Notes under the pieces: generated by a model
What the model was told of the DNA's origin: nothing
What the model saw: the letters and a program-made list of their open reading frames with translations, nothing else
The model's database searches: none
Source of the DNA: Actinophytocola gossypii
GTDB taxonomy: Bacteria > Actinomycetota > Actinomycetes > Mycobacteriales > Pseudonocardiaceae
Direction of reading: 5' to 3'
Assembly (NCBI RefSeq): GCF_025165815.1
Contig: NZ_JAFFZE010000009.1
Coordinates: forward strand, 186,001-250,000
DNA: 64,000 nucleotides
Made by a program: the position numbers and the translations under genes
Shown here: piece by piece, positions 1 through 64,000 of the stretch
Position numbering within the stretch: the first letter of the stretch is position 1
Layout of the letters: the number at the start of each line of letters is the position of its first letter

Positions 1-19
1 GGACCTGGGGCGCGAGTGA
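1..19 (+). CDS. rapZ: 3' end of probable rapZ (partial)
   Basis: Only the last five codons (DLGRE) and the TGA at 17-19 are visible. The frame overlaps the GTG of the next gene by four bases (GTGA), as expected of translationally coupled genes. In actinobacteria the gene directly before yvcK is normally rapZ (nucleotide-binding RNase adapter/NTPase family), and an acidic-basic tail of this kind fits. The identification rests almost wholly on gene order. Confidence 0.45.
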
Positions 20-963
20 GGGCGGTCGCGCTCGGGGGAGGGCACGGGCTGCACGTGACGCTGAGCGCGTTGCGCCAGATCACCCCGGACGTGACCGCGG
101 TGGTGACCGTCGCCGACGACGGCGGCTCCTCCGGCCGGCTGCGCCGCGAGCTGGGGCTGCTGCCCCCGGGCGACCTGCGCAAGGCGCTGGCGGCGCTCGC
201 GGGGGAGGAGAGCACGCTCTGGTCGACGGTGTTCCAACACCGGTTCGGGGGAACCGGGGCACTCGCCGGACACGCCGTCGGCAACCTCGTGCTGGCGGGA
301 CTACTCGAAGTAATACCCGATCCGGTGATGGCTCTGGAAGAGGCCGCCCGATTGATGGACGTGCGCGGCCGGGTGCTGCCGATGTGCACCGAGCCGCTGG
401 ACATCGAGGCGGACGTCGTCGGCCTGGACGAGGACACCACCGCGGTGCGGCGTATCCGCGGCCAGGTCGCGGTCGCCACCACACCCGGCCGGGTGCGGCG
501 GATTCGCCTGCATCCGGCCGGCGATCCGGCGTCGGTGCCGACCGCCTGCCCGGCCGCCGTGGAGGCCGTGCGGGACGCCGACGTGGTGCTGCTCGGACCG
601 GGGTCCTGGTTCACCAGCGTGTTGCCGCACCTGCTGGTCCCGGAGCTGCACGAGGCCCTCATCACGACTACCGCGTCCCGGATAGTGGTACTAAACCTGG
701 TCCCCCAACCGGGGGAGACCGCCGGTTTCTCCCCCGAACGGCACCTGGACGTACTCTGCGAACACGCACCCCGGCTGCGGGTCGACGCGGTGATCGCCGA
801 CGCCGACTCGGTGCCGACGCCCGACCGGCTGCGGCGGGCGGCGGAGACGCTGGGCGCGAGCATGCGGTTGGACGGGGTGGCGTCCGCCGATGCCCGTGAC
901 CGGCACGACCCGAAGGCGCTCGCGGAGAGCCTCCGGGACGTTCTGGCGGCGGTGCGTGGGTGA
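16..963 (+). CDS. yvcK: YvcK/CofD-like gluconeogenesis factor
   Basis: A 315-residue protein of the YvcK (YbhK/CofD-like) family, which binds UDP-sugars and affects carbon flux and cell-wall precursor supply. The N-terminus has the glycine-rich nucleotide-binding turn (ALGGGHGLH), followed by [14 protein letters not shown] and GDLRKAL, all typical of the family. [16 protein letters not shown] near residue 200 is another conserved block. The GTG start overlaps the TGA of the preceding frame. The gene lies between the rapZ tail and whiA, the standard actinobacterial trio. Length is normal for the family. Assignment to the family is secure; the physiological role here is inferred. Confidence 0.95.
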
Positions 964-1042
964 AGGGTTGTCGACGGCTCCTGTGGGAGGGGGCGGGGCG
1001 GCACCCGTTGTCGGTGTTCGCGTTGGTTGGAGGAGGGGCCTT

Positions 1043-2029
1043 GTGGCGATGACCGCGGCGGTCAAGGACGAGCTGAGCAGACTGGCGGTGTCGAAGACCT
1101 GTTGCCGGCGGGCGGAGGTGTCGTCGCTGCTGCGCTTCGCCGGCGGCCTGCACATCGTGGGCGGGCGCGTGGTCATCGAGGCCGAGCTGGACACCGGCGC
1201 GGCGGCCCGGCGGCTGCGCAAGGAGATCCACGACCTGTACGGCCACAACGCCGACGTGCACGTGCTGGCGTCCAGCGGTCTGCGCAAGGGCACCCGCTAC
1301 GTCGTCCGCGTGGTCCGCGACGGTGACGGCCTGGCCCGCCAGACCGGCCTGCTCGACCCAAGGGGCCGCCCGGTCCGCGGTCTCCCCGCGCCGGTCGTCT
1401 CCGGCGGCGTGTGCGACGCGGAGGCCGCGTGGCGCGGCGCGTTCCTGGCCCACGGCTCCCTCACCGAGCCCGGTCGCTCGTCGGCACTGGAGATCACCTG
1501 CCCCGGCCCAGAAGCCGCGCTGGCCCTGGTCGGCGCCGCCCGCCGGCTCGGCATCCAGGCCAAGTCCCGCGAGGTCCGCGGCGCCGACCGGGTGGTGGTC
1601 CGCGACGGCGACGCCATCGGCGCCATGCTCACCCGCCTCGGCGCGCACACGAGCGTCCTGGCCTGGGAGGAGCGGCGGATGCGCCGCGAGGTCCGCGCCA
1701 CCGCCAACCGCCTGGCCAACTTCGACGACGCCAACCTCCGCCGCTCCGCCCGGGCGGCGGTGGCCGCCGCCGCCCGCGTCCAGCGCGCCATGGAGATCCT
1801 CGGCGACACCGCTCCCGACCACCTCAGCGCGGCCGGCAAGCTCCGCCTGTCCAACCGCCAGGCCTCCCTCGAGGAGCTGGGCCAGCTCTCCGACCCGCCG
1901 ATGACCAAGGACGCCGTCGCCGGCCGCATCCGCCGACTCCTGGCCATGGCCGACAAGCGCGCCAAGGAACTGGGCCTCCCGGACACCGAGTCCGCGGTCA
2001 CCCCGGAGATGCTCGAAGCGGAGGTCTAG
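1043..2029 (+). CDS. whiA: Sporulation/cell-division regulator WhiA
   Basis: A 328-residue WhiA, the DNA-binding regulator that acts with WhiB in actinomycete sporulation and division. It has the LAGLIDADG-like N-terminal fold region (from about residue 90) and a C-terminal helix-turn-helix region ([20 protein letters not shown], then the conserved [14 protein letters not shown]). I place the start at the GTG at 1043, giving the family N-terminus [14 protein letters not shown]. An AGGAGG ribosome site at 1031-1036 supports it; the reading frame is open further upstream but that part has no family similarity. The gene follows yvcK after 79 nt. Its stop overlaps by four bases the stop of a short gene on the other strand. 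Confidence 0.97.
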
Positions 2030-2340
2030 CCGGTCCAGTCCACGGGCGTCGTGGTTCCGGTCCGCCAGTCCCGGCGCAGGATCGCGTAGCCGACGGAGTC
2101 GTACGGACCGTCCGGACCGGGCCAGGCCTCCCGGTCGGTGATCCAGAACGCGTTGTCGAACGCCTCGGCCGCGACCCGGGCCCGCACGGTCTCGCCGTCG
2201 GGTTCCGGCTCGGTGTGGAACGGCCACGTCTGCGCGGTCGGAAAGTCGGCGATCTCGTGGGCGTCCCGCCGCTGGACGGGCGTGAACCGCACGTGGCGGG
2301 ACGCTGGTAACGGGCGAGCCGGGGTGTCGCCGCGGTTCAC
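2026..2340 (-). CDS. Hypothetical protein, about 104 aa
   Basis: A short minus-strand frame convergent with whiA, overlapping its stop codon by four bases. The product is acidic and rich in Trp and Pro ([22 protein letters not shown] in its middle) with no membrane segment or motif I recognise. The listed start is a GTG without a convincing ribosome site; an internal GTG near residue 22 is an alternative. A strong hairpin begins ten bases upstream of the start, so transcription from further right would have to cross it. Conserved-looking coding bias makes it plausible, but I cannot assign a function. Confidence 0.5.
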
Positions 2341-2349
2341 ATATGGCGA

Positions 2350-2386
2350 AGCCCGCCTGACTGACCCCCACGCAGTCAGGCGGGCT
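2350..2386 (+). terminator. Strong hairpin downstream of whiA
   Basis: Perfect 14-bp stem (arms 2350-2363 and 2373-2386, left arm AGCCCGCCTGACTG) with a 9-nt loop. No T-run follows, as is common in actinobacteria. It lies 320 bp beyond whiA and immediately upstream of the minus-strand hypothetical gene, and could terminate whiA read-through or leftward transcription arriving from the right. Confidence 0.7.
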
Positions 2387-2564
2387 CACCCATCGGGTGC
2401 CGCACCCGCACCGGTGAGCCTCCCCCGGCTCACCGCTGTCTCCCGTGCCCCCTTACATCCAGACAAGAGTCCCGGCGTCCTCCCCAGATACCGGTTCGTC
2501 GGAAAATCCCGCGCGCTCGTCGGGGACCCCAGCCCACGGCACCGAACTGATTCGATACAGTTGA

Positions 2565-3653
<1,089 letters not shown>

Positions 3654-3660
3654 GGCGCCA

Positions 3661-4860
3661 GTGAGGACTCTCGACGACCTTCTCGCCGAGGGCGTTGCCG
3701 GTCGGCGCGTGTTGGTGCGCGCCGACCTCAACGTGCCCCTCGACAGCGGGACCATCACCGACGACGGCCGCATCCGCGCGTCGCTGCCGACCCTGCGCCG
3801 GCTCACCGAGGCCGGTGCGCGGGTCGTGGTGACCGCGCACCTCGGCCGGCCCAAGGGCGCCCCGGACCCGAAGTTCTCGCTCCGCCCGGTCGCCACCCGG
3901 CTCGGCGAGCTGCTCGGCTCGAACGTCACCCTGGCGTCCGACGTGGTCGGCGACTCGGCCAAGTCCACTGTGGACGGCTTGGGTGACGGAGACGTCGCAC
4001 TGCTGGAGAACATCCGGTTCGATCCACGTGAGACGTCCAAGGACGACGGTGAGCGCGGTGCGTTCGCCCGCGAGCTGGCCGCCCTGGTCGGCGACGGCGG
4101 CGCGTTCGTGTCCGACGGGTTCGGCGTGGTGCACCGCAAGCAGGCGTCGGTCTACGACGTCGCCACGCTGCTCCCCGCGCACGCCGGCGGCCTGGTCCTC
4201 GCCGAGCTGGAGGTGCTGCGCCGGCTCGCCGGGACGCCCGACCGCCCGTACGTGGTTGCGCTGGGCGGCTCGAAGGTCTCCGACAAGCTCGCGGTGATCG
4301 AGTCGCTGCTGCCGAAGGTCGACCGGCTGCTCGTCGGCGGCGGCATGTGCTTCACGTTCCTGGCCGCCGAGGGCCTCGGCATCGGTGACTCGCTGCTCGA
4401 AGCCGACATGATCGACACCTGCAAGCGGCTGCTCGCCGAGTCCGGCGACAAGATCATGCTGCCGGCGGACGTGGTGATCGCCGACGACTTCTCGGCAGAT
4501 GCCAACACGCAGAGCGTGCTCGTCGCCGAGATCCGCGAGCAGTGGAAGGGCCTGGACATCGGCCCGATCACCGCCGATCGCTACGGCGCTGTGCTGGCCG
4601 AGGCGGGCACCGTGTTCTGGAACGGCCCGATGGGCGTGTTCGAGCTGGCGCCGTTCGCCGAGGGCACCCGCGCGCTCGCCCGGTCCATCGTGGACAGCGA
4701 CGCCTACAGCGTGGTCGGCGGCGGCGACTCGGCGGCCGCCGTCCGCGTGCTGAACCTGCCCGAGGACGGCTTCTCGCACATCTCCACCGGTGGTGGCGCG
4801 TCGCTGGAGTTCCTGGAGGGCAAGCCGTTGCCGGGCATCGAGGTATTGGAGCGGTCATGA
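3661..4860 (+). CDS. pgk: Phosphoglycerate kinase
   Basis: A 399-residue phosphoglycerate kinase transferring phosphate from 1,3-bisphosphoglycerate to ADP. The N-terminal [12 protein letters not shown], the substrate-binding TAHLGRPKG, the hinge-side [11 protein letters not shown] and the C-terminal [11 protein letters not shown] with [15 protein letters not shown] are all present, so both lobes look intact. It starts with GTG seven bases after gap and its TGA overlaps the tpiA ATG (ATGA), indicating translational coupling within the glycolytic operon. One internal difference from model sequences, GFGVVHRK for the usual AFGTAHR, is common in actinobacteria. Confidence 0.98.
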
Positions 4861-5642
4861 GTCGACAGGTGCTGATCGCCGGCAACTGGAAGATGAACCT
4901 CAACCACCTCGAGGCCATCGCTCTGGTGCAGAAGATCGCGTTCTCGTTGCCGGAGAAGTACTTCGCGAAGGTCGAGGTCGCGGTCCTGCCGCCGTTCACC
5001 GACATCCGCAGCATCCAGACGCTGGTGGACGGGGACAAGCTCAAGCTGCGCTACGGCGCGCAGGACGTTTCGCGGTACGACTCGGGCGCCTACACCGGCG
5101 ACGTGTCCGGGCCGATGCTCGCCAAGCTCGGCTGCGCGTACGTGACGGTCGGGCACAGCGAGCGGCGCGAGCACCACGGCGAGACCGACGAACTGGTCAA
5201 CGCCAAGGTCAAGGCGGCGCTCAAGAACGAGGTGTCGCCGATCCTGTGCGTCGGCGAGCCGCTGGAGGTGCGCGAGGCCGGCGACCACGTCGAGCACACC
5301 ACCACCCAGCTGATCGCGGGGCTCAAGGGCCTCAAGACCGAGCAGGTCTCGAAGGTCGTGGTGGCCTACGAGCCGGTCTGGGCGATCGGCACCGGCCGCG
5401 TGGCCACCCCGGCCGACGCGCAGGAGGTCTGCGCCGCGCTGCGCGCCAAGCTGGCGGAGAAGTACGGCGACCAGATCGCGTCCGAGGTGCGGGTGCTGTA
5501 CGGCGGGTCGGTGAAGTCCGGCAACATCGCCGACCTGGTCAAGCAGGACGACATCGACGGCGCCCTGGTCGGCGGCGCCAGCCTGGACGCGGAGGAGTTC
5601 ACGAAGCTCTGCGCCCTCGCCGCGGGCGGCCCGCTGCCCTGA
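4857..5642 (+). CDS. tpiA: Triose-phosphate isomerase
   Basis: A 261-residue TIM-barrel enzyme interconverting dihydroxyacetone phosphate and glyceraldehyde-3-phosphate. It has the N-terminal [10 protein letters not shown] with the active lysine, the electrophilic histidine in TVGHSERRE, the catalytic glutamate in [12 protein letters not shown] and the phosphate loop [11 protein letters not shown]. The ATG at 4857 overlaps the pgk stop. It is the last gene of the gap-pgk-tpiA operon; a strong hairpin follows seven bases after the stop. In the M. tuberculosis order secG comes next, but here an inverted glucanase gene intervenes. Confidence 0.98.
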
Positions 5643-5648
5643 CGGTGT

Positions 5649-5676
5649 GCGGGGCCCGGTTCGCGCCGGGCCCCGC
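5649..5676 (+). terminator. Terminator after tpiA
   Basis: Perfect 11-bp GC stem (arms 5649-5659 and 5666-5676, GCGGGGCCCGG) with a 6-nt loop TTCGCG. It sits between the convergent tpiA and GH64 genes, so it can end transcription from both sides. Confidence 0.85.
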
Positions 5677-5682
5677 GTCACG

Positions 5683-6819
5683 TCAGAACGGCGTGATCGT
5701 GACCGTCATCGAGGTCGGGGCGCCGTCCTCGATGTAGGGCGCGTGCTCGCACACGTCGTCGAACGCGAACCCGTACGCCTTACCGTCGACCGTGTTCTCG
5801 TGCATGATCCGCGAGTAGTGGTTGGTCACCGCTTCGCGGTAGTACTGCCCGGCGTCGGCGAGCGGCTGCGCGCCGGTCGCGGTCAGCACGCTCCGGTTGA
5901 AGCCGGCGCCCAGCGCCGCGGCCACCGGACCGGTGACCCCGTCGTTGGGTGCGTGCAGGGCGCCGTCGCAGAACACCACGTCGCGGGTCGACGGCTTGTC
6001 GAACGGCTGCACCCCGCCGTCGAACACGAACTGCGACCCGGTGACCTGCCCGGTGAACGTCTTCGAGCCGGCGGTGACGGTCATCGTGTTCGACTGGTAG
6101 TGCGACCAGACCTGGTCGATGGCCCCGGCGAAGTAGTCCGCCGAGAAGCGCCCGGTATCGAGCCCGTGACCAGGCGAGATGACCCGCAGGTCCTCCATGA
6201 CCAGCCCGTTGAACCCGTCCTGCCCGGCGAGTGCCGAGAACACCGCCGCCCGGCCGCCGTCCTTCAACCGGCCCGCGGTCTGCTCCTGAGACCCCGACAG
6301 CGAGATCGCGAGGGGGACGCAGAGCATGTCGACCATGGTCGTGTTGCAGTGCATGCCGGCCGCGTCGAAGGTGAACTCGGCGCAGTCGTGCAGGATCGGG
6401 TAGTTCGGGTCGGTGTCGACCCAGCCGGCCGGGTAGGCGAGGGCGTTGCCCGGGTTGACCCGGAACTTCAGCTTCTCGCCGATCGCCAGGTAGATCCGGC
6501 CCGACATGCCCTGTGGGAGCGTCAGCGTGGTGCCGCCGCCCTCGACCGGGATGGCGTAGTCGGTGTAGCCGTCCGGCCCGTTGTCGGCCTCCGACACCGC
6601 AACGAGCTGGCCGTCCGCCGACAGCCGGCACTGCTGGCCGGTGGCCAGATTGGTGCCGACGATGTAGGTCCAGACCGGGCCCCGGCCGGACTCGTTGGCC
6701 AGGGTGAGGGACATCGAGGCCGCCGCGCGCTGGTCGGCGTGCCCGATGGCGTTCGCGGCGAGCGGGACGCCGACGGACGCGGCCGCCAGCCCCCCGAGAA
6801 ACGAGCGTCGCGTGATCAT
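5683..6819 (-). CDS. Tat-exported GH64 endo-beta-1,3-glucanase
   Basis: A 378-residue glycoside hydrolase family 64 protein, a secreted enzyme cutting beta-1,3-glucan (laminarin, fungal wall) and typically releasing laminaripentaose. A twin-arginine signal (MITRRSFLGG then a hydrophobic stretch to about residue 25) opens the protein. The likely catalytic pair is E148 in CAEFTF and D164 in TTMVDM; their 16-residue spacing equals that of the Glu/Asp pair I recall for the Streptomyces enzyme. The start is the ATG at 6819 with GGAGAG upstream; the longer open frame lacks a signal-compatible N-terminus. No carbohydrate-binding module is attached. It is inverted between tpiA and secG, so it is probably an insertion relative to the conserved order. 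Confidence 0.88.
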   Translation of the reverse strand: MITRRSFLGGLAAASVGVPLAANAIGHADQRAAASMSLTLANESGRGPVWTYIVGTNLATGQQCRLSADGQLVAVSEADNGPDGYTDYAIPVEGGGTTLTLPQGMSGRIYLAIGEKLKFRVNPGNALAYPAGWVDTDPNYPILHDCAEFTFDAAGMHCNTTMVDMLCVPLAISLSGSQEQTAGRLKDGGRAAVFSALAGQDGFNGLVMEDLRVISPGHGLDTGRFSADYFAGAIDQVWSHYQSNTMTVTAGSKTFTGQVTGSQFVFDGGVQPFDKPSTRDVVFCDGALHAPNDGVTGPVAAALGAGFNRSVLTATGAQPLADAGQYYREAVTNHYSRIMHENTVDGKAYGFAFDDVCEHAPYIEDGAPTSMTVTITPF

Positions 6820-6918
6820 GGAACGTGTTCTCTCCTTCCATCTCTGGAGTGTCCTGTGCGGACACACGGAGGCCACGCGGTTCCCTTGTCCCGAAGGGAT
6901 TCGACCAGCTAGCCGTTG

Positions 6919-6947
6919 AGTATTGACCAGTTTGTTCTCGTGCGCAA
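6919..6947 (-). promoter_or_regulatory. Candidate glucanase promoter
   Basis: On the minus strand TTGCGC (6947-6942), a 17-bp spacer and AATACT (6924-6919) form a plausible sigma-A promoter, giving a leader of about 95 nt. A TTGACC on the plus strand at 6923-6928, followed by AACAAT at 6946-6951, could be the divergent secG promoter overlapping it. Both are visual calls. Confidence 0.4.
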
Positions 6948-7054
6948 CAATTCTGTCCCGATGGTTCGGGGGCGCGTGAGGCGATCTCGTGCCACCAGGT
7001 AACCTGTGTATTCACCGCGTGCCGCGCGGAAGCCGGGTCGACAGCGAGGATGAC

Positions 7055-7288
7055 ATGGTTCTAGCTCTGCAGATTGGTCTGATCGTCACCAGCCTGCTGC
7101 TGATCCTTCTGGTGCTGCTGCACCGCGGCCGGGGCGGCGGTCTGTCGTCGCTGTTCGGCGGGGGTATGCAGTCGAGTCTGTCGGGGTCGAGCGTCGCGGA
7201 GAAGAACCTCGACCGGGCGACGCTGTTCGTCGGCGCGATCTGGCTTATCTGTGTGATCGGCCTCGGGCTGCTCATCAAGGTCGCCTGA
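7055..7288 (+). CDS. secG: Preprotein translocase subunit SecG
   Basis: A 77-residue SecG, the small accessory subunit of the SecYEG channel. Two membrane segments (about residues 4-22 and 54-74) flank the cytosolic loop LLHRGRGGGLSSLFGGGM, which is characteristic of actinobacterial SecG. I start at the ATG at 7055, preceded by GCGAGGA; the open frame continues upstream without family similarity. In related genomes secG follows tpiA directly; here it has its own upstream region shared with the divergent glucanase gene. Confidence 0.95.
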   Translation: MVLALQIGLIVTSLLLILLVLLHRGRGGGLSSLFGGGMQSSLSGSSVAEKNLDRATLFVGAIWLICVIGLGLLIKVA

Positions 7289-7352
7289 GCGCGCGTAACT
7301 CTTTCGGTGCGGGTCGCCGCACGTGGTTCTCGGCATTGGGGTGTGAGGGTCA

Positions 7353-7694
7353 ATGGCTGGTGGTAGTGCGATCCGGGGGACGCGGGTCGGTGCCGGGCCG
7401 ATGGGCGAGTCGGAGCGCGGGGAGTCGGCGCCGCGCCGCAGGGTTTCCTACTGGTGCGCCAACGGGCACGAGTCCCGTCCGTCGTTCGCGCTCGACGCCG
7501 AGGAGCCGGAGTCGTGGGACTGCCCGCGGTGTGGGCTGCCGGGTGGGCGTGACGAGCAGGAGCCCCCGAAGGCGCCGCGGAACGAGCCGTACAAGACGCA
7601 CCTGGCGTACGTGAAGGAACGCCGCTCCGACGCCGACGGCGAGGCCATTCTCGCCGAGGCCCTGGCCAAGCTCCGCAAACAGCGCGAGGGCTGA
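7353..7694 (+). CDS. rbpA: RNA polymerase-binding protein RbpA
   Basis: A 113-residue RbpA, the actinobacterial RNA polymerase-binding protein that stabilises the sigma-A/SigA-like holoenzyme and open complex. IRGTRVG near the N-terminus matches the family tail. The core has zinc-type ligands C35, H39, C57 and C60 (WCANGHE and CPRCG). The C-terminal basic helix (YVKERRSDADGEAILAEALAKLRK) corresponds to the sigma-interacting region. It lies 64 nt after secG and ends at a strong hairpin. The central loop is longer and more acidic than in Streptomyces sequences I recall. Confidence 0.93.
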   Translation: MAGGSAIRGTRVGAGPMGESERGESAPRRRVSYWCANGHESRPSFALDAEEPESWDCPRCGLPGGRDEQEPPKAPRNEPYKTHLAYVKERRSDADGEAILAEALAKLRKQREG

Positions 7695-7707
7695 TCTCGC
7701 ACTCACC

Positions 7708-7737
7708 AGGCCGCCCGTGGTCAGCCACGGGCGGCCT
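7708..7737 (+). terminator. Terminator after rbpA
   Basis: Perfect 13-bp stem (arms 7708-7720 and 7725-7737, AGGCCGCCCGTGG) with a TCAG tetraloop, 14 nt after the rbpA stop. It precedes the 22-bp repeat cluster. Confidence 0.88.
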
Positions 7738-7754
7738 TCGCGCTACCCGGCCCC

Positions 7755-7861
7755 GGAACGTACGACTCGCGCGACGGGAACGTACGACTCGCGCGACGGG
7801 AACGTACGACTCGCGGGGGTCGCGAGTCGTACGTTCCCGTTCGGCGAGTTGTACGTTCCCG
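7755..7861 (+). repeat. 22-bp repeat cluster R1 with hairpin
   Basis: Three direct copies of GGGAACGTACGACTCGCG plus a short spacer start near 7754, 7776 and 7798 (period 22). Two inverted copies follow (7821-7839 and about 7842-7861, the second with TTG for TCG). The third copy and the first inverted copy form a perfect 19-bp stem (7797-7815 with 7821-7839) around GGGGT. The cluster fills the space between convergent rbpA and the histidine kinase gene and can act as a terminator for the kinase. Related clusters occur at 24979 and 52619. Confidence 0.92.
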
Positions 7862-7879
7862 TTGGGGTGTGGGGGTCAG

Positions 7880-9100
7880 TCATCCGGCCAGGGGGTAGGT
7901 GGCGGAGACGCGGAACCCGCCTTCCGAGGTCGGGCCGGCGGAGAAGGTGCCGCCCAACAGGCCGGCGCGTTCGCGGAGGCCGACCAGGCCGTGACCGCCG
8001 GACGGGAGGCTGGGTTGGCGCTTGCCCTTGCCCGCCCGGCCGTTGCGGACCTCGACCACCAGCGTGTCACGAGCCTCCGTCACCCGGACCGACGCTCGGG
8101 CACCGGTCGCGTGTTTGCGGACGTTCGTCAACGCCTCCTGGACTGTCCGGTACACCGCTTGGGAGACCTGGCGGGGGAGCCGGGACGGCTCGGCTTTCAC
8201 GTCCAGCGCCACTGGGACGGCCTCGTCGCGGAAGTTGCGGATCAGCTCGGTCAACTCGGAGACTCCTGGCTGCGTGCTGTCGGCGGCGTCGCCCGAGCGG
8301 AGGACGCCTACCAGGGTGCGGAGTTCCTCCAGCGTCCGGGTGGACAGCTCACGGATCGTCGTGGCGGACGCTTTCGACTGCTCGTCGGGGGCGGCGACCT
8401 GGAGCGCACCGGCCTGCATGGCGATCAGAGTCACCTGGTGGGAGACCACGTCGTGCATCTCGCGGGCCAGTTTCGTTCGCTCGGCGGCGCGGACGGTCTC
8501 GGCGTAGAGGGCCTTCTCGCGTTCCCGGGAACTCGCCAGTTCGCGGATGCGGCGGGACAGTTCCTGCCTCGCGGAGATCAGCAGGCCGATCGCCACCGGC
8601 ATCCCCGCCACGATCACGCCCCAGATCACGTGCAGCACGTGCTCGCGCCAGGTCAGCGCGAAGAACTCGGTCAGCGGCCAGCGGATGAAGTAGCACATGA
8701 AGACCAGCAGCGATCCGACCACCAGTTGCCAGTTCCACCCCCGCCGGCGGGCCAGCGTGCCCAGGGCGATCATGGCCGCCAGTTGGGACCAGCCGGTCAG
8801 GAAGCCGGGCACGGTCACCAGCACCGCCACGAACGGGACGTAGCGGCGTAGCACCATCGCGGCCACCGCCACGCCGGACAGCCACAGCGAGTAGCCGGGG
8901 GCCTCCTCAGGAATCACCAGCCAGACGTCCAGTACCGCCAGCACGACGGCGAACACGTCGAACGCGACGTTCTTGGCCCGCTGGTTCGCCCACAACGCCG
9001 TGACCCAGCGCGGCAACGCGCGCGAGACCAGGCGGGTGCGGGGAAGAAGCCGGAACTCGTCCGACCCCAGTGGCGTGATCAATGGCTGCGCGACCAGCAC
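7880..9100 (-). CDS. Orphan sensor histidine kinase (NarL type)
   Basis: A 406-residue membrane histidine kinase. The N-terminal half has several hydrophobic segments (about residues 48-64, 73-84, 90-118, 126-140 and 156-176). A short coiled linker leads to a HisKA_3 dimerisation helix with the phospho-acceptor H216 in LAREMHDVVSHQ, then an HATPase domain with ALTNVRKHA and GHGLVGLRERAGLLGG. The start is GTG at 9100 with GGGAGGG five bases upstream. Such kinases normally pair with a LuxR-type response regulator, but none is adjacent, so the signal and partner are unknown. Its 3' end abuts the R1 repeats. Confidence 0.9.
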   Translation of the reverse strand: MLVAQPLITPLGSDEFRLLPRTRLVSRALPRWVTALWANQRAKNVAFDVFAVVLAVLDVWLVIPEEAPGYSLWLSGVAVAAMVLRRYVPFVAVLVTVPGFLTGWSQLAAMIALGTLARRRGWNWQLVVGSLLVFMCYFIRWPLTEFFALTWREHVLHVIWGVIVAGMPVAIGLLISARQELSRRIRELASSREREKALYAETVRAAERTKLAREMHDVVSHQVTLIAMQAGALQVAAPDEQSKASATTIRELSTRTLEELRTLVGVLRSGDAADSTQPGVSELTELIRNFRDEAVPVALDVKAEPSRLPRQVSQAVYRTVQEALTNVRKHATGARASVRVTEARDTLVVEVRNGRAGKGKRQPSLPSGGHGLVGLRERAGLLGGTFSAGPTSEGGFRVSATYPLAG

Positions 9101-9366
9101 GAACCCTCCCTGCTCGGTGCGTGAATGATCGACTGGCGAGCCCGCCGCCCGTATGGCAGGCTCGGGTGAGCTCGCGCGCTGGCGCGGTAGCTCAGCCCCG
9201 ACAGACACGGTCTGGCGATGCTCGGCCGGTTGCCTTGGCGACATGATCGGCCTCCCTCCGGAGTTGCCCCGTGTCAAGTAAAGACAGAGGTATCGTCCGG
9301 ACGGGACGTTTCATTACACATTCCTGTGCTGGAGCAAATCACCAGTTGCCGGACACCGGCCGGTCG

Positions 9367-10083
9367 TCACGCCAGGTGAGCGGCGGCTTCGTCGAGCAGC
9401 CAGAGGGTCCTGTCCCGGCCGCGGGCGCCGGCGGCGGGCAGCTCCACCTCGCCGGCACCGCCCAGCGCCGACGCCACGGCCTCGGCCTTGCCCGCGCCGG
9501 TCGTCATCAGCCACACCTGCGCCGACCGGCGGATCGTCGGCAGGGTCAGGCTCACCCGCGTCGGCGGCGGCTTCGGGCAGTCGCGCACCGCCACCACCGT
9601 GCGCTCGGTCTCGTGCACGGCGGGGGAGTCCGGGAAGATCGACGCCGTGTGCCCCTCCTCGCCGACGCCGAGCAGGCACACGTCGAACGTCGGCGTCGGG
9701 CCGAGGATGTCGGCGTACGCGACGGCCGCGGCGTCCGGGTCGTCGCCGAACTCGCCGTCGGACGGGGCCATCGCGTGCACCCGCGCGGGGTCGACCGGCA
9801 CGTGGTCGAGCAGCGCCGCGCGAGCCTGTGTCTCGTTGCGCTCCGGGTCGCCCGCCGGCAGGAAGCGCTCGTCGCCCCAGTAGACGTCCACCCGGGACCA
9901 GTCCACGGCGTCCCGCGCGGGGGACGCCCGCACCTGCTCGAGCACGGCGCCGCCGGTGCGGCCGCCGGTCAGTACGACCGACGCCGTGCCGTGCGCGGCC
10001 TGCGCGTCGACCAGCGCGGTCACCAGACGGGCCGCGGTGGCCGCGGCGAGCAGCTCCGGGGTGCGGTGGACCAGGACGGTCAC
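9367..10083 (-). CDS. pgl: 6-phosphogluconolactonase
   Basis: A 238-residue cytosolic lactonase (DevB/SOL family) hydrolysing 6-phosphogluconolactone in the oxidative pentose phosphate pathway. Family blocks present are VVLTGGRTGGAVLE, DVYWGDERFLPAGDPERNE and LLGVGEEGHTASIFP. The GTG start overlaps the opcA stop by four bases, so it is the last gene of the tkt-tal-pgi-zwf-opcA-pgl operon. The ensuing 266 nt up to the kinase gene contain no obvious gene. Confidence 0.96.
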   Translation of the reverse strand: MTVLVHRTPELLAAATAARLVTALVDAQAAHGTASVVLTGGRTGGAVLEQVRASPARDAVDWSRVDVYWGDERFLPAGDPERNETQARAALLDHVPVDPARVHAMAPSDGEFGDDPDAAAVAYADILGPTPTFDVCLLGVGEEGHTASIFPDSPAVHETERTVVAVRDCPKPPPTRVSLTLPTIRRSAQVWLMTTGAGKAEAVASALGGAGEVELPAAGARGRDRTLWLLDEAAAHLA

Positions 10084-11084
10084 GAACCGGCCTCGGCCTT
10101 CGCCTTGGCCCTCGGGGTGGCGGGCACCTTCTTGCGCGCCGGCGGCTTCTTGGCCGTCGTGCGGCCACCTCGGTCGACCTTGCCCAGCGCCTTGAGCGCG
10201 GACTCGTAGATCTCGTCCGGGTCGAGCCGGCGCAGCTCCTCGGCGAGGCAGTCCCGCACCTGCCGCCGTTGCAGCGCCACCCGCCGCGCCGGTTGGCCAG
10301 GCTGGTTCAGCTCACCGATCGCGCCGTCCGGGCGGCTCAGCTCCACCGCACCCGACCGGCGCTCCAGCTCCACCTTGACGATCCCCGGTCCGGACCGCGC
10401 CTTCACCCGCCGCACCGGCAGCCGCAGCCGCGCCGCCAGCCACGCCGCGAGCAGGTCGGCCGACGGCGAGTCGGCCTCGCCACTCACCGTCGCGCCGGTC
10501 ACCCGCTCGTACGGCGGCAGGTCCAGCGCGGAGGCCAGCACGGCCCGCCACAGCGTCAGCCTGGTCCACGCCAGGTCGGTGTCGCCGTGCGTGTACGACT
10601 TCGCCCGCGCCTCCAGCGCCCGGTTCGGGTTCCTGGCCGTGGCCGCGTCGGTGATCCGGCGCGTCGCCAACTGGCCGATCGGGTCCTGGGCCGGCACCGG
10701 CGGCGCCTCGAACGGCCACCAGGCCACCACGGGCGCGTCCGGCAGCAGCAGCGGCACCACGACCGACGCGCCCTCGTTGGCCAGCGGGCCGTAGAGCCGC
10801 AGCACCACGACCTCGCTCGCGCCCGCGTCGCCGCCGACCCGGATCTGCGCGTCCAGCCTGGCCGACGCCTTCTTCGCGCCGCGCGCCACCACGATCACCC
10901 GGCACGGGTGCTCCCGGCTCGCGTGGTTCGCCGCGTCGATGACGTCCTCGGTGCGCTCGCTGTCGTCGGTGACGATCACCAGCGTGAGCACCCGGCCGAT
11001 GGTGTTCGCGCCGCCCTGTTCCCGCAGCTGCACGAGCTTGCTGTTCACCTGCGACGTCGTGGTCGCCGGGAGGTCGATGATCAC
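10080..11084 (-). CDS. opcA: Glucose-6-phosphate dehydrogenase assembly protein OpcA
   Basis: A 334-residue OpcA, the factor that assembles or activates glucose-6-phosphate dehydrogenase in cyanobacteria and actinobacteria. The start is GTG at 11084 (MIIDLPATTTSQVNSKLVQL), overlapping the zwf stop. The WWPFEAPPVPAQDPIGQLATRRITD block is typical. The C-terminus is a lysine/alanine/proline-rich tail (KKPPARKKVPATPRAKAKAE), probably disordered and perhaps nucleic-acid or partner binding. Position directly after zwf is the standard arrangement. Confidence 0.96.
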   Translation of the reverse strand: MIIDLPATTTSQVNSKLVQLREQGGANTIGRVLTLVIVTDDSERTEDVIDAANHASREHPCRVIVVARGAKKASARLDAQIRVGGDAGASEVVVLRLYGPLANEGASVVVPLLLPDAPVVAWWPFEAPPVPAQDPIGQLATRRITDAATARNPNRALEARAKSYTHGDTDLAWTRLTLWRAVLASALDLPPYERVTGATVSGEADSPSADLLAAWLAARLRLPVRRVKARSGPGIVKVELERRSGAVELSRPDGAIGELNQPGQPARRVALQRRQVRDCLAEELRRLDPDEIYESALKALGKVDRGGRTTAKKPPARKKVPATPRAKAKAEAGS

Positions 11085-12610
11085 GGGCGCCTCCAGTGTC
11101 GGCCGGTGCGGGACAGCATCGTGGTCGCCGAGTCCGGCCCCCACGTGCCGGCCCGGTAGGGCTCCGGACGGCCCGACGAGCGCCAGGCGTCGATGATCGG
11201 GTCCAGGATCTCCCAGGACCGCTCGACCTCGTCGTTCATCGGGAACAGCGACGGCTCGCCGAGCAGCATGTCCAGGATCAGCCGCTCGTAGGCCTCCGGC
11301 GAGGACTCGGTGAACGAGTGCCCGTAGCTGAAGTCCATCGACACGTCCCGCACCTCCATGGTGGAGCCGGGGACCTTCGAGCCGAACCGCATGGTCACGC
11401 CCTCGTCCGGCTGCACCCGGAACACCAGCGCGTTCTGGCCGAGCTCCTCGGTGGCGGTGTCGTCGAAGGGCAGGTGCGGCGCGCGCTTGAACACCACCGC
11501 GATCTCGGTGACCTTGCGGCCCAGCCGCTTGCCGGTGCGCAGGTAGAACGGCACCCCGGCCCAGCGGCGGGTCTCCACCGCGAGGGTGATCGCGGCGAAG
11601 GTCTCGGTGATCGAGTCCTTCGCGAAGCCCTCCTCCTGCAGCAGGCCGGGCACCTTCTGCCCGCCCTGCCAGCCGCCGGTGTACTGGCCGCGCGCGGTGG
11701 TCTCGGCGAACGGCTGCACCGGCGTGGTGGCGGCCAGGATCTTCGCCTTCTCCGCGCGCACCGCCCTCGGGTCGAACGAGACCGGCTCCTCCATCGCGAC
11801 CAGCGCGAGCAGCTGCAGCAGGTGGTTCTGGATGACGTCCCGGGCCGCGCCGATGCCGTCGTAGTAGCCCGCGCGCCCGCCGAGGCCGATGTCCTCGGCC
11901 ATGGTGATCTGCACGTGGTCGACGTAGTTGCCGTTCCAGACCGGCTCGAACAGCTGGTTGGCGAACCGCAACGCCAGGATGTTCTGCACCGTCTCCTTGC
12001 CGAGGTAGTGGTCGATGCGGAACACCGACTCCTCGGGGAAGACGTCGTTGACGATCTCGTTGAGCTCCTTGGCGCTGGCCAGGTCGTGCCCGAACGGCTT
12101 CTCGATGACCACCCGGCGCCACTGGTCCGGGTGCTGGTCGGCGAGCCCGGTACGCGCCAGCTGCTTGATCACCACCGGGAACGCGGCCGGCGGGATCGAC
12201 AGGTAGAACGCGTGGTTGCCGGCCGTGCCGCGGACCTGGTCCAGGTCCTCGATGCACTTGGCCAGGTTGTCGAAGGCGTTGTCGTCGTCGAACGAGCCCT
12301 GCACGAACCGGCAGCCCTCGGCCAGCTGGTTCCAGATCGACTCGCGGAACGGCGTCCGCGCGTACTTCTTGACCGCGTCGTGCACGACCTGGCCGAAGTC
12401 CTCGTCGGCCCAGTCCCGGCGGGCGAACCCGACCAGCGAGAAGCCCGGCGGCAGCAGGCCCCGGTTCGCCAGGTCGTAGATCGCCGGCATCAGCTTCTTG
12501 CGCGACAGGTCACCGGTGACGCCGAAGATCACCAGGCCGCACGGGCCGGCGATCGTGGGCAGCCTCTTGTCCCGCTCGTCGCGCAGCGGGTTCTGGAAGG
12601 TGCGAGTCAA
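11081..12610 (-). CDS. zwf: Glucose-6-phosphate 1-dehydrogenase
   Basis: A 509-residue enzyme oxidising glucose-6-phosphate with NADP, the entry step of the oxidative pentose phosphate pathway. The N-terminal FGVTGDLSRKKLMPAIYDL is the coenzyme fold, and RIDHYLGKETVQNIL is the substrate-binding signature. EKPFGHDLASA is also conserved. The start is a TTG at 12610 in TTGA overlap with the pgi stop, with GGAGG seven bases upstream; reading further upstream only enters the pgi gene in another frame. It is coupled to opcA by a GTGA overlap. Confidence 0.97.
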   Translation of the reverse strand: MTRTFQNPLRDERDKRLPTIAGPCGLVIFGVTGDLSRKKLMPAIYDLANRGLLPPGFSLVGFARRDWADEDFGQVVHDAVKKYARTPFRESIWNQLAEGCRFVQGSFDDDNAFDNLAKCIEDLDQVRGTAGNHAFYLSIPPAAFPVVIKQLARTGLADQHPDQWRRVVIEKPFGHDLASAKELNEIVNDVFPEESVFRIDHYLGKETVQNILALRFANQLFEPVWNGNYVDHVQITMAEDIGLGGRAGYYDGIGAARDVIQNHLLQLLALVAMEEPVSFDPRAVRAEKAKILAATTPVQPFAETTARGQYTGGWQGGQKVPGLLQEEGFAKDSITETFAAITLAVETRRWAGVPFYLRTGKRLGRKVTEIAVVFKRAPHLPFDDTATEELGQNALVFRVQPDEGVTMRFGSKVPGSTMEVRDVSMDFSYGHSFTESSPEAYERLILDMLLGEPSLFPMNDEVERSWEILDPIIDAWRSSGRPEPYRAGTWGPDSATTMLSRTGRHWRRP

Positions 12611-14235
12611 GCCCCAACCTCCTGAACGGCTTTGACCAAGTGGGCCAGACCAGCGGCCCGATCGGTGAAGTGCAACCGCAGCACCGGGCGCCCGTGGTCG
12701 GCGAGCACCTGCCCGTCGCCGAGGGCCTGCGCGCGCTGCAGCGTGCCGAGCGTGTACGGGCGGCCGGGCACCTGCAGGTCGTCGGTCACCGCGCCGGTGA
12801 TCTGCAGGAACGCCCCGTTCTGGTGGCCGCCCTTGTGGTACTGGCCGGTGGAGTGCAGGAACCTCGGCCCCCAGCCGAACGTGGTCTGCATGCCGGTGCG
12901 CCGGGCCAGCTCCGCGCGCAGCAGCACCGCCGACGCGTCCGCGATCCGGTCCAGGTAGGCCTGGACCGCGAGGTAGCCGTGCTCCGGGGTGGCGTCCAGC
13001 AGCGCGCCCAGCGCCACGCCGAGCGTCGAGGTGACCTCCGACAGCAGACCGGCCGAGGCGTACACCTCGACCGGGCCGTCGGTGAACACCGGCGCGCCGC
13101 CGTCGTCGTCGGTCGGCGAGTCGAGCAGCGAGCGGGCCGCCTTCTTCGCCGCCTCCACGTCGGGCTGGTCGAACGGGTTGATCCCGAGCAGCCTGCCCAC
13201 CATCGCGGTGGCGAACTCCCACACCAGGAACAGCCCGCCCAGGGAACCGGACGTGGCCAGCATCGTCGTGTCGTCGCTCTGGCCGATCGCGACCCGGGTG
13301 GCGTCCGTGCCGGCGTCGGCGAAGCCCGGACTGTCCGGCGCCTCGACGACCACCGGCAGCAGGCCGGTGCCGTCCTTGCCGGTGGACTCGGCGATGAGCT
13401 GCTCGGCCCAGTCGCCGAAGCCCTTGATGCCCGAGCCGGTGTCGGCCAGCACGACCTTCTCGGCGCCCCGCGTGTGCGCGGCGCCGAGCACGGCGGCCAG
13501 CAGCACCGCCGGGTTCTCGGCGCTGTCCCGTGCGAGGTCGGCCGCGGTGTTCGCGGCGTCGCCGAGCAGTGTTCGCAGGTCGACGCCGGCCAGCCCGGCC
13601 GGCACCAGCCCGAACGCGGTCAGCGCCGAGTACCGGCCGCCGACGTTCGGGTCGGCGAGGAACACCTTGCGGTAGCCGGCCTCCTCGGCCTCCTTCGCCA
13701 GCGGCGAGCCGGGGTCGGTGACCACGACGATCCGGGACGCGGCGTCGATGCCCTCCGCCGCGAACGCCTCGGTGAAGATCCGCCGGTGGCTGTCGGTCTC
13801 CACGGTGGACCCCGACTTGGACGACACCACCAGCACGGTGCTGGTCAGGTCACCCTCGAGCGCGTCGGCGACCTGGCCGGGATCGGTGGTGTCCAGCACG
13901 ATCAGCGGCCGGCCGGCGGTGTTCGTGATCACCTCCGGGGCGAGCGACGACCCGCCCATGCCGGCCAGCACGACCCGGTTGACCCCCTCGGCGTGCAGCT
14001 GGCCGCGCAGCTCCGCGATCTCCCCGAGCAACGGCTCGGACGTCTCGTGCAGCCTGGTCCAGGCCAGCCGGACGGACGCCTCGGACTCGGCCTCCGGCCC
14101 CCACAGCGTTGCGTCCTGCGCCATCAGCCGGGAGGCGACCTTGTCCGCGACCAGCTGCTCGATCAGCGGCGTGGTCTCGGCGAGGAGGCCCTCCTGAGCG
14201 GATCCCGGTCGCCCCTCCGGCTTCTCCACGGTCAT
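12607..14235 (-). CDS. pgi: Glucose-6-phosphate isomerase
   Basis: A 542-residue phosphoglucose isomerase of the actinobacterial/mycobacterial long type. Recognisable sugar-isomerase (SIS) blocks are LAGMGGSSLAPEVI, VSSKSGSTVETDS and the C-terminal FLHSTGQYHKGGHQNGAFLQI. The ATG at 14235 follows tal by nine bases and the stop overlaps the zwf TTG. Its position between tal and zwf differs from M. tuberculosis, where pgi lies elsewhere. It lets one transcript supply isomerase together with the oxidative and non-oxidative pentose branches, so fructose-6-phosphate can be recycled to NADPH. Confidence 0.95.
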   Translation of the reverse strand: MTVEKPEGRPGSAQEGLLAETTPLIEQLVADKVASRLMAQDATLWGPEAESEASVRLAWTRLHETSEPLLGEIAELRGQLHAEGVNRVVLAGMGGSSLAPEVITNTAGRPLIVLDTTDPGQVADALEGDLTSTVLVVSSKSGSTVETDSHRRIFTEAFAAEGIDAASRIVVVTDPGSPLAKEAEEAGYRKVFLADPNVGGRYSALTAFGLVPAGLAGVDLRTLLGDAANTAADLARDSAENPAVLLAAVLGAAHTRGAEKVVLADTGSGIKGFGDWAEQLIAESTGKDGTGLLPVVVEAPDSPGFADAGTDATRVAIGQSDDTTMLATSGSLGGLFLVWEFATAMVGRLLGINPFDQPDVEAAKKAARSLLDSPTDDDGGAPVFTDGPVEVYASAGLLSEVTSTLGVALGALLDATPEHGYLAVQAYLDRIADASAVLLRAELARRTGMQTTFGWGPRFLHSTGQYHKGGHQNGAFLQITGAVTDDLQVPGRPYTLGTLQRAQALGDGQVLADHGRPVLRLHFTDRAAGLAHLVKAVQEVGA

Positions 14236-14244
14236 CTGCTTGTC

Positions 14245-15363
14245 TCAGCTCCCTGTCGAGCTCGCGGCCTTCAGCTGCCCGCCGACGGTGTCGAGCAGCT
14301 CTTCCCATGACTTCTCGAACTTGTCTACGCCCTCGTTCTCGAGTGTCAGGAAAACGTCGGTGATGTCGATGCCCACGTTCGCCAGGTCGTCGAACACCTG
14401 CTGCGCCTCGGCCGCGGTGCCGGTGACCGTGTCGCCGCGCAGCACGCTGTGCTCGGCGGCCGCGTGCAGCGTGGCCTCCGGCATCGTGTTCACCGTGTCG
14501 GCGACGACCAGCTCGTCGACGTAGAGGGTGGGGGAGTAGTCCGGGTTCTTCACCCCGGTCGACGCCCACAGTGGACGCTGCGGCTTGGCGCCGTCGTTCA
14601 CCAGGGCGTTCCACCGGTCGCCGGTGAAGAACTCCTGGAACGCGGCGTAGGCCAGGCGCGCGTTGGCCACGGCCGCCTTGCCGCGCAACGCCTTCGCCTC
14701 GTCGGTGGCGAGCGCGTCCAGTCGCTTGTCGACCTCGGTGTCCACACGGGACACGAAGAACGAGGCGACCGAGACCAGTGTGGACACGTCGTGCCCGTTG
14801 GCCTTGGCCTGCTCCAGCCCGTCCACGAACGCGGCCATGACCTCCCGGTACCGCTCGACCGAGAAGATCAGCGTGACGTTGACGCTGACGCCCTCGGCGA
14901 GCGTGCGGGTGATCGCCGGCAGGCCGGCCGAGGTGGCCGGGATCTTCACCAGCAGGTTCGGCCGGTCGACGGTCTTCCACAGGTCGAGCGCCTCGGCGAC
15001 CGTCTTGTCGGTCTCGTGCGCCAGCCGGGGGTCGACCTCGATCGACACCCGGCCGTCGACGCCGCCGGTGGCCTGCCACACGTCCCGGAACAGGTCGCAG
15101 GCGTTGCGGATGTCGGTGGTGGTGATCTCGCGCACGGCGGCGTCCAGCGACGCGCCGCGGGCGGCCAGGTCGCGGACCTGCTCGTCGTAGTCGGCCGCCT
15201 CGGACACCGCCTTGGCGAAGATCGTCGGGTTGCTGGTGACGCCGACCACGTGCTTGTCGCGGATCAGCCCCGCGAGGTTGCCGGAGTTGAGCCGGCGCCG
15301 GGAGACGTCGTCCAGCCAGATGGACACGCCGGCGTCGGAAAGCTGGGCGAGCTTGTCGGTCAT
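14245..15363 (-). CDS. tal: Transaldolase
   Basis: A 372-residue transaldolase moving dihydroxyacetone units between sugar phosphates. It has the N-terminal [14 protein letters not shown] block, [11 protein letters not shown], the Schiff-base lysine in LLVKIPAT and the later [12 protein letters not shown]. Length fits the actinobacterial class. The ATG at 15363 overlaps the tkt stop (ATGA), so the open frame upstream is not part of the protein. Confidence 0.97.
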
Positions 15364-17471
15364 GATTGCCCTTCCAGTCGCTTGAGGGTGCGGCGCGCCG
15401 CCGACACGACCGCCTCCGAGGTGAACCCGAACTTCTCGAACAGGGTCTGGTAGTCGGCCGACGCGCCGAAGTGCTCGATGGAGACGACCTCGCCCGCGTC
15501 GCCGACGAACCGGTGCCACGGCTGCGCGATCCCGGCCTCGACCGCGACCCGCGCGCGCACGGTGGGCGGGATCACGCTGTCGCGGTAGGCCTGGTCCTGT
15601 GCGTCGAACCACTCCACCGACGGCATCGAAACCACCCTCGTGGCAACGCCGTCCGCCTCGAGGATCTTCCGTGCCTCGACCGCCATCTGCAGCTCGGAGC
15701 CGGTGGCGACGAGCACCACCTCGGGTACCCCGCCGGAGGCGTCCGCAAGCACGTACCCGCCGCGCTTGACCCCCTCGGCGGCCAGCTCCCGGGTGCCCTC
15801 CAGTACGGGCAGGTTCTGCCTGGTCAGCGCCATGCCGACCGGGTGGCTGGACTGTTCCAGCGTGGCCCGCCAGGCGGCCGCCGTCTCGTTGGCGTCACCC
15901 GGTCGGACGATCACCAGGTCGGGGATGGCACGCAGCGCGGCCAGGTGCTCGATCGGCTGGTGGGTCGGGCCGTCCTCGCCGAGGCCGATCGAGTCGTGCG
16001 TCCACACGTAGGTGACCGGCAGTTTCTGCAGCGCGGCCAGGCGCACCGGCGGTCGCATGTAGTCGCTGAACACCAGGAACGTCGCGCCGTACGGGCGGGT
16101 CGGGCCGTGCAGCACGATGCCGTTGAGGATCGAGCCCATCGCGTGCTCACGGACGCCGAAGTGCAGCGTGCGGCCGTAGGGCTGCGCGGTGAACTCCTTC
16201 GTGGTGGCACCGACCGGGCCGAACGAGTCGGCGCCCTTCATCGTGGTGTTGTTGGACTCGGCGAGGTCCGCGGAGCCACCCCACAGCTCGGGCAGCACGT
16301 CGGCCAGTGCGCTGAGCACCTCGCCGGACGCCTTGCGGGTGGCCGGGCCCTTCTCGGTGGGCTCCCAGGTGGGCAGGGCGTCGGCCCAGCCGTCCGGCAG
16401 CCGGTAGGCGGTGGCCCGGTCGAGGAGGGCCTTGCGCTCCGGGTTGGCGCGGGACCAGGCGTCGAACTCCACCTGCCACTCGGCGTGCGCCTGCTTGCCG
16501 CGCTCGACGACCATCCGGGTGTGCGTGAGCACCTTCTCCTCGACGACGAACTTCTGCTCCGGGTCGAAGCCGAGGATCTTCTTGACCTCGGCGACCTCCT
16601 CGTCGCCCAGCGCGGCGCCGTGCGCCTTGCCGGTGTTCATCTTGTTCGGCGCCGGGTAGCCGATCACCGTCTTGAGCAGGATGAACGACGGGCGCGTGGT
16701 CTCCCGCCTGGCGGCCTCGACGGCGGCCAGGATCGCGCTGACGTCCTCGCCGCCCTCGACGACCTGGACGTGCCAGCCGTAGGCCTCGTAGCGGGCGGCG
16801 GTGTCCTCGGAGAGGGCGATGTTGGTGTCGTCCTCGATGGAGATCTTGTTGTCGTCGTAGAAGACGATGAGGTTGCCCAGCTCCTGGCGGCCGGCGATCG
16901 AGGAGGCCTCGGACGAGACACCCTCCTCGATGTCGCCGTCCGAGCAGACGACGTAGATGTGGTGGTCGAAGACACTCTCGCCCGGCGCGGCGTCCGGATC
17001 GAACAGTCCGCGCTCGCGGCGGGCGGCCATCGCCATGCCGACCGCGGATGCGATGCCCTGGCCGAGCGGCCCGGTGGTGATCTCGACGCCTGCGGTGTGG
17101 CCGTGCTCCGGGTGGCCCGGGGTCAGCGAGCCCCACTTCCGGAGCGCCTCGATGTCCTCGATCTCCAGGCCGTAGCCGGACAGGAAGAGCTGCAGGTAGA
17201 GGGTGAGGCTGGAGTGGCCTGCGGAGAGCACGAACCGGTCCCGGCCGATCCAGTCCGGGTCGGTCGGGTCGTGGCGCATGACCCGCTGGTAGAGCGCGTA
17301 GGCGAGCGGGGCGAGGCTCATCGCGGTGCCGGGGTGACCGCTGCCGCGGTTCTGCACGGCGTCCGCGGCGAGGACGCGAATCGTGTCGACGGCACGCTTG
17401 TCGAGGTCGGTCCAGTCGTCCGGGACGCGCTGTGTGGTCAGTCGGGTGAGTTCGTCAGTACTGATGGACAC
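15360..17471 (-). CDS. tkt: Transketolase
   Basis: A 703-residue thiamine-diphosphate enzyme transferring two-carbon units in the pentose phosphate pathway. The ThDP/metal motif [21 protein letters not shown]...DDNKISIE lies near residues 155-190. [19 protein letters not shown] and [19 protein letters not shown] are further signatures. The start is GTG at 17471 with GGGAG about ten bases upstream. It heads the six-gene minus-strand operon down to pgl, with every junction overlapping or at most nine bases apart. The ctaB gene diverges from the shared upstream region. Confidence 0.97.
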
Positions 17472-17659
17472 GGAGTCAGGCTCCCATTTTCTCGGCGTTC
17501 CAAACGTGCGAGCCGCCCGCGTGTCGCGGAAGATCCACCGGGCGTCGTCCCCTCGTCGTCCCTCGTCAGGGACAGCCTAGTCAAAACCACCCGCGGGCGG
17601 CCGTCCATGGTCACGCGGCTACCATGCGAGGCGTTGCCGAACTGACCATGGGGAGCCAC

Positions 17660-18610
17660 ATGCCGCCGGTGAGCGCCGTCCGTGGTGCCGATCAAGGTGC
17701 CGCTCGTGGGCCGCGCCGTCGCAGGGACGTACTGCTGGCGTACGTCGCGCTGACGAAGCCGCGGATCATCGAACTCCTGCTGGTGACCACCGTGCCGGCG
17801 ATGATGCTCGCGGAGCGTGGCGTCCCGTCGCCGTGGCTGGTGTTCGCCACGCTGTTCGGCGGCACGATGGCCGCGGCGTCCGCGAACGCCCTGAACTGCG
17901 TGGCCGACGCCGACATCGACGCGGTGATGAAGCGGACGTCGGCGCGGCCGCTGCCCAGGCATCAGGTGCCTCCTCGTCGCGCGCTCGTGTTCGGTGTGGT
18001 GCTGGGTGTGCTGTCGTTCGCCTGGCTGTGGCCGACGACGAACCTGTTGGCCGCGTGCCTGTCGGTGGCCGCCATCCTGTTCTACGTACTGATCTACACA
18101 ATGGTTCTGAAGCGGCGCACCGCGCAGAACATCGTGTGGGGCGGGGCGGCCGGTTGCATGCCGGTGGTGATCGGGTGGTCGGCGGTGACCGGCGGTATCG
18201 AGTGGCCGGCACTGGTGATGTTCGGCGTGATCTTCTTCTGGACGCCGCCGCACTTCTGGGCGCTGGCGATGCGGTTCAAGGAGGACTACGCACGGGCCGG
18301 CGTGCCGATGCTGCCGGTGGTCACCACGGCGCAGCGGGTGGCGCGGCAGATCCTCACCTACTCGTGGGTGATGGTCGTGTGGACGCTGCTCCTCGTGCCC
18401 GCGACCGGCTGGATGTACACGGCGTTCGCGGTCGGCGTTGGTGCGTGGTTCCTCGTGGTCGCCCACCGCCTGTACGCGGCGGTCCGGCGCGGCGAGCCCG
18501 GCCAGCCGATGAAGCTGTTCCACATGTCGAACACGTACCTGACGCTGGTGTTCGTCGCCCTGGCCGTCGACTCGGCCCTGTCTCTCCCGGTCCTCGGCCT
18601 GCCGTTCTGA
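17660..18610 (+). CDS. ctaB: Protoheme IX farnesyltransferase (heme O synthase)
   Basis: A 316-residue integral membrane prenyltransferase that converts heme B to heme O for cytochrome oxidase. The UbiA-type Asp motif is [15 protein letters not shown]; several hydrophobic helices and [29 protein letters not shown] are typical. Three ATGs are possible (17624, 17648, 17660); I favour 17660 because GGGGAG lies five bases before it. TACCAT at 17620-17625 looks like a -10 that would exclude the first ATG. Divergent from tkt, as in related genomes; ctaA at 24 kb supplies the next step. Confidence 0.95.
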
Positions 18611-18756
18611 CGTGACCAGCGGACCGGCTTCTGGAAGGTCACGGAGAGGTCACGCGAGGTGGTCGGCCCAGACGTGGGTTTCGGGGAGTAGGTCGGTGAC
18701 CGGGACGGTGGTTGTCGCCACGGCAGCGGGTGCGGGCTACCTCGGCGGCGGGTCAT

Positions 18757-19440
18757 CTAGGACGCTGAGGCGTGGGCGTTGACGGCGGCCAGCAGCTCGG
18801 TCACGTCGTGGTCGTCGAGGGACTCGCGGATGTGTTGCCAGAGCATCAGGTTCGTCGCCGCCCAGCGGGAGTACGTGGCGGCGGCCTCGGCGTTGTAGAA
18901 GTAGTAGCCCTCGTCGTGCTTGTCCTGTTGTTCGCCGACGATCTTGTCGGCCAGTTCGCGTAGGGTGATGCCGTTCTCGGCCAGGTAGCGGTGGGACAGC
19001 ATGACGGGGGTCACCGGGAGCGCCTTGAACAGGGTGTCGGCGTCCGACAACGCCTGGGCTTCCAGGGAGATGTCCGGGCCGCGGTTGGCCATCTCGGCCT
19101 CGACGACGATGCGTTCGATCCACGCCGCCACGTCCTCGGCGACGCCGGCGTCGGCCAGGACGTCCTGGCGGAGCCTGCCACCGGCCGCGGCCGAGGAGTT
19201 GCGCCGGACCAGGTAGTTCACGTCGTGCACCAGCGCCGCCGTCTCGACCACGCTCACCTCCGCGCCGTTCGCCGTGGCGAAGCGCACCGCCTTGGCACGG
19301 ACGAAGCTCACGTGGTGCCAGCCGTGGAACGGCAACCGCTTGGCGTAGTGCGCGCACAGGGTGCGTACCTGGGCGTCGACGATCGCGATCGCGGCCGCGG
19401 GCACGGCGGAGCGCACCGTCGCGGCGTTCTCGGTGTGCAT
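18757..19440 (-). CDS. HD-domain protein
   Basis: A 227-residue soluble HD-superfamily protein. The metal-binding pattern is visible as H47-H48 in FHGWHHVSFV and H77-D78 in ALVHDVNYL, then DADTLFKAL further on, matching the predicted metal-dependent phosphohydrolase family. The ATG at 19440 is preceded by GGGGAGG at suitable spacing. Substrate cannot be told; similar proteins are often annotated as metal-dependent phosphohydrolases. It lies 113 nt downstream of the cupin-like gene in the same direction and could belong with that pair or stand alone. Confidence 0.8.
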   Translation of the reverse strand: MHTENAATVRSAVPAAAIAIVDAQVRTLCAHYAKRLPFHGWHHVSFVRAKAVRFATANGAEVSVVETAALVHDVNYLVRRNSSAAAGGRLRQDVLADAGVAEDVAAWIERIVVEAEMANRGPDISLEAQALSDADTLFKALPVTPVMLSHRYLAENGITLRELADKIVGEQQDKHDEGYYFYNAEAAATYSRWAATNLMLWQHIRESLDDHDVTELLAAVNAHASAS

Positions 19441-19553
19441 GGCGTGCCTCCCCAACAACCGGGCCTCGAGGGGCGCGGTTGTGAAGAGATGGTAAACGCC
19501 GCGTGTGGGGTGTGTCTGCCTCCGAAGGCTCCCTTCAGCTCAGTCCGGATGGG

Positions 19554-20192
19554 TCACAGTCGTTTCGCCAGGTGCTCCAGCCTCGTCTCGACCGGCACGT
19601 GGCGGTGGCTCTCCTGGGTCTCCGGGTCGTAGGACAGGCTCCACGGCGTCACCTGGCGCGACTTCACCAGGAACGTCATCGTGCTCTCCGCCGCCCGGGG
19701 GATCCGGTGGAAGTCCGACGCCAGCAGCGAGCCGGAGGCGCCGACCGGACACGGCGTGCTCCGCACGAGCTCGGCCGCGTTGATCAGCTCGGTCCCCGGA
19801 TGGATCGTCGCCGCGTAGCGTTCGTGCAGGTAGCCGCCACGCAGGATCGTCGTGCAGAAGTGGTAGCGGTGGTTGTGCACCGAGTCCGCGTAGCCCTGCC
19901 GCCAGTCCCGCTGCTCCTTGTACTCGTGCAGCCAGAACGTGAACGGCTCGTCGGGCCGGTCCCGCAGGCACCACGCGAAGTGCGTGGTCGTCTCCCTGGA
20001 CCGCTTGATGACGGCCTCGGCCTGGTCGTTGGGTAGTTCGAGCAGGTGGTGTCGCAGGTTCATGCGCAGACCCGGCTGCTCGGCCCAGGTCCCGAACCAC
20101 TTGTCGACACGGTCCCACTGCTGGGCCAGGTCGAACTCGGCCGTGCTCAGCTGCTCGGCCAGCTCGCCCAGGGCGGAAACCCGTAGGGGCAC
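19554..20192 (-). CDS. Cupin-like protein of unknown function
   Basis: A 212-residue soluble protein. The middle resembles a cupin/cysteine-dioxygenase-like barrel: a His cluster DSVHNHRYHFCTTILRGGYLHERYA with an H-x-H pair and a later conserved-looking H in ASDFHRI. The N-terminal 70 residues are helical and charged. GTG start at 20192, five bases after the stop of the membrane-protein gene, with GGGGAG inside that gene's last codons, so translation is coupled. I do not recognise a named family; the cupin call is by eye. It could be a metal-binding effector or enzyme controlled by the membrane partner. Confidence 0.6.
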   Translation of the reverse strand: MPLRVSALGELAEQLSTAEFDLAQQWDRVDKWFGTWAEQPGLRMNLRHHLLELPNDQAEAVIKRSRETTTHFAWCLRDRPDEPFTFWLHEYKEQRDWRQGYADSVHNHRYHFCTTILRGGYLHERYAATIHPGTELINAAELVRSTPCPVGASGSLLASDFHRIPRAAESTMTFLVKSRQVTPWSLSYDPETQESHRHVPVETRLEHLAKRL

Positions 20193-20197
20193 GGTTA

Positions 20198-21199
20198 TCA
20201 GCTCCCCAATTCCGCGGTCACGGAGAACTCCCGGAGGAAGTTGTAGAACTCGGCGTTCAACTCCAGGAACTCCTCTTCGGTCAGTGTGGTCCCGGTGACC
20301 TTCTCGAACTCCGCGATGAACTCCTCGCGGGTCGTGTTCGGCGTGATCACCAGGTGCTGGGCGTGCCGCGACGCGGAAATGCGCACGAACTCCGCCCGTT
20401 CCATGGCGTAGATGAACGACCCCTCGGTGAACCGCAGCGTGCGCGGGTACTGACTGGTCGTCCTGGCATCGCTGTAGAGCGTCACCCAGACGCTCTCGTC
20501 GAAGATCTCCAACCGGTCGATCGGTGGGTCGGAGATCACCGTCACCTCCATCCTGGTGCACCTGCTCCGCGCCAGGTACAGGCCGACCAGACCGATTCGG
20601 ATCTCCTCGAGCAGTTGGGCGTTGATCGTGTCGTGATCGACGTCGGCCGCCGACTGACGGATCAGATAACGCGCCCTACCGCTTATTCCGGACAGATTCC
20701 CGGGATCGGAGACCACCGCCCGGAACTCCCACTCCGCTCGCGACAACAGGAGTCGAGCGGCCGCGTGCCGCCCGGAGAAACCGCGGAACAGGTACTGCCG
20801 CGTGTTCTGCAGGTCCTGCATCATCAACCGGTTGAACACGGGGTTGGGTTCGGCCGTCGGCTCGAACACGTGCGTGGGGAAGAACTCCCGGTTCATCGAT
20901 CGGTACTCGGCGGACAGGTCACGCAGCGCCTGGCGGCTTTCCTCGACGATCGGCGTGAGCATGGCCCGCTGGGTCGCGGTCGCGGTGATCAGGGTCTGGC
21001 CGAAGCCGACGATCGCGGAGACGAGGGTCCCGGTGGCCACGGCCGTGACCAGATTCTTCCCCGTCCCGGGAGCCATGGCGCTCGAGGCGACCATGGTCAG
21101 GCCCGATGTCACCAACAAGATCAGGAGTAGGAGGCCGGTTCTAGTCCAGAAGATCTCTTGGATCGGGTTCTTGCGGAGGCCTTTGCCTTCCGCGTTCAA
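20198..21199 (-). CDS. Two-TM membrane protein of unknown function
   Basis: A 333-residue protein with two hydrophobic segments near the N-terminus (about residues 22-41 and 50-72), then a soluble part of about 260 residues, probably cytosolic. The soluble part starts with a charged helical stretch, ends with an acidic C-terminus, and shows no motif I can name. I place the start at TTG 21199, preceded by AGGAGG; an in-frame GTG nine codons earlier is the alternative. It is coupled to the cupin-like gene downstream and diverges from the FKBP lipoprotein gene. G+C is slightly lower than in its neighbours, which may signal a different history. Confidence 0.65.
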   Translation of the reverse strand: MNAEGKGLRKNPIQEIFWTRTGLLLLILLVTSGLTMVASSAMAPGTGKNLVTAVATGTLVSAIVGFGQTLITATATQRAMLTPIVEESRQALRDLSAEYRSMNREFFPTHVFEPTAEPNPVFNRLMMQDLQNTRQYLFRGFSGRHAAARLLLSRAEWEFRAVVSDPGNLSGISGRARYLIRQSAADVDHDTINAQLLEEIRIGLVGLYLARSRCTRMEVTVISDPPIDRLEIFDESVWVTLYSDARTTSQYPRTLRFTEGSFIYAMERAEFVRISASRHAQHLVITPNTTREEFIAEFEKVTGTTLTEEEFLELNAEFYNFLREFSVTAELGS

Positions 21200-21346
21200 C
21201 GGGCACCACCTCCTTGAGCGACGCACCCCATCGGTCGAACGCGCTACGTATATGATCGAGTGCGGGCAGTAACTCTACCTCGCCGTTGTCCCAGGAGATA
21301 TAGGCGAAAAGGGTGACCCGGAGCGGTTACCGTAGGCTCGCGAACC

Positions 21347-21910
21347 ATGCGCAACGTGAGCAAGATCCTCGTCGTCGTGGCGGCGGCAGCGCTGACCGTC
21401 ACCGGCTGTGTCAGCCAGGACCAGGCGTCCGACGAACCCCCGGGCGACACCCAGACGTTCTCCGAGCCGGCCGCGCCCGAGCGGTCCGCCGATCCGGACG
21501 CCCCCGAGTGCACGGCCGCCGACATCCAGGTCGAGGGCGCGCCGGGGGAGAAGCCGACGGTGACCCTGCCAGAGGACTGCTCCGCGCCGACCGAGCTGAT
21601 CGTCGAGGACCTCGCGCCCGGCGACGGCCCCGAGGCCGCCGAGGGCGGCGCGATGCAGGCGCACTACGCGCTCACCGCGTGGTCCACCGGCGAGGAGGTC
21701 GAGGCCTCGTACGGCCAGTCCCCGCTGCCGATCGACTCCATCGGGGTCGGGATGATCGAGGCGTGGAACCAGGGCCTCGTCGGCATGCGCCAGGGCGGCC
21801 GGCGCCTGATCGTCGCCCCGCCGGACATGGCCTACGCCGGCTCCGGCAACGAGCTGCAGGACGAGACCCTGGTGTTCGTGGTCGACGCCGTCGAGATCAC
21901 CGCACCCTGA
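21347..21910 (+). CDS. FKBP-type peptidyl-prolyl isomerase, lipoprotein
   Basis: A 187-residue exported protein. The signal ends in a lipobox LTVTGC with C21 as the probable lipidated cysteine. A Pro/Asp/Glu-rich linker (residues about 25-75) leads to an FKBP fold with DLAPGDGPEA, VHYALTAW-like HYALTAWSTG, GMIEAWNQGLVGMRQGGRRLIVAPPDMAY and the C-terminal DETLVFVVDAVEI. It would assist folding of secreted proteins at the outer face of the membrane. The domain has some variation in the substrate pocket (SYGQSPLPIDSIGVG), so strength of isomerase activity is uncertain. Confidence 0.88.
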   Translation: MRNVSKILVVVAAAALTVTGCVSQDQASDEPPGDTQTFSEPAAPERSADPDAPECTAADIQVEGAPGEKPTVTLPEDCSAPTELIVEDLAPGDGPEAAEGGAMQAHYALTAWSTGEEVEASYGQSPLPIDSIGVGMIEAWNQGLVGMRQGGRRLIVAPPDMAYAGSGNELQDETLVFVVDAVEITAP

Positions 21911-21928
21911 CCTGACGCGGCCGGCGGA

Positions 21929-22903
21929 TCAGCCGGGGATGAGCAGCAGCTTCCCGGTGGTCCGCCGGCCCTCGAGGTCCTCGTGGGCGCGGCGGGCCTC
22001 GGCCAGCGGGTAGCGCCCGCCGATCCGCACGTTCAGCCGGCCGGCCGAGATGGCCGAGAACAGCTCGTCGCAGCGTCGGCGGAACTCCTCCGGCGTCGCG
22101 AGGTGGTGCGCCAGCGTGGGGCGGGTGAGGAACAGCGAGCCGCCCGCGTTGAGCCGCTGCGGGTCGACCGGCGGCACCGGGCCGCTGGACGCGCCGAACA
22201 GGGCCAGCATGCCGCGTGGCGCCAGGCAGGCCATGCTCCGGTCGAAGGTGTCCTTGCCGACGCCGTCGTAGACCGCCGCCACCCCCGCGCCGCCGGTGAT
22301 CCGGTCCACCTCGTCGGCGAAGTCGGTCTCGGTGTAGCGGATCACCTCGTCGGCGCCCGCCTCCCGGGCCAGTGCCTCCTTCTCGGCGGTCGACACGGTG
22401 CCGATCACCCTGCCGCCGCGGGCCTTCGCGAGCTGGGTGAGCAGCAGCCCCACCCCGCCTGCCGCGGCGTGCACCAGCACGGTGTCGCCCGGCTTGACCG
22501 AGTAGGTGGAGGTGACCAGGTAGTGCGCGGTGAGGCCCTGCAGCATGGCCGCCGCCGCGGTCTCGTCCGTGACGTCGGCCGGCACCGGGAACGCCATGGC
22601 GGCCGACACGACCACCTGCCCGGCGTAGGACCCGGGTGCCTCGGCCCACGCGACGTGGTCACCGACGGCGAAACCGGTGACGTCCTCGCCGACCGCGGCG
22701 ACCACGCCGGCGCCCTCCTTGCCGAGGGTGAACGGCAGGTCGACGGGGTAGATCCCACGCCGCTGATAGGTGTCGATGTAGTTCACGCCGGCGGCGCGCA
22801 CGTCCACCAGCAACTCGCCGGCACCGGGCGTGCGCGGCTCCACCCGCGCGAGCTCCAGTACCTCCGGTCCGCCGTTGGCGCGCACCACTACCGCTTCGAC
22901 CAC
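21929..22903 (-). CDS. qor: NADPH:quinone oxidoreductase, zinc-independent
   Basis: A 324-residue medium-chain reductase of the Qor/zeta-crystallin group. GroES-like N-terminal half with VNYIDTYQRRGIYPVDLPFTLGKEGAGVV, then a Rossmann domain with VLVHAAAGGVGLLLTQLAKARG. Zinc ligands of alcohol dehydrogenases are absent, as usual for Qor. GTG start at 22903 with GGAGGA seven bases upstream; the frame open further upstream has no similarity. The position between ctaB and ctaA matches Rv1454c in M. tuberculosis. Faces the FKBP gene tail to tail with an 18-nt gap. Confidence 0.94.
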   Translation of the reverse strand: MVEAVVVRANGGPEVLELARVEPRTPGAGELLVDVRAAGVNYIDTYQRRGIYPVDLPFTLGKEGAGVVAAVGEDVTGFAVGDHVAWAEAPGSYAGQVVVSAAMAFPVPADVTDETAAAAMLQGLTAHYLVTSTYSVKPGDTVLVHAAAGGVGLLLTQLAKARGGRVIGTVSTAEKEALAREAGADEVIRYTETDFADEVDRITGGAGVAAVYDGVGKDTFDRSMACLAPRGMLALFGASSGPVPPVDPQRLNAGGSLFLTRPTLAHHLATPEEFRRRCDELFSAISAGRLNVRIGGRYPLAEARRAHEDLEGRRTTGKLLLIPG

Positions 22904-22944
22904 GTCTCGTTCCTCCGCCTGGTCCAGGGAAACCTCCCCGGACC

Positions 22945-23904
22945 CTAGCGCGCGGCGGCCGTGCGTTTCGCGGCGAGCCGTTCTGGTTTGGGCCAGCGGA
23001 CGTTGGTCGCCCAGCCGAACTTCTCGAAGATCCAGATGACCCGCGCGGAGATGTCGAGCTGGCCGCGCAGCACGCCGTGCCGGGCGCCGGTCGGGTCCGC
23101 GTGGTGGGAGTTGTGCCACGACTCGCCCATGGACAGCAGCGCCAGCGGCCAGAAGTTGGCGGCCTTGTCGCGGCTGGTGAACGGCCGGGAGCCCACCATG
23201 TGGCAGATCGAGTTCACCGACCAGGTCACGTGGTGCAGGAACGCGATGCGCACCAGGCCGCCCCAGAAGAACGCGGTGACCGCGCCCCACCAGGACATCG
23301 TGATCAGCCCGCCGAGCACGCCCGGCAGCGCGACGCTGACCACCGTCAGCGGGATGAACAGCCGGTCCACGGTGCGAATGTCGCGGTCGGCGAGCAGGTC
23401 AGGGGCGAACCGCTCGGAGTTGGTGACGTCCCGCTCGAACAGCCAGCCCATGTGCGCGTGCCAGAAGCCCTTGGCCAGGGCACGGGCGCTGGTGCCGAAC
23501 AGCCAGGGGGAGTGCGGGTCGCCCTCGCGGTCGGAGAACGCGTGGTGGCGCCGGTGATCGGCGACCCAGGCGATGACCGAGCCCTGGGCGGCGAGCCCGC
23601 CGGCGACGGCGAGCGCGATGCGCAGCGGCCGGTTGGCCTTGAACGAGCCGTGGGTGAAGTAGCGGTGGTAGCCGACGGTCACGCCGAGCGCGGAGACCAG
23701 GTAGAACCCGGCGGCGACGCCGAGGTCGGTCCAGCCGAGGCCCCAACCCCAGGCCAGCGGAACGGCGGCGACCAGCGCGGTGAAGGGGACGAGGATGAAC
23801 AGCTTGACGAGGAACGTCTCCGGCAGCGAGCGCCGGCGACCGATCAGCGGTTTCGGGGAATGTTTTTCGCGCGTGGGCGACAGGGTGGAGGTGATGGGTT
23901 CGAT
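22945..23904 (-). CDS. Membrane acyl-CoA desaturase, non-canonical start
   Basis: A stearoyl-CoA-type delta-9 desaturase. Three His boxes are intact: HRYFTH, HRRHH and HNSHH. Hydrophobic segments precede the first box and lie between the second and third. The frame is open from a TGA near 23937 but holds no ATG, GTG or TTG until a GTG at 23682, which would remove the first membrane hairpin (KLFILVPFTALVAAVPLAWGW onward). Starting at ATC 23904, where a near-consensus promoter predicts the transcript 5' end, gives 319 residues, about the family length. An in-frame CTG at 23880 is another candidate. Either non-AUG initiation, an error in the sequence, or an N-truncated product must be invoked. 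Confidence 0.85.
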   Translation of the reverse strand: MEPITSTLSPTREKHSPKPLIGRRRSLPETFLVKLFILVPFTALVAAVPLAWGWGLGWTDLGVAAGFYLVSALGVTVGYHRYFTHGSFKANRPLRIALAVAGGLAAQGSVIAWVADHRRHHAFSDREGDPHSPWLFGTSARALAKGFWHAHMGWLFERDVTNSERFAPDLLADRDIRTVDRLFIPLTVVSVALPGVLGGLITMSWWGAVTAFFWGGLVRIAFLHHVTWSVNSICHMVGSRPFTSRDKAANFWPLALLSMGESWHNSHHADPTGARHGVLRGQLDISARVIWIFEKFGWATNVRWPKPERLAAKRTAAAR

Positions 23905-23909
23905 GACCT

Positions 23910-23938
23910 CGTATCTCGGCCGGGACGCGGCCTGTCAA
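23910..23938 (-). promoter_or_regulatory. Desaturase promoter
   Basis: Near-consensus sigma-A promoter on the minus strand: TTGACA (23938-23933), 17-bp spacer, GATACG (23915-23910). The predicted transcription start falls about 6 nt on, at or next to A23904, so the mRNA would be leaderless. Confidence 0.75.
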
Positions 23939-23944
23939 CGCGTT

Positions 23945-23966
23945 CCTACGGTTACGTAGCCGTAGG
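23945..23966 (-). promoter_or_regulatory. Palindromic operator before desaturase
   Basis: Inverted repeat with 7-bp arms CCTACGG (23945-23951) and CCGTAGG (23960-23966) around a TACGTA-containing centre. It ends six bases upstream of the -35 box. Size and symmetry fit a TetR-type lipid regulator, but the regulator is not encoded nearby. Confidence 0.55.
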
Positions 23967-23979
23967 TTCGCCGTCCACG

Positions 23980-24909
23980 TTAGGTCGTCGGCGTCGCTTT
24001 CGCCACCAGCGGCCGGGCGACCCGGACCCCACACCACAGCGACGCGGTGGCGACGATCACGCACATCGCGCCGAGCACGTGCAGCGACACCAGCAGTTCC
24101 GGCACCCCGGTCCAGAACTGGACGAGCCCGATCGCGCCCTGGGCGACCACGACGGCGAGCAGGACCTGGTAGCGCCGCCACGGCGGGTTCGCGGTGCCGC
24201 GCAGCCAGAAGCCGACCAGCACCAGCGAGCCGAGGAACGTGTAGAGCATGGCCGCGTGCACGTGCGCCAGCGTCTCCACCGGCAGGTCGAACCGCGGGGT
24301 CTCCGGATCGCCGCCGTGTGGGCCGGCGCCGGTGACCATCGTGCCGGTGACGAGGACGCCGACGAGCAGCGCGGTCGGCACGTACAGCAGCCGGGGGCCG
24401 CGACCGGCCGGCTCCTGCCCGCGCGGCACGGCGTGCACCAGGAGCGTGGCCAGCCAGACCATGACCGTGGAGGCCAGCAGGTGGATGGCCACGGTCCACC
24501 AGAGCAGGTCCAGCCGGACGGTGATCCCGCCGATGGCGGCCTGGACGACGACGCCGACGGGCATGGCGAGCGCCAGGCGCAGGTACCGCTTGTCGCGGGG
24601 CCGGTGCAGGTAGGCGAGCACGAACGCGGCTCCGGCGATGATCCCGACGAGCCCGGTGAACAGGCGGTTGCCGAACTCGATCCACTGGTTCAGCATCGCG
24701 AACTCGGGGTGCTCGACGGGCACCATGCTGCCGTCGTGGCACTGCGGCCAGGTCGGGCAGCCGAGCCCGGAGCCGGTGACCCGGACGATGGCCCCGGTCA
24801 TGGCGATCAGCGCCTGCGTCGCGACCACCGCGATCGCGACGCCGACCTGGAGCCGGTAGCTGGGGGTGGGCAGCCGGTCGATCCGGGCCTTCAGCGATGC
24901 GAACGACAC
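23980..24909 (-). CDS. ctaA: Heme A synthase CtaA/COX15
   Basis: A 309-residue multi-pass membrane protein that oxidises heme O to heme A for the aa3 oxidase. TGSGLGCPTWPQCHDG in the first periplasmic loop carries the conserved cysteine pair, and heme-ligand histidines lie in TVAIHLLAS, LAHVHAAML and LVSLHVLGA. I start at GTG 24909; six bases upstream TACCAT forms a possible -10, suggesting a leaderless mRNA, and no ribosome site is visible. Open frame further upstream crosses the R2 repeats and is not coding. It pairs functionally with ctaB at 17.7 kb. Confidence 0.93.
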   Translation of the reverse strand: MSFASLKARIDRLPTPSYRLQVGVAIAVVATQALIAMTGAIVRVTGSGLGCPTWPQCHDGSMVPVEHPEFAMLNQWIEFGNRLFTGLVGIIAGAAFVLAYLHRPRDKRYLRLALAMPVGVVVQAAIGGITVRLDLLWWTVAIHLLASTVMVWLATLLVHAVPRGQEPAGRGPRLLYVPTALLVGVLVTGTMVTGAGPHGGDPETPRFDLPVETLAHVHAAMLYTFLGSLVLVGFWLRGTANPPWRRYQVLLAVVVAQGAIGLVQFWTGVPELLVSLHVLGAMCVIVATASLWCGVRVARPLVAKATPTT

Positions 24910-24978
24910 CAGACGATGGTATGGAAGCGACCCGGTGCCACCGGTCGCGGGTACCGCCACGTACCCGCCACCCGCGAC

Positions 24979-25018
24979 GGGAGCGTACGACTCGCGCGAC
25001 GGGAGCGTACGACTCGCG
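24979..25018 (+). repeat. 22-bp repeat cluster R2
   Basis: Two direct copies of the repeat in the variant form GGGAGCGTACGACTCGCG (24979-25000 and 25001-25018), ending three bases before the stop of the ABC permease gene. There are no inverted copies; the last arm can form only a short ACTCGC/GCGAGT stem across the permease stop codon. It lies between the permease 3' end and the ctaA 5' end. Confidence 0.88.
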
Positions 25019-25021
25019 GGG

Positions 25022-25798
25022 TCAGGCGAGTTTGGTGGTGCGGGTGGCCAGGGCGCCTGCCGCGCCGCCCCAGGCCAGGAGGGTGGCGAAGACGGTCCAG
25101 TGGGGGGCGGTGCCGTCGGTGAGGGCGGTGTGCAGGCCCTCGGCCAGGGCACCGGACGGGAGGAACGTCACGATGTCGGCGAGCGGGCCGGGCATGGAAC
25201 TCGCCGGGACGGCGATGCCGCCGGCCAGCAGGAGCACGAACCACACCAGGTTCGCCAGGGCCAGGACGATCTCGGCCTTGAGGGCGCCGCCGAGCAGGAC
25301 GCCGAGGGCGCCGAAGGACAGGGTGCCGAGCACCACCAGCAGGACGGCCCAGACGATGCCGGTCGCGGAGGGGGACCAGCCGAGGGCGGCGGCCACCACG
25401 CCGAGTACGACCAGTTGGACGGCGACCACGACGAACGCGGCGCTCGTGCGGCCCGCGAGCAGCAGCCAGCGGGGCAGTGCGGTCGCGGCGAGCCGTTTCA
25501 CCACGCCGTAGCGGCGGTCGAAGCCGAGGGCGATCGCCTGGCCGGTGAACGCGGACGACATCACCGCCAGCGCGAAGATCCGCGGTGCCACCGAGTCGAC
25601 CCTCGGCTCGGGCAGCGAGAAGATCGTCAGCAGGGTCAGGCCAACCAGCAACGCCAGCGGGATCAGCAGCGTCAGCAGGATCTGCTCGCTGTTGCGCAGC
25701 GTCAGCACCGCCTCGGTGCGCGCGTGCGTGGCCAACATCCGGCCGACCCGGCCACGTCCTGGCGCGGGCGCGAACGTCCCGGCGGGGAAGGTGGTCAC
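25022..25798 (-). CDS. ABC-2 type transporter permease
   Basis: A 258-residue permease with six hydrophobic segments, of the ABC-2 export family. TEAVLTLRNSEQILLTLLIPLALL and the DRRYGVVKRLAATALPRW coupling region are recognisable. The GTG start at 25798 overlaps the stop of the ATPase gene (GTGA), giving a coupled two-gene transporter. The pair corresponds in position to Rv1457c-Rv1458c, annotated as an antibiotic-type ABC transporter; the substrate here is unknown. Repeat cluster R2 follows directly. Confidence 0.92.
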   Translation of the reverse strand: MTTFPAGTFAPAPGRGRVGRMLATHARTEAVLTLRNSEQILLTLLIPLALLVGLTLLTIFSLPEPRVDSVAPRIFALAVMSSAFTGQAIALGFDRRYGVVKRLAATALPRWLLLAGRTSAAFVVVAVQLVVLGVVAAALGWSPSATGIVWAVLLVVLGTLSFGALGVLLGGALKAEIVLALANLVWFVLLLAGGIAVPASSMPGPLADIVTFLPSGALAEGLHTALTDGTAPHWTVFATLLAWGGAAGALATRTTKLA

Positions 25799-26727
25799 CG
25801 CAGCTCCCGTCCCGTCAGCTCGAGGAACACGTCCTCCAGGCTCCGCCTGCCGACGTGCAGTTCCTCGGCCAGCACGCCCTGCCGCGCGCACCACGCGGTC
25901 ACCGCCGACACCACCTGCGGGTCCACCCGCCCGGACAGCTGGTACGCGCCAGGCGACGGCTCGTCGATCCGGCAGCCGTTCGGCAGCGCGGCGCACAGCT
26001 CGCTGGTGTCCAGCCCCGGTGTGGCCCGGAAACGCAGCCGTGCCGCGTCCGGCTGCTCGGCGGTGAGCTGCCGCGGGCTGCCCTCGGCCACCACCCGGCC
26101 CTTGTCGATGATCACCACGTGGTCGGCCAGCTCCTCGGCCTCCTCCATCACGTGCGTGGTGAGCAGCACGCTGACGCCGTCGGCCCGCAGCGCGGCCACC
26201 AGCTCCCACACCAGCCGCCTGGCCTGCGGGTCCAGCCCGGCCGTCGGCTCGTCCAGGAACACCAGCTCCGGGCGGCCCACCAGCGCGCACGCCAGCGACA
26301 GCCGCTGCTGCTGGCCCCCGGAGAGCCGCTTGTACGGGGTGCGGCGGGCCGACTCCAGGCCGAGCACGTCCAGCAGCCAGGCCGGGGACAGCGGGTTCGC
26401 CGCGCACGCCGCGACCAGCGTCAGCATCTCCTCCGCGCGCACCCCCGGGTAGGCGCCGCCGCCCTGCGGCATCACGCCGACGCGCGGGCGCAGCCGGTCA
26501 CCGCTGGTCGCCGGGTCGAGGCCGAGCACACGCACCGAGCCGGCGTCGCGGCGCAGGAAGCCCTCGCAGATCTCCACCGTGGTCGTCTTGCCCGCGCCGT
26601 TCGGGCCGAGCAGCGCGAGCACCGTGCCCTGGTCCAGTCGCAGGCTCAGGCCATCCACCGCGGTCGTCGGGCCGAAGCGCTTGACCAGTCCCGAGACGTC
26701 CACGGCTGGGACAGGGGTGGCACTCAC
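25795..26727 (-). CDS. ABC transporter ATP-binding protein
   Basis: A 310-residue ATPase with Walker A GPNGAGKTT, signature LSGGQQQRLSLA, Walker B LVFLDEPTAGLD and switch histidine in LLTTHVMEEAEELAD. The extra C-terminal domain of about 90 residues is typical of drug/export DrrA-like ATPases. GTG start at 26727. Coupled to the permease gene; together they would form a homodimeric exporter. The 220 bp between it and the divergent arylsulfotransferase-like gene is less G+C-rich and contains no further gene. Confidence 0.94.
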   Translation of the reverse strand: MSATPVPAVDVSGLVKRFGPTTAVDGLSLRLDQGTVLALLGPNGAGKTTTVEICEGFLRRDAGSVRVLGLDPATSGDRLRPRVGVMPQGGGAYPGVRAEEMLTLVAACAANPLSPAWLLDVLGLESARRTPYKRLSGGQQQRLSLACALVGRPELVFLDEPTAGLDPQARRLVWELVAALRADGVSVLLTTHVMEEAEELADHVVIIDKGRVVAEGSPRQLTAEQPDAARLRFRATPGLDTSELCAALPNGCRIDEPSPGAYQLSGRVDPQVVSAVTAWCARQGVLAEELHVGRRSLEDVFLELTGRELR

Positions 26728-26947
26728 GGCACTAAGGCTATGACGTGGCCGTTCGGCGGCGGACCCGGGTCGCGGCCGGTCTCGCCCGACGGTGCTGCCG
26801 AACGCCCGGTCACACGCCGACGGGAAAACGAGGAAATCGTCCGGGACGTATTCCCATCGAGCCCGGGAATATAGCCGACTACCCGGTGATCGATATCGCT
26901 CTAGGATTCGTGGTCAAACCACGTCCGCTGTTGCAACGGAGTAGTTC

Positions 26948-28129
26948 ATGCCAACAATGGATCGCCGCGCTTTGCTGCGGAATATGGGCCGATTTGCCGT
27001 GGTAGCCGGAGTTGGTGCGGCCGGAACCACGGCCGGAACCACGGTCGGCCGCGGTAGTGCGGAAGGGTTGCGGCAACGGCACGAGCGGTCCGCGACCATT
27101 GTCGGAACGCCGCAGATGACGGTGCTCACCGATCTTCCGAGCGCTGCTCCGGGAAATATTTACTACACTTCCCAGGGGCTGATCGTGGCCGACCGGCACG
27201 GAACGACGACACAGCACCGGCCGGCAACCTACATGAACGCCGATTTCCGGATGCAGAACTACCAGGGCAACAAGGTGCTGACCTGGTGGGAGGTGGTACC
27301 CGACCAGCGGATCGGCGGTCGGGCCAACGTGTCCGACATGTCGTTCGACATCAAACACTCGGTCGATGAGGTCAGCCCGGGGTGGCGCCCGGACCTGCAC
27401 GAGTTCCTCATCAGCCCGTGGAACACCGGGTTGCACTGCGTCTACCAGCCGATCCCGTACGACCTGCGTCCGGTTGGCGGTGAGCAGGACGGCGTCCTGT
27501 ACGACTCGCTGGTGGTGGAGGTGGACCTCGCCAGCCAGCAGGTGCTGCGGTCGTGGCGGGCCAGCGACCACATCCCGATCACGGACAGCTACTGGTCACC
27601 GGAGCCGAACGAGCTCAACGACTTCGGCTTCGACTACTTCCACATCAACTCGATCTTCCCGGTCGACAGGGACCACATGCTGATCTCCGCACGGCACACC
27701 TGTGCGGTGTACAAGATCAACCTCCGGACCGGCCGGGTCGTGTGGCAGATGGGCGGCAAGCGCAGCGACTTCGGCATCGATCGGGACGTCTCGTTCACCT
27801 GGCAGCACGATGCGCAGATGGTGAGCCCGCACACGATGCGGCTGTTCGACAACGCGAGCAACGGGGAAACCGTCGACCGGCCGAGCAGCCGGGTGATCTG
27901 GCTTCATGTCGACGAGCGAAAAGGCAGGGTGAGCCTCAAGCGCGAGGTGGTTCACCCCGAGGGCATCTCCAGCTTCGCGGCGGGCAATTGCCATGGACTG
28001 CCGAACGGGAACACGTTCGTCGGCTGGGGAATCGAGCCACGGATGTCCGAGTTCGACCCCGCGGGCAACCTGGTGTTCGACGCGAAGCTGCCCGCGTTCA
28101 GCTACCGCTCATATCGAATCGCCGGTTGA
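26948..28129 (+). CDS. Arylsulfotransferase-like exported protein
   Basis: A 393-residue protein resembling the Arylsulfotran_2 (PF14269) group of beta-propeller proteins. Propeller-type blocks include YDSLVVEVDL, DYFHINSIFPVDRDHMLISARH, TGRVVWQMGGKRSDF, FTWQHDAQMVS and GNCHGLPNGNTFVGWG. The N-terminus (DRRALLRNMGRFAVVAG) looks like a twin-arginine signal, so it should act outside the membrane. The start is ATG 26948 with a modest CGGAG before it. True sulfotransfer is unproven for this subfamily; fungi and actinomycetes carry many copies of unknown substrate. It has no counterpart between the ABC pair and mptB in M. tuberculosis. Confidence 0.8.
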   Translation: MPTMDRRALLRNMGRFAVVAGVGAAGTTAGTTVGRGSAEGLRQRHERSATIVGTPQMTVLTDLPSAAPGNIYYTSQGLIVADRHGTTTQHRPATYMNADFRMQNYQGNKVLTWWEVVPDQRIGGRANVSDMSFDIKHSVDEVSPGWRPDLHEFLISPWNTGLHCVYQPIPYDLRPVGGEQDGVLYDSLVVEVDLASQQVLRSWRASDHIPITDSYWSPEPNELNDFGFDYFHINSIFPVDRDHMLISARHTCAVYKINLRTGRVVWQMGGKRSDFGIDRDVSFTWQHDAQMVSPHTMRLFDNASNGETVDRPSSRVIWLHVDERKGRVSLKREVVHPEGISSFAAGNCHGLPNGNTFVGWGIEPRMSEFDPAGNLVFDAKLPAFSYRSYRIAG

Positions 28130-28136
28130 CGGTAGG

Positions 28137-28175
28137 CGTGAGCTGGGCGAGTCCGGGTGGCTCGCCCAGCTCACG
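28137..28175 (+). terminator. Bidirectional terminator
   Basis: Perfect 15-bp stem (arms 28137-28151 and 28161-28175, CGTGAGCTGGGCGAG) with a 9-nt loop between the convergent arylsulfotransferase-like and mptB genes. Confidence 0.88.
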
Positions 28176-28195
28176 AACACCGCGGGACGTCGACC

Positions 28196-29800
28196 CTAAC
28201 CGGCGACACCGACGGTTTCCGGTCGTCGCCGCAGGTTGGTCGGGATGTGCCGCCTGACCACGAACAACGCAAGGGCGACGACGATCACCGCCCCCGCGTA
28301 GGCGTACGGGAGCTGGTAGGCCCGGCCGTCGAACGTGCTGCCCGTCGGTGGCAGCGCGACGGCGAACCCGGCGCTGATCGCGGTGGCCATCGTGCGGAAC
28401 CGGATGTCGCCTGCCGCCACCGCCAGCGGCAGCGCCGCCCACAGCAGGTACCACGGCTGCACGGTCGCCCCGAACACCAGCACCGCACCCAGCGCCGCGC
28501 CGAGCCCGATCATCGGCCGCAGCCGCCACCTCAGGCTGTCCAGCAGCAGCTTCGCGGCCAGCAGCGGCCCGAGCAGCGTGCCGACCATCCGGCTGACCGT
28601 GATCGCCGCGTCGATGTGGTTGCCGAGCCCGAGCAGGATGCCGAGCCCGCCCGCGCCGAAGCCGAGCGCGGTCATCGGGGCCATCCACGACTTCACCGCG
28701 CTCGCCGTGTTCAGCGTCGACACCCAGCCGTAGCCGAGGCCGCTGCCGAGCGACGTGATCGTCAGCACGGAGAGGAAGACCACCGCCAGCCCGCCGGCCA
28801 CGCCCAACACGTGTTTCCACCGGCCGCCGAGCCGTCTGGCGATCATCACGCCGAGGAACCCGAGGGCCAGCGCGGCGGGGATCTTCACCGCCGCGCCCAG
28901 CGTGATCACCGCGGCGCCGATGCCGTACCAGAGCAGCTCGCCGGACTGCCACGGCGGGAACGGCCCGCCCGGCCGGGTGCGGGGCATCCCGCGCAGCGCC
29001 AGCTCGACGCCGACCAGCATCAGGCCGATGGCCAGCGACTCGTTGTGGATGCCGACGACCAGGTGGAACAGCACCAGCGGGTTCGCCGCGCCCAGCCACA
29101 GCGCGCTCACCGGGTTGATGCCGAAGCGCCTGGCCAGCCGGGGCAGCGCCCACACGATCATCGCGAACCCGACCAGGGCGAGCAGCCGGTGGAACGCGAC
29201 CCCCATCACCACGTGGTTGCCGGTGATCCAGTTGATGGCCTTGCCCACGGTCAGGAACAGCGGTCCGTAAGGCGACGGCGTCTCCCGCCACATCGTCGGC
29301 ACGCCCCTGGTCAGGTCGTCGTCGATGCCGAGGCCCTCGGCCGGGCCGACCGTGTACGGGTCGAGGCCCCTGGCGGCGATCTCGCTCTGCGCCAGGTAGC
29401 TGTAGACGTCCTTGGAGAACATCGGGACCGTGAACACCAGCGGCGTGGTCCACATCGCCAGGGTCCTGCCCATCTGCGGCAGCGACACCATCCGCGCCCG
29501 GCCCGGCAGCGACAGCCGCCCCAGGGCCAGCCAGGCGAGCACGATCATGAACACGCCGGTGAACGCGATGGTCAGCGACACCGTGGTCATCCGGCTGAAC
29601 ATGCCGAGCACCGGGAGCCGCCACACCGGGTTGAACACCGGCGCCGCGCCAGCTCCCAGCGAGCCGACGGCCAGCAACAGCGCGCCGATCGTGCCGAACC
29701 GCCGGATCACGTCCAGCTGGCGTCGCTCGCGCGTGTCCAGCGGGCCGGCGGGGTCAACCACCCGCTCGTCCACCTCATCACGCACCGTGTCTCCCGCCAC
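28196..29800 (-). CDS. mptB: Alpha-(1->6)-mannopyranosyltransferase MptB-like
   Basis: A 534-residue polytopic GT-C glycosyltransferase using polyprenyl-phosphate mannose to extend the alpha-1,6-mannan core of lipomannan-type glycolipids. About twelve hydrophobic helices; the GT-C acidic loop is FSKDVYSYLAQSEIAARGLDPYTVGP, followed by WRETPSPYGPLFL, typical of MptA/MptB. I start at GTG 29800: GATACG at 29814-29809 eight bases upstream suggests a leaderless transcript. A GTG at 29845 is the alternative and would overlap that -10. It is divergent from sufR, as in M. tuberculosis (Rv1459c/Rv1460). Confidence 0.92.
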   Translation of the reverse strand: MAGDTVRDEVDERVVDPAGPLDTRERRQLDVIRRFGTIGALLLAVGSLGAGAAPVFNPVWRLPVLGMFSRMTTVSLTIAFTGVFMIVLAWLALGRLSLPGRARMVSLPQMGRTLAMWTTPLVFTVPMFSKDVYSYLAQSEIAARGLDPYTVGPAEGLGIDDDLTRGVPTMWRETPSPYGPLFLTVGKAINWITGNHVVMGVAFHRLLALVGFAMIVWALPRLARRFGINPVSALWLGAANPLVLFHLVVGIHNESLAIGLMLVGVELALRGMPRTRPGGPFPPWQSGELLWYGIGAAVITLGAAVKIPAALALGFLGVMIARRLGGRWKHVLGVAGGLAVVFLSVLTITSLGSGLGYGWVSTLNTASAVKSWMAPMTALGFGAGGLGILLGLGNHIDAAITVSRMVGTLLGPLLAAKLLLDSLRWRLRPMIGLGAALGAVLVFGATVQPWYLLWAALPLAVAAGDIRFRTMATAISAGFAVALPPTGSTFDGRAYQLPYAYAGAVIVVALALFVVRRHIPTNLRRRPETVGVAG

Positions 29801-29883
29801 CAGGGAAGCGTATCCACCCCGATGAGTGGTGAGCCCGCTCACCTCGACCGGCCCCGTCTTTGCCGTCCATCCGGAAATAGGAC

Positions 29884-29898
29884 ACACTGGTGTTGTGA
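29884..29898 (+). promoter_or_regulatory. SufR operator
   Basis: ACACT-N5-TGTGA, exactly the palindrome I recall for mycobacterial SufR. It overlaps the sufR GTG codon (29895-29897), and TAGGAC at 29878-29883 is a possible -10, so bound SufR would block promoter escape and start codon alike. Confidence 0.75.
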
Positions 29899-30599
29899 AA
29901 AACGAGCAGCAGCTCACCGAGGGCCGCACCAGGCATGGTGTGGCGCGGTTGCTGCTGCAGGAGGGCCCGATCACGGCGGCCGCGGTCGCCGAGACGCTCG
30001 GGCTCAGCCCGGCGGCCGTACGCCGGCATCTCGACACCCTCGTCGCCAACGGTGAGGCGGAGTTCCGCGACGCGCCCCGGCGCGGTCAGCGGGGCCGCGG
30101 GCGGCCGGCCAAGCTGTGGCTGCTCACCGAGACCGGACGGGCCAGGTTCGGCCACGCCTACGACGACCTCGCCATCGCGGCGATCCGGTTCGTCGCCGAG
30201 GGTGGGGGCGAGTCCGCCGTCCGGGAGTTCGCCGAGCGTCGGGTGGCCTCCCTGGTCGACCCGCACCGTCCGTCGGTCACCGACAAGACGGAGCTGGCCG
30301 AGCGGGCGAAGGCCCTCGCGGCCGCGCTCACGAGAGAGGGATACGCTGCGTCGACGCGGCGGGTCGGGACAGGGGAGCAGCTGTGTCAGCACCACTGCCC
30401 GGTGGCCCACGTCGCCGCGGAGTTCCCCCAGCTGTGCGAGGTCGAGACGGAGGTCTTCGCCGACCTGCTCGGCACACACGTACAGCGGCTCTCGACCATC
30501 GCGCGCGGGGACGCCGCGTGCACCACACACGTACCGCTCGGCGGCTCCGAACACGCCGATCAGGCACGCACCACCACGACCGAAGGGACGCCTTCATGA
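29895..30599 (+). CDS. sufR: Fe-S cluster sensor/repressor SufR
   Basis: A 234-residue ArsR/DeoR-like winged-helix regulator of the suf operon. DNA-binding helix [23 protein letters not shown] at residues 27-50 and wing [16 protein letters not shown]. Cluster ligands are C164, C168 and C181 in [10 protein letters not shown] and QLCEVE. GTG start at 29895 lies inside the operator. Its stop overlaps the sufB ATG, so repressor and machinery are on one autoregulated transcript: when the cluster is lost, repression is relieved. Confidence 0.95.
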
Positions 30600-32038
30600 C
30601 TTCCGCCCCGGAGCGCGCGGGTTCGCCGCCGCTGACCCAGGAGGAGACCCTCGCCACGCTGGGCAAGTACCAGTTCGGCTGGGCCGACTCCGACGTCGCC
30701 GGTTCCAGTGCGCAGCGCGGCCTGTCCGAGGCCGTCGTCAGGGACATCTCCGCCAAGAAGGGCGAGCCCGAGTGGATGCTCGAGTCCCGCCTCAAGGCGC
30801 TGCGGCTGTTCGACCGCAAGCCGATGCCGAACTGGGGCGCCGACCTGTCCGGCATCGACTTCGACGCCATCAAGTACTTCGTGCGCTCCACCGAGAAGCA
30901 GGCCCAGAGCTGGGAGGACCTGCCCGAGGACATCAAGAACACCTACGACAAGCTGGGCATCCCGGAGGCCGAGAAGGCCCGCCTGGTGGCCGGCGTCGCC
31001 GCCCAGTACGAGTCCGAGGTGGTCTACCACAAGATCAACGAGGAGCTCGAGAAGCAGGGCGTGATCTTCCTCGACACCGACACCGCGCTCAAGGAGCACC
31101 CGGAGCTGTTCGAGGAGTACTACGGCTCGGTCATCCCGCACGGTGACAACAAGTTCTCCGCGCTCAACGGTGCCGTGTGGTCCGGCGGCTCGTTCATCTA
31201 CGTGCCGAAGGGCGTGCACGTGGAGATCCCGCTGCAGGCCTACTTCCGGATCAACACCGAGAACATGGGCCAGTTCGAGCGGACCCTGATCATCGTCGAC
31301 GAGGGCGCCTACGTGCACTACGTCGAGGGCTGCACCGCGCCGATCTACTCGTCGGACTCGCTGCACTCCGCGGTCGTCGAGATCGTCGTCAAGAAGGGCG
31401 GCCGCTGCCGGTACACGACCATCCAGAACTGGTCGAACAACGTCTACAACCTGGTCACCAAGCGCGCCAAGGCCGAAGAGGGCGCGACCATGGAGTGGAT
31501 CGACGGCAACATCGGCTCCAAGGTCACCATGAAGTACCCGTCGGTGTTCCTGATGGGCGAGCACGCCAAGGGCGAGGTCCTGTCGATCGCGTTCGCCGGC
31601 GAGGGCCAGCACCAGGACGCGGGCGCCAAGATGGAGCACCTCGCGCCGCACACCTCCTCGACGATCGTGTCGAAGTCGGTGGCCCGCGGTGGCGGCCGGA
31701 CCTCCTACCGAGGCCTGGTCAAGGTGGCCAAGCGGGCGCACCACGCGGCGTCCACGGTGAAGTGCGACGCGCTGCTGGTCGACCAGATCAGCCGCAGCGA
31801 CACCTACCCGTACGTGGACATCCGCACCGACGACGTGTCCATGGGCCACGAGGCGACCGTCTCGAAGGTCAGCGAGGACCAGCTGTTCTACCTGATGTCC
31901 CGCGGCCTGACCGAGGACGAGGCGATGGCGATGGTCGTGCGCGGCTTCGTCGAGCCGATCGCCCGCGAGCTGCCCATGGAGTACGCGCTGGAACTGAACC
32001 GGCTCATCGAGCTGCAGATGGAAGGGGCCGTCGGCTAA
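30596..32038 (+). CDS. sufB: Fe-S assembly scaffold SufB
   Basis: A 480-residue SufB, core of the SufBCD scaffold on which Fe-S clusters are built. [34 protein letters not shown] and the C-terminal [27 protein letters not shown] are family blocks. It overlaps sufR by ATGA and abuts sufD with no gap. Unlike the M. tuberculosis SufB, no intein interrupts the frame. Confidence 0.98.
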
Positions 32039-33199
32039 ATGAGCCAGGCTGTTGCACAGACACCCCACTCGCACGGGGCGGTCGTCCCCGCGTCCTCCCG
32101 GGCCGAGCAGTTCGCCTCGTTCGACGTCGAGGCGTTCGAGGTCCCGGGTGGGCGTGAGGAGATCTGGCGCTTCACGCCGATGAAGCGCCTCCGCGGGCTG
32201 CACGACGGCACCGCGGTCGCCACCGGCTCGCTGTCGGTCGAGGTCGACGGTGCCGACGTGCGCGTCGAGACCGTCGGCCGCGACGACGACCGGCTCGGCC
32301 AGGCGGGCACGCCGGCCGACCGGATCGCGGCCCAGGCGTACACGTCGTTCACCGAGGCCACGGTCATCACCGTGCCCAAGGAGGTCCAGGCTGGCGTCAC
32401 CACGGTGACCGTCACCGGGCCGGGCGAGGGCCAGGTCGCCTACGGGCACCTGCAGGTGCGGGCCGAGCAGTTCGCCGAGGCCGTCGTGGTGCTCGACCAC
32501 CGGGGCAGCGGCACCGTCGCCGACAACGTGGAGATCCTGGTCGCCGACGGCGCCAAGCTCACCGTGGTCAGCGTGCACGACTGGGCCGACGACGCGGTGC
32601 AGGTCTCCGCGCACCACACGAAGCTCGGCCGGGACGCGACCCTGCGCCACCACCTCGTGGCGCTCGGCGGCGACCTGGTCCGGGTCAGCCCGACCGTGAC
32701 CTACGCCGGCCCGGGCGGCGACGCCGAGCTGAACGGCCTGTACTTCGCCGACGCCGGCCAGCACATGGAGCTGCGCACCTTCGCCGACCACGCCCAGCCG
32801 AACTGCAAGTCGAACGTGGTCTACAAGGGCGCGCTGCAGGGCGACGACGCCAGGACGGTCTGGATCGGCGACGTGCTGATCCGCGCGGCCGCCGAGGGCA
32901 CCGAGACCTTCGAGCTGAACCGGAACCTGGTGCTCACCGAGGGCGCCCGCGCCGACTCGGTGCCGAACCTGGAGATCGAGACCGGCGAGATCGCCGGCGC
33001 CGGTCACGCCAGCGCCACCGGCCGGTTCGACGACGAGCAGCTGTTCTACCTGCGGGCCCGCGGCATCCCGGAGGGGGTGGCGCGCCGGCTGGTCGTGCGT
33101 GGCTTCTTCCACGAGCTGCTGATGAAGATCGGCGTTCCGGAGATCCGGGAGCGGCTGGAAGCGGCCATCGAGGCGGAGCTCGAGGCGGTCGGGGCATGA
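32039..33199 (+). CDS. sufD: Fe-S assembly protein SufD
   Basis: A 386-residue SufD, the SufB paralogue that completes the SufBC2D complex. PGGREEIWRFTPMKRLRGLHDG is the N-terminal block. The beta-helix core and the DEQLFYLRARGIPEGVARRLVVRGFF tail mirror the SufB C-terminus. The ATG follows the sufB TAA immediately; the stop overlaps the ferredoxin ATG. A histidine in YFADAGQHMELRTFADHAQPNCKS corresponds to the SufD interface region. Confidence 0.97.
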   Translation: MSQAVAQTPHSHGAVVPASSRAEQFASFDVEAFEVPGGREEIWRFTPMKRLRGLHDGTAVATGSLSVEVDGADVRVETVGRDDDRLGQAGTPADRIAAQAYTSFTEATVITVPKEVQAGVTTVTVTGPGEGQVAYGHLQVRAEQFAEAVVVLDHRGSGTVADNVEILVADGAKLTVVSVHDWADDAVQVSAHHTKLGRDATLRHHLVALGGDLVRVSPTVTYAGPGGDAELNGLYFADAGQHMELRTFADHAQPNCKSNVVYKGALQGDDARTVWIGDVLIRAAAEGTETFELNRNLVLTEGARADSVPNLEIETGEIAGAGHASATGRFDDEQLFYLRARGIPEGVARRLVVRGFFHELLMKIGVPEIRERLEAAIEAELEAVGA

Positions 33200-33510
33200 G
33201 TCGCGCGTGTGCGCTGTCCGACCTGGACGAGGGCAAGCCGATCGGCGTCGAGGTCGACGGCGAGCCGGTCGTGCTCGTGCGCCAGGGCGAGACCGTGCAC
33301 GCGCTGCGCGACGAGTGCTCGCACGCCACGTTGCAGCTGTCCGAGGGCGAGCTGACCCGCAAGGGCATCGAGTGCTGGCTGCACGGGTCGTGCTTCGACC
33401 TGCGTACCGGGGAGCCGTCCTCCCCGCCGGCCACCGAGCCGGTCGACGTGTTCCCGGTCGAGATCCGCGACGGTGAGGTCCACGTGGACGTCACCACCAC
33501 CACGAACTGA
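33196..33510 (+). CDS. Rieske-type [2Fe-2S] ferredoxin
   Basis: A 104-residue soluble Rieske ferredoxin of the NirD/dioxygenase-ferredoxin kind. Ligands C41 and H43 (ECSHA) and C60 and H63 (CWLHG) are intact. It overlaps sufD by ATGA and precedes sufC by 22 nt. Such a gene within suf operons is usual in actinobacteria outside Mycobacterium; it may supply electrons for assembly or be an early client. Its exact role is not established. Confidence 0.93.
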   Translation: MSRACALSDLDEGKPIGVEVDGEPVVLVRQGETVHALRDECSHATLQLSEGELTRKGIECWLHGSCFDLRTGEPSSPPATEPVDVFPVEIRDGEVHVDVTTTTN

Positions 33511-33532
33511 ACTTCTGAGGAGAAAGCAAGAG

Positions 33533-34306
33533 ATGGCCACGCTGGAGATCAGGGATCTGCACGTCTCGGTCACCACCGACGAGACCGCCAAGGAGATCCT
33601 GTCCGGGGTCGACCTGACGATCAACTCGGGCGAGACGCACGCGATCATGGGCCCGAACGGGTCCGGCAAGTCCACGCTGTCCTACGCCGTCGCCGGCCAC
33701 CCCAAGTACGAGGTGACCTCCGGCTCGGTGACCCTGGACGGCGAGGACGTCCTGGAGATGTCGGTCGACGAGCGCGCCCGCGCCGGTCTGTTCCTCGCCA
33801 TGCAGTACCCGGTCGAGGTGCCCGGCGTGTCGATGTCGAACTTCCTGCGCACCGCCGCGACCTCGGTCCGGGGTGAGGCGCCGAAGCTGCGGCACTGGGT
33901 CAAGGAGGTCAAGGAGGCCATGGCCGACCTCGACATCGACCCGGCGTTCGCCGAGCGCTCGGTGAACGAGGGCTTCTCCGGCGGTGAGAAGAAGCGCCAC
34001 GAGATCCTGCAGCTCGCGCTGCTCCGGCCGAAGATCGCGATCCTGGACGAGACCGACTCCGGCCTGGACGTCGACGCGCTGCGCGTGGTCTCCGAGGGCA
34101 TCAACCGGGTCCGGGAGGGCGGCGAGGTCGGCATCATGCTGATCACCCACTACACCCGGATCCTGCGGCACATCACGCCGGACTTCGTGCACGTGTTCGC
34201 CGGCGGCCGGATCGTCGAGTCCGGCGGATCCGAGCTGGCCGACCAGCTCGAGGAGCACGGCTACGTCCGCTTCACCGGCAAGCAGGAGCCGGCCGCGATC
34301 GGCTGA
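33533..34306 (+). CDS. sufC: Fe-S assembly ATPase SufC
   Basis: A 257-residue ABC-type ATPase of the SufBCD complex. Walker A GPNGSGKSTLSYA, the SufC-type signature FSGGEKKRHEILQLALL, Walker B IAILDETDSGLD and ITHYTRILRHI are present. I start at ATG 33533, with AGGAG upstream; the longer frame reads through the ferredoxin gene. ATP binding by SufC drives conformational change in SufB and SufD. Confidence 0.98.
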   Translation: MATLEIRDLHVSVTTDETAKEILSGVDLTINSGETHAIMGPNGSGKSTLSYAVAGHPKYEVTSGSVTLDGEDVLEMSVDERARAGLFLAMQYPVEVPGVSMSNFLRTAATSVRGEAPKLRHWVKEVKEAMADLDIDPAFAERSVNEGFSGGEKKRHEILQLALLRPKIAILDETDSGLDVDALRVVSEGINRVREGGEVGIMLITHYTRILRHITPDFVHVFAGGRIVESGGSELADQLEEHGYVRFTGKQEPAAIG

Positions 34307-34323
34307 GAATAGAGGGTTCCCGG

Positions 34324-35583
34324 ATGACCACCACCACCGCCGCGCCCTTCGACGTCGAGACGGTCCGCAAGGACTTCCCGATCCTGTCCCGGCTCGTGCA
34401 CGGCGACAAACCGTTGGTGTACCTGGACAACGCGGCCACCTCGCAGAAGCCGCGCCAGGTCATCGACGCGCTCGTCGAGTACTACGAGAAGCACAACGCC
34501 AACGTGCACCGCGGCATCCACACACTGGCCGAGGAGGCCACCGCGCTGTACGAGGGCGCCCGGGACAAGATGGCGAAGTTCATCGGCGCCCCGAGCCGCG
34601 ACGAGGTGATCTTCACCAAGAACACCTCGGAGGCGATCAACCTGGTGGCCCGCGTGCTCGGCGACGCCGGGCCGGGCTACCGGGTCGGCCCCGGTGACGA
34701 GATCGTCATCACCGAGATGGAGCATCACTCCAACATCGTTCCGTGGCACCAGCTCGCGGAGCGCACGGGCGCGACGGTGAAGTGGCTGCGGCTCACCGAC
34801 GAGGGCAGGCTCGACCTGTCCACACTGGACTCCGTGGTCACCGAGCGGACGAAGATCGTCTCGATGACGCACGTGTCCAACCTGCTCGGCACGATCAACC
34901 CGGTCGACGTGGTGGTCAAGCGGGCCCGCGAGGTCGGTGCGCTGGTGCTGGTCGACGCGTCGCAGTCGGCGCCGCACCTGCCGTTCGACGTGTCGGCGCT
35001 CGGCGCGGACTTCGTGGCGGTCACCTGCCACAAGATGCTCGGCCCGACCGGTATCGGCGTGCTGTGGGCCCGGCTGCCGCTGCTGCAGGAACTGCCCCCG
35101 TTCCTCGGCGGCGGCGAGATGATCGAGCTGGTGACGATGGAGAAGTCCACGTTCGCCCCGCCGCCGCACAAGTTCGAGGCGGGCACCCCGCCGATCGCCG
35201 AGGCGGTCGGCCTCGGTGCGGCCGTGGACTACCTCACGGCCGTCGGCATGGACGCCATCGCCGCGCACGAGCACGAGCTGACCCGGTACGTCATCGAGCG
35301 CTTCGCCGAGGTGGAGGGCCTGCGGGTGATCGGCCCGAACACGGCCGAGAACCGGGTCGCCGAGGTGTCGTTCGCGCTGGAGGGCATCCACCCGCACGAC
35401 GTGGGCCAGATCCTCGACGAGCAGGGCATCGCGGTACGGGTCGGGCACCACTGCGCGCGGCCGGCCGTCGTGCGGTACGGAATTCCGGCGACCACTCGGG
35501 CGTCGTTCTACCTGTACAACACGCACGCCGAGGTCGACGCGCTGATCGCGGGCCTGGACCGGGTGAAGAGGGTCTTCACATGA
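34324..35583 (+). CDS. sufS: Cysteine desulfurase SufS
   Basis: A 419-residue group II cysteine desulfurase that removes sulfur from cysteine for cluster assembly. The PLP lysine is K237 in TCHKMLGPTGIGVLW and the persulfide cysteine is C377 in RVGHHCARPAV. LDNAATSQKP and ANVHRGIHTLAEEAT are N-terminal blocks. Its stop overlaps the sufU start, consistent with SufU being its sulfur acceptor. Confidence 0.98.
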   Translation: MTTTTAAPFDVETVRKDFPILSRLVHGDKPLVYLDNAATSQKPRQVIDALVEYYEKHNANVHRGIHTLAEEATALYEGARDKMAKFIGAPSRDEVIFTKNTSEAINLVARVLGDAGPGYRVGPGDEIVITEMEHHSNIVPWHQLAERTGATVKWLRLTDEGRLDLSTLDSVVTERTKIVSMTHVSNLLGTINPVDVVVKRAREVGALVLVDASQSAPHLPFDVSALGADFVAVTCHKMLGPTGIGVLWARLPLLQELPPFLGGGEMIELVTMEKSTFAPPPHKFEAGTPPIAEAVGLGAAVDYLTAVGMDAIAAHEHELTRYVIERFAEVEGLRVIGPNTAENRVAEVSFALEGIHPHDVGQILDEQGIAVRVGHHCARPAVVRYGIPATTRASFYLYNTHAEVDALIAGLDRVKRVFT

Positions 35584-36035
35584 ACCTGGAGTCGATGTAC
35601 CAGGAGATCATCCTGGACCACTACAAGAACCCGCACGGGCGCGGTCTGCGCGAGCCGTACGACGCCGAGTCGTTCCAGGTGAACCCCACCTGTGGCGACG
35701 AGGTGACGCTGCGGGTGGCACTGGCCGACGCGAAGGTCGGCGACGTGTCCTACGACGGCCAGGGCTGCTCGATCAGCCAGGCGTCCACGTCGGTGCTGAC
35801 CGACCTGGTCCAGGGCCGGACCGTCGAGGAGGCGCTGGCCACGATGGACGCCTTCGTGGAGATGGTGCAGGGCCGGGGCCAGGTGGAGCCGGACGAGGAC
35901 GTGCTGGAGGACGGCGTGGCCTTCGCCGGGGTGGCGAAGTATCCCGCGCGGGTGAAGTGCGCGCTGCTGGGTTGGATGGCGTTCAAGGACGCCGTGTCAC
36001 AGGCAGCCTCCCGAGCCGAAGGAGCAACCCGATGA
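35580..36035 (+). CDS. sufU: Zinc-dependent sulfurtransferase SufU
   Basis: A 151-residue SufU. Zinc ligands C38, D40, C63 and C127 (NPTCGDEV, GQGCSIS, RVKCALLGW) are all present, so this is the SufS-activating zinc protein and not a scaffold IscU. It has the SufU-specific insertion between residues about 72 and 95. It overlaps both neighbours by ATGA. Confidence 0.97.
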   Translation: MNLESMYQEIILDHYKNPHGRGLREPYDAESFQVNPTCGDEVTLRVALADAKVGDVSYDGQGCSISQASTSVLTDLVQGRTVEEALATMDAFVEMVQGRGQVEPDEDVLEDGVAFAGVAKYPARVKCALLGWMAFKDAVSQAASRAEGATR

Positions 36036-36418
36036 CCGAGAACATCGAACGAGGCGTCGAGTCCCTCCCGGAGCCCCCGGCGCCGAAGGCGGACGTGGCG
36101 GCGATCGACGACATCGAGGAGGCCATGCGCGACGTGGTCGACCCCGAGTTGGGGATCAACGTCGTCGACCTCGGCCTGGTGTACGACCTCCGCGTCGAGG
36201 AGGACAACACCGCGACGATCGACATGACCCTGACGTCGGCGGCGTGCCCGCTGACCGACGTGATCGAGGACCAGACCCGCGCCGCGCTGACCGCTGGCCC
36301 GGGCGGCGGCCTGGTGAGCGACTTCCGGATCAACTGGGTCTGGATGCCGCCGTGGGGCCCGGAGAAGATCACCGAGGACGGCCGCGAGCAGCTGCGCGCC
36401 CTCGGCTTCACCCTGTAG
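36032..36418 (+). CDS. sufT: SufT / DUF59 Fe-S maturation protein
   Basis: A 128-residue MIP18/PaaD-like (DUF59) protein, an auxiliary factor in Fe-S cluster maturation. Signature DVVDPELGINVVDLGLVYDL and the cysteine in TSAACPLTDVIEDQ; the C-terminal VWMPPWGPEKITEDGREQL is typical. ATG at 36032 overlaps the sufU stop. It ends the suf operon; its last 11 bp overlap the 3' end of the convergent membrane-protein gene, leaving no room for a terminator. Confidence 0.96.
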   Translation: MTENIERGVESLPEPPAPKADVAAIDDIEEAMRDVVDPELGINVVDLGLVYDLRVEEDNTATIDMTLTSAACPLTDVIEDQTRAALTAGPGGGLVSDFRINWVWMPPWGPEKITEDGREQLRALGFTL

Positions 36419-37337
36419 TCCACACGTCGCACGCGGACAGCCGGCCGGACGAGAACCCCTTGTCCAGCCAGCTGTTCGCGTCCGGCAGTGCGTCCACGGC
36501 GGACAGCCGGTCGCGGATCTCGCCGGTGATGTTGGCGTCCACCGACCCGTGGCCGGCCATCGCGGCCGACGCGATGCCGACCAGGCAGGTCGCCTGTAGG
36601 CTCAGCCGGTCGTCCACTCCGGACTCGTCGGCGGCCTCCTCGTACGTGCTCCCGTAACCGGCGAGCAGGGCCACCTCCGCGTACTCACGCAGAAACACCC
36701 CGAGGTACCGACCGGGATAACGCCCGTTGCCCTCGACGTCCCGCAGGTACGCCGGTGTCATGTAGACGGTGCCCGCGCAGCTGGTGACGGACGCCGTCGC
36801 CGCCACCGCACCGCACCGCGACTTCACCTCACCGTCCTGGACGGTCACCACGTCGACCGCCGGTACCGGCAGCTCGGCGGCGGCGAACAGCCCACCGAAG
36901 GCGTCGTCGGCGCACACCGCCGCCGCCGCGTAGAACGCTTCCTGCGCGTCAGCATCGAACGTCGGCAACAGGCACGTCACCTCCCACAGCTCCGCGGGTG
37001 AGGTCGACAGCGGATGCGCGGCCAGGGCGGCGTAGCCGTCCGGCGGTGGGACAGGCGGCGGGGTGGCCTCGACCGGCGTGGAGCTGGTCGGCACCGGCAG
37101 CGCTGGAATGTCCAGACCCGCGGCCGTGCCCGCCACCCGGCGCACCGGCGGGTCGGCGGCCAGCACCGCGAGACCCGCGATCATCCCGAGCACCAGCATC
37201 ACCACGACGGTCAGCGACACGTAGTACGCCGGGTGCCGGTAGGCCCTCGGTCCGGCCCGCTCCGGTGCCCGCCGGGCCGGCGGCTCGTGGAGCAGGTCGT
37301 CGAGGCCGGTCGGCTCCTCCGGCGGGTCGGCGGTCAT
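36408..37337 (-). CDS. Membrane-anchored neutral zinc metallopeptidase-like protein
   Basis: A 309-residue protein with a cytosolic Pro/Arg-rich N-terminus, one membrane segment (about residues 37-62), a Pro-rich linker and an external domain with several cysteines. It shows TVYMTPAYLRDV, FLREYAEVALL and SGVDDRLSLQATCLVGIASAA. That order recalls the YpfJ-type neutral zinc metallopeptidase family, but the HExxH-like site is replaced by REYAE, so it is probably catalytically dead. The family link is tentative. ATG at 37337 overlaps the merR stop, suggesting a coupled pair. Confidence 0.6.
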   Translation of the reverse strand: MTADPPEEPTGLDDLLHEPPARRAPERAGPRAYRHPAYYVSLTVVVMLVLGMIAGLAVLAADPPVRRVAGTAAGLDIPALPVPTSSTPVEATPPPVPPPDGYAALAAHPLSTSPAELWEVTCLLPTFDADAQEAFYAAAAVCADDAFGGLFAAAELPVPAVDVVTVQDGEVKSRCGAVAATASVTSCAGTVYMTPAYLRDVEGNGRYPGRYLGVFLREYAEVALLAGYGSTYEEAADESGVDDRLSLQATCLVGIASAAMAGHGSVDANITGEIRDRLSAVDALPDANSWLDKGFSSGRLSACDVWTTG

Positions 37338-37720
37338 GCCGGCTCGACCGCGGCCGCCGGTTCGGCCTTCTCCCGGTAGTGGGCGATCTTGCCGCGGATG
37401 TGCTCCTGCTCGGCGCGCAGCAGCTCGATGCGCCTGGTGATGTCCTCGTCGTGCTCCTCGAGCACCGCCAGCCGTTCGGCGACCGTCTCGTCGCCGCCGC
37501 GGGCGAGCTCGGCGTAGCGCACCATCCGCGCGATCGGCATGCCGGTCTCGCGCAGGCAGCGCAGGATCCGCAGCCACCCGAGGTCGTCCTCGGTGAACAC
37601 CCGCTGCCCGCCGGAGTTCCGCTCGATCCCGTCCAGCAGGCCGATCCGCTCGTAGTAGCGCAGGGTGTCGAGGCTGAAGCCGGTCCGCTCGGCCACCTGG
37701 CCAGGTGAGTAGCGCCGCAT
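37334..37720 (-). CDS. MerR-family regulator
   Basis: A 128-residue MerR-type activator. N-terminal HTH (YSPGQVAERTGFSLDTLRYYERIGLL), then the wing QRVFTEDDLGWLRILRCLRETGMPI and a long dimerisation coiled coil. No conserved metal-binding cysteines follow, so a metal sensor is unlikely. ATG at 37720; the TTG just before it is a less likely start. It is coupled to the membrane-protein gene and may regulate it. Confidence 0.9.
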   Translation of the reverse strand: MRRYSPGQVAERTGFSLDTLRYYERIGLLDGIERNSGGQRVFTEDDLGWLRILRCLRETGMPIARMVRYAELARGGDETVAERLAVLEEHDEDITRRIELLRAEQEHIRGKIAHYREKAEPAAAVEPA

Positions 37721-37729
37721 CAACCGATC

Positions 37730-39418
37730 CTAAGCCGGTCTGTCCACCGGGCGACCCGAATCTTGGAGGCGGCCGCGCAGCACGTCCACCCGGTCGTTGC
37801 CGGGCCGGCCGAGCACCCAGCTCGACCCGGGCACCGCCTTGGCCCGCTGCTTGAGCGGCGCGAGCAGGCGGGAGGCCTCCCGGTACGAGCCGACCGAGGC
37901 CACCGCGCACACCAGCGACGCCAGCGAGACGCTGACGGTCAGGTCCTCCACCGTCCAGGCCCGGTCGACCAGCTCGGTGGCCACCGTCGCGATCTCGTCC
38001 AACCCGGTCACCACCAGGAAGTCGTCGCCGCCGACGTGCGCGACCACCGTGTCGCCCAGCGACGCCTCCGCGTCGGTGAGCGCGAGCCCGAGCGCACGGA
38101 TCAGGTCGTCGCCGGCGGCGAAGCCCTTGGTGTCGTTGACCGCCTTGAACGCGTCCACGTCCAGCCAGCTGACCACGAACATCTCGCCGCGCTCGACGCG
38201 CCGGTCGATCTCGCGGGCCACCGCGCCGGTGCCGGGCAGCCTGGTCAGCGGGTTGAGCGCGGCGGCCTGCTCGACCTTGGCGTCGGCGACCACCCGCACC
38301 ACCTCGGTCAGCCGCACCACGCCGACGCACCGGCCGGCGGCGTCGATGACCACGACGTCGTCGGCGGCCCGGCTGCCCTCGGTCTCGCCGACCGACTCGA
38401 GCAGGTCCTGGCTGGTGGCGTCCGAGCGGATCGTGCGCGGCGGGTCCGCGTGCCGGGCGGCGGGTCGGCTGGCGTGCAGCGCGTGGCCGTAGGGCCCCGT
38501 GACCGCGAGCAGGAACCGGCTGCGGTCGACCGTGTGGCTCGGCCGGCCCGCGCCGTCGACCAGCACGACGCCGGTGACCTCGGGAGCCTCGACGAACGCG
38601 TCGCGCACCTGGTCGGAGGTGGCGGTGTCGGACATGGTGACCGCCGGCCGCAGCAGGTCGGCGACCAGCGGCACGCCCTGCCCGGTGGCCGGCGCCGAGT
38701 CGAGCCGGGTGAGGGTGGTGACCTGCGACGGAACGACGGCCTGCCCGCCGCGCCGGGCGGCGGCGAGCAGGTTGCCCTGGGCGACCGGGACACCGAGCCG
38801 GCCGATCGCGACCAGCTGCTCCTCGGTCTCGACGCCGACCGCGGCGAGCTTGATGCCGGTGCGCCCGGAGAGGTGGACCAGCGCCTCCACGACCGCGACC
38901 ACGCCCGCTTCCTGCGGAACGCCGCGCAGCAGGTACCCGTCGAGCTTGACCATGTCCGGCACGAAGTCGGCGAGGAGCGACAGCGGCAGGTCGCCGTCCC
39001 CTGCGCCGTCGAAGGCCAGCCGGAACCCGTTGCGACGGAGCGTGTGCAGTCCGTCGAACAGGGCGCCCCGGGAGATCCCGCCGAACGGGGGAGTGATCTC
39101 GATCGTCACGTCCTTCGGATCGCGACCGGTGGCCCGCAAGGCGCCGGTGAGCGCGTCGAGCAGCTCGTCCGGGCGGGTCGCGGTGAGGGCGAGCACGTTG
39201 ACGTGCAGCGGGTGCTCCTGGTCGGCGGCGGCGTGCACCGCACCCTCGGCGAGCGCGATGTCGGTCTCGACGAGCTGGCCGGCGTTCGCGGCGCGGCGGA
39301 GCAGGTCGTGCACGGAGCCGGCGTCGGGACGGGCGAGCACCTCGAGCGCGACGAGGCGGCCCGTGCGCGTGCTGAGCATGGGCTGGAACGCGTAGGACAC
39401 ACCAGGCACAACGGCCAT
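37730..39418 (-). CDS. EAL-CBS-GGDEF protein (c-di-GMP related)
   Basis: A protein of about 562 residues with an N-terminal EAL-like domain, a paired CBS region in the middle (DAFVEAPEVTGVVLVDGAG, then VVVIDAAGRCVGVVRLTEV) and a C-terminal GGDEF-like domain. The EAL motif reads EVLAR, and the usual DDFG loop is FDGAGDG, so phosphodiesterase activity is doubtful. The GGDEF motif reads GGDDF. It may be a receptor or weak enzyme. The start is uncertain: ATG 39418, ATG 39457 and ATG 39475 are all in frame; I chose the one nearest the domain, with AGGATG upstream. It diverges from the dGTPase gene. Confidence 0.82.
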   Translation of the reverse strand: MAVVPGVSYAFQPMLSTRTGRLVALEVLARPDAGSVHDLLRRAANAGQLVETDIALAEGAVHAAADQEHPLHVNVLALTATRPDELLDALTGALRATGRDPKDVTIEITPPFGGISRGALFDGLHTLRRNGFRLAFDGAGDGDLPLSLLADFVPDMVKLDGYLLRGVPQEAGVVAVVEALVHLSGRTGIKLAAVGVETEEQLVAIGRLGVPVAQGNLLAAARRGGQAVVPSQVTTLTRLDSAPATGQGVPLVADLLRPAVTMSDTATSDQVRDAFVEAPEVTGVVLVDGAGRPSHTVDRSRFLLAVTGPYGHALHASRPAARHADPPRTIRSDATSQDLLESVGETEGSRAADDVVVIDAAGRCVGVVRLTEVVRVVADAKVEQAAALNPLTRLPGTGAVAREIDRRVERGEMFVVSWLDVDAFKAVNDTKGFAAGDDLIRALGLALTDAEASLGDTVVAHVGGDDFLVVTGLDEIATVATELVDRAWTVEDLTVSVSLASLVCAVASVGSYREASRLLAPLKQRAKAVPGSSWVLGRPGNDRVDVLRGRLQDSGRPVDRPA

Positions 39419-39533
39419 GTCATCATCCTGCCCAGCGCTGGCCGCCGTGGTCACCATTTGTAATCGGAAGTTCATCCGGCGATCACGTTGCGTGACTCTC
39501 CTATGACGTCGCGATGACCCATAAGGTGTCGTC

Positions 39534-41087
39534 ATGGGTGATCACGAGGAGCAGCGCGCCGCCAGACGTTCCGGCAGTCCCTCCGGGGACCTGGCAGCCA
39601 GTCCGTTCCGGGCCGACCGGGACCGTGTGGTCGCCTCGCCCTTCTTCGCCAGGCTCGGCGGTGTCACCCAGGTCGTCAGCGCCAGCGGCTCCGGGCTGCT
39701 GCACAACCGCCTCACCCACAGCCTCAAGGTCGCCCAGGTCGCCCGCGCCATCGCCGAGCGGATCACCGGCGCGCCCGACCTCGCCGAGCTCATCGACCAG
39801 CTCGGCGGGTGCGACCCGGACGTCGTCGAGGCCGCCGGGCTCGCGCACGACCTCGGGCACCCGCCGTTCGGGCACCTCGGCGAGCAGGTGCTCGACCGGC
39901 TGGCCAGACACCGGTTCGGCCTGCCGGACGGGTTCGAGGGCAACGCGCAGAGCGTGCGCATCGTCACCACCACCGACACCGGCGGCCCGAGCGCGGTCGG
40001 CCTCGACCTCACCGCCGCGGTGCGGGCCGCGATGCTGAAGTACCCCTGGACCAGGCTCACCCATCCCGACCCGCACCCGCGCCACCTCGCCGACCCGCCG
40101 CGCGGCGCGTCCGAGCCGGCGGGGGAGAAGGGCACCGGCTCCAGCAAGTTCAGCGTCTACGTCACCGAACTCGACGACTTCGCCCAGGCTCGCGAGCCGT
40201 TCGCCGACCGGCTGGCGCCCTGGCAGCAGACCGTCGAGGCGTCGGTGATGGACACCGCCGACGACATCGCCTACGCCATCCACGACCTGGAGGACTTCCA
40301 CCGCATCGGCGTCCTCCAGCACGCGCCGGTCGCCGCCGAGCTCGGGCGCTGGCTGACCGGCGCGCTCGAGCTGGCCCAGCTCGACGACGGGCTGCTGGCC
40401 ACGCACTCGCGCCGGCCCGGCTACTCGCTGGAGATCCTGCGCCGCCGGCTGCACCTGCGCGACTCCTGGATCGTCGACGACGACGCGTTCGTCGCGGCCG
40501 TGCGGCGGGTGCGCACCGAGCTGGTCGACACCCTGCTCGCCACCCCGTTCGACGGCTCGGCCGAAGCCGAGCAGACCATCGGCCGGTTCTCTGCGGGCTG
40601 GACCGTGCGGCTCGTCAGCGGAATGAGCGTCGTGCTCGACCCGCCGACCCGCTCCGGGCACGTGCTGCTCGGATCCGCGCAGTGGCACGAGGTCCAGGTG
40701 CTCAAGTTCGTGCACCGGCGGTTCGTCCTGCTCCGTCCGGATCTCGCGCTGCACCAGCGCGGTCAGGCCCGGCTGCTCACCTCCCTGGTGCAGGCGCTCG
40801 AACAGTGGCTCACCGACCGGTACGAGTCCGACCGGCTGCCGCGCCGGCTGCAGGATCTGGTCGACCTCGCCGAACACGAGTACGCCACCCTGGCCGAGAC
40901 CGATATGTCCACTTTGGTCGGCGCGGTCGGCGAGATGCCGCAGGGCGCGGCCGGAATCCGGGAGCTGGCAAGGGGACGCGCGGTGATCGACTTCGTCTCG
41001 TCGCTGACCGACAGCCAGGCGTCGACCCTGCTCGACGCGCTGTCCGGCCGGGGCGCGCAGCCGTGGTCAGACGCTTTCGTTCTGTGA
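39534..41087 (+). CDS. dgt: dGTP triphosphohydrolase-like protein
   Basis: A 517-residue HD-domain deoxynucleotide triphosphohydrolase, releasing tripolyphosphate from dGTP and related dNTPs. Metal site residues are H62 in HNRLTHSLKV, H105-D106 in AHDLGHPPFGH, and the later aspartate in DTADDIAYAIHDLE. FEGNAQSVRIV and the C-terminal RRFVLLRPDL region support the Dgt type. ATG at 39534 is preceded by AAGGTG. Length fits bacterial type-I/II enzymes. Confidence 0.92.
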   Translation: MGDHEEQRAARRSGSPSGDLAASPFRADRDRVVASPFFARLGGVTQVVSASGSGLLHNRLTHSLKVAQVARAIAERITGAPDLAELIDQLGGCDPDVVEAAGLAHDLGHPPFGHLGEQVLDRLARHRFGLPDGFEGNAQSVRIVTTTDTGGPSAVGLDLTAAVRAAMLKYPWTRLTHPDPHPRHLADPPRGASEPAGEKGTGSSKFSVYVTELDDFAQAREPFADRLAPWQQTVEASVMDTADDIAYAIHDLEDFHRIGVLQHAPVAAELGRWLTGALELAQLDDGLLATHSRRPGYSLEILRRRLHLRDSWIVDDDAFVAAVRRVRTELVDTLLATPFDGSAEAEQTIGRFSAGWTVRLVSGMSVVLDPPTRSGHVLLGSAQWHEVQVLKFVHRRFVLLRPDLALHQRGQARLLTSLVQALEQWLTDRYESDRLPRRLQDLVDLAEHEYATLAETDMSTLVGAVGEMPQGAAGIRELARGRAVIDFVSSLTDSQASTLLDALSGRGAQPWSDAFVL

Positions 41088-41247
41088 GTCGCTAACAGCC
41101 GGCAACTGTTAACGCACACGGAGTGTGGTTCGGCCGAATGGCCGCTGTATGGAGAAAGACTCCGACCATACGGTTGGCCGGCCGGGGGGATCCCGGCTTC
41201 GGCTGTCGTGTGTCGGGGGCACGGCCGTGACCCGCAGGAGGGAATCC

Positions 41248-44076
41248 GTGCGCACTCCCGCACCCTCATCACGAAGACGACGTGCTGTGCTGACCGGCGC
41301 GGCGTGCCTGCTCGCCGTGGTCGGGCTGGCCAGCCCGGCCGTTGCCGCGCCCCAGCAGGCCAAGGGCCTGTCCCCGATGGAGAACGCGGCCCGGCAGATC
41401 GGCGCGCTGCAGGACCTGAAGAAGAACGGATCGGCCACTGAGGCCAAAGTGGACAGCAGGCTGCTGTTCGAGCTGAAGGCACGCGCCAACCGCTCGGCCA
41501 TGTCGGCGGCGCTGCCCCGACTCCAGAGCGGCGTCGAGGTGTCCGGCAACCGGACCACGGTGGACATCCGCGCCACCGTCTCCGATGGGCTGCTCAAGGC
41601 GCTCACCGACGCGGGCGCCACGCTCAAGGCGGTGTCCACTCGGTACGGGAGCGTCCGGGCCGAGCTGCCGTTGTCCGCGATCGGCAAGGTCGCGCGGCGC
41701 TCGGACGTGCGCAAGGTCGAGGTCGCCGGCGAGGCCATGACCGCGCGTGAGCTCGACCCGAACACCGCGCCGGCCAAGCCGGAGTCCAAGGAGGAGAAGG
41801 ACGCCCGGATCGAGCGGAACACCCGCGCCGCGCTCGCCGAGCAGGCGGCGACGATCACCAGCGCGGGCGACCGCGCGCACAACGCGGACACCGTGCGCGA
41901 GGAGATCGGCGTCACCGGCGTCGGCGTGAAGATCTGCGCGCTGTCCGACGGCATCGACTCGCTCGCCACCTCGCAGGCCGCGGGCGAGCTGCCCGAGGTC
42001 GACGTGCTGCCGACCCAGGCGGGTGGCGGCGACGAGGGCACCGCGATGCTGGAGATCATCCACGACGTGGCGCCGAACGCCGAGCTGGGCTTCGCCACCG
42101 CGTTCAACAGCGACGCGAGCTTCGCGGACAACATCCGCGCGCTCCGGTTCGAGCTGGACTGCGACATCATCGTCGACGACATCCTCTACTTCAAGGAGTC
42201 GCCGTTCCAGGACTGGATCATCGCCCAGGCCGTGAACGACGTGGTCGAGGACGGCGCGCTGTACTTCTCCTCGGCCGGCAACGAGGGCAACACCGTCGAC
42301 GGGACCGCCGCGCACTGGGAGGGTGACTTCGTCAACTCCGGCCAGGTGATCGGCAAGTTCGCCGGCTACGCGCACGACTTCGACCCGTCGGAGAACACCC
42401 AGGTGCTGCAGCCGATCTCGGACGCCTCGTCGGCGGGTGTGCCGGTGCTGCTCAACTGGTCCGACCCGCTCGGCGCCTCGGACAACGACTACGACCTGTA
42501 CATGCTCGACTCGCAGGGCAACGTCGTGGCGGGCAGCCAGGACTACCAGACCGGCACCCAGGACCCGTACGAGCGGGTGGACACCCCGTTCTTCGGCGGC
42601 AACGGGTTGCGGCTGGCGATCGTGAAGTTCAACGGCGAGGACCGGTACCTGTCGCTGTCGGCCCTGCGCGGCCGCTTCGGCGACACGTCGGGTGAGCTGA
42701 AGGCGTTCAACACCCCGGGCGTCACGTTCGGCCACTCGGCGGCACGGGGCGCGTTCAGCGTCGCGGCGGCGCCGGCCGACGAGCCGCTGCCGTTCGACCT
42801 GGAGCCGGGCGACCCGGCGAACCCGCGCGGCCCGTTCCCGGAGGCGTTCGGCGAGGACACCGCGCTGGAGCGGTTCTCCTCCGACGGCCCGCGCCGGATC
42901 TTCTACGAGGAGGACGGCACCCCGATCACGCCGGGCGACGTCAGCTCCACCGGCGGCGAGGTGCGGCAGAAGCCGGACATCACCGCGGCGGACGGCGTGC
43001 TGACCAGCGTGCCGGGCTTCGACCCGTTCTTCGGCACCTCGGCGGCCGCCCCGCACGCGGCGGCGATCGCCGGCCTGGTGCTGTCCGGCAACCCCGGCAT
43101 CGACCCAGCCGAGGTGCGGGAGGCGCTGACCAGGACCGCGATCGACATCGCCGAGCCCGGCGTGGACGGGCGCAGCGGCCACGGCGTGATCCTCGCCGAC
43201 CGGGTGCTCGCCTACACCGGTGCCAGCCCCCAGCCGTTGGCGCGGGCGCAGGCCCCGACGGTGACGCCGGACGACGGCGGCGAGTACCTGCACCCCGGTG
43301 ACACCGCGACCGTGGAGCTGCCGGTGACCAACACCGGCGACGCCACCTCGGTGTCCACCAGCATGGTGCTGACCTCGCCGACGGACGGGGTGACGATCAC
43401 GCCCCGGTCGCGCTCCTACGGCACGATCGAGAAGGGCGCGACGGCGACCAGGACGTTCCAGGTCACCGTGCCGGAGTCGCACCAGGTCGGGGAGCCGGTC
43501 CAGCTCGACACCCGGGTGACCTTCGCCGGGGCGTACTCGCCGACCAGGACGAGCTTCGCTCTCGAGGTCGGCGAGCCGTCGGACGTGACCGTCGACTTCG
43601 CCTACACCGGTGCGCCGGTGGCGATCCCGGACGCGAGCACGGTCGGCACGAGCGTCGAGATCCCGGTGAGCGGCGTCGGCCGGGCGTCGAAGCTGACGTT
43701 CTCGGTCGACGGGGCGACCTGCTCGACCGACTCCGGGGCGACCACGGTCGGCATCGACCACACCTACGTGTCGGACATGGTGGGCGTGCTGACCTCGCCG
43801 TCCGGCGCGAGTGCCCAGGTGTTCGCCGGCAACGGCGGCAGCGGGAACAACCTGTGCCAGGTGGTGTTCGACGACTCCGCCGAGCAGCCGTTCGCGTCGG
43901 TGAGCGCCGCGCAGGCGCCGTTCACCGGAACCTGGCGGTCGGTCGACCCGCTCGCGGGCCTGCGGACGGAGCCGGCGGACGGAACGTGGACGTTCACCGC
44001 GTACGACCTTGCGCTGTTCGACACCGGCACGCTGCGGTCGGTGTCGCTGCACGTCAACGGCTACGCCGCGGGCTGA
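41248..44076 (+). CDS. Secreted S8-like peptidase with P domain, His motif replaced
   Basis: A 942-residue exported subtilase-like protein. Signal peptide (RRRRAVLTGAACLLAVVGLASPAVAA), an N-terminal pro-region to about residue 215, then a catalytic region with D234 (CALSDGID), the oxyanion asparagine region FSSAGNEGN (340-348) and S598 in GTSAAAPHA. The position of the catalytic His (HGT) reads DEGTAMLEI at about 262-270. A CARDB-like beta domain follows, and the last 130 residues look like a proprotein-convertase P domain. Start is GTG 41248 with AGGAGGG five bases upstream. Substrate is unknown. Confidence 0.88.
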   Translation: MRTPAPSSRRRRAVLTGAACLLAVVGLASPAVAAPQQAKGLSPMENAARQIGALQDLKKNGSATEAKVDSRLLFELKARANRSAMSAALPRLQSGVEVSGNRTTVDIRATVSDGLLKALTDAGATLKAVSTRYGSVRAELPLSAIGKVARRSDVRKVEVAGEAMTARELDPNTAPAKPESKEEKDARIERNTRAALAEQAATITSAGDRAHNADTVREEIGVTGVGVKICALSDGIDSLATSQAAGELPEVDVLPTQAGGGDEGTAMLEIIHDVAPNAELGFATAFNSDASFADNIRALRFELDCDIIVDDILYFKESPFQDWIIAQAVNDVVEDGALYFSSAGNEGNTVDGTAAHWEGDFVNSGQVIGKFAGYAHDFDPSENTQVLQPISDASSAGVPVLLNWSDPLGASDNDYDLYMLDSQGNVVAGSQDYQTGTQDPYERVDTPFFGGNGLRLAIVKFNGEDRYLSLSALRGRFGDTSGELKAFNTPGVTFGHSAARGAFSVAAAPADEPLPFDLEPGDPANPRGPFPEAFGEDTALERFSSDGPRRIFYEEDGTPITPGDVSSTGGEVRQKPDITAADGVLTSVPGFDPFFGTSAAAPHAAAIAGLVLSGNPGIDPAEVREALTRTAIDIAEPGVDGRSGHGVILADRVLAYTGASPQPLARAQAPTVTPDDGGEYLHPGDTATVELPVTNTGDATSVSTSMVLTSPTDGVTITPRSRSYGTIEKGATATRTFQVTVPESHQVGEPVQLDTRVTFAGAYSPTRTSFALEVGEPSDVTVDFAYTGAPVAIPDASTVGTSVEIPVSGVGRASKLTFSVDGATCSTDSGATTVGIDHTYVSDMVGVLTSPSGASAQVFAGNGGSGNNLCQVVFDDSAEQPFASVSAAQAPFTGTWRSVDPLAGLRTEPADGTWTFTAYDLALFDTGTLRSVSLHVNGYAAG

Positions 44077-44086
44077 GTTGATTTCC

Positions 44087-44121
44087 GGGCCGCCGCCGGT
44101 GCTTCCTGCCGGCGGCGGCCC
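44087..44121 (+). terminator. Terminator after subtilase
   Basis: Perfect 13-bp stem (arms 44087-44099 and 44109-44121, GGGCCGCCGCCGG) with a 9-nt loop, 11 nt after the stop codon. Confidence 0.88.
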
Positions 44122-44149
44122 CATTTCGCCTACTGTCTACACTGGACGC

Positions 44150-44584
44150 ATGGCCCACGTCCACGCCTCCGTGCTGGTGCCCGCGTCGCCGGCTCGCACC
44201 TGGGAGACCGCGGCCGACCTGTCCCGCTTCGACGAGTGGCTGACCCTGCACGAGGGCTGGCGCGACGAGCTGCCGGCCGAGCTGGGCGAGGGCACCACGG
44301 TGACCTCGGTGGTCGCCGTGATGGGCCTGCGCAACCGCGTGACCTGGCGAATCGACCGCTACACCCCGCCGAGGAGCCTGACGATCACCGGCCGCGGCGT
44401 CGGCGGCGTGCGGGTGGCACTGAACCTCGCCGTCCGCCCGGACGGCGAGGACCGCTCCACGGTGACCGTCGACGCCGAGCTGACCGGTCGCCCGGTCTTC
44501 GGGCCCGTCGGCCTCGCGCTCGGCCGCGCCCTGCGCGCCGACCTCCGCAAGTCCGTCGCCGCGCTCGCCGGCCTGCTCAGCTGA
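44150..44584 (+). CDS. SRPBCC-fold protein
   Basis: A 144-residue polyketide-cyclase/START-like (SRPBCC) protein with a hydrophobic ligand cavity. HASVLVPASPARTWETAADLSRFDEWL is the typical opening, and SVVAVMGLRNRVTWRIDRYTPPRSLTITG forms the mid sheet. The ligand is unknown. ATG at 44150 has no strong ribosome site, and TCTACACT lies just upstream as a possible -10. It faces the SDR gene tail to tail with a six-base gap. Confidence 0.85.
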   Translation: MAHVHASVLVPASPARTWETAADLSRFDEWLTLHEGWRDELPAELGEGTTVTSVVAVMGLRNRVTWRIDRYTPPRSLTITGRGVGGVRVALNLAVRPDGEDRSTVTVDAELTGRPVFGPVGLALGRALRADLRKSVAALAGLLS

Positions 44585-44590
44585 CCGGGA

Positions 44591-45358
44591 TCAGCCGAGG
44601 GTGCCGGTGGCGAGCATGCCGCCGTCGACGCGGACGGTCTCGCCGGTGATCCAGGGGGCCTGGTCGGAGGCGAGGAACGCGACCAGCTGAGCCACGTCCG
44701 CCGGCTCGCCGAGGCGCTTCATCGGATACGCGGCGGCGGCCTCCTCCTCGCGCGAGGTGTACAGCATCTCGGCGAACTTCGTCTTCACCACGGCCGGCGC
44801 CACCGCGTTCACCCGCACGCCGGGGCCGAGCTGCCAGGCCAGTTCCTCGGTCAGCCGGATCAGCGCGGCCTTGCTCGCGCCGTACGCGGCGATCACCCCG
44901 GACGAGCGCAGGCCGGCCACCGACGCGATGTTCACGATCGAGCCGCCGTGCTCGGCCATCCACGCCTTCAGCGCCAGCTGCACGTAGCCGAGCGCGCCGA
45001 CCACGTTCACGTCGAAGATCTTGCGCACCGCGTTCAGGTCGGCCTCGGCCAGCGGGCCGTAGGTCGGGTTGATGCCGGTGTTGTTGACGAGCACGTCGAG
45101 CCGGCCGAACTCCTCGATCGTGCGCTGCACGACCCTGGCCCGGTCGTCGTCGCTGCCGGTGTTCGCCGGGACCGCGAGCACCCGCGCGCCCGGCACCTCG
45201 GCCCGGAGTTCGTCGGCGGCCGCCTCGATCTGGTCGGCCTTGCGCGAGGAGATCGTGACGGCCGCGCCACCGCGCGCCAGTTCGGTCGCGATCGCGTGCC
45301 CTATGCCGCGGCTCGCGCCCGTGACCAGCGCGACCTTGCCCTGGAAGTCTGGAGTCAT
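44591..45358 (-). CDS. Short-chain dehydrogenase/reductase
   Basis: A 255-residue classical SDR. Cofactor motif TGASRGIGHAI at residues 14-24, NNTG in the fourth strand, catalytic Ser in NIASVAGL and Tyr-Lys in YGASKAAL; the C-terminal ITGETVRVDGGM is typical. SRK after the second strand favours NADP. The FabG-like sequence does not fix the substrate. ATG at 45358; a TetR-type palindrome lies 13 bp upstream. Confidence 0.93.
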   Translation of the reverse strand: MTPDFQGKVALVTGASRGIGHAIATELARGGAAVTISSRKADQIEAAADELRAEVPGARVLAVPANTGSDDDRARVVQRTIEEFGRLDVLVNNTGINPTYGPLAEADLNAVRKIFDVNVVGALGYVQLALKAWMAEHGGSIVNIASVAGLRSSGVIAAYGASKAALIRLTEELAWQLGPGVRVNAVAPAVVKTKFAEMLYTSREEEAAAAYPMKRLGEPADVAQLVAFLASDQAPWITGETVRVDGGMLATGTLG

Positions 45359-45370
45359 GGCCAGACTCTA

Positions 45371-45388
45371 GCTAAGCGGGCGCTTAGC
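45371..45388 (-). promoter_or_regulatory. TetR-type operator before SDR gene
   Basis: Perfect palindrome GCTAAGCG-GG-CGCTTAGC, the common TAAGCGnnCGCTTA operator of TetR/AcrR regulators. It sits 13 bp from the SDR start. No tetR gene is adjacent, so a distant regulator is implied. Confidence 0.65.
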
Positions 45389-45424
45389 ACGCGAGTGGCG
45401 CGAATCCCGGTTGAAGCCGACCCG

Positions 45425-45536
45425 TACACTCGACTGCGTGGTGGTTCGGACTGCCTAGGCGGCAGGAGAGCCCGCCGGCCACGGCCGGTGGGCGGACGAG
45501 TCCTGCCCACGACCACACTCACGGAGCCTCCGAAAC
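45425..45536 (+). promoter_or_regulatory. Structured leader of the ABC-F gene
   Basis: TACACT (45425-45430) is a -10 that would start RNA at about 45437. Stem A pairs 45451-45455 with 45461-45465 (CTGCC/GGCAG). Stem B pairs 45470-45478 with 45485-45493 (GCCCGCCGG/CCGGTGGGC, one G-T). Stem C pairs GGCAGGA (45461-45467) with TCCTGCC (45501-45507), encloses B and excludes A. A six-codon upstream ORF ends inside A. This looks like ribosome-controlled attenuation. Confidence 0.6.
45438..45458 (+). CDS. Six-codon upstream ORF (leader peptide)
   Basis: GTG GTG GTT CGG ACT GCC TAG encodes a peptide M-V-V-R-T-A. The first codon is seven bases after the TACACT -10, so it would be leaderless. Its stop lies in the loop of stem A; a ribosome paused there would cover the left arm and favour stem C. 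Whether it is translated is inference. Confidence 0.45.
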   Translation: MVVRTA

Positions 45537-47162
<1,626 letters not shown>

Positions 47163-47292
47163 TGTGCCCCGGACGGGGTGAGCGGATTCATAGCCATTTG
47201 TGTTCTCGTCTGGCATTCCACGCCGTGGTGTTCGATCATTGGCCACGTCAGGTGTATCAGAACTCCGTCACACGCTACGGAAGGCGGACGAC

Positions 47293-47502
47293 GTGGCTGA
47301 TCTGAAGAAGGGCGCGCGGATCACCGGCTCGACGCGCGACAAGCTGGCCGCTGACCTCAAGAGGAAGTACGAGAAGGGCGCCAGCATCCGTGCGCTGGCC
47401 GAGTCGACGGGCCGTTCCTACGGATTCGTGCACCGGGTTCTCTCGGAGTCCGGTGTCACACTGCGGGGCCGTGGAGGGGCGACGCGCACGAAGAAGAAGT
47501 GA
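47293..47502 (+). CDS. Small helix-turn-helix protein
   Basis: A 69-residue basic protein with one HTH (DLKRKYEKGASIRALAESTG, then RSYGFVHRVL) and a Lys/Arg-rich tail. It matches Rv1473A in size and position after the ABC-F gene. GTG start at 47293, preceded by GGAAGG. It probably binds DNA. Its stop is separated by seven bases from that of the convergent glycosyltransferase gene. Confidence 0.9.
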   Translation: MADLKKGARITGSTRDKLAADLKRKYEKGASIRALAESTGRSYGFVHRVLSESGVTLRGRGGATRTKKK

Positions 47503-47509
47503 GCGTCAC

Positions 47510-48805
47510 TCAGGGTTGGATGCCGCGGGAGTCGGGGTTCGTGACCAGTGCGTCGGTCGGTCCCGCGGTGTTCCGGTCCGCTCGTTCGTCGAGGGAGGCG
47601 AACGCGATCATCGCGCCGGACATGGCGAGTGGGTACACCAGGTAGCCCCAGCGCGTGGCCGGCGCGAGGATGATCGCCGTGCCGAGACCGGCGGCGATCC
47701 GCAACATCACGTCCGCCGGATCGCGCGGCGGGCGCAACAACAGCCACCCGGCGATCACACACGCGGCCGCGGCGAGCAGCACCAGCGCCGCGGCGTGCCC
47801 CGCCGTGCCCAACTGCGCGATCAGGTGGCCGGGCAGTGGGCTCGCCGCCGGTGAACTCGCCTCGCCCAGCCCCGCCGGGTACAGGATCACGTGCTCCACG
47901 AACGACGCCGGGTCGACCAGGAGCACGGGCACGGTGATGGCCGCGGCGGCGGCGACGAGCGCGCCGAGGAAGATCGCGAGGTGGCGCCCGCCCCGGCGAA
48001 CCGCGACCGCCACCGCCAGCACGGCCAGTGCCGGCAGCGCGGTCAGCTTCATCGTGGCCACGATCGCGCACACCACCCCCGTCCAGACCGTGTTTCCGCG
48101 AAACGCGAGCACGGTGGCGAGCACGATCAGCGCGATCACCGGAACGTCGTCCCCGGCGACGACCAGCGTCAGCAGGGTGAGCGGGCTGACCGCGGCCAGC
48201 TGCGCGGCGAGCACCGGGACCCTTGGCCGGCCGAGCAGGTACAGCGCGAGCGCGATGATCAGCACCGTGCCGAGCGCGAACGCGACCCGCGCGTCGGTGA
48301 ACGCGCCGTCGCCGAACAACGCGCGGGGCAGCCCGAACACGGTCATCGACGGGCCGTACGGGGTGTAGTCGTCGGGGTGCGCCGCCCGGTCGAGCAGCGA
48401 CAGGTCCGGGTAGGGCGTGCCGTCGGCGAGCAGCAGGTCCGCGGACCGCTCGATCACCCACACCTCGGGCTGGGCCGGGAACGACCACGGCCAGTCGCCC
48501 CACACGAAGTTCGGTGACCGGCGGAAGATCAGCACGAGCAGCGGCACCACACCGGCCAGCAGGCCCGCGAGCGCGACCGGCGTCCAGCGCGACGCCAGTA
48601 GGCTCGAGCGGGCCGACAGCCCGGTGCTGGAGACTAGGTTGAGGCAGGCGAGCACGGTGGCGAGCAGGTAGCCGGCCGTCGCGAAGTTGCCCCAGACCCG
48701 GTACCCGTAGAACTCCGAGAACAGCGCGGTGCCGGCCGCGAAGAGCAGGCTGACGCCGTAGACGAGCAGGTCGAGGCGCCGTGCTCGCTGCCCGGTCCGC
48801 TCCAC
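47510..48805 (-). CDS. GT87-like polyprenyl-phosphate mannosyltransferase
   Basis: A 431-residue polytopic protein with about ten hydrophobic helices, resembling the DUF2029/GT87 family of polyprenol-phosphomannose-dependent transferases. The first external loop carries acidic residues (WVIERSADLLLADGTPYPDLSLLDRA), and TPYGPSMTVFGLPRALFG follows, in the usual GT-C arrangement. GTG start at 48805. It likely works in envelope glycan or glycolipid synthesis like mptB, but acceptor and sugar are not known. It diverges from the ABC exporter gene across 110 bp. Confidence 0.75.
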   Translation of the reverse strand: MERTGQRARRLDLLVYGVSLLFAAGTALFSEFYGYRVWGNFATAGYLLATVLACLNLVSSTGLSARSSLLASRWTPVALAGLLAGVVPLLVLIFRRSPNFVWGDWPWSFPAQPEVWVIERSADLLLADGTPYPDLSLLDRAAHPDDYTPYGPSMTVFGLPRALFGDGAFTDARVAFALGTVLIIALALYLLGRPRVPVLAAQLAAVSPLTLLTLVVAGDDVPVIALIVLATVLAFRGNTVWTGVVCAIVATMKLTALPALAVLAVAVAVRRGGRHLAIFLGALVAAAAAITVPVLLVDPASFVEHVILYPAGLGEASSPAASPLPGHLIAQLGTAGHAAALVLLAAAACVIAGWLLLRPPRDPADVMLRIAAGLGTAIILAPATRWGYLVYPLAMSGAMIAFASLDERADRNTAGPTDALVTNPDSRGIQP

Positions 48806-48915
48806 GCGGGCAGGTTACCGGCGCACGCCCTGCTGTTCGCTCTCCGGGTAACGGGAAGCCCGTCGCGCCGGGTGGCGTTGCCCGGTGCGGGGGTAGAGGT
48901 TAGGGAGAGGGCGAC

Positions 48916-50781
48916 GTGGAAGGCAGTTGGACGTTCATGCGCGGCGCGATGCACGCCGCGGACGCACCGAAGGGGCTGCGCAAGGGCACGATCAGGCGGG
49001 TGTTCCGGTTCGCCAGGCCGCACTGGGGCAAGCTCAGCGTGTTCCTCGGGCTGACCATGGTCTCGGCGGTGCTCGCGGTGTCCACGCCGCTGCTGGCCGG
49101 CCGGGTGGTCGACGCGATCGTCGGCGAGCGGGACGTGTCGCTGGTGGTGTGGCTCGCGGTCGCGATCGCCGGCGTGGCGATCGTCGACGCCGGACTGGGG
49201 CTGGCCGAGCGGTGGCAGTCGTCGCGGATCGGTGAGGGGCTGATCTACGACCTGCGCCGCGCGGTGTTCGAGCACGTGCAGCGGATGCCGGTGGCGTTCT
49301 TCACCAGGACCCGCACCGGTGCGCTGGTCTCGCGGCTGAACAACGACGTGATGGGTGCGCAGCGCGCGTTCACCTCGACGCTGGCCGGGCTGGTCACCAA
49401 CGTGATCCAGCTGGTGCTGTCGGTCGCGGTGATGATGACGCTGTCCTGGCAGGTGACCGCGCTCGCGCTGGTGCTGCTGCCGATCTTCGTGCTCCCGGCG
49501 CGGCGGATGGGCAGGCGGATGGCCGACCTGCAGCGCGAGGCGTCCACCCTGAACGCGTCGATGACCACCCAGATGGCCGAGCGGTTCTCCGCCCCGGGCG
49601 CGACCCTGGTCAAGCTGTTCGGCCACCCGCGCGCCGAGGCCGAGGAGTTCGGCGGGCGCGCCGAGCGGGTGCGGGACATCGGTGTGCGCACCGCGATGCT
49701 GACCCGCTGGTTCATGACGAGCCTGACGCTGGTGTCGGCGCTCGCGCAGGCGCTGGTGTACGGGCTCGGCGGGTACCTGGCGCTCACCGGCCAACTGGCG
49801 CCGGGCACCGTGGTCGCGCTGGCGTTGCTGCTGACCCGGCTCTACACGCCGCTGACCGCGCTCGCGAACGTGCGGGTGGACGTGATGACCGCGCTGGTGT
49901 CGTTCGAGCGGGTCTTCGAGGTGCTCGACCTGAAGCCGATGATCACCGAGTCGCCGTCGCCCCGGCGGATGCCGGACGGGGGAGTGTCGGTGGAGTTCGA
50001 CGACGTGCGGTTCGCCTACCCGGCGGCGGACAAGGTGTCGCTGGCCTCGCTGGAGGAGGTCGCGGTGCTCGACCAGCGGGGCGGCGAGGAGGTGCTGCAC
50101 GGGGTGTCGTTCCGGGCCGAGGCCGGGCAGATGGTGGCCCTGGTCGGGTCCTCGGGTGCGGGCAAGTCGACGATCGCCTCGCTGCTGCCGAGGCTCTACG
50201 ACGTCGACTCCGGCGCCGTCCGGTTGTCCGATGTGGACGTTCGGGAGCTGTCGTTCGACGCGGTGCGGGACGCGGTCGGCGTGGTGACCCAGGACGGGCA
50301 CCTGTTCCACGACACGATCCGCGCGAACCTGGCCTACCCGCGGCCGGAGGTGACCGACGAGGAGATCTGGGACGCGCTGGAGCGGTCGCGGCTGTCCGCG
50401 CTCGTGCGGTCCCTGCCGGACGGCCTGGACACGGTCGTCGGCGAACGCGGCTACCGGCTGTCCGGCGGCGAGCGGCAGCGGCTGACGATCGCGCGGCTGC
50501 TGCTCGCGCAGCCGAGGGTGGTGATCCTCGACGAGGCGACCGCGCACCTGGACTCGGAGTCGGAGGTGGCCGTGCAGGAGGCGCTGGCCGGCGCGCTCGC
50601 CGGGCGGACCGCGCTCGTGATCGCGCACCGGCTGTCCACGGTGCGCGCGGCGGACCAGATCCTGGTCGTCGAGGACGGCCGGATCGTGGAACGCGGCGAC
50701 CACGAGTCCCTGCTCGCGGCGAAGGGCCGGTACGCGGAGCTGTACCGGACGCAGTTCGCCAACCAGCCGGCGGCCGCCTGA
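48916..50781 (+). CDS. ABC exporter (fused membrane and ATPase domains)
   Basis: A 621-residue half-transporter of the multidrug/lipid exporter type. Six membrane segments in residues about 40-310, with EHVQRMPVAFFTRTRTGALVSRLNND as the coupling-helix region, then an ATPase domain with GSSGAGKSTIASLL, LSGGERQRLTIARLL and VVILDEATAHLD. A small insertion (VSLASLEEVAVLDQRGGEEVLHG) lengthens the start of the ATPase domain. GTG at 48916 with AGGGAG upstream. It would work as a homodimer, or with another half not present here. Confidence 0.93.
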   Translation: MEGSWTFMRGAMHAADAPKGLRKGTIRRVFRFARPHWGKLSVFLGLTMVSAVLAVSTPLLAGRVVDAIVGERDVSLVVWLAVAIAGVAIVDAGLGLAERWQSSRIGEGLIYDLRRAVFEHVQRMPVAFFTRTRTGALVSRLNNDVMGAQRAFTSTLAGLVTNVIQLVLSVAVMMTLSWQVTALALVLLPIFVLPARRMGRRMADLQREASTLNASMTTQMAERFSAPGATLVKLFGHPRAEAEEFGGRAERVRDIGVRTAMLTRWFMTSLTLVSALAQALVYGLGGYLALTGQLAPGTVVALALLLTRLYTPLTALANVRVDVMTALVSFERVFEVLDLKPMITESPSPRRMPDGGVSVEFDDVRFAYPAADKVSLASLEEVAVLDQRGGEEVLHGVSFRAEAGQMVALVGSSGAGKSTIASLLPRLYDVDSGAVRLSDVDVRELSFDAVRDAVGVVTQDGHLFHDTIRANLAYPRPEVTDEEIWDALERSRLSALVRSLPDGLDTVVGERGYRLSGGERQRLTIARLLLAQPRVVILDEATAHLDSESEVAVQEALAGALAGRTALVIAHRLSTVRAADQILVVEDGRIVERGDHESLLAAKGRYAELYRTQFANQPAAA

Positions 50782-50786
50782 CCCCG

Positions 50787-51113
50787 TCAGTCGAGCATGT
50801 CGGTCTGCCTGGCGACCGCGGCCCGGACCAGGGCGTGGACCTCGTTCGGGTGCTCGAGGGCGGCGGCGGACGGGATCTGGCGCAGGTAGCGGCCCTCGCC
50901 GCGCAGCAGGCGTGCCGGGTCGTCGAGCAGGGCGCCCTTGTGGAACATCAGGTTGACACCTCGGGTGGTGACGGCCACGGCGCAGACCCAGTGGTGCCAG
51001 TCGCCGCCCGCGGTGAACGTGAGGCGGCGCCACTTGATCGCCTCGTCCAGGTCCTCGCCGGTGGTGCGCACCAGGTCGGCCAGGGCGTCGGCCTCGGCCT
51101 GGTCGGGTTTCAT
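50787..51113 (-). CDS. DUF1801 domain protein
   Basis: A 108-residue soluble protein of the DUF1801/YdhG-like fold, with EAIKWRRLTF, HHWVCAVAVTTRGVNLMFHKGALLDDP and GRYLRQIPSAAAL. The biochemical role of the family is not established. ATG at 51113 with AGGAGG upstream; the longer frame is rejected on that basis. Convergent with the ABC exporter gene, five bases apart. Confidence 0.88.
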   Translation of the reverse strand: MKPDQAEADALADLVRTTGEDLDEAIKWRRLTFTAGGDWHHWVCAVAVTTRGVNLMFHKGALLDDPARLLRGEGRYLRQIPSAAALEHPNEVHALVRAAVARQTDMLD

Positions 51114-51174
51114 CTGCCGAACCTCCTGTCTCGGGTGCCCCGTCACCGTGGCACAGGGGTCCGACAGTTCCGGC

Positions 51175-51741
51175 TCAGCGCGGCAGGTCCTCGGGACGGT
51201 CGACATCCCGACCACTGGCGACGTCCTCGCAGGGCACCTCCCGGGGCTGGTGCGCGGCCAGGTACCGGCGCGCTCCGGCGTCCCCGGTGGCCTGCTCGGC
51301 GACGGCCGCCCAACGCGTGCGGCCGATGAGCACCGGATGGCCCGGCCTGCCGTGGTAGGTCGCCCTGGCGAGCGCGTCGGGTCCGGCGAGCGCGGCCACC
51401 CGGGCGACCGCGTCGGCGGTGACCCCCGGGGTGTCCACGGGCAGCACCAGCGCCGCGGTGGCGTCCGTGCCGGCGAGGGCGGCGAGGCCGGCGCGCAGCG
51501 AGGAGCCCATCCCGGTCATCCACTCGGGGTTGTCCACAATGGACGCCTCGGGAAGCTGTGCGGTCGCCCGCACCTCGTCGGCGGAGGCCCCGAGCACCAC
51601 GACGACCGGCGTGCACCCGCCGGCCAGCAACACCGCGGCGGCGCGTTCCACGAACAGCGAACCCCCGTGCCGCACCAACGCCTTCGGCATCCCGAACCGC
51701 CGCCCGGCACCGGCGGCGAGCAGCACTCCCGCCACACCCAC
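51175..51741 (-). CDS. MobA-like NTP transferase
   Basis: A 188-residue nucleotidyltransferase of the MobA-like family (PF12804). The N-terminal LLAAGAGRRFGMPKALVRH binds NTP, and LVLPVDTPGV supplies the metal-binding aspartate; GRPGHPVLIGRTRW is also typical of molybdenum cofactor cytidylyl/adenylyl (MocA/CoxI-group) enzymes. No molybdoenzyme gene is adjacent, so the substrate is open; the neighbouring F420 gene also allows a CofC-like thought, though the sequence fits MocA better. GTG 51741 lies seven bases after TACGCT, so it may be leaderless. Confidence 0.85.
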   Translation of the reverse strand: MGVAGVLLAAGAGRRFGMPKALVRHGGSLFVERAAAVLLAGGCTPVVVVLGASADEVRATAQLPEASIVDNPEWMTGMGSSLRAGLAALAGTDATAALVLPVDTPGVTADAVARVAALAGPDALARATYHGRPGHPVLIGRTRWAAVAEQATGDAGARRYLAAHQPREVPCEDVASGRDVDRPEDLPR

Positions 51742-51801
51742 GGGCGTGAGCGTAACTCCCGTGATCGGACTAACGCGCCCGGCCGGTGCGTTGCTCCCGG
51801 T

Positions 51802-52605
51802 ATGCCTCTCGATATCGGTGTCCTGCTTCCGACCTCCACCCCCGACCCGACCCGGCCGATCCTCGGCGACGTCCGGGCGAGCGCGCGGTTCGCCGAGGAG
51901 GCCGGGCTCGACTCGGTGTGGTCGACCGACCACCTGGTGGCCAGCGGTCCGATGCTGGACAGCACCGTGGTCCTCGCGGCGGCCTCGGCGGTGACCGAGC
52001 GCATCACGGTGGGTTTCAACGTGATGCTGCTGTCGCTGCGGCCGGTCGCCTGGGCGGCGAAGCAGGTGAGCAGCCTGCAGCACGTGTCCGGCAACCGGCT
52101 GGTCCTCGGGATCGGCACCGGCAACCCCGCGCACGGCGACGTCGCGTGGCGCGCCACCGGTCTGTCGTACGCCGACCGGGGCCGCCGGACCGACGAGGCG
52201 CTGCGGGTGCTGCCGGACCTGGTGGCCGGGAACCGGACCGTGCTCGACGACGGCGTGGAGGTTGCCCTCGCCCCCGGCGCCGCGATGCCACCCGTGGTGA
52301 TCGCCGGCAACGGCCGCGCGGCACTCCGCCGAGCGGCCGCGTACGGCGACGGCTGGGCCTCCATCGCCCTGCCGCCCGAGGACATCGCCGCAGGCCTCGC
52401 CGAGATCGCCCGCCTCGCCGGCGACCGCCCACCGGCCACCGCGACGGTCGTCGGCCCCGAGGTGGACCCCGACCCGGCCCGCACGGCGGAACGCCTGGCG
52501 TCCTACGAGGCGGCCGGCGCCACCCGCGTGATCCTCGCCCCGACCAGCCCCGACTGGCACCGCGACTACGAGTTCGCCGCCAAGGTCCGCGCCGCCTACC
52601 CCTGA
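51802..52605 (+). CDS. LLM-class F420-dependent oxidoreductase
   Basis: A 267-residue luciferase-like TIM-barrel oxidoreductase. MPLDIGVLLPTSTPDPTRP, FAEEAGLDSVWSTDHL, FNVMLLSLRPVAWAAKQ and NRLVLGIGTGNP follow the usual order, and the size fits F420-dependent members. The ATG at 51802 is 60 bp from the divergent MobA-like gene. The substrate is unknown. A long repeat cluster begins 13 bp after its stop. Confidence 0.9.
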   Translation: MPLDIGVLLPTSTPDPTRPILGDVRASARFAEEAGLDSVWSTDHLVASGPMLDSTVVLAAASAVTERITVGFNVMLLSLRPVAWAAKQVSSLQHVSGNRLVLGIGTGNPAHGDVAWRATGLSYADRGRRTDEALRVLPDLVAGNRTVLDDGVEVALAPGAAMPPVVIAGNGRAALRRAAAYGDGWASIALPPEDIAAGLAEIARLAGDRPPATATVVGPEVDPDPARTAERLASYEAAGATRVILAPTSPDWHRDYEFAAKVRAAYP

Positions 52606-52618
52606 CCCGCGCCGCCAA

Positions 52619-52810
52619 CGTACGACTCGCGCGCCGGGAACGTACGACTCGCGCGCCGGGAACGTACGACTCGCGCGCCGGGAACGTACGACTCGCGCGC
52701 CGGGAACGTACGACTCGCGCGCCGGGAACGTACGACTCGCGCGCCGGGAACGTACGACTCGCGAAGCTCGCGAGTCGTACGTTCCCGTTCGGTGAGTTGT
52801 ACGTTCCCGT
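52619..52810 (+). repeat. 22-bp repeat cluster R3, seven copies plus two inverted
   Basis: Seven direct copies of the unit (core CGTACGACTCGC starting at 52619, 52641, 52663, 52685, 52707, 52729 and 52751), exact period 22, separated by the constant GCGCCGGGAA segment and no unique spacers. Two inverted copies follow (52768-52787 and about 52791-52808, the second with TTG for TCG). It lies between the F420 gene and the convergent NmrA-like gene. Same family as R1 and R2. Confidence 0.95.
52745..52787 (-). terminator. Hairpin made from repeat arms
   Basis: Perfect 20-bp stem: the last direct copy (52745-52764, CGGGAACGTACGACTCGCGA) with the first inverted copy (52768-52787) around an AGC loop. 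It would terminate the NmrA-like operon from the right and transcripts of the F420 gene from the left. Confidence 0.85.
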
Positions 52811-52817
52811 TCGGGGG

Positions 52818-53651
52818 TCAGGTGGGGGTGAAGGCGGGGGCGTGGTCGGCGGCCCAGCGGGTGAGGGTGCGGGGCGGGTGGCCGGTGATCTGCTCGTACG
52901 TCGGCGAGATCGGTGCTGGGCCGGGTGGGTGGGCGAGGAACATGTGGTCGACCACGTCCGGCGGGAGGCCAAGGGCGAGGAGGTCCGTGCGTGACTCCTC
53001 GGGTGTCACCTCCTCGAACCGGATCGGGCGGTTGATGCCGGTGGCGATGGCGGCCACCTGTTCCCGGAGGGTGAGTGACTCGGGGCCGGTGAGTTCGTAG
53101 CGCCGGCCGGTGTGGGTGTCGTCCAGTAGGGCGGCTACGGCGACGTCCGCGATGTCGGCCTCGTGGATCGGCGCTCCGCACGCCTCGGGGTACGCGGAGC
53201 GGACCGCTCCGTGTGCGCGGATCATCGGTGCCCAGTGGTCCAGCTTGTTCACCGCGAACTCGCCCGGGCGCAGGATCGTCCACTCGCAGCCGCTCGACTC
53301 GACCGCGAGCTCCATGTCGAACAGGGAGTCGGACGAACCCAGCATCACCATGCGCCGTACGCCGGCCGCGGCGGCGACCTTCACCAGGTCGGTCGCCTCA
53401 ATCACGTCCGACAGGTCGCGCAGTACGGGCCGCAGGTACGCCAGCGGGAACACGAACATCCTGGTCACGCCCGTGAACGCGGTCGCGAAGGTCTCCGGGT
53501 GGGCGAGGTCGCCGCGCACCACCTCGACGCCGTCGGGCAGGCCGGCCGACGACGGTGAGCGGGTCACCGCCCGGACCCGCTCGCCCGCGCGCAACAGCCC
53601 GGACACCACGTGCCGGCCGACGTTCCCGGTCGCCCCGGTCACCAGGATCAC
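52818..53651 (-). CDS. NmrA-like NAD(P)-binding reductase
   Basis: A 277-residue atypical SDR of the NmrA/quinone-reductase QorB-like group. Rossmann motif VTGATGNVGRHVV at the N-terminus; SGCEWTILRPGEFAVN replaces the classical Tyr-Lys region. GTG at 53651 with GGGGAG six bases upstream, overlapping the stop of the upstream paralogue. The family contains redox sensors and quinone reductases; the substrate is unknown. Last gene of a two-gene operon under the divergent TetR. Confidence 0.9.
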   Translation of the reverse strand: MILVTGATGNVGRHVVSGLLRAGERVRAVTRSPSSAGLPDGVEVVRGDLAHPETFATAFTGVTRMFVFPLAYLRPVLRDLSDVIEATDLVKVAAAAGVRRMVMLGSSDSLFDMELAVESSGCEWTILRPGEFAVNKLDHWAPMIRAHGAVRSAYPEACGAPIHEADIADVAVAALLDDTHTGRRYELTGPESLTLREQVAAIATGINRPIRFEEVTPEESRTDLLALGLPPDVVDHMFLAHPPGPAPISPTYEQITGHPPRTLTRWAADHAPAFTPT

Positions 53652-54508
53652 CGGAAGCTCCCCACGTGGTCCCGCGCCCACTGGGCGTACGTCCGCGCCG
53701 GTCGTCCGGTGACCTCCTCGACGGTCGGCAGCGGGACGATCATCGCGTCCCACTCCTCCGGCGTGTGGTCCGGGATCTCACTGGGGGAGTAGGACTCGAA
53801 CCCGGTCAGGAAGTCCGCGTTCTCCGCCGCCCACCCGCCGAGCTCGTGCAGGAGCTCCCGGGCCCGTTCGGCGGTGACCTCCTCGATCCGGACCTCCTCA
53901 CCGAGGGCGTCCGACAGCGCCCGCACCTGGTCGCGCGGGCTCAGCCGCTCCGGCCCGGTCAGGTCGTAGGCCCGGCCGTGGTGCCCGTCGCCGAGCAGCG
54001 CCGCGACCCCGACCGCGGCGATGTCCGCCTCGTGGGTCGGCAGCCCGCGCCAGTCCGGCTGGTGGTGGCGCACCACCCGCTCGGTCCGGATCGACGGTCC
54101 CCACAGCCGCAGCGTGTTGGACGCGAACTCGCCCGGCCGCAGGTGCGTCCACTCGCACCCGGACGCCTCCACCGCCTGCTCCACCGGGTACTGGTAGTCG
54201 GTGTCGAGCCCGGCGGTGACCGCCCCGGACGACAGCGTCACGATCCGCTCGACGCCCGCGGCTCGCGCGGCGGCGACCACCTCGACGGCCGTGCGCGGCT
54301 CCGGGAACAGGTACATCCGGTCAACGCCGGTCAGCGCCGCCGCCATGGACGAGGGCTCCAGCAGGTCGCCGCGCACCACCTCGACCCCGTCCGGCACGGA
54401 CAGCCGGCTCGGGTTCCGGCTCATCGCCCGCACCCGCTCGCCGGCCGCCGCGAGCTGCGCGACGACCTCCCGGCCGACGAACCCGGACGCGCCGGTCACC
54501 AAGATCAT
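53648..54508 (-). CDS. NmrA-like reductase, paralogue
   Basis: A 286-residue paralogue of the next gene with the same order of motifs: VTGASGFVGREVV, DRMYLFPEPRTA, SGCEWTHLRPGEFASN and GRAYDLTGPERLSPRDQV. The two look like a tandem duplication that has diverged. ATG at 54508, preceded by GAGAGGGG. First gene of the operon, divergent from tetR with two similar 16-bp boxes between them. Confidence 0.9.
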   Translation of the reverse strand: MILVTGASGFVGREVVAQLAAAGERVRAMSRNPSRLSVPDGVEVVRGDLLEPSSMAAALTGVDRMYLFPEPRTAVEVVAAARAAGVERIVTLSSGAVTAGLDTDYQYPVEQAVEASGCEWTHLRPGEFASNTLRLWGPSIRTERVVRHHQPDWRGLPTHEADIAAVGVAALLGDGHHGRAYDLTGPERLSPRDQVRALSDALGEEVRIEEVTAERARELLHELGGWAAENADFLTGFESYSPSEIPDHTPEEWDAMIVPLPTVEEVTGRPARTYAQWARDHVGSFR

Positions 54509-54524
54509 GCCGATCCCCTCTCAG

Positions 54525-54571
54525 TGGGTACTCTGTACGCATAACCTTAGCGAAGTGGGTTCGGTGTACGC
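54525..54571. promoter_or_regulatory. Paired 16-bp boxes between NmrA operon and tetR
   Basis: TGGGTACTCTGTACGC (54525-54540) and TGGGTTCGGTGTACGC (54556-54571): 12 of 16 bases identical, same orientation, 31 bp apart, about three helical turns. They flank likely promoters for both directions. Probable operators for the adjacent TetR. Confidence 0.55.
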
Positions 54572-54600
54572 AAAATCGGTTTCCCTACGATGGGCGCACG

Positions 54601-55374
54601 ATGAGGACCAGCGACAACGACACTGCCAACGAGACCTCGGTCAGCTTCGGCGGCGCCGCGACCGCCGCGCGCAGCATGGAACTGCTCTGGGGGACCAAGC
54701 CACCACCCACGCGGGGCCGAAAACCAGGTATGACCGTCGAGACGATCGTCGCGGCGGCCATCGAGGTGGCCGACGCCGAGGGCCTGGACGGCCTGTCGAT
54801 GCGCCGCGTCGCCGAGGCGCTCGGCGCCGGCACCATGTCGCTTTACCGCTACGTCCCGTCCAAGGCCGAGCTGCACGACCTGATGCTCGACACCGTCCTG
54901 GCCGACGACCCGCCGCTCGACCTGGAGACCGGCGGCTGGCGCGCCGGGCTGGAACGGTTCGCCCGGTCCAGCCTCGACGGCTACGTCCGGCACCCGTGGC
55001 TGCTCCGCGCGTCACTCACCCGGGGCGCGATGGGCCCGAACCAGACCCGGGTACTGGACGCCATGCTCACCGCGCTGGAGGGCACCGGCCTCACCGGCGG
55101 CGAGCGGATGGCCGTGATCGAACTGGTCACCGGCTACGTGCGCGGCGTCGCCCAGCAACGGGTGGACGACATCGTGGCCCGGCAGCGCAGCGGCCTGTCC
55201 GACGAGCAGTTCTGGACCGAGTTCGCGCCGCTGCTCGACGGCCACCTCACCGAGGCCCGGTTCCCCGCGCTGACCAGGCTCTGGCGTGACGAGGAGTTCG
55301 ACCACGTCGACTCGTTCGAGTTCGGGCTCGCCAGGGTGCTCGACGGGATCGAGCGGCTGGTCGAGTCGCGGTGA
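54601..55374 (+). CDS. TetR-family regulator
   Basis: A 257-residue regulator of the TetR_C (tetracycline-repressor-like) branch. An unusual N-terminal extension of about 45 residues precedes the HTH (TIVAAAIEVADAEGLDGLSMRRVAEALGAGTMSLYRYVPSKAEL). The ligand domain includes HPWLLRASLTRGAMGPNQTRVLDAML. ATG at 54601, nine bases after TACGAT, so the mRNA may be nearly leaderless. Divergent from the NmrA operon, which it likely represses; the ligand is unknown. Confidence 0.92.
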   Translation: MRTSDNDTANETSVSFGGAATAARSMELLWGTKPPPTRGRKPGMTVETIVAAAIEVADAEGLDGLSMRRVAEALGAGTMSLYRYVPSKAELHDLMLDTVLADDPPLDLETGGWRAGLERFARSSLDGYVRHPWLLRASLTRGAMGPNQTRVLDAMLTALEGTGLTGGERMAVIELVTGYVRGVAQQRVDDIVARQRSGLSDEQFWTEFAPLLDGHLTEARFPALTRLWRDEEFDHVDSFEFGLARVLDGIERLVESR

Positions 55375-56057
55375 CCGACCCGAGCCTGCGGGTGTTCGGC
55401 GCCCGCGACGCCCGTGCGGTCGTGTTGGTCCTGCACGGCGGCCAGGAGACCAGCACCGCGCCCGCGCACCGGTTCCGCCCCGCGTACCTGCGCATGCTGC
55501 CGTTCGCCCGCGACCTGGCGTGGACCGGGCGGGCCGGCCGGGTGGCCGCCTTGGCGCTGCGGAACCGCGTCCGAGGCTGGAACGGCCCCGCGATGGACCC
55601 GGTGGCCGACGCGCGCTGGGCGCTGGCGGAGATCGCGCGCCGGCATCCCGGCGTGCCGGTGGTGCTGGTCGGCCACTCGATGGGCGGCCGGGTCGCGCTG
55701 CGCGTCGCCGACGACCCCGCCGTGACCGGGGTGTGCGCGCTCGCGCCGTGGACCCCGCCGGAGGAGCCGGTGGCGCAGCTGGCCGGGCGGACCGTGCTCA
55801 TCGCGCACGGCGACCGGGACCGGATCACCGACCCGAGGCTGTCCCTGGACTACGCCGCACGGGTGAAGCGGGTCACCGGCGCGGTGTGCCGCTTCGACGT
55901 GCGCGGCGAGACGCACGCGATGCTGCGTCGGGCGCGGGAGTGGCGACTGCTCGTACGGCGGTTCTCACTCGGTGTGCTCGGTGTCACCGACCTGGACGAG
56001 GACATCGCGTCCGCCCTGGCCAAGCCGCCCCCCGGCGGGTTGACCGTTCCGCTCTGA
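55371..56057 (+). CDS. Alpha/beta hydrolase
   Basis: A 228-residue alpha/beta hydrolase. Oxyanion region VLVLHGGQET, nucleophile elbow GHSMGGRVAL, the acidic residue in HGDRDRITDP and the catalytic His in GETHAML. GTG overlaps the tetR stop (GTGA), so the two are co-translated and perhaps functionally linked. Substrate unknown. Confidence 0.88.
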   Translation: MTDPSLRVFGARDARAVVLVLHGGQETSTAPAHRFRPAYLRMLPFARDLAWTGRAGRVAALALRNRVRGWNGPAMDPVADARWALAEIARRHPGVPVVLVGHSMGGRVALRVADDPAVTGVCALAPWTPPEEPVAQLAGRTVLIAHGDRDRITDPRLSLDYAARVKRVTGAVCRFDVRGETHAMLRRAREWRLLVRRFSLGVLGVTDLDEDIASALAKPPPGGLTVPL

Positions 56058-56134
56058 GGTTCGTCTCGTACGGTAAGGCGCAACCTCCCTGGCGGTCCCC
56101 ACGTCCATGGGATTGACGACGGAAGGTTGGGGAG

Positions 56135-57331
56135 ATGAGCTACGGCCACCAGCAGGGCGCACCACGACGACCCGACTACGGCCGCCAGCCGGGCTACGGC
56201 AGGCCGCCGGGCCAGCGGCGCCCGGCCTACCACGAGACCCGCGCGCTGCCGATCCCGCCGACGGACCAGCCCCCGCACCGGCCCGGTCCGCCGCGGGACC
56301 CGTACGACCGCCGTCGCGGTGGTCCGCCGCCGGAGGGCTACGGCGCGCCGCCGCGGCCCCCGCGCCCGCCGCGCAAGCGCCGGTTCGGCCGCAAGCTGCT
56401 GATCTTCTTCGCCGTCCTGCTGCTCGCCCTCGGCGGCGTGTGGGTGTGGATGGACATGTCACTCAACCGGGTGGAAGCGCTGAAGGACTACCCGGGCCGC
56501 CCGGCCGAGGGCGCCGGCACGAACTGGCTCATCGTCGGCTCGGACAGCCGCGAGGACCTGTCCGCCGAGCAGAAGGGCGAACTCACCACCGGCGACGCGT
56601 CCGGCCGCCGCACCGACACGATGATGCTGCTGCACGTTCCGGACAACGACACCAAGCCCACGCTGGTCAGCCTGCTGCGCGACTCGTACGTGGAGATCCC
56701 CGGCAACGGCATGAACAAGCTGAACGCCGCCTACGCCATCGGCGGCCCCCAGCTGCTCGCGCAGACCGTCGAGGTCAACACCGGGCTGCGGCTCAACCAC
56801 TACGCCGAGGTCGGCCTCGGCGGGTTCGCCGACGTGGTGGACGCGGTCGGCGGTGTGGAGATGTGCATCAAGGAACCGATCAACGACCCGCTGGCCGGGC
56901 TGAAGCTCAAGCCCGGCTGCCAGGAGCTGAACGGCGCGCAGGCGCTCGGCTACGTCCGCACCCGCGCGACCCCGCGCGCGGACCTCGACCGGGTGATCCA
57001 CCAGCGCGAGTTCATCGGCGCGCTGACGGACAAGATCTCCAGCCCCGGCACGCTGCTGAACCCGTTCCGGCTGGTTCCGGTGCTGTCGAACGCCCCGGAC
57101 GCGGTGACCGTCGACGAGGGCGACCACCTGCACCACCTGCCGAGCCTGGCGTTCGCGATCGCCGGCACGAGCGACGGCAGCACCGTGTCGACGACGGTGC
57201 CGCTCGGCGGTTCGGACCGCACCGACGTGGGCGCGGTCGTGCTGTGGGACGAGGACAAGTCCGGCCGGATGTTCGAGGCGCTGCGTACCGATCAACCGGT
57301 GCCCGAGGACACGATCGTCAAAGCCCCCTGA
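56135..57331 (+). CDS. LytR-CpsA-Psr (LCP) family ligase
   Basis: A 398-residue LCP protein that attaches secondary polymers such as arabinogalactan or teichoic acid to peptidoglycan. A Pro/Gly/Tyr-rich cytosolic tail of 80 residues is followed by one membrane segment (about 88-106) and the extracellular LCP domain with NWLIVGSDSRE, RTDTMMLLHV, LVSLLRDSYVEIPG, KLNAAYAIGG and the arginines of YVRTRATPRADLDRV. The start ATG 56135 is preceded by GGGGAG. Its last 14 bp overlap the convergent peroxiredoxin gene. Confidence 0.93.
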   Translation: MSYGHQQGAPRRPDYGRQPGYGRPPGQRRPAYHETRALPIPPTDQPPHRPGPPRDPYDRRRGGPPPEGYGAPPRPPRPPRKRRFGRKLLIFFAVLLLALGGVWVWMDMSLNRVEALKDYPGRPAEGAGTNWLIVGSDSREDLSAEQKGELTTGDASGRRTDTMMLLHVPDNDTKPTLVSLLRDSYVEIPGNGMNKLNAAYAIGGPQLLAQTVEVNTGLRLNHYAEVGLGGFADVVDAVGGVEMCIKEPINDPLAGLKLKPGCQELNGAQALGYVRTRATPRADLDRVIHQREFIGALTDKISSPGTLLNPFRLVPVLSNAPDAVTVDEGDHLHHLPSLAFAIAGTSDGSTVSTTVPLGGSDRTDVGAVVLWDEDKSGRMFEALRTDQPVPEDTIVKAP

Positions 57332-57767
57332 GCGCGGCGAGCGCCCGGTCGGCGTGTACGGCCATCCGCAGCTCGCTCTTGACGACCTCGAGGACCTTCC
57401 GGTCGGTGCCGATGACGAAGGTCTGCCGGCGGGTCAGCAGCGGGCCGAAGGATCGCCGCACGCCGAACCGGGTGGCCACGGCGCCGTCCGGGTCGGACAG
57501 CAGCGGGAAGTCGAGGGAGTGCTTCTCGCTGAACTCCCGCTGCCGGTCCACGGCGTCCGGGCTGATCCCGACCCGCTGCGCGCCGACCTCGGCGAACTCG
57601 GCGGCGAGGTCGCGGAAGTGGCAGCTCTCGGCCGTGCAGCCCTTGGTCATCGCGGCGGGGTAGAAGAACAGCACGACGGGCCCGTCGGCGAGGAGGCCGG
57701 ACAGGGTGCGGGGCGTGCCGGTCTCGTCGGGCAGCTCGAAGTCGGGGGCGAGTTCGCCGGCCTGCAT
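57318..57767 (-). CDS. bcp: Peroxiredoxin, BCP/PrxQ type
   Basis: A 149-residue thiol peroxidase. The peroxidatic cysteine is C44 in MTKGCTAESC and the resolving cysteine C49, the PrxQ spacing. LAPDFELPDETGTPRTLS is the N-terminal block. ATG at 57767 with AAGGGAG five bases upstream; the longer frame crosses the upstream gene. Reduces hydrogen peroxide and organic peroxides with thioredoxin. Confidence 0.95.
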   Translation of the reverse strand: MQAGELAPDFELPDETGTPRTLSGLLADGPVVLFFYPAAMTKGCTAESCHFRDLAAEFAEVGAQRVGISPDAVDRQREFSEKHSLDFPLLSDPDGAVATRFGVRRSFGPLLTRRQTFVIGTDRKVLEVVKSELRMAVHADRALAALRGL

Positions 57768-57801
57768 GGCACTCCCTTGGTGGCTGGAATGATCGGGTGC
57801 C

Positions 57802-58386
57802 ATGGACCCTAGCCGGACCGCCGGACTGGTGACCGAGGCGTTGTCACCCGCGGTGGTCGTGGTGGCATTGCCACTGGCCGTGGCCTGGGACGCCACAGAC
57901 CACTCGATCGGGGCCACGATCGGGTGGGGCCTGCTGGTCGCGGTGTTCTACAGCGCGCTGCCGATGGCGTTCGTGGTGCATGGTGCGCGGCGGGGCCGGT
58001 GGGACGGGCACTGGGTGCGGGACCGGGAGCACCGAACGCTCCCGCTGGTGATGTGCCTGCTGTCCGCGCTGGTCGGGATGGCGGTGATGGTGTGGCTGTC
58101 CGCGCCGGCCGCCGTGGTCGCCCTGGCTTGGGCGATGATCACGACGTTGGTCGCGTGCTTGGTCATCACTCGATGGTGGAAGGTCTCGGTGCACGCGACG
58201 GTGGCCGGGGGAGCGGTCGCGATGGTCACGTTCCTGTACGGGCCGTGGCTGTTGGCGCTGGTCCCGCTGGTGGCGCTGGTCTGCTGGTCGCGGGTGGTGG
58301 TGCAGGACCACACGGTCGCCCAGGTGGTGGCCGGCGCCCTGCTCGGCCCCCTGGTCGGCGGTGCGGTCTTCCTGGCGCTCAGCTGA
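57802..58386 (+). CDS. PAP2-superfamily membrane protein
   Basis: A 194-residue protein with about six hydrophobic helices. The phosphatase signature is partly visible as WKVSVHATVAGG and WSRVVVQDHTVAQVVAGALLG, corresponding to the second and third PAP2 motifs. The first motif (KxxxxxxRP) is weakly represented by RDREHRTLP, so catalytic competence is uncertain. It may dephosphorylate isoprenoid or lipid phosphates. ATG 57802. A 14-bp repeat array starts within its stop codon region. Confidence 0.82.
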   Translation: MDPSRTAGLVTEALSPAVVVVALPLAVAWDATDHSIGATIGWGLLVAVFYSALPMAFVVHGARRGRWDGHWVRDREHRTLPLVMCLLSALVGMAVMVWLSAPAAVVALAWAMITTLVACLVITRWWKVSVHATVAGGAVAMVTFLYGPWLLALVPLVALVCWSRVVVQDHTVAQVVAGALLGPLVGGAVFLALS

Positions 58387-58563
58387 TGGTGCGGCTCTGA
58401 CGGCGTGGTTCTGGCGGTGCGGCTTTGATGGCGTGGTTCTGATGGTGCGGCTTTGATGGCGTGGTTCTGATGGTGCGGCTTTGATGGCGTGGTTCTGATG
58501 GTGCGGCTTTGATGGCGTGGCTCTGGCGGCGCGGCTTTGATGGCGTGGCTCTGGCGGCGCGGC
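58383..58563 (+). repeat. 14-bp minisatellite
   Basis: Twelve full 14-bp units from 58391 to 58558, with partial units on each side. They alternate between two forms, GCGGCTTTGATGGC and GTGGTTCTGATGGT, so the higher-order period is 28. The array begins at the PAP2 stop. The plus strand is almost free of C-rich runs and of A except in GATGG, a strong strand bias. The remaining 58564-58736 interval shows no gene. Confidence 0.93.
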
Positions 58564-58736
58564 ATTCGGCTTCCCGGCGTGCGCCGTCGGCTGGTCTGGC
58601 GGACGGCCTGGCTTGGGGCGTTTGGCGGTGGTTCCGGCACTGATGATCACTAACGTCGGATGCGGGCGGCCGTCGGGCACCACCCCCTGCTGTGCCCGTC
58701 GAACCCTGGTCGCCCGTCGACCGATGGGAGAGTGTG

Positions 58737-59672
58737 ATGAGCGAACCGCGTGCCGCGAGGGTGACCCGCCGGGGTGTACTCGGCCTCGGTGTCGGGGTCG
58801 GTGCGTCCCTGGCGGGGATCACCGCGCTTGCGCCGGCTGCTTCCGCCGCCACGTTGCGGGACGGCAGCTGGTGCAACCCCGCACTGGGGTACTTCCCGAA
58901 CGGCGGCCACTACGGCGCGTCACGGCCCGGTGGTGCGCATGCCGGCCAGGACGTCACCAACTCGACCGGTACGGCCGTGTACGCCGCCGCCGCGGGAACG
59001 GTGGTCCGCCGCCAGTGGGGCGGCGGCCTCGGCGGCCGGACCGGCAACGCGCTGGTCATCTCGCACGGCGGTGGCAGGTACACCTACTACGGCCACCTCA
59101 GCGTCTACCGGGTCTCGCTGAACCAGCGGGTGGCCGCCGGCCAGCGGATCGCCGACATGGGCGCGACCGGTAACGTGACCGGGCCGCACCTGCACTTCGA
59201 GATCCACACCGGCGGGCTCGGCTCGACCACCAACCCGGTCACCTATCTGCGTGCCCGCGGGGTGGACCTCGGTGGCGGCTGGTCGAGCATCGACCCGGGC
59301 GCTGCCGGCGCGACCGTGGTGGTGATCCAGTACCTGATGAACCAGCGAGGCCACGACCTCGTGGTCGATGGTGACTACGGGTCGATCTCGGTGGCCGCGG
59401 TGAAGCGGTTCCAGTCGGCGTCGGGGCTGGTGGCCGACGGGCAGGTGGGTCCGAAGACGTGGCCGAAGCTGGTGTACGCCCTGCGTCAGGGCCACCGTGG
59501 CGACCACGTCCGGGGTCTGCAGCGGGCGCTGAACAAGCGCAGTGCCGGCCTGCGGATCGACGGGGACTTCGGCTCGGTCACCAACACCGCCGTGCGGAAC
59601 TACCAGAGTGCCAACCGCCTGGTGGTCGACGGCCTGGCGGGCGCGATCACCTGGCGCGCGCTCGTCGGCTGA
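58737..59672 (+). CDS. Secreted M23 peptidase with two peptidoglycan-binding domains
   Basis: A 311-residue exported wall hydrolase. Tat-type signal (VTRRGVLGLGVGVGASLAG) to about residue 37, then a LytM/M23 zinc peptidase domain with H68 and D72 (HAGQD) and H151-x-H153 (HLHFE), a short linker and two PG_binding_1 modules (about 200-252 and 258-310, each with DGDYG/DGDFG and a W near the end). It would cut peptide cross-links in peptidoglycan. ATG 58737 with GGGAG upstream. Confidence 0.92.
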   Translation: MSEPRAARVTRRGVLGLGVGVGASLAGITALAPAASAATLRDGSWCNPALGYFPNGGHYGASRPGGAHAGQDVTNSTGTAVYAAAAGTVVRRQWGGGLGGRTGNALVISHGGGRYTYYGHLSVYRVSLNQRVAAGQRIADMGATGNVTGPHLHFEIHTGGLGSTTNPVTYLRARGVDLGGGWSSIDPGAAGATVVVIQYLMNQRGHDLVVDGDYGSISVAAVKRFQSASGLVADGQVGPKTWPKLVYALRQGHRGDHVRGLQRALNKRSAGLRIDGDFGSVTNTAVRNYQSANRLVVDGLAGAITWRALVG

Positions 59673-59694
59673 CCGCCCGGCGCCCGGTCAGCCG
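59666..59694. terminator. Terminator sharing both stop codons
   Basis: Perfect 10-bp stem CGGCTGACCG (59666-59675) with CGGTCAGCCG (59685-59694), 9-nt loop. The left arm contains the M23 TGA and the right arm the thioesterase TGA on the other strand, so both genes end inside the hairpin. Confidence 0.8.
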
Positions 59695-60086
59695 GGTGCG
59701 CGCAGGGTGCGGCTACGGCCGCGGAACTCGGCGACCACCTCGTCGCCCCGGCGGACGGTCACGTCGTAGACGCCGCTGCGGCCGTACCGCACCCGCTCCT
59801 CCGCGCGGGCCTCCAACTCGTCGCCAAGGCGTGCGGACGCCACGAACGTGATGTCGGCCCCGGCGGCCACCGTGACCGGGCCGTGGCTGTTGCACGCGCA
59901 CGCGAATGCCGTGTCGGCCAGCGTGAACACGAACCCGCCGTGGGCCAGGGCGTGGCCGTTGACCATCGTCTCGGTGACGGTCATCCGGACCACGGCGAAA
60001 CCCGGGCCGGCGTCCACCAGCCGCATGCCGAGCGACCGAGACGCCAGGTCGTCGTCGAGCATCCTTCGAACCGGTTCCGGGATCAT
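59688..60086 (-). CDS. paaI: PaaI-type acyl-CoA thioesterase
   Basis: A 132-residue hotdog-fold thioesterase. Family block MVNGHALAHGGFVFTLADTAFACACNSHG includes the HGG and the active acidic position; TVAAGADITFVASAR follows. PaaI proteins release CoA from hydroxyphenylacetyl-CoA and related acyl-CoAs; the neighbours are acyl-CoA enzymes, but no phenylacetate genes are in view. ATG 60086 with GAGAGGATG upstream. Divergent from icmF. Confidence 0.92.
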   Translation of the reverse strand: MIPEPVRRMLDDDLASRSLGMRLVDAGPGFAVVRMTVTETMVNGHALAHGGFVFTLADTAFACACNSHGPVTVAAGADITFVASARLGDELEARAEERVRYGRSGVYDVTVRRGDEVVAEFRGRSRTLRAPG

Positions 60087-60159
60087 CCGCGCATCCTCTC
60101 AGGCCGAGACCTGGGCCACATTGGTTGCACGTACGAAAGTAGGACATCAAACTATTCTT

Positions 60160-63100
60160 ATGAGCACCGCCGCTTCGCTGTACCGCCCGGAGCACCCGGT
60201 CCGGTTCATCACCGCCGCGAGCCTCTTCGACGGGCACGACGCGGCGATCAACATCATGCGCCGGATCCTGCAGTCCCAGGGCGCCGAGGTCGTCCACCTC
60301 GGCCACAACCGGTCGGTACGCGAGGTCGTCCGCGCCGCCATCCAGGAGGACGTCCAGGGCGTCGCCATCAGCGCCTACCAGGGCGGCCACGTCGAGTACT
60401 TCAGCTACCTCGTCGAGCTGCTCGCCGAGCAGGGCGCCGGGCACATCAAGGTCTTCGGCGGCGGCGGGGGCGTCATCGTCGACGAGGAGATCCAGCTGCT
60501 GCACTCGCGCGGCGTCGCGCGGATCTTCTCGCCGGACGACGGCCAGGAACTCGGCCTCGCCCGCATGATCAACACCATGGTCGAGGCGTGCGACACCGAC
60601 CTCGCGGACCGGCCGGAACCCGCGTTGGACGCGCTGCTCAGCGGGCACCACGACGCGCTCGCCCGGGTCATCACCGCGATCGAGGCCGGCCGGGCGTCCG
60701 ACGCCATGCTCACCGGCATCCGCGAGGCGGCCGCCGCCCGGCAGGTCCCGGTGCTCGGCATCACCGGCACCGGCGGGTCCGGCAAGTCCTCGCTCACCGA
60801 CGAACTGGTCCGCCGGTTCCGCGTCGACCAGCAGGACAAGCTGCGGATCGCGGTCATCGCGGTCGACCCGACCCGGCGGCGCGGCGGCGGCGCCCTGCTC
60901 GGCGACCGGATCCGGATGAACTCGCTCGACGGCGACCAGGTGTTCTTCCGCTCCATGGCCACCCGCGGCGCGGCCACCGAGGTGCCCGAGGGACTCACCG
61001 ACGCGATCGCCGCCGCCCGCGCGGCCGGCAACGACCTGGTGATCGTGGAGACCCCCGGCATCGGCCAGGGCGACGCCGCGATCGTGCCCTACGTCGACAC
61101 CTCGCTGTACGTGATGACCCCGGAGTTCGGCGCCGCCTCCCAGCTCGAGAAGATCGACATGCTGGACTTCGCCGACGTGGTGGCGATCAACAAGTTCGAG
61201 CGCCGGGGCGCCGACGACGCCCGCCGCGACGTGTCCCGGCAGCTGGTCCGCAACCGCGAGGCGTTCGGCGCGTCCTGGGAGGACATGCCGGTCTACGGCA
61301 CCAGCGCCGCCACCTTCAACGACGACGGCGTCACCGCGCTCTACCACCACCTGCGCACCCTGCTCGCCGAGCACGGCCTCCAGGCCGACGAGCCGACGCT
61401 CGCGCCGGTCGACGGTCGCGTCTCCACCCGCGCCGCGACCGTCGTGCCGCCGAAGCGGGTGCGCTACCTCGCCGACATCGCCGAGACCGTCCGCGCCTAC
61501 CACGAGGAGACCGACGCGCAGGTCGCCGCCCTGCGCCGGCACTCCGCGCTCACCGCCGCCCGGGAGGCGCTCGACGGCGCCGGATCGTCCACGTCGGACA
61601 TCGATGCCCTCGTCGCCGAGGCGGAGCGCCGCGTCGAGCGGGACACCACCGACCTGCTCGACCGGCACCGCGCGCTCGCCGAGGAGTACGCCGGCGAGGA
61701 GCTGGTGGTGCGTGTGCGCGACAAGGAGCTGCACACCCAGCTGTGGCGCGAGACCCTGTCCGGCACCCGGCTGCCCCGCGTCGCGCTGCCCCGGTTCGAC
61801 GACGACGGCTCACTGCTCCGGTTCCTGCGCAAGGAGAACCTGCCCGGCTACTTCCCGTTCACCGCGGGCGTGTTCCCGTTCCGCCGGGACAACGAGGACC
61901 CGGCCCGGATGTTCGCCGGCGAGGGCGACGCGTTCCGCACGAACCGCCGGTTCCGCTACCTGTCCGAGGGTTCCGAGGCCACCCGGCTGTCCACCGCGTT
62001 CGACTCGGTGACCCTGTACGGGCACGACCCGGACACCCCGCCGGACATCTACGGCAAGATCGGCACCTCGGGCGTCTCGATCGCCACGCTGGACGACATG
62101 AAGGCCCTCTACGACGGGTTCGACCTCACCGCACCGTCCACTTCGGTCTCCATGACCATCAACGGCCCCGCGCCGACGATCCTGGCGTACTTCCTGAACA
62201 CCGCGATCGACCAGGCGGTCGACCGGTTCGTCGCCGAGCACGACCGGCAGCCGTCCGAATCCGAGCGCGCGGATCTGGCCGCGTGGGCGCTGGCCAACGT
62301 GCGCGGCACCGTGCAGGCCGACATCCTCAAGGAGGACCAGGGCCAGAACACCTGCATCTTCTCCACCGAGTTCTCCCTGCGGATGATGGCCGACATCCAG
62401 GAATGGTTCATCCAGAACAAGGTCCGCAACTTCTACTCGGTGTCGATCTCCGGTTACCACATCGCCGAGGCCGGCGCGAACCCGATCAGCCAGCTCGCCT
62501 TCACCCTCGCCAACGGCTTCACCTACGTCGAGTCCTACCTGGCGCGCGGCATGGACATCGACGACTTCGCGCCGAACCTGTCGTTCTTCTTCTCCAACGG
62601 CCTCGACGCCGAGTACAGCGTGATCGGGCGGGTGGCCAGGCGGATCTGGGCGATCGCGATGCGGGAGCGCTACGGCGCGAACGAGCGGTCGCAGAAGTTC
62701 AAGTACCACGTGCAGACCTCCGGCCGGTCGCTGCACGCGCAGGAGATGCACTTCAACGACATCCGCACCACGCTCCAGGCGCTGTGCGCGCTCTACGACA
62801 ACTGCAACTCCCTGCACACCAACGCCTACGACGAGGCGGTCACCACGCCGACGGAGAGTTCGGTGCGCCGCGCGATGGCCATCCAGCTCATCATCAACAA
62901 GGAGTGGGGCCTGTCGAAGAACGAGAACCCGCTGCAGGGCTCGTTCATCGTCGACGAGCTGACCGACCTGGTCGAGGAGGCCGTGCTGGCCGAGTTCGAG
63001 CGGCTGTCCGAGCGCGGCGGCGTGCTCGGCGCGATGGAGACCGGCTACCAGCGCGGCCGCATCCAGGACGAGTCGATGCTCTACGAGCAGCGCAAGCACG

Positions 63101-63405
63101 ACGGTTCGCTGCCGGTGATCGGGGTGAACACGTTCCTGCCGAGCAGGGACAACGCCGAGGAGCTGCCGACGATCGAGCTGGCCAGGGCCACCGAGGACGA
63201 GAAGCGCTCCCAGGTCGACCGCACCCGCGAGTTCCGCCGGCGGCACGCCGAGGACGCCCAGGACGCGCTGCGCCGGCTGCGGGAGGCCGTGGCGAACGAC
63301 GCCAACGTGTTCGGCGTGCTGATGGACGCGGCTAGGGTGTGCACGTTGGGTCAGATCACCGAGACGTTCTTCGAGGTCGGTGGTCAGTACCGGCGGAACG
63401 TGTGA
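60160..63405 (+). CDS. icmF: Fused isobutyryl-CoA mutase IcmF
   Basis: A 1081-residue fusion: B12-binding domain (DGHDAAIN near residue 24, HLGHNRSV), MeaI-type G-protein chaperone (Walker A ITGTGGSGKSSL near 205-216) and the acyl-CoA mutase domain. It interconverts isobutyryl-CoA and butyryl-CoA with adenosylcobalamin. Specificity residues are F585 (RMFAGEG) and Q729 (GQNTCIF), the Phe/Gln pair of isobutyryl-CoA mutase and not the Tyr/Arg pair of methylmalonyl-CoA mutase. ATG at 60160 has TATTCT just upstream and no ribosome site. Links valine degradation and butyrate metabolism; a hydroxyacyl-CoA dehydrogenase gene follows. Confidence 0.97.
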   Translation: MSTAASLYRPEHPVRFITAASLFDGHDAAINIMRRILQSQGAEVVHLGHNRSVREVVRAAIQEDVQGVAISAYQGGHVEYFSYLVELLAEQGAGHIKVFGGGGGVIVDEEIQLLHSRGVARIFSPDDGQELGLARMINTMVEACDTDLADRPEPALDALLSGHHDALARVITAIEAGRASDAMLTGIREAAAARQVPVLGITGTGGSGKSSLTDELVRRFRVDQQDKLRIAVIAVDPTRRRGGGALLGDRIRMNSLDGDQVFFRSMATRGAATEVPEGLTDAIAAARAAGNDLVIVETPGIGQGDAAIVPYVDTSLYVMTPEFGAASQLEKIDMLDFADVVAINKFERRGADDARRDVSRQLVRNREAFGASWEDMPVYGTSAATFNDDGVTALYHHLRTLLAEHGLQADEPTLAPVDGRVSTRAATVVPPKRVRYLADIAETVRAYHEETDAQVAALRRHSALTAAREALDGAGSSTSDIDALVAEAERRVERDTTDLLDRHRALAEEYAGEELVVRVRDKELHTQLWRETLSGTRLPRVALPRFDDDGSLLRFLRKENLPGYFPFTAGVFPFRRDNEDPARMFAGEGDAFRTNRRFRYLSEGSEATRLSTAFDSVTLYGHDPDTPPDIYGKIGTSGVSIATLDDMKALYDGFDLTAPSTSVSMTINGPAPTILAYFLNTAIDQAVDRFVAEHDRQPSESERADLAAWALANVRGTVQADILKEDQGQNTCIFSTEFSLRMMADIQEWFIQNKVRNFYSVSISGYHIAEAGANPISQLAFTLANGFTYVESYLARGMDIDDFAPNLSFFFSNGLDAEYSVIGRVARRIWAIAMRERYGANERSQKFKYHVQTSGRSLHAQEMHFNDIRTTLQALCALYDNCNSLHTNAYDEAVTTPTESSVRRAMAIQLIINKEWGLSKNENPLQGSFIVDELTDLVEEAVLAEFERLSERGGVLGAMETGYQRGRIQDESMLYEQRKHDGSLPVIGVNTFLPSRDNAEELPTIELARATEDEKRSQVDRTREFRRRHAEDAQDALRRLREAVANDANVFGVLMDAARVCTLGQITETFFEVGGQYRRNV

Positions 63406-63416
63406 GAGGGGTACCG

Positions 63417-64000
63417 GTGGCGGAGATCGAGCGGGTCGGCGTGGTCGGCTGCGGACTGATGGGTTCTGGCATCGCGGAGGTGTGCGCGCGGGCCGGCCTG
63501 GACGTGGTCGTCAACGAGGTCGGCGAGGACGCGCTGGCCGCGGGCCGGGCGCGGATCGAGAAGTCGCTCGGCCGGGCCGTGCGCAACGGCAAGCTCGAGG
63601 AGTCCGCCCGCGACGAGGCACTGGGCCGGATCCGGTTCAGCTCCGACCTCGGCGAGTTCGCCGACCGCCAGCTGGTGGTCGAGGCGGTCGCGGAGAACGA
63701 GCAGGTCAAGACCGACGTGTTCACCGCGCTGGACAAGGTGATCACCGACCCCGAGGCGATCTTCGCGTCGAACACCTCGTCGATCCCGATCATGAAGCTG
63801 GGCATGGCGACCTCGCGACCGCAGCAGGTGATCGGCATTCACTTCTTCAACCCGGTGCCGGTGCTCAAGCTGGTCGAGCTGGTGCCGTCGCTGCTCACCG
63901 ACGAGTCCACGAAGGAGCGTGCCGAGGCGTTCGTGGAGTCGAAGCTGGGCAAGGAGGTCATCCTGTCCCAGGACCGTGCCGGCTTCGTGGTGAACGCGCT
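63417..64000 (+). CDS. 3-hydroxybutyryl-CoA dehydrogenase (partial)
   Basis: The first 194 codons of an NAD-dependent 3-hydroxyacyl-CoA dehydrogenase; the frame runs off the window. N-terminal GVVGCGLMGSGIAEV is the coenzyme site, FASNTSSIPI carries the conserved Asn-Thr-Ser, and IGIHFFNPVPVLKLVE contains the catalytic histidine. GTG at 63417 with GAGAGGGG before it, 11 bp after icmF, so the two are probably co-transcribed. Together they would route isobutyryl-CoA through butyryl-CoA towards acetoacetyl-CoA. Confidence 0.95.
   Translation, partial: MAEIERVGVVGCGLMGSGIAEVCARAGLDVVVNEVGEDALAAGRARIEKSLGRAVRNGKLEESARDEALGRIRFSSDLGEFADRQLVVEAVAENEQVKTDVFTALDKVITDPEAIFASNTSSIPIMKLGMATSRPQQVIGIHFFNPVPVLKLVELVPSLLTDESTKERAEAFVESKLGKEVILSQDRAGFVVNA

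Follow-up and report, generated by a model that had tools for sequence, protein, structure and literature searches.

The window, i.e. the whole stretch of 64,000 nucleotides of Actinophytocola gossypii DNA that was analysed, carries at 52608-52814 an array of short repeats that follows the stop codon of a luciferase-like monooxygenase gene and on which an NmrA-like gene converges. The locus comprises the following features.

51790-52605, plus strand: luciferase-like monooxygenase gene (Pfam PF00296), start approximate; its stop precedes the array
52608-52763, plus strand: seven direct units with a period of exactly 22 bp, consensus CGCGCCGGGAACGTACGACTCG
52745-52787: perfect 20-bp stem closed by a 3-nt loop, in which the last direct unit pairs with the first inverted one (52745-52764 with 52768-52787)
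52768-52787, minus strand: first inverted unit
52790-52809 (approximate), minus strand: second, degenerate inverted unit, with GTTGTAC for GTCGTAC
52818-53651, minus strand: NmrA-like gene (Pfam PF05368 and PF13460), converging on the array

The first-pass annotation had described seven identical repeats followed by inverted copies, which make a perfect 20-bp stem. The stem was recovered exactly, by pairing of 52745-52764 with 52768-52787, and 5 nt separate the two CGCG ends within it. The word "identical" has to be limited to the 13-base core: six of the seven direct units at 52608-52763 are the same throughout, and because the first one carries two spacer mismatches the statement does not extend to every full unit. 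Folding of the 88-nt strand 52723-52810 gives -74.9 kcal/mol, whereas its shuffles average -34.5 kcal/mol (z -12.0). A consensus scan of 52300-53100 detected no T-tailed terminator, and no known Rfam RNA family matched at its gathering score in 52000-53500. We did not retain the class of intrinsic terminators, the stem being found and the T run absent, nor that of CRISPR arrays, which have identical repeats and unique spacers of about 30 bp, since the period here is 21-22 bp and the units of a run share their spacers. The array had been correctly observed, yet it is a small part of a dispersed 22-bp repeat family, two further arrays of which the annotation had missed in the window itself.

7709-7736, plus strand: separate hairpin that stands after the rbpA stop (7692-7694) and before the second array
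7755-7863, plus strand: second array, three direct and two inverted units, between the convergent rbpA and histidine-kinase genes
24973-25018, plus strand: third array, a one-way pair of direct units that stops 3 nt away from the called 3' end of an ABC-2 transporter gene on the minus strand

Counted with at most one mismatch, the 11-mer occurs 22 times in the window, against 3.57 expected from shuffles. The window also holds a different tandem repeat at 58383-58553 (period 28, 6.1 copies, 93% matches).

Over the 7.38-Mb genome, the core CGTACGACTCGCG is present in 175 exact copies, compared to 0 for the reversed control. The unit follows the skeleton GARYG-NNN-RACTCGC (reverse GCGAGTY-NNN-CRYTC), recurring every 21 or 22 bp, and 212 runs from ten sets gave the consensus C-S-G-G-A-R-C-G-(3 variable)-R-A-C-T-C-G-C-G. 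The search pattern fixes or narrows several positions of this consensus and thus sets part of the skeleton, so that independent evidence of conservation comes from the remaining positions only. The centre of the unit varies by array and by species (GTACG, GCACG, GGGGG, GGGCA and GCAGA are examples), and units are alike inside many runs, though not all. Our sample for the window's genome consisted of 51 fetched regions and the window, and contained at least 56 arrays, 27 of them one-way and 29 with units in both directions. In three genomes, runs in both orientations were counted at 26 of 46, 7 of 16 and 10 of 12 sites, a lone unit in the second direction being scored as one-way.

The spacing of the units is strict. 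With intervals from 12 to 36 bp allowed, 430 of the 441 unit pairs of five genomes were 21 or 22 bp apart: 22 bp (170 pairs) or 23 bp (1 pair) in the window's genome, 21 bp in Prauserella flavalba (85 of 86), 22 bp in genome G267 (69 of 70), and 21 or 22 bp in both Amycolatopsis suaedae (63 of 63) and Lentzea (43 of 51). The same five genomes have 27 to 34 distinct spacer sequences each; unit spacing tolerates substitutions, not length changes. A period close to two helical turns, pointed out in the first-pass annotation for the single array, is therefore kept strictly in five genomes. Such spacing fits a constraint on helical phase; it could also be inherited from one ancestral array.

Two layouts recur: direct units that meet inverted ones, and a run directly behind a stop. 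In the first layout the junction measured exactly 5 nt at all 19 hairpin places of the window's genome, a pattern that permitted other lengths having been used, and a slightly relaxed pattern gave 16 different loop sequences among 22 loops. The second layout reads TGA, a few C, then GCGAGTCGTAC....

The position of the arrays relative to genes, which we called with a home-made codon-usage caller, is far from random; the random placement that the annotation had named as a refutation of its own reading was not seen. Fifty-one of the 56 sampled arrays lie between genes and distribute over 28 convergent, 10 and 9 tandem and 4 divergent spaces. The remaining five (L087, L092, L096, L128 and L132) lie inside called genes, though a period of 22 bp is not divisible by three, and correspond either to miscalled frames or to real in-gene arrays. 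In L105 (3069-3168), an array begins shortly past what looks by eye like a tRNA 3' end. Within 800 kb of P. flavalba and G267, arrays occupy 10 of the 97 spaces between convergent genes, 14 of the 321 between tandem genes and 1 of the 124 between divergent genes (Fisher test, convergent versus divergent p 0.0014, versus tandem p 0.043; for spaces of at least 100 bp, p 0.0001 and 0.065, respectively); these stretches were picked for holding matches, which should not favour any kind of space. Over 400 kb of P. flavalba, the tandem-repeat rows bearing the skeleton were intergenic in 22 of 23 cases, and none lay between divergent genes.

Runs whose GCGAGT end faces a stop often start 2-8 nt past it, a tendency that is clear in two of four genomes. 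In the window's genome, 21 of 31 such runs fall within 8 nt, all of them at 3-6 nt, where uniform placement predicts 6.1 of 31 and reached at most 14 in 20000 trials; the 44 runs facing the opposite way are spread from -2 to 220 nt off the stop. P. flavalba has 11 of 19 GCGAGT-first runs within 8 nt compared to 3.1 expected (highest trial 10), in a set that includes two loci picked for their arrays. In G267 the figures are 6 of 11 and 0.7, and they add little because four of these six runs overlap the end of the gene as called and up to 7 were reached in the trials. Just 5 of the 30 intergenic runs of A. suaedae lie within 10 nt of a stop. Among 18 stop-facing runs at least 35 nt away from the stop in question, four are found at 61-66 nt, that of rbpA included, and at these four sites an independent strong hairpin stands between stop and array.

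The exact core is patchy in the family, with more than 10 copies in 4 of 200 genomes, the window's own included. We then used a model of two adjacent cores, based on sequence only, whose training units were taken from several genomes that it then matches. With at most 22 candidates scored per genome, it gave matches at E ≤0.01 in 75 of 297 Pseudonocardiaceae genomes and in 23 of 46 genera; 48 of the matching genomes hold at least three matches and 52 have a best E ≤0.001. We inspected matches in 20 regions of nine genomes and at eight loci. Named hosts are Amycolatopsis suaedae, A. pithecellobii, Prauserella flavalba, P. endophytica and Lentzea sp. NBRC 105346. Of 298 genomes drawn from the order, six gave matches at E ≤0.001. 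Three belong to the family (the window's own and two more) and three lie outside it, each of the latter with one match. The genome scan returned four unrelated records with one match each. Two adjacent exact cores were found in none of five other species of the genus. One of these, G132, had 13 weak hits with the two-core model, the best at E 3e-4, which may represent a diverged form of the arrays; the other four gave no match. No description of the repeat was found in the open-access literature searched, a coverage outside which most subscription journals fall.

In A. suaedae, arrays were also seen within longer composite elements (L036, L047, L055, L056, L070, L075, L078 and L080), in which units ending GAGCGCAGAAC or alike are followed by a common linker starting TCACGATGTGGAC..GGTTCTCAC (8 matches); units of the GCGAGTCGTACGTTC kind stand behind the linker in six of the eight. 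Arrays of Lentzea sp. NBRC 105346 (L037, L043, L045, L052, L059 and L069) adjoin by eye a recurring sequence rich in GCGGAGCGCGAGCC-like stretches, with TTTGGGCA in several loci.

To follow the arrays over shorter distances we took four intergenic sites of P. flavalba and examined their counterparts in P. endophytica, G053 and G014, the flanks being 73-95% identical. P. endophytica and G053 carry arrays in the same spaces and in the same orientation, with different centres and copy numbers. In G014, the most distant, the arrays are decayed at the compared sites and parts of the sites are rearranged or lost. At one site the upstream match to P. endophytica is interrupted, so that only the downstream flank counts as orthologous. 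Arrays of Prauserella thus keep their position, orientation and spacing while unit centre and copy number turn over. In G031, of the same genus as the window's genome, the syntenic NmrA gene has no array behind it and is directly followed by the next gene. We also noted that the luciferase-like gene is absent from the syntenic place in G031, where a MobA-like gene, identified by eye, comes after NmrA.

Taken together, these data define a dispersed, family-specific class of phased intergenic arrays of which 52608-52814 is one member. The reading that we favour, tentatively and at less than even confidence, is that of phased protein-binding arrays that would mark or insulate gene ends. The array would act mainly as double-stranded DNA, and a sequence-specific protein would contact every unit at its conserved ends, from one face of the helix. 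The bound array might then mark or insulate the gene end, either by blocking polymerase run-on or, between convergent genes, by acting on topology or the nucleoid in the manner of a BIME. At sites with inverted units, such as 52608-52814, the transcript could form a strong hairpin too, which may stop transcription or protect the 3' end, and the centres would turn over by slippage and homogenisation inside runs. The placement of the arrays, their proximity to stops, the phasing with free spacers, the fixed junctions and the persistence in Prauserella suggest such a role. Several observations speak against it. The stop-facing orientation is as much a signature of transcription or RNA; stop proximity is not general; the arms of G267 pair as an RNA hairpin would predict; and five species of the same genus are without adjacent cores, the NmrA gene of G031 being without an array. 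The weak stop proximity in G267 and A. suaedae led us to lower slightly the odds of phased binding and to raise those of a selfish repeat.

The latter is the main rival, possible in our view though somewhat doubtful: a selfish or neutral intergenic repeat of the BIME or NIME kind would multiply through copying and slippage and be seen at gene ends because copies landing in genes or promoters are removed. This would account for the patchy distribution (more than 10 exact cores in 4 of 200 family genomes), for the turnover of copy number and centre at the four Prauserella sites, for the four sites where the array comes after a separate hairpin, and for A. suaedae, where most runs are not near a stop and composites share a common linker (8 matches). 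Tolerance alone, however, predicts neither a distance of 3-6 nt from the stop in one orientation in the window's genome nor a fixed spacing with a free spacer. PF01797 (Y1_Tnp) had no match in the window's genome, which led us to reject a RAYT/REP system there, and gave none in 13 of the 14 genomes searched, the single genome with a match being G205. Carriage as cargo of mobile elements was rejected likewise, viral contigs (searched with one exact two-unit pattern), plasmids and phages giving no match.

A third possibility, rather unlikely, is that the inverted units are bidirectional terminators without a U tract and that the extra copies are expansions of one arm, as the annotation had proposed in calling every unit a copy of a terminator arm. 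The perfect 20-bp stem, the strong folds of two window arrays (z -12.0 and -8.9), the 5-nt loop of fixed length and variable sequence, the enrichment between convergent genes and the runs in both orientations (26 of 46, 7 of 16 and 10 of 12 sites) all agree with this. The proposal of arm copies nevertheless did not hold as a general reading: 27 of 56 arrays are one-way, the one-way array of the window, folded at 24965-25022, behaves like its shuffles (z -0.39), and the T-tail is absent at 52608-52814. The presence of separate hairpins at four sites also argues against it. Moreover, the 80 nt past stops that face GCGAGT-first arrays fold no more stably than those past array-free convergent stops in three genomes (mean MFE -35.5 versus -35.9, -37.3 versus -38.7 and -25.6 versus -43.4), folds of this length excluding pairing partners that lie further away. 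Co-evolution of the arms, which would have backed RNA hairpins, was rejected after comparison of same-site arms with shuffled ones. At >< sites of the window's genome the arms are less complementary than shuffled ones, with 5.59 mismatches per 38 nt compared to 4.06, a value that none of 10000 shuffles reached; the instability of long perfect palindromes is a possible reason. Arms of <> sites in this genome pair less stably by energy than shuffled ones, the mismatch excess not being significant (p 0.13), and those of P. flavalba trend away from better pairing (p 0.93 for more stable). Two other Prauserella showed no clear trend (p 0.21), and G267 is supportive, its arms pairing better than shuffled ones (p 0.0064). 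Given the one-way arrays, the z of -0.39, the 80-nt folds, the missing T-tail and the arm mismatches, RNA pairing is not the common denominator of the arrays; phase, unit ends and gene-end placement are.

Phased binding also has a stronger form, modelled by analogy on the Sal box/TTF-I terminator arrays of eukaryotic rDNA, in which short tandem sites lie behind a gene and are oriented towards it. In a bacterial counterpart, phased and oriented arrays of protein sites would stop polymerase through the bound protein close behind stop codons in several genera of the family, and the centre would co-evolve with the protein while place, orientation and spacing stay. We consider this unlikely; the eukaryotic system serves as an analogy-only model for an array that blocks polymerase. 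Tandem Rho-loading (rut) sites on the sense strand right behind the stop codon are very improbable: arrays do lie directly past the stop in one orientation, with YC at 19.8 versus 14.0 and C-G at 0.099 versus 0.007 behind array-facing stops of the window's genome, but P. flavalba shows no clear rise (YC 14.9 versus 14.3, C-G 0.016 versus 0.036) and in 5 of 9 genome sets the run mean of C over G is negative or close to zero, and this lack of a general C excess weakens the reading.

The closest known kinds of repeat are REP/BIME and dRS3/NIME. REP/BIME elements of enterobacteria and pseudomonads are mosaics of tandem and inverted repeats. They occur as short repeats scattered outside genes, often where two genes converge (PMC1525189). 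The arrays described here resemble them in being extragenic and located at gene 3' ends and in convergent spaces, a likeness that is weaker in A. suaedae. They differ in three respects: the unit is not an imperfect palindrome, judging from its consensus and from the two-unit one-way array (z -0.39), strict phasing at 21-22 bp is the rule, and no RAYT (Y1) transposase was matched in the window's genome. In Neisseria, dRS3 is a 20-bp repeat with conserved ends and a variable centre, found together with other repeats in intergenic mosaics and described as ATTCCC(N8)GGGAAT, in which 8 free bases are flanked by a 6-bp inverted repeat (PMC3898611). A. suaedae has comparable composite elements, whereas the unit ends here form no exact inverted repeat, as compared by eye between consensus and pattern, and the units follow each other head to tail in phase. 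Set beside the arrays by description, the MIRU of mycobacteria are also tandem intergenic repeats of Actinomycetota, minisatellites whose units are several times longer than 22 bp.

Transcription in high-GC actinomycetes often ends without classical terminators, and the repeat family provides, at gene ends or close to them, a regular signal that can be searched for. The arrays are variable minisatellites and could serve for strain typing. Species that carry different centres at the same sites offer a natural experiment, in which any protein that binds the arrays would be expected to change along with the centre.
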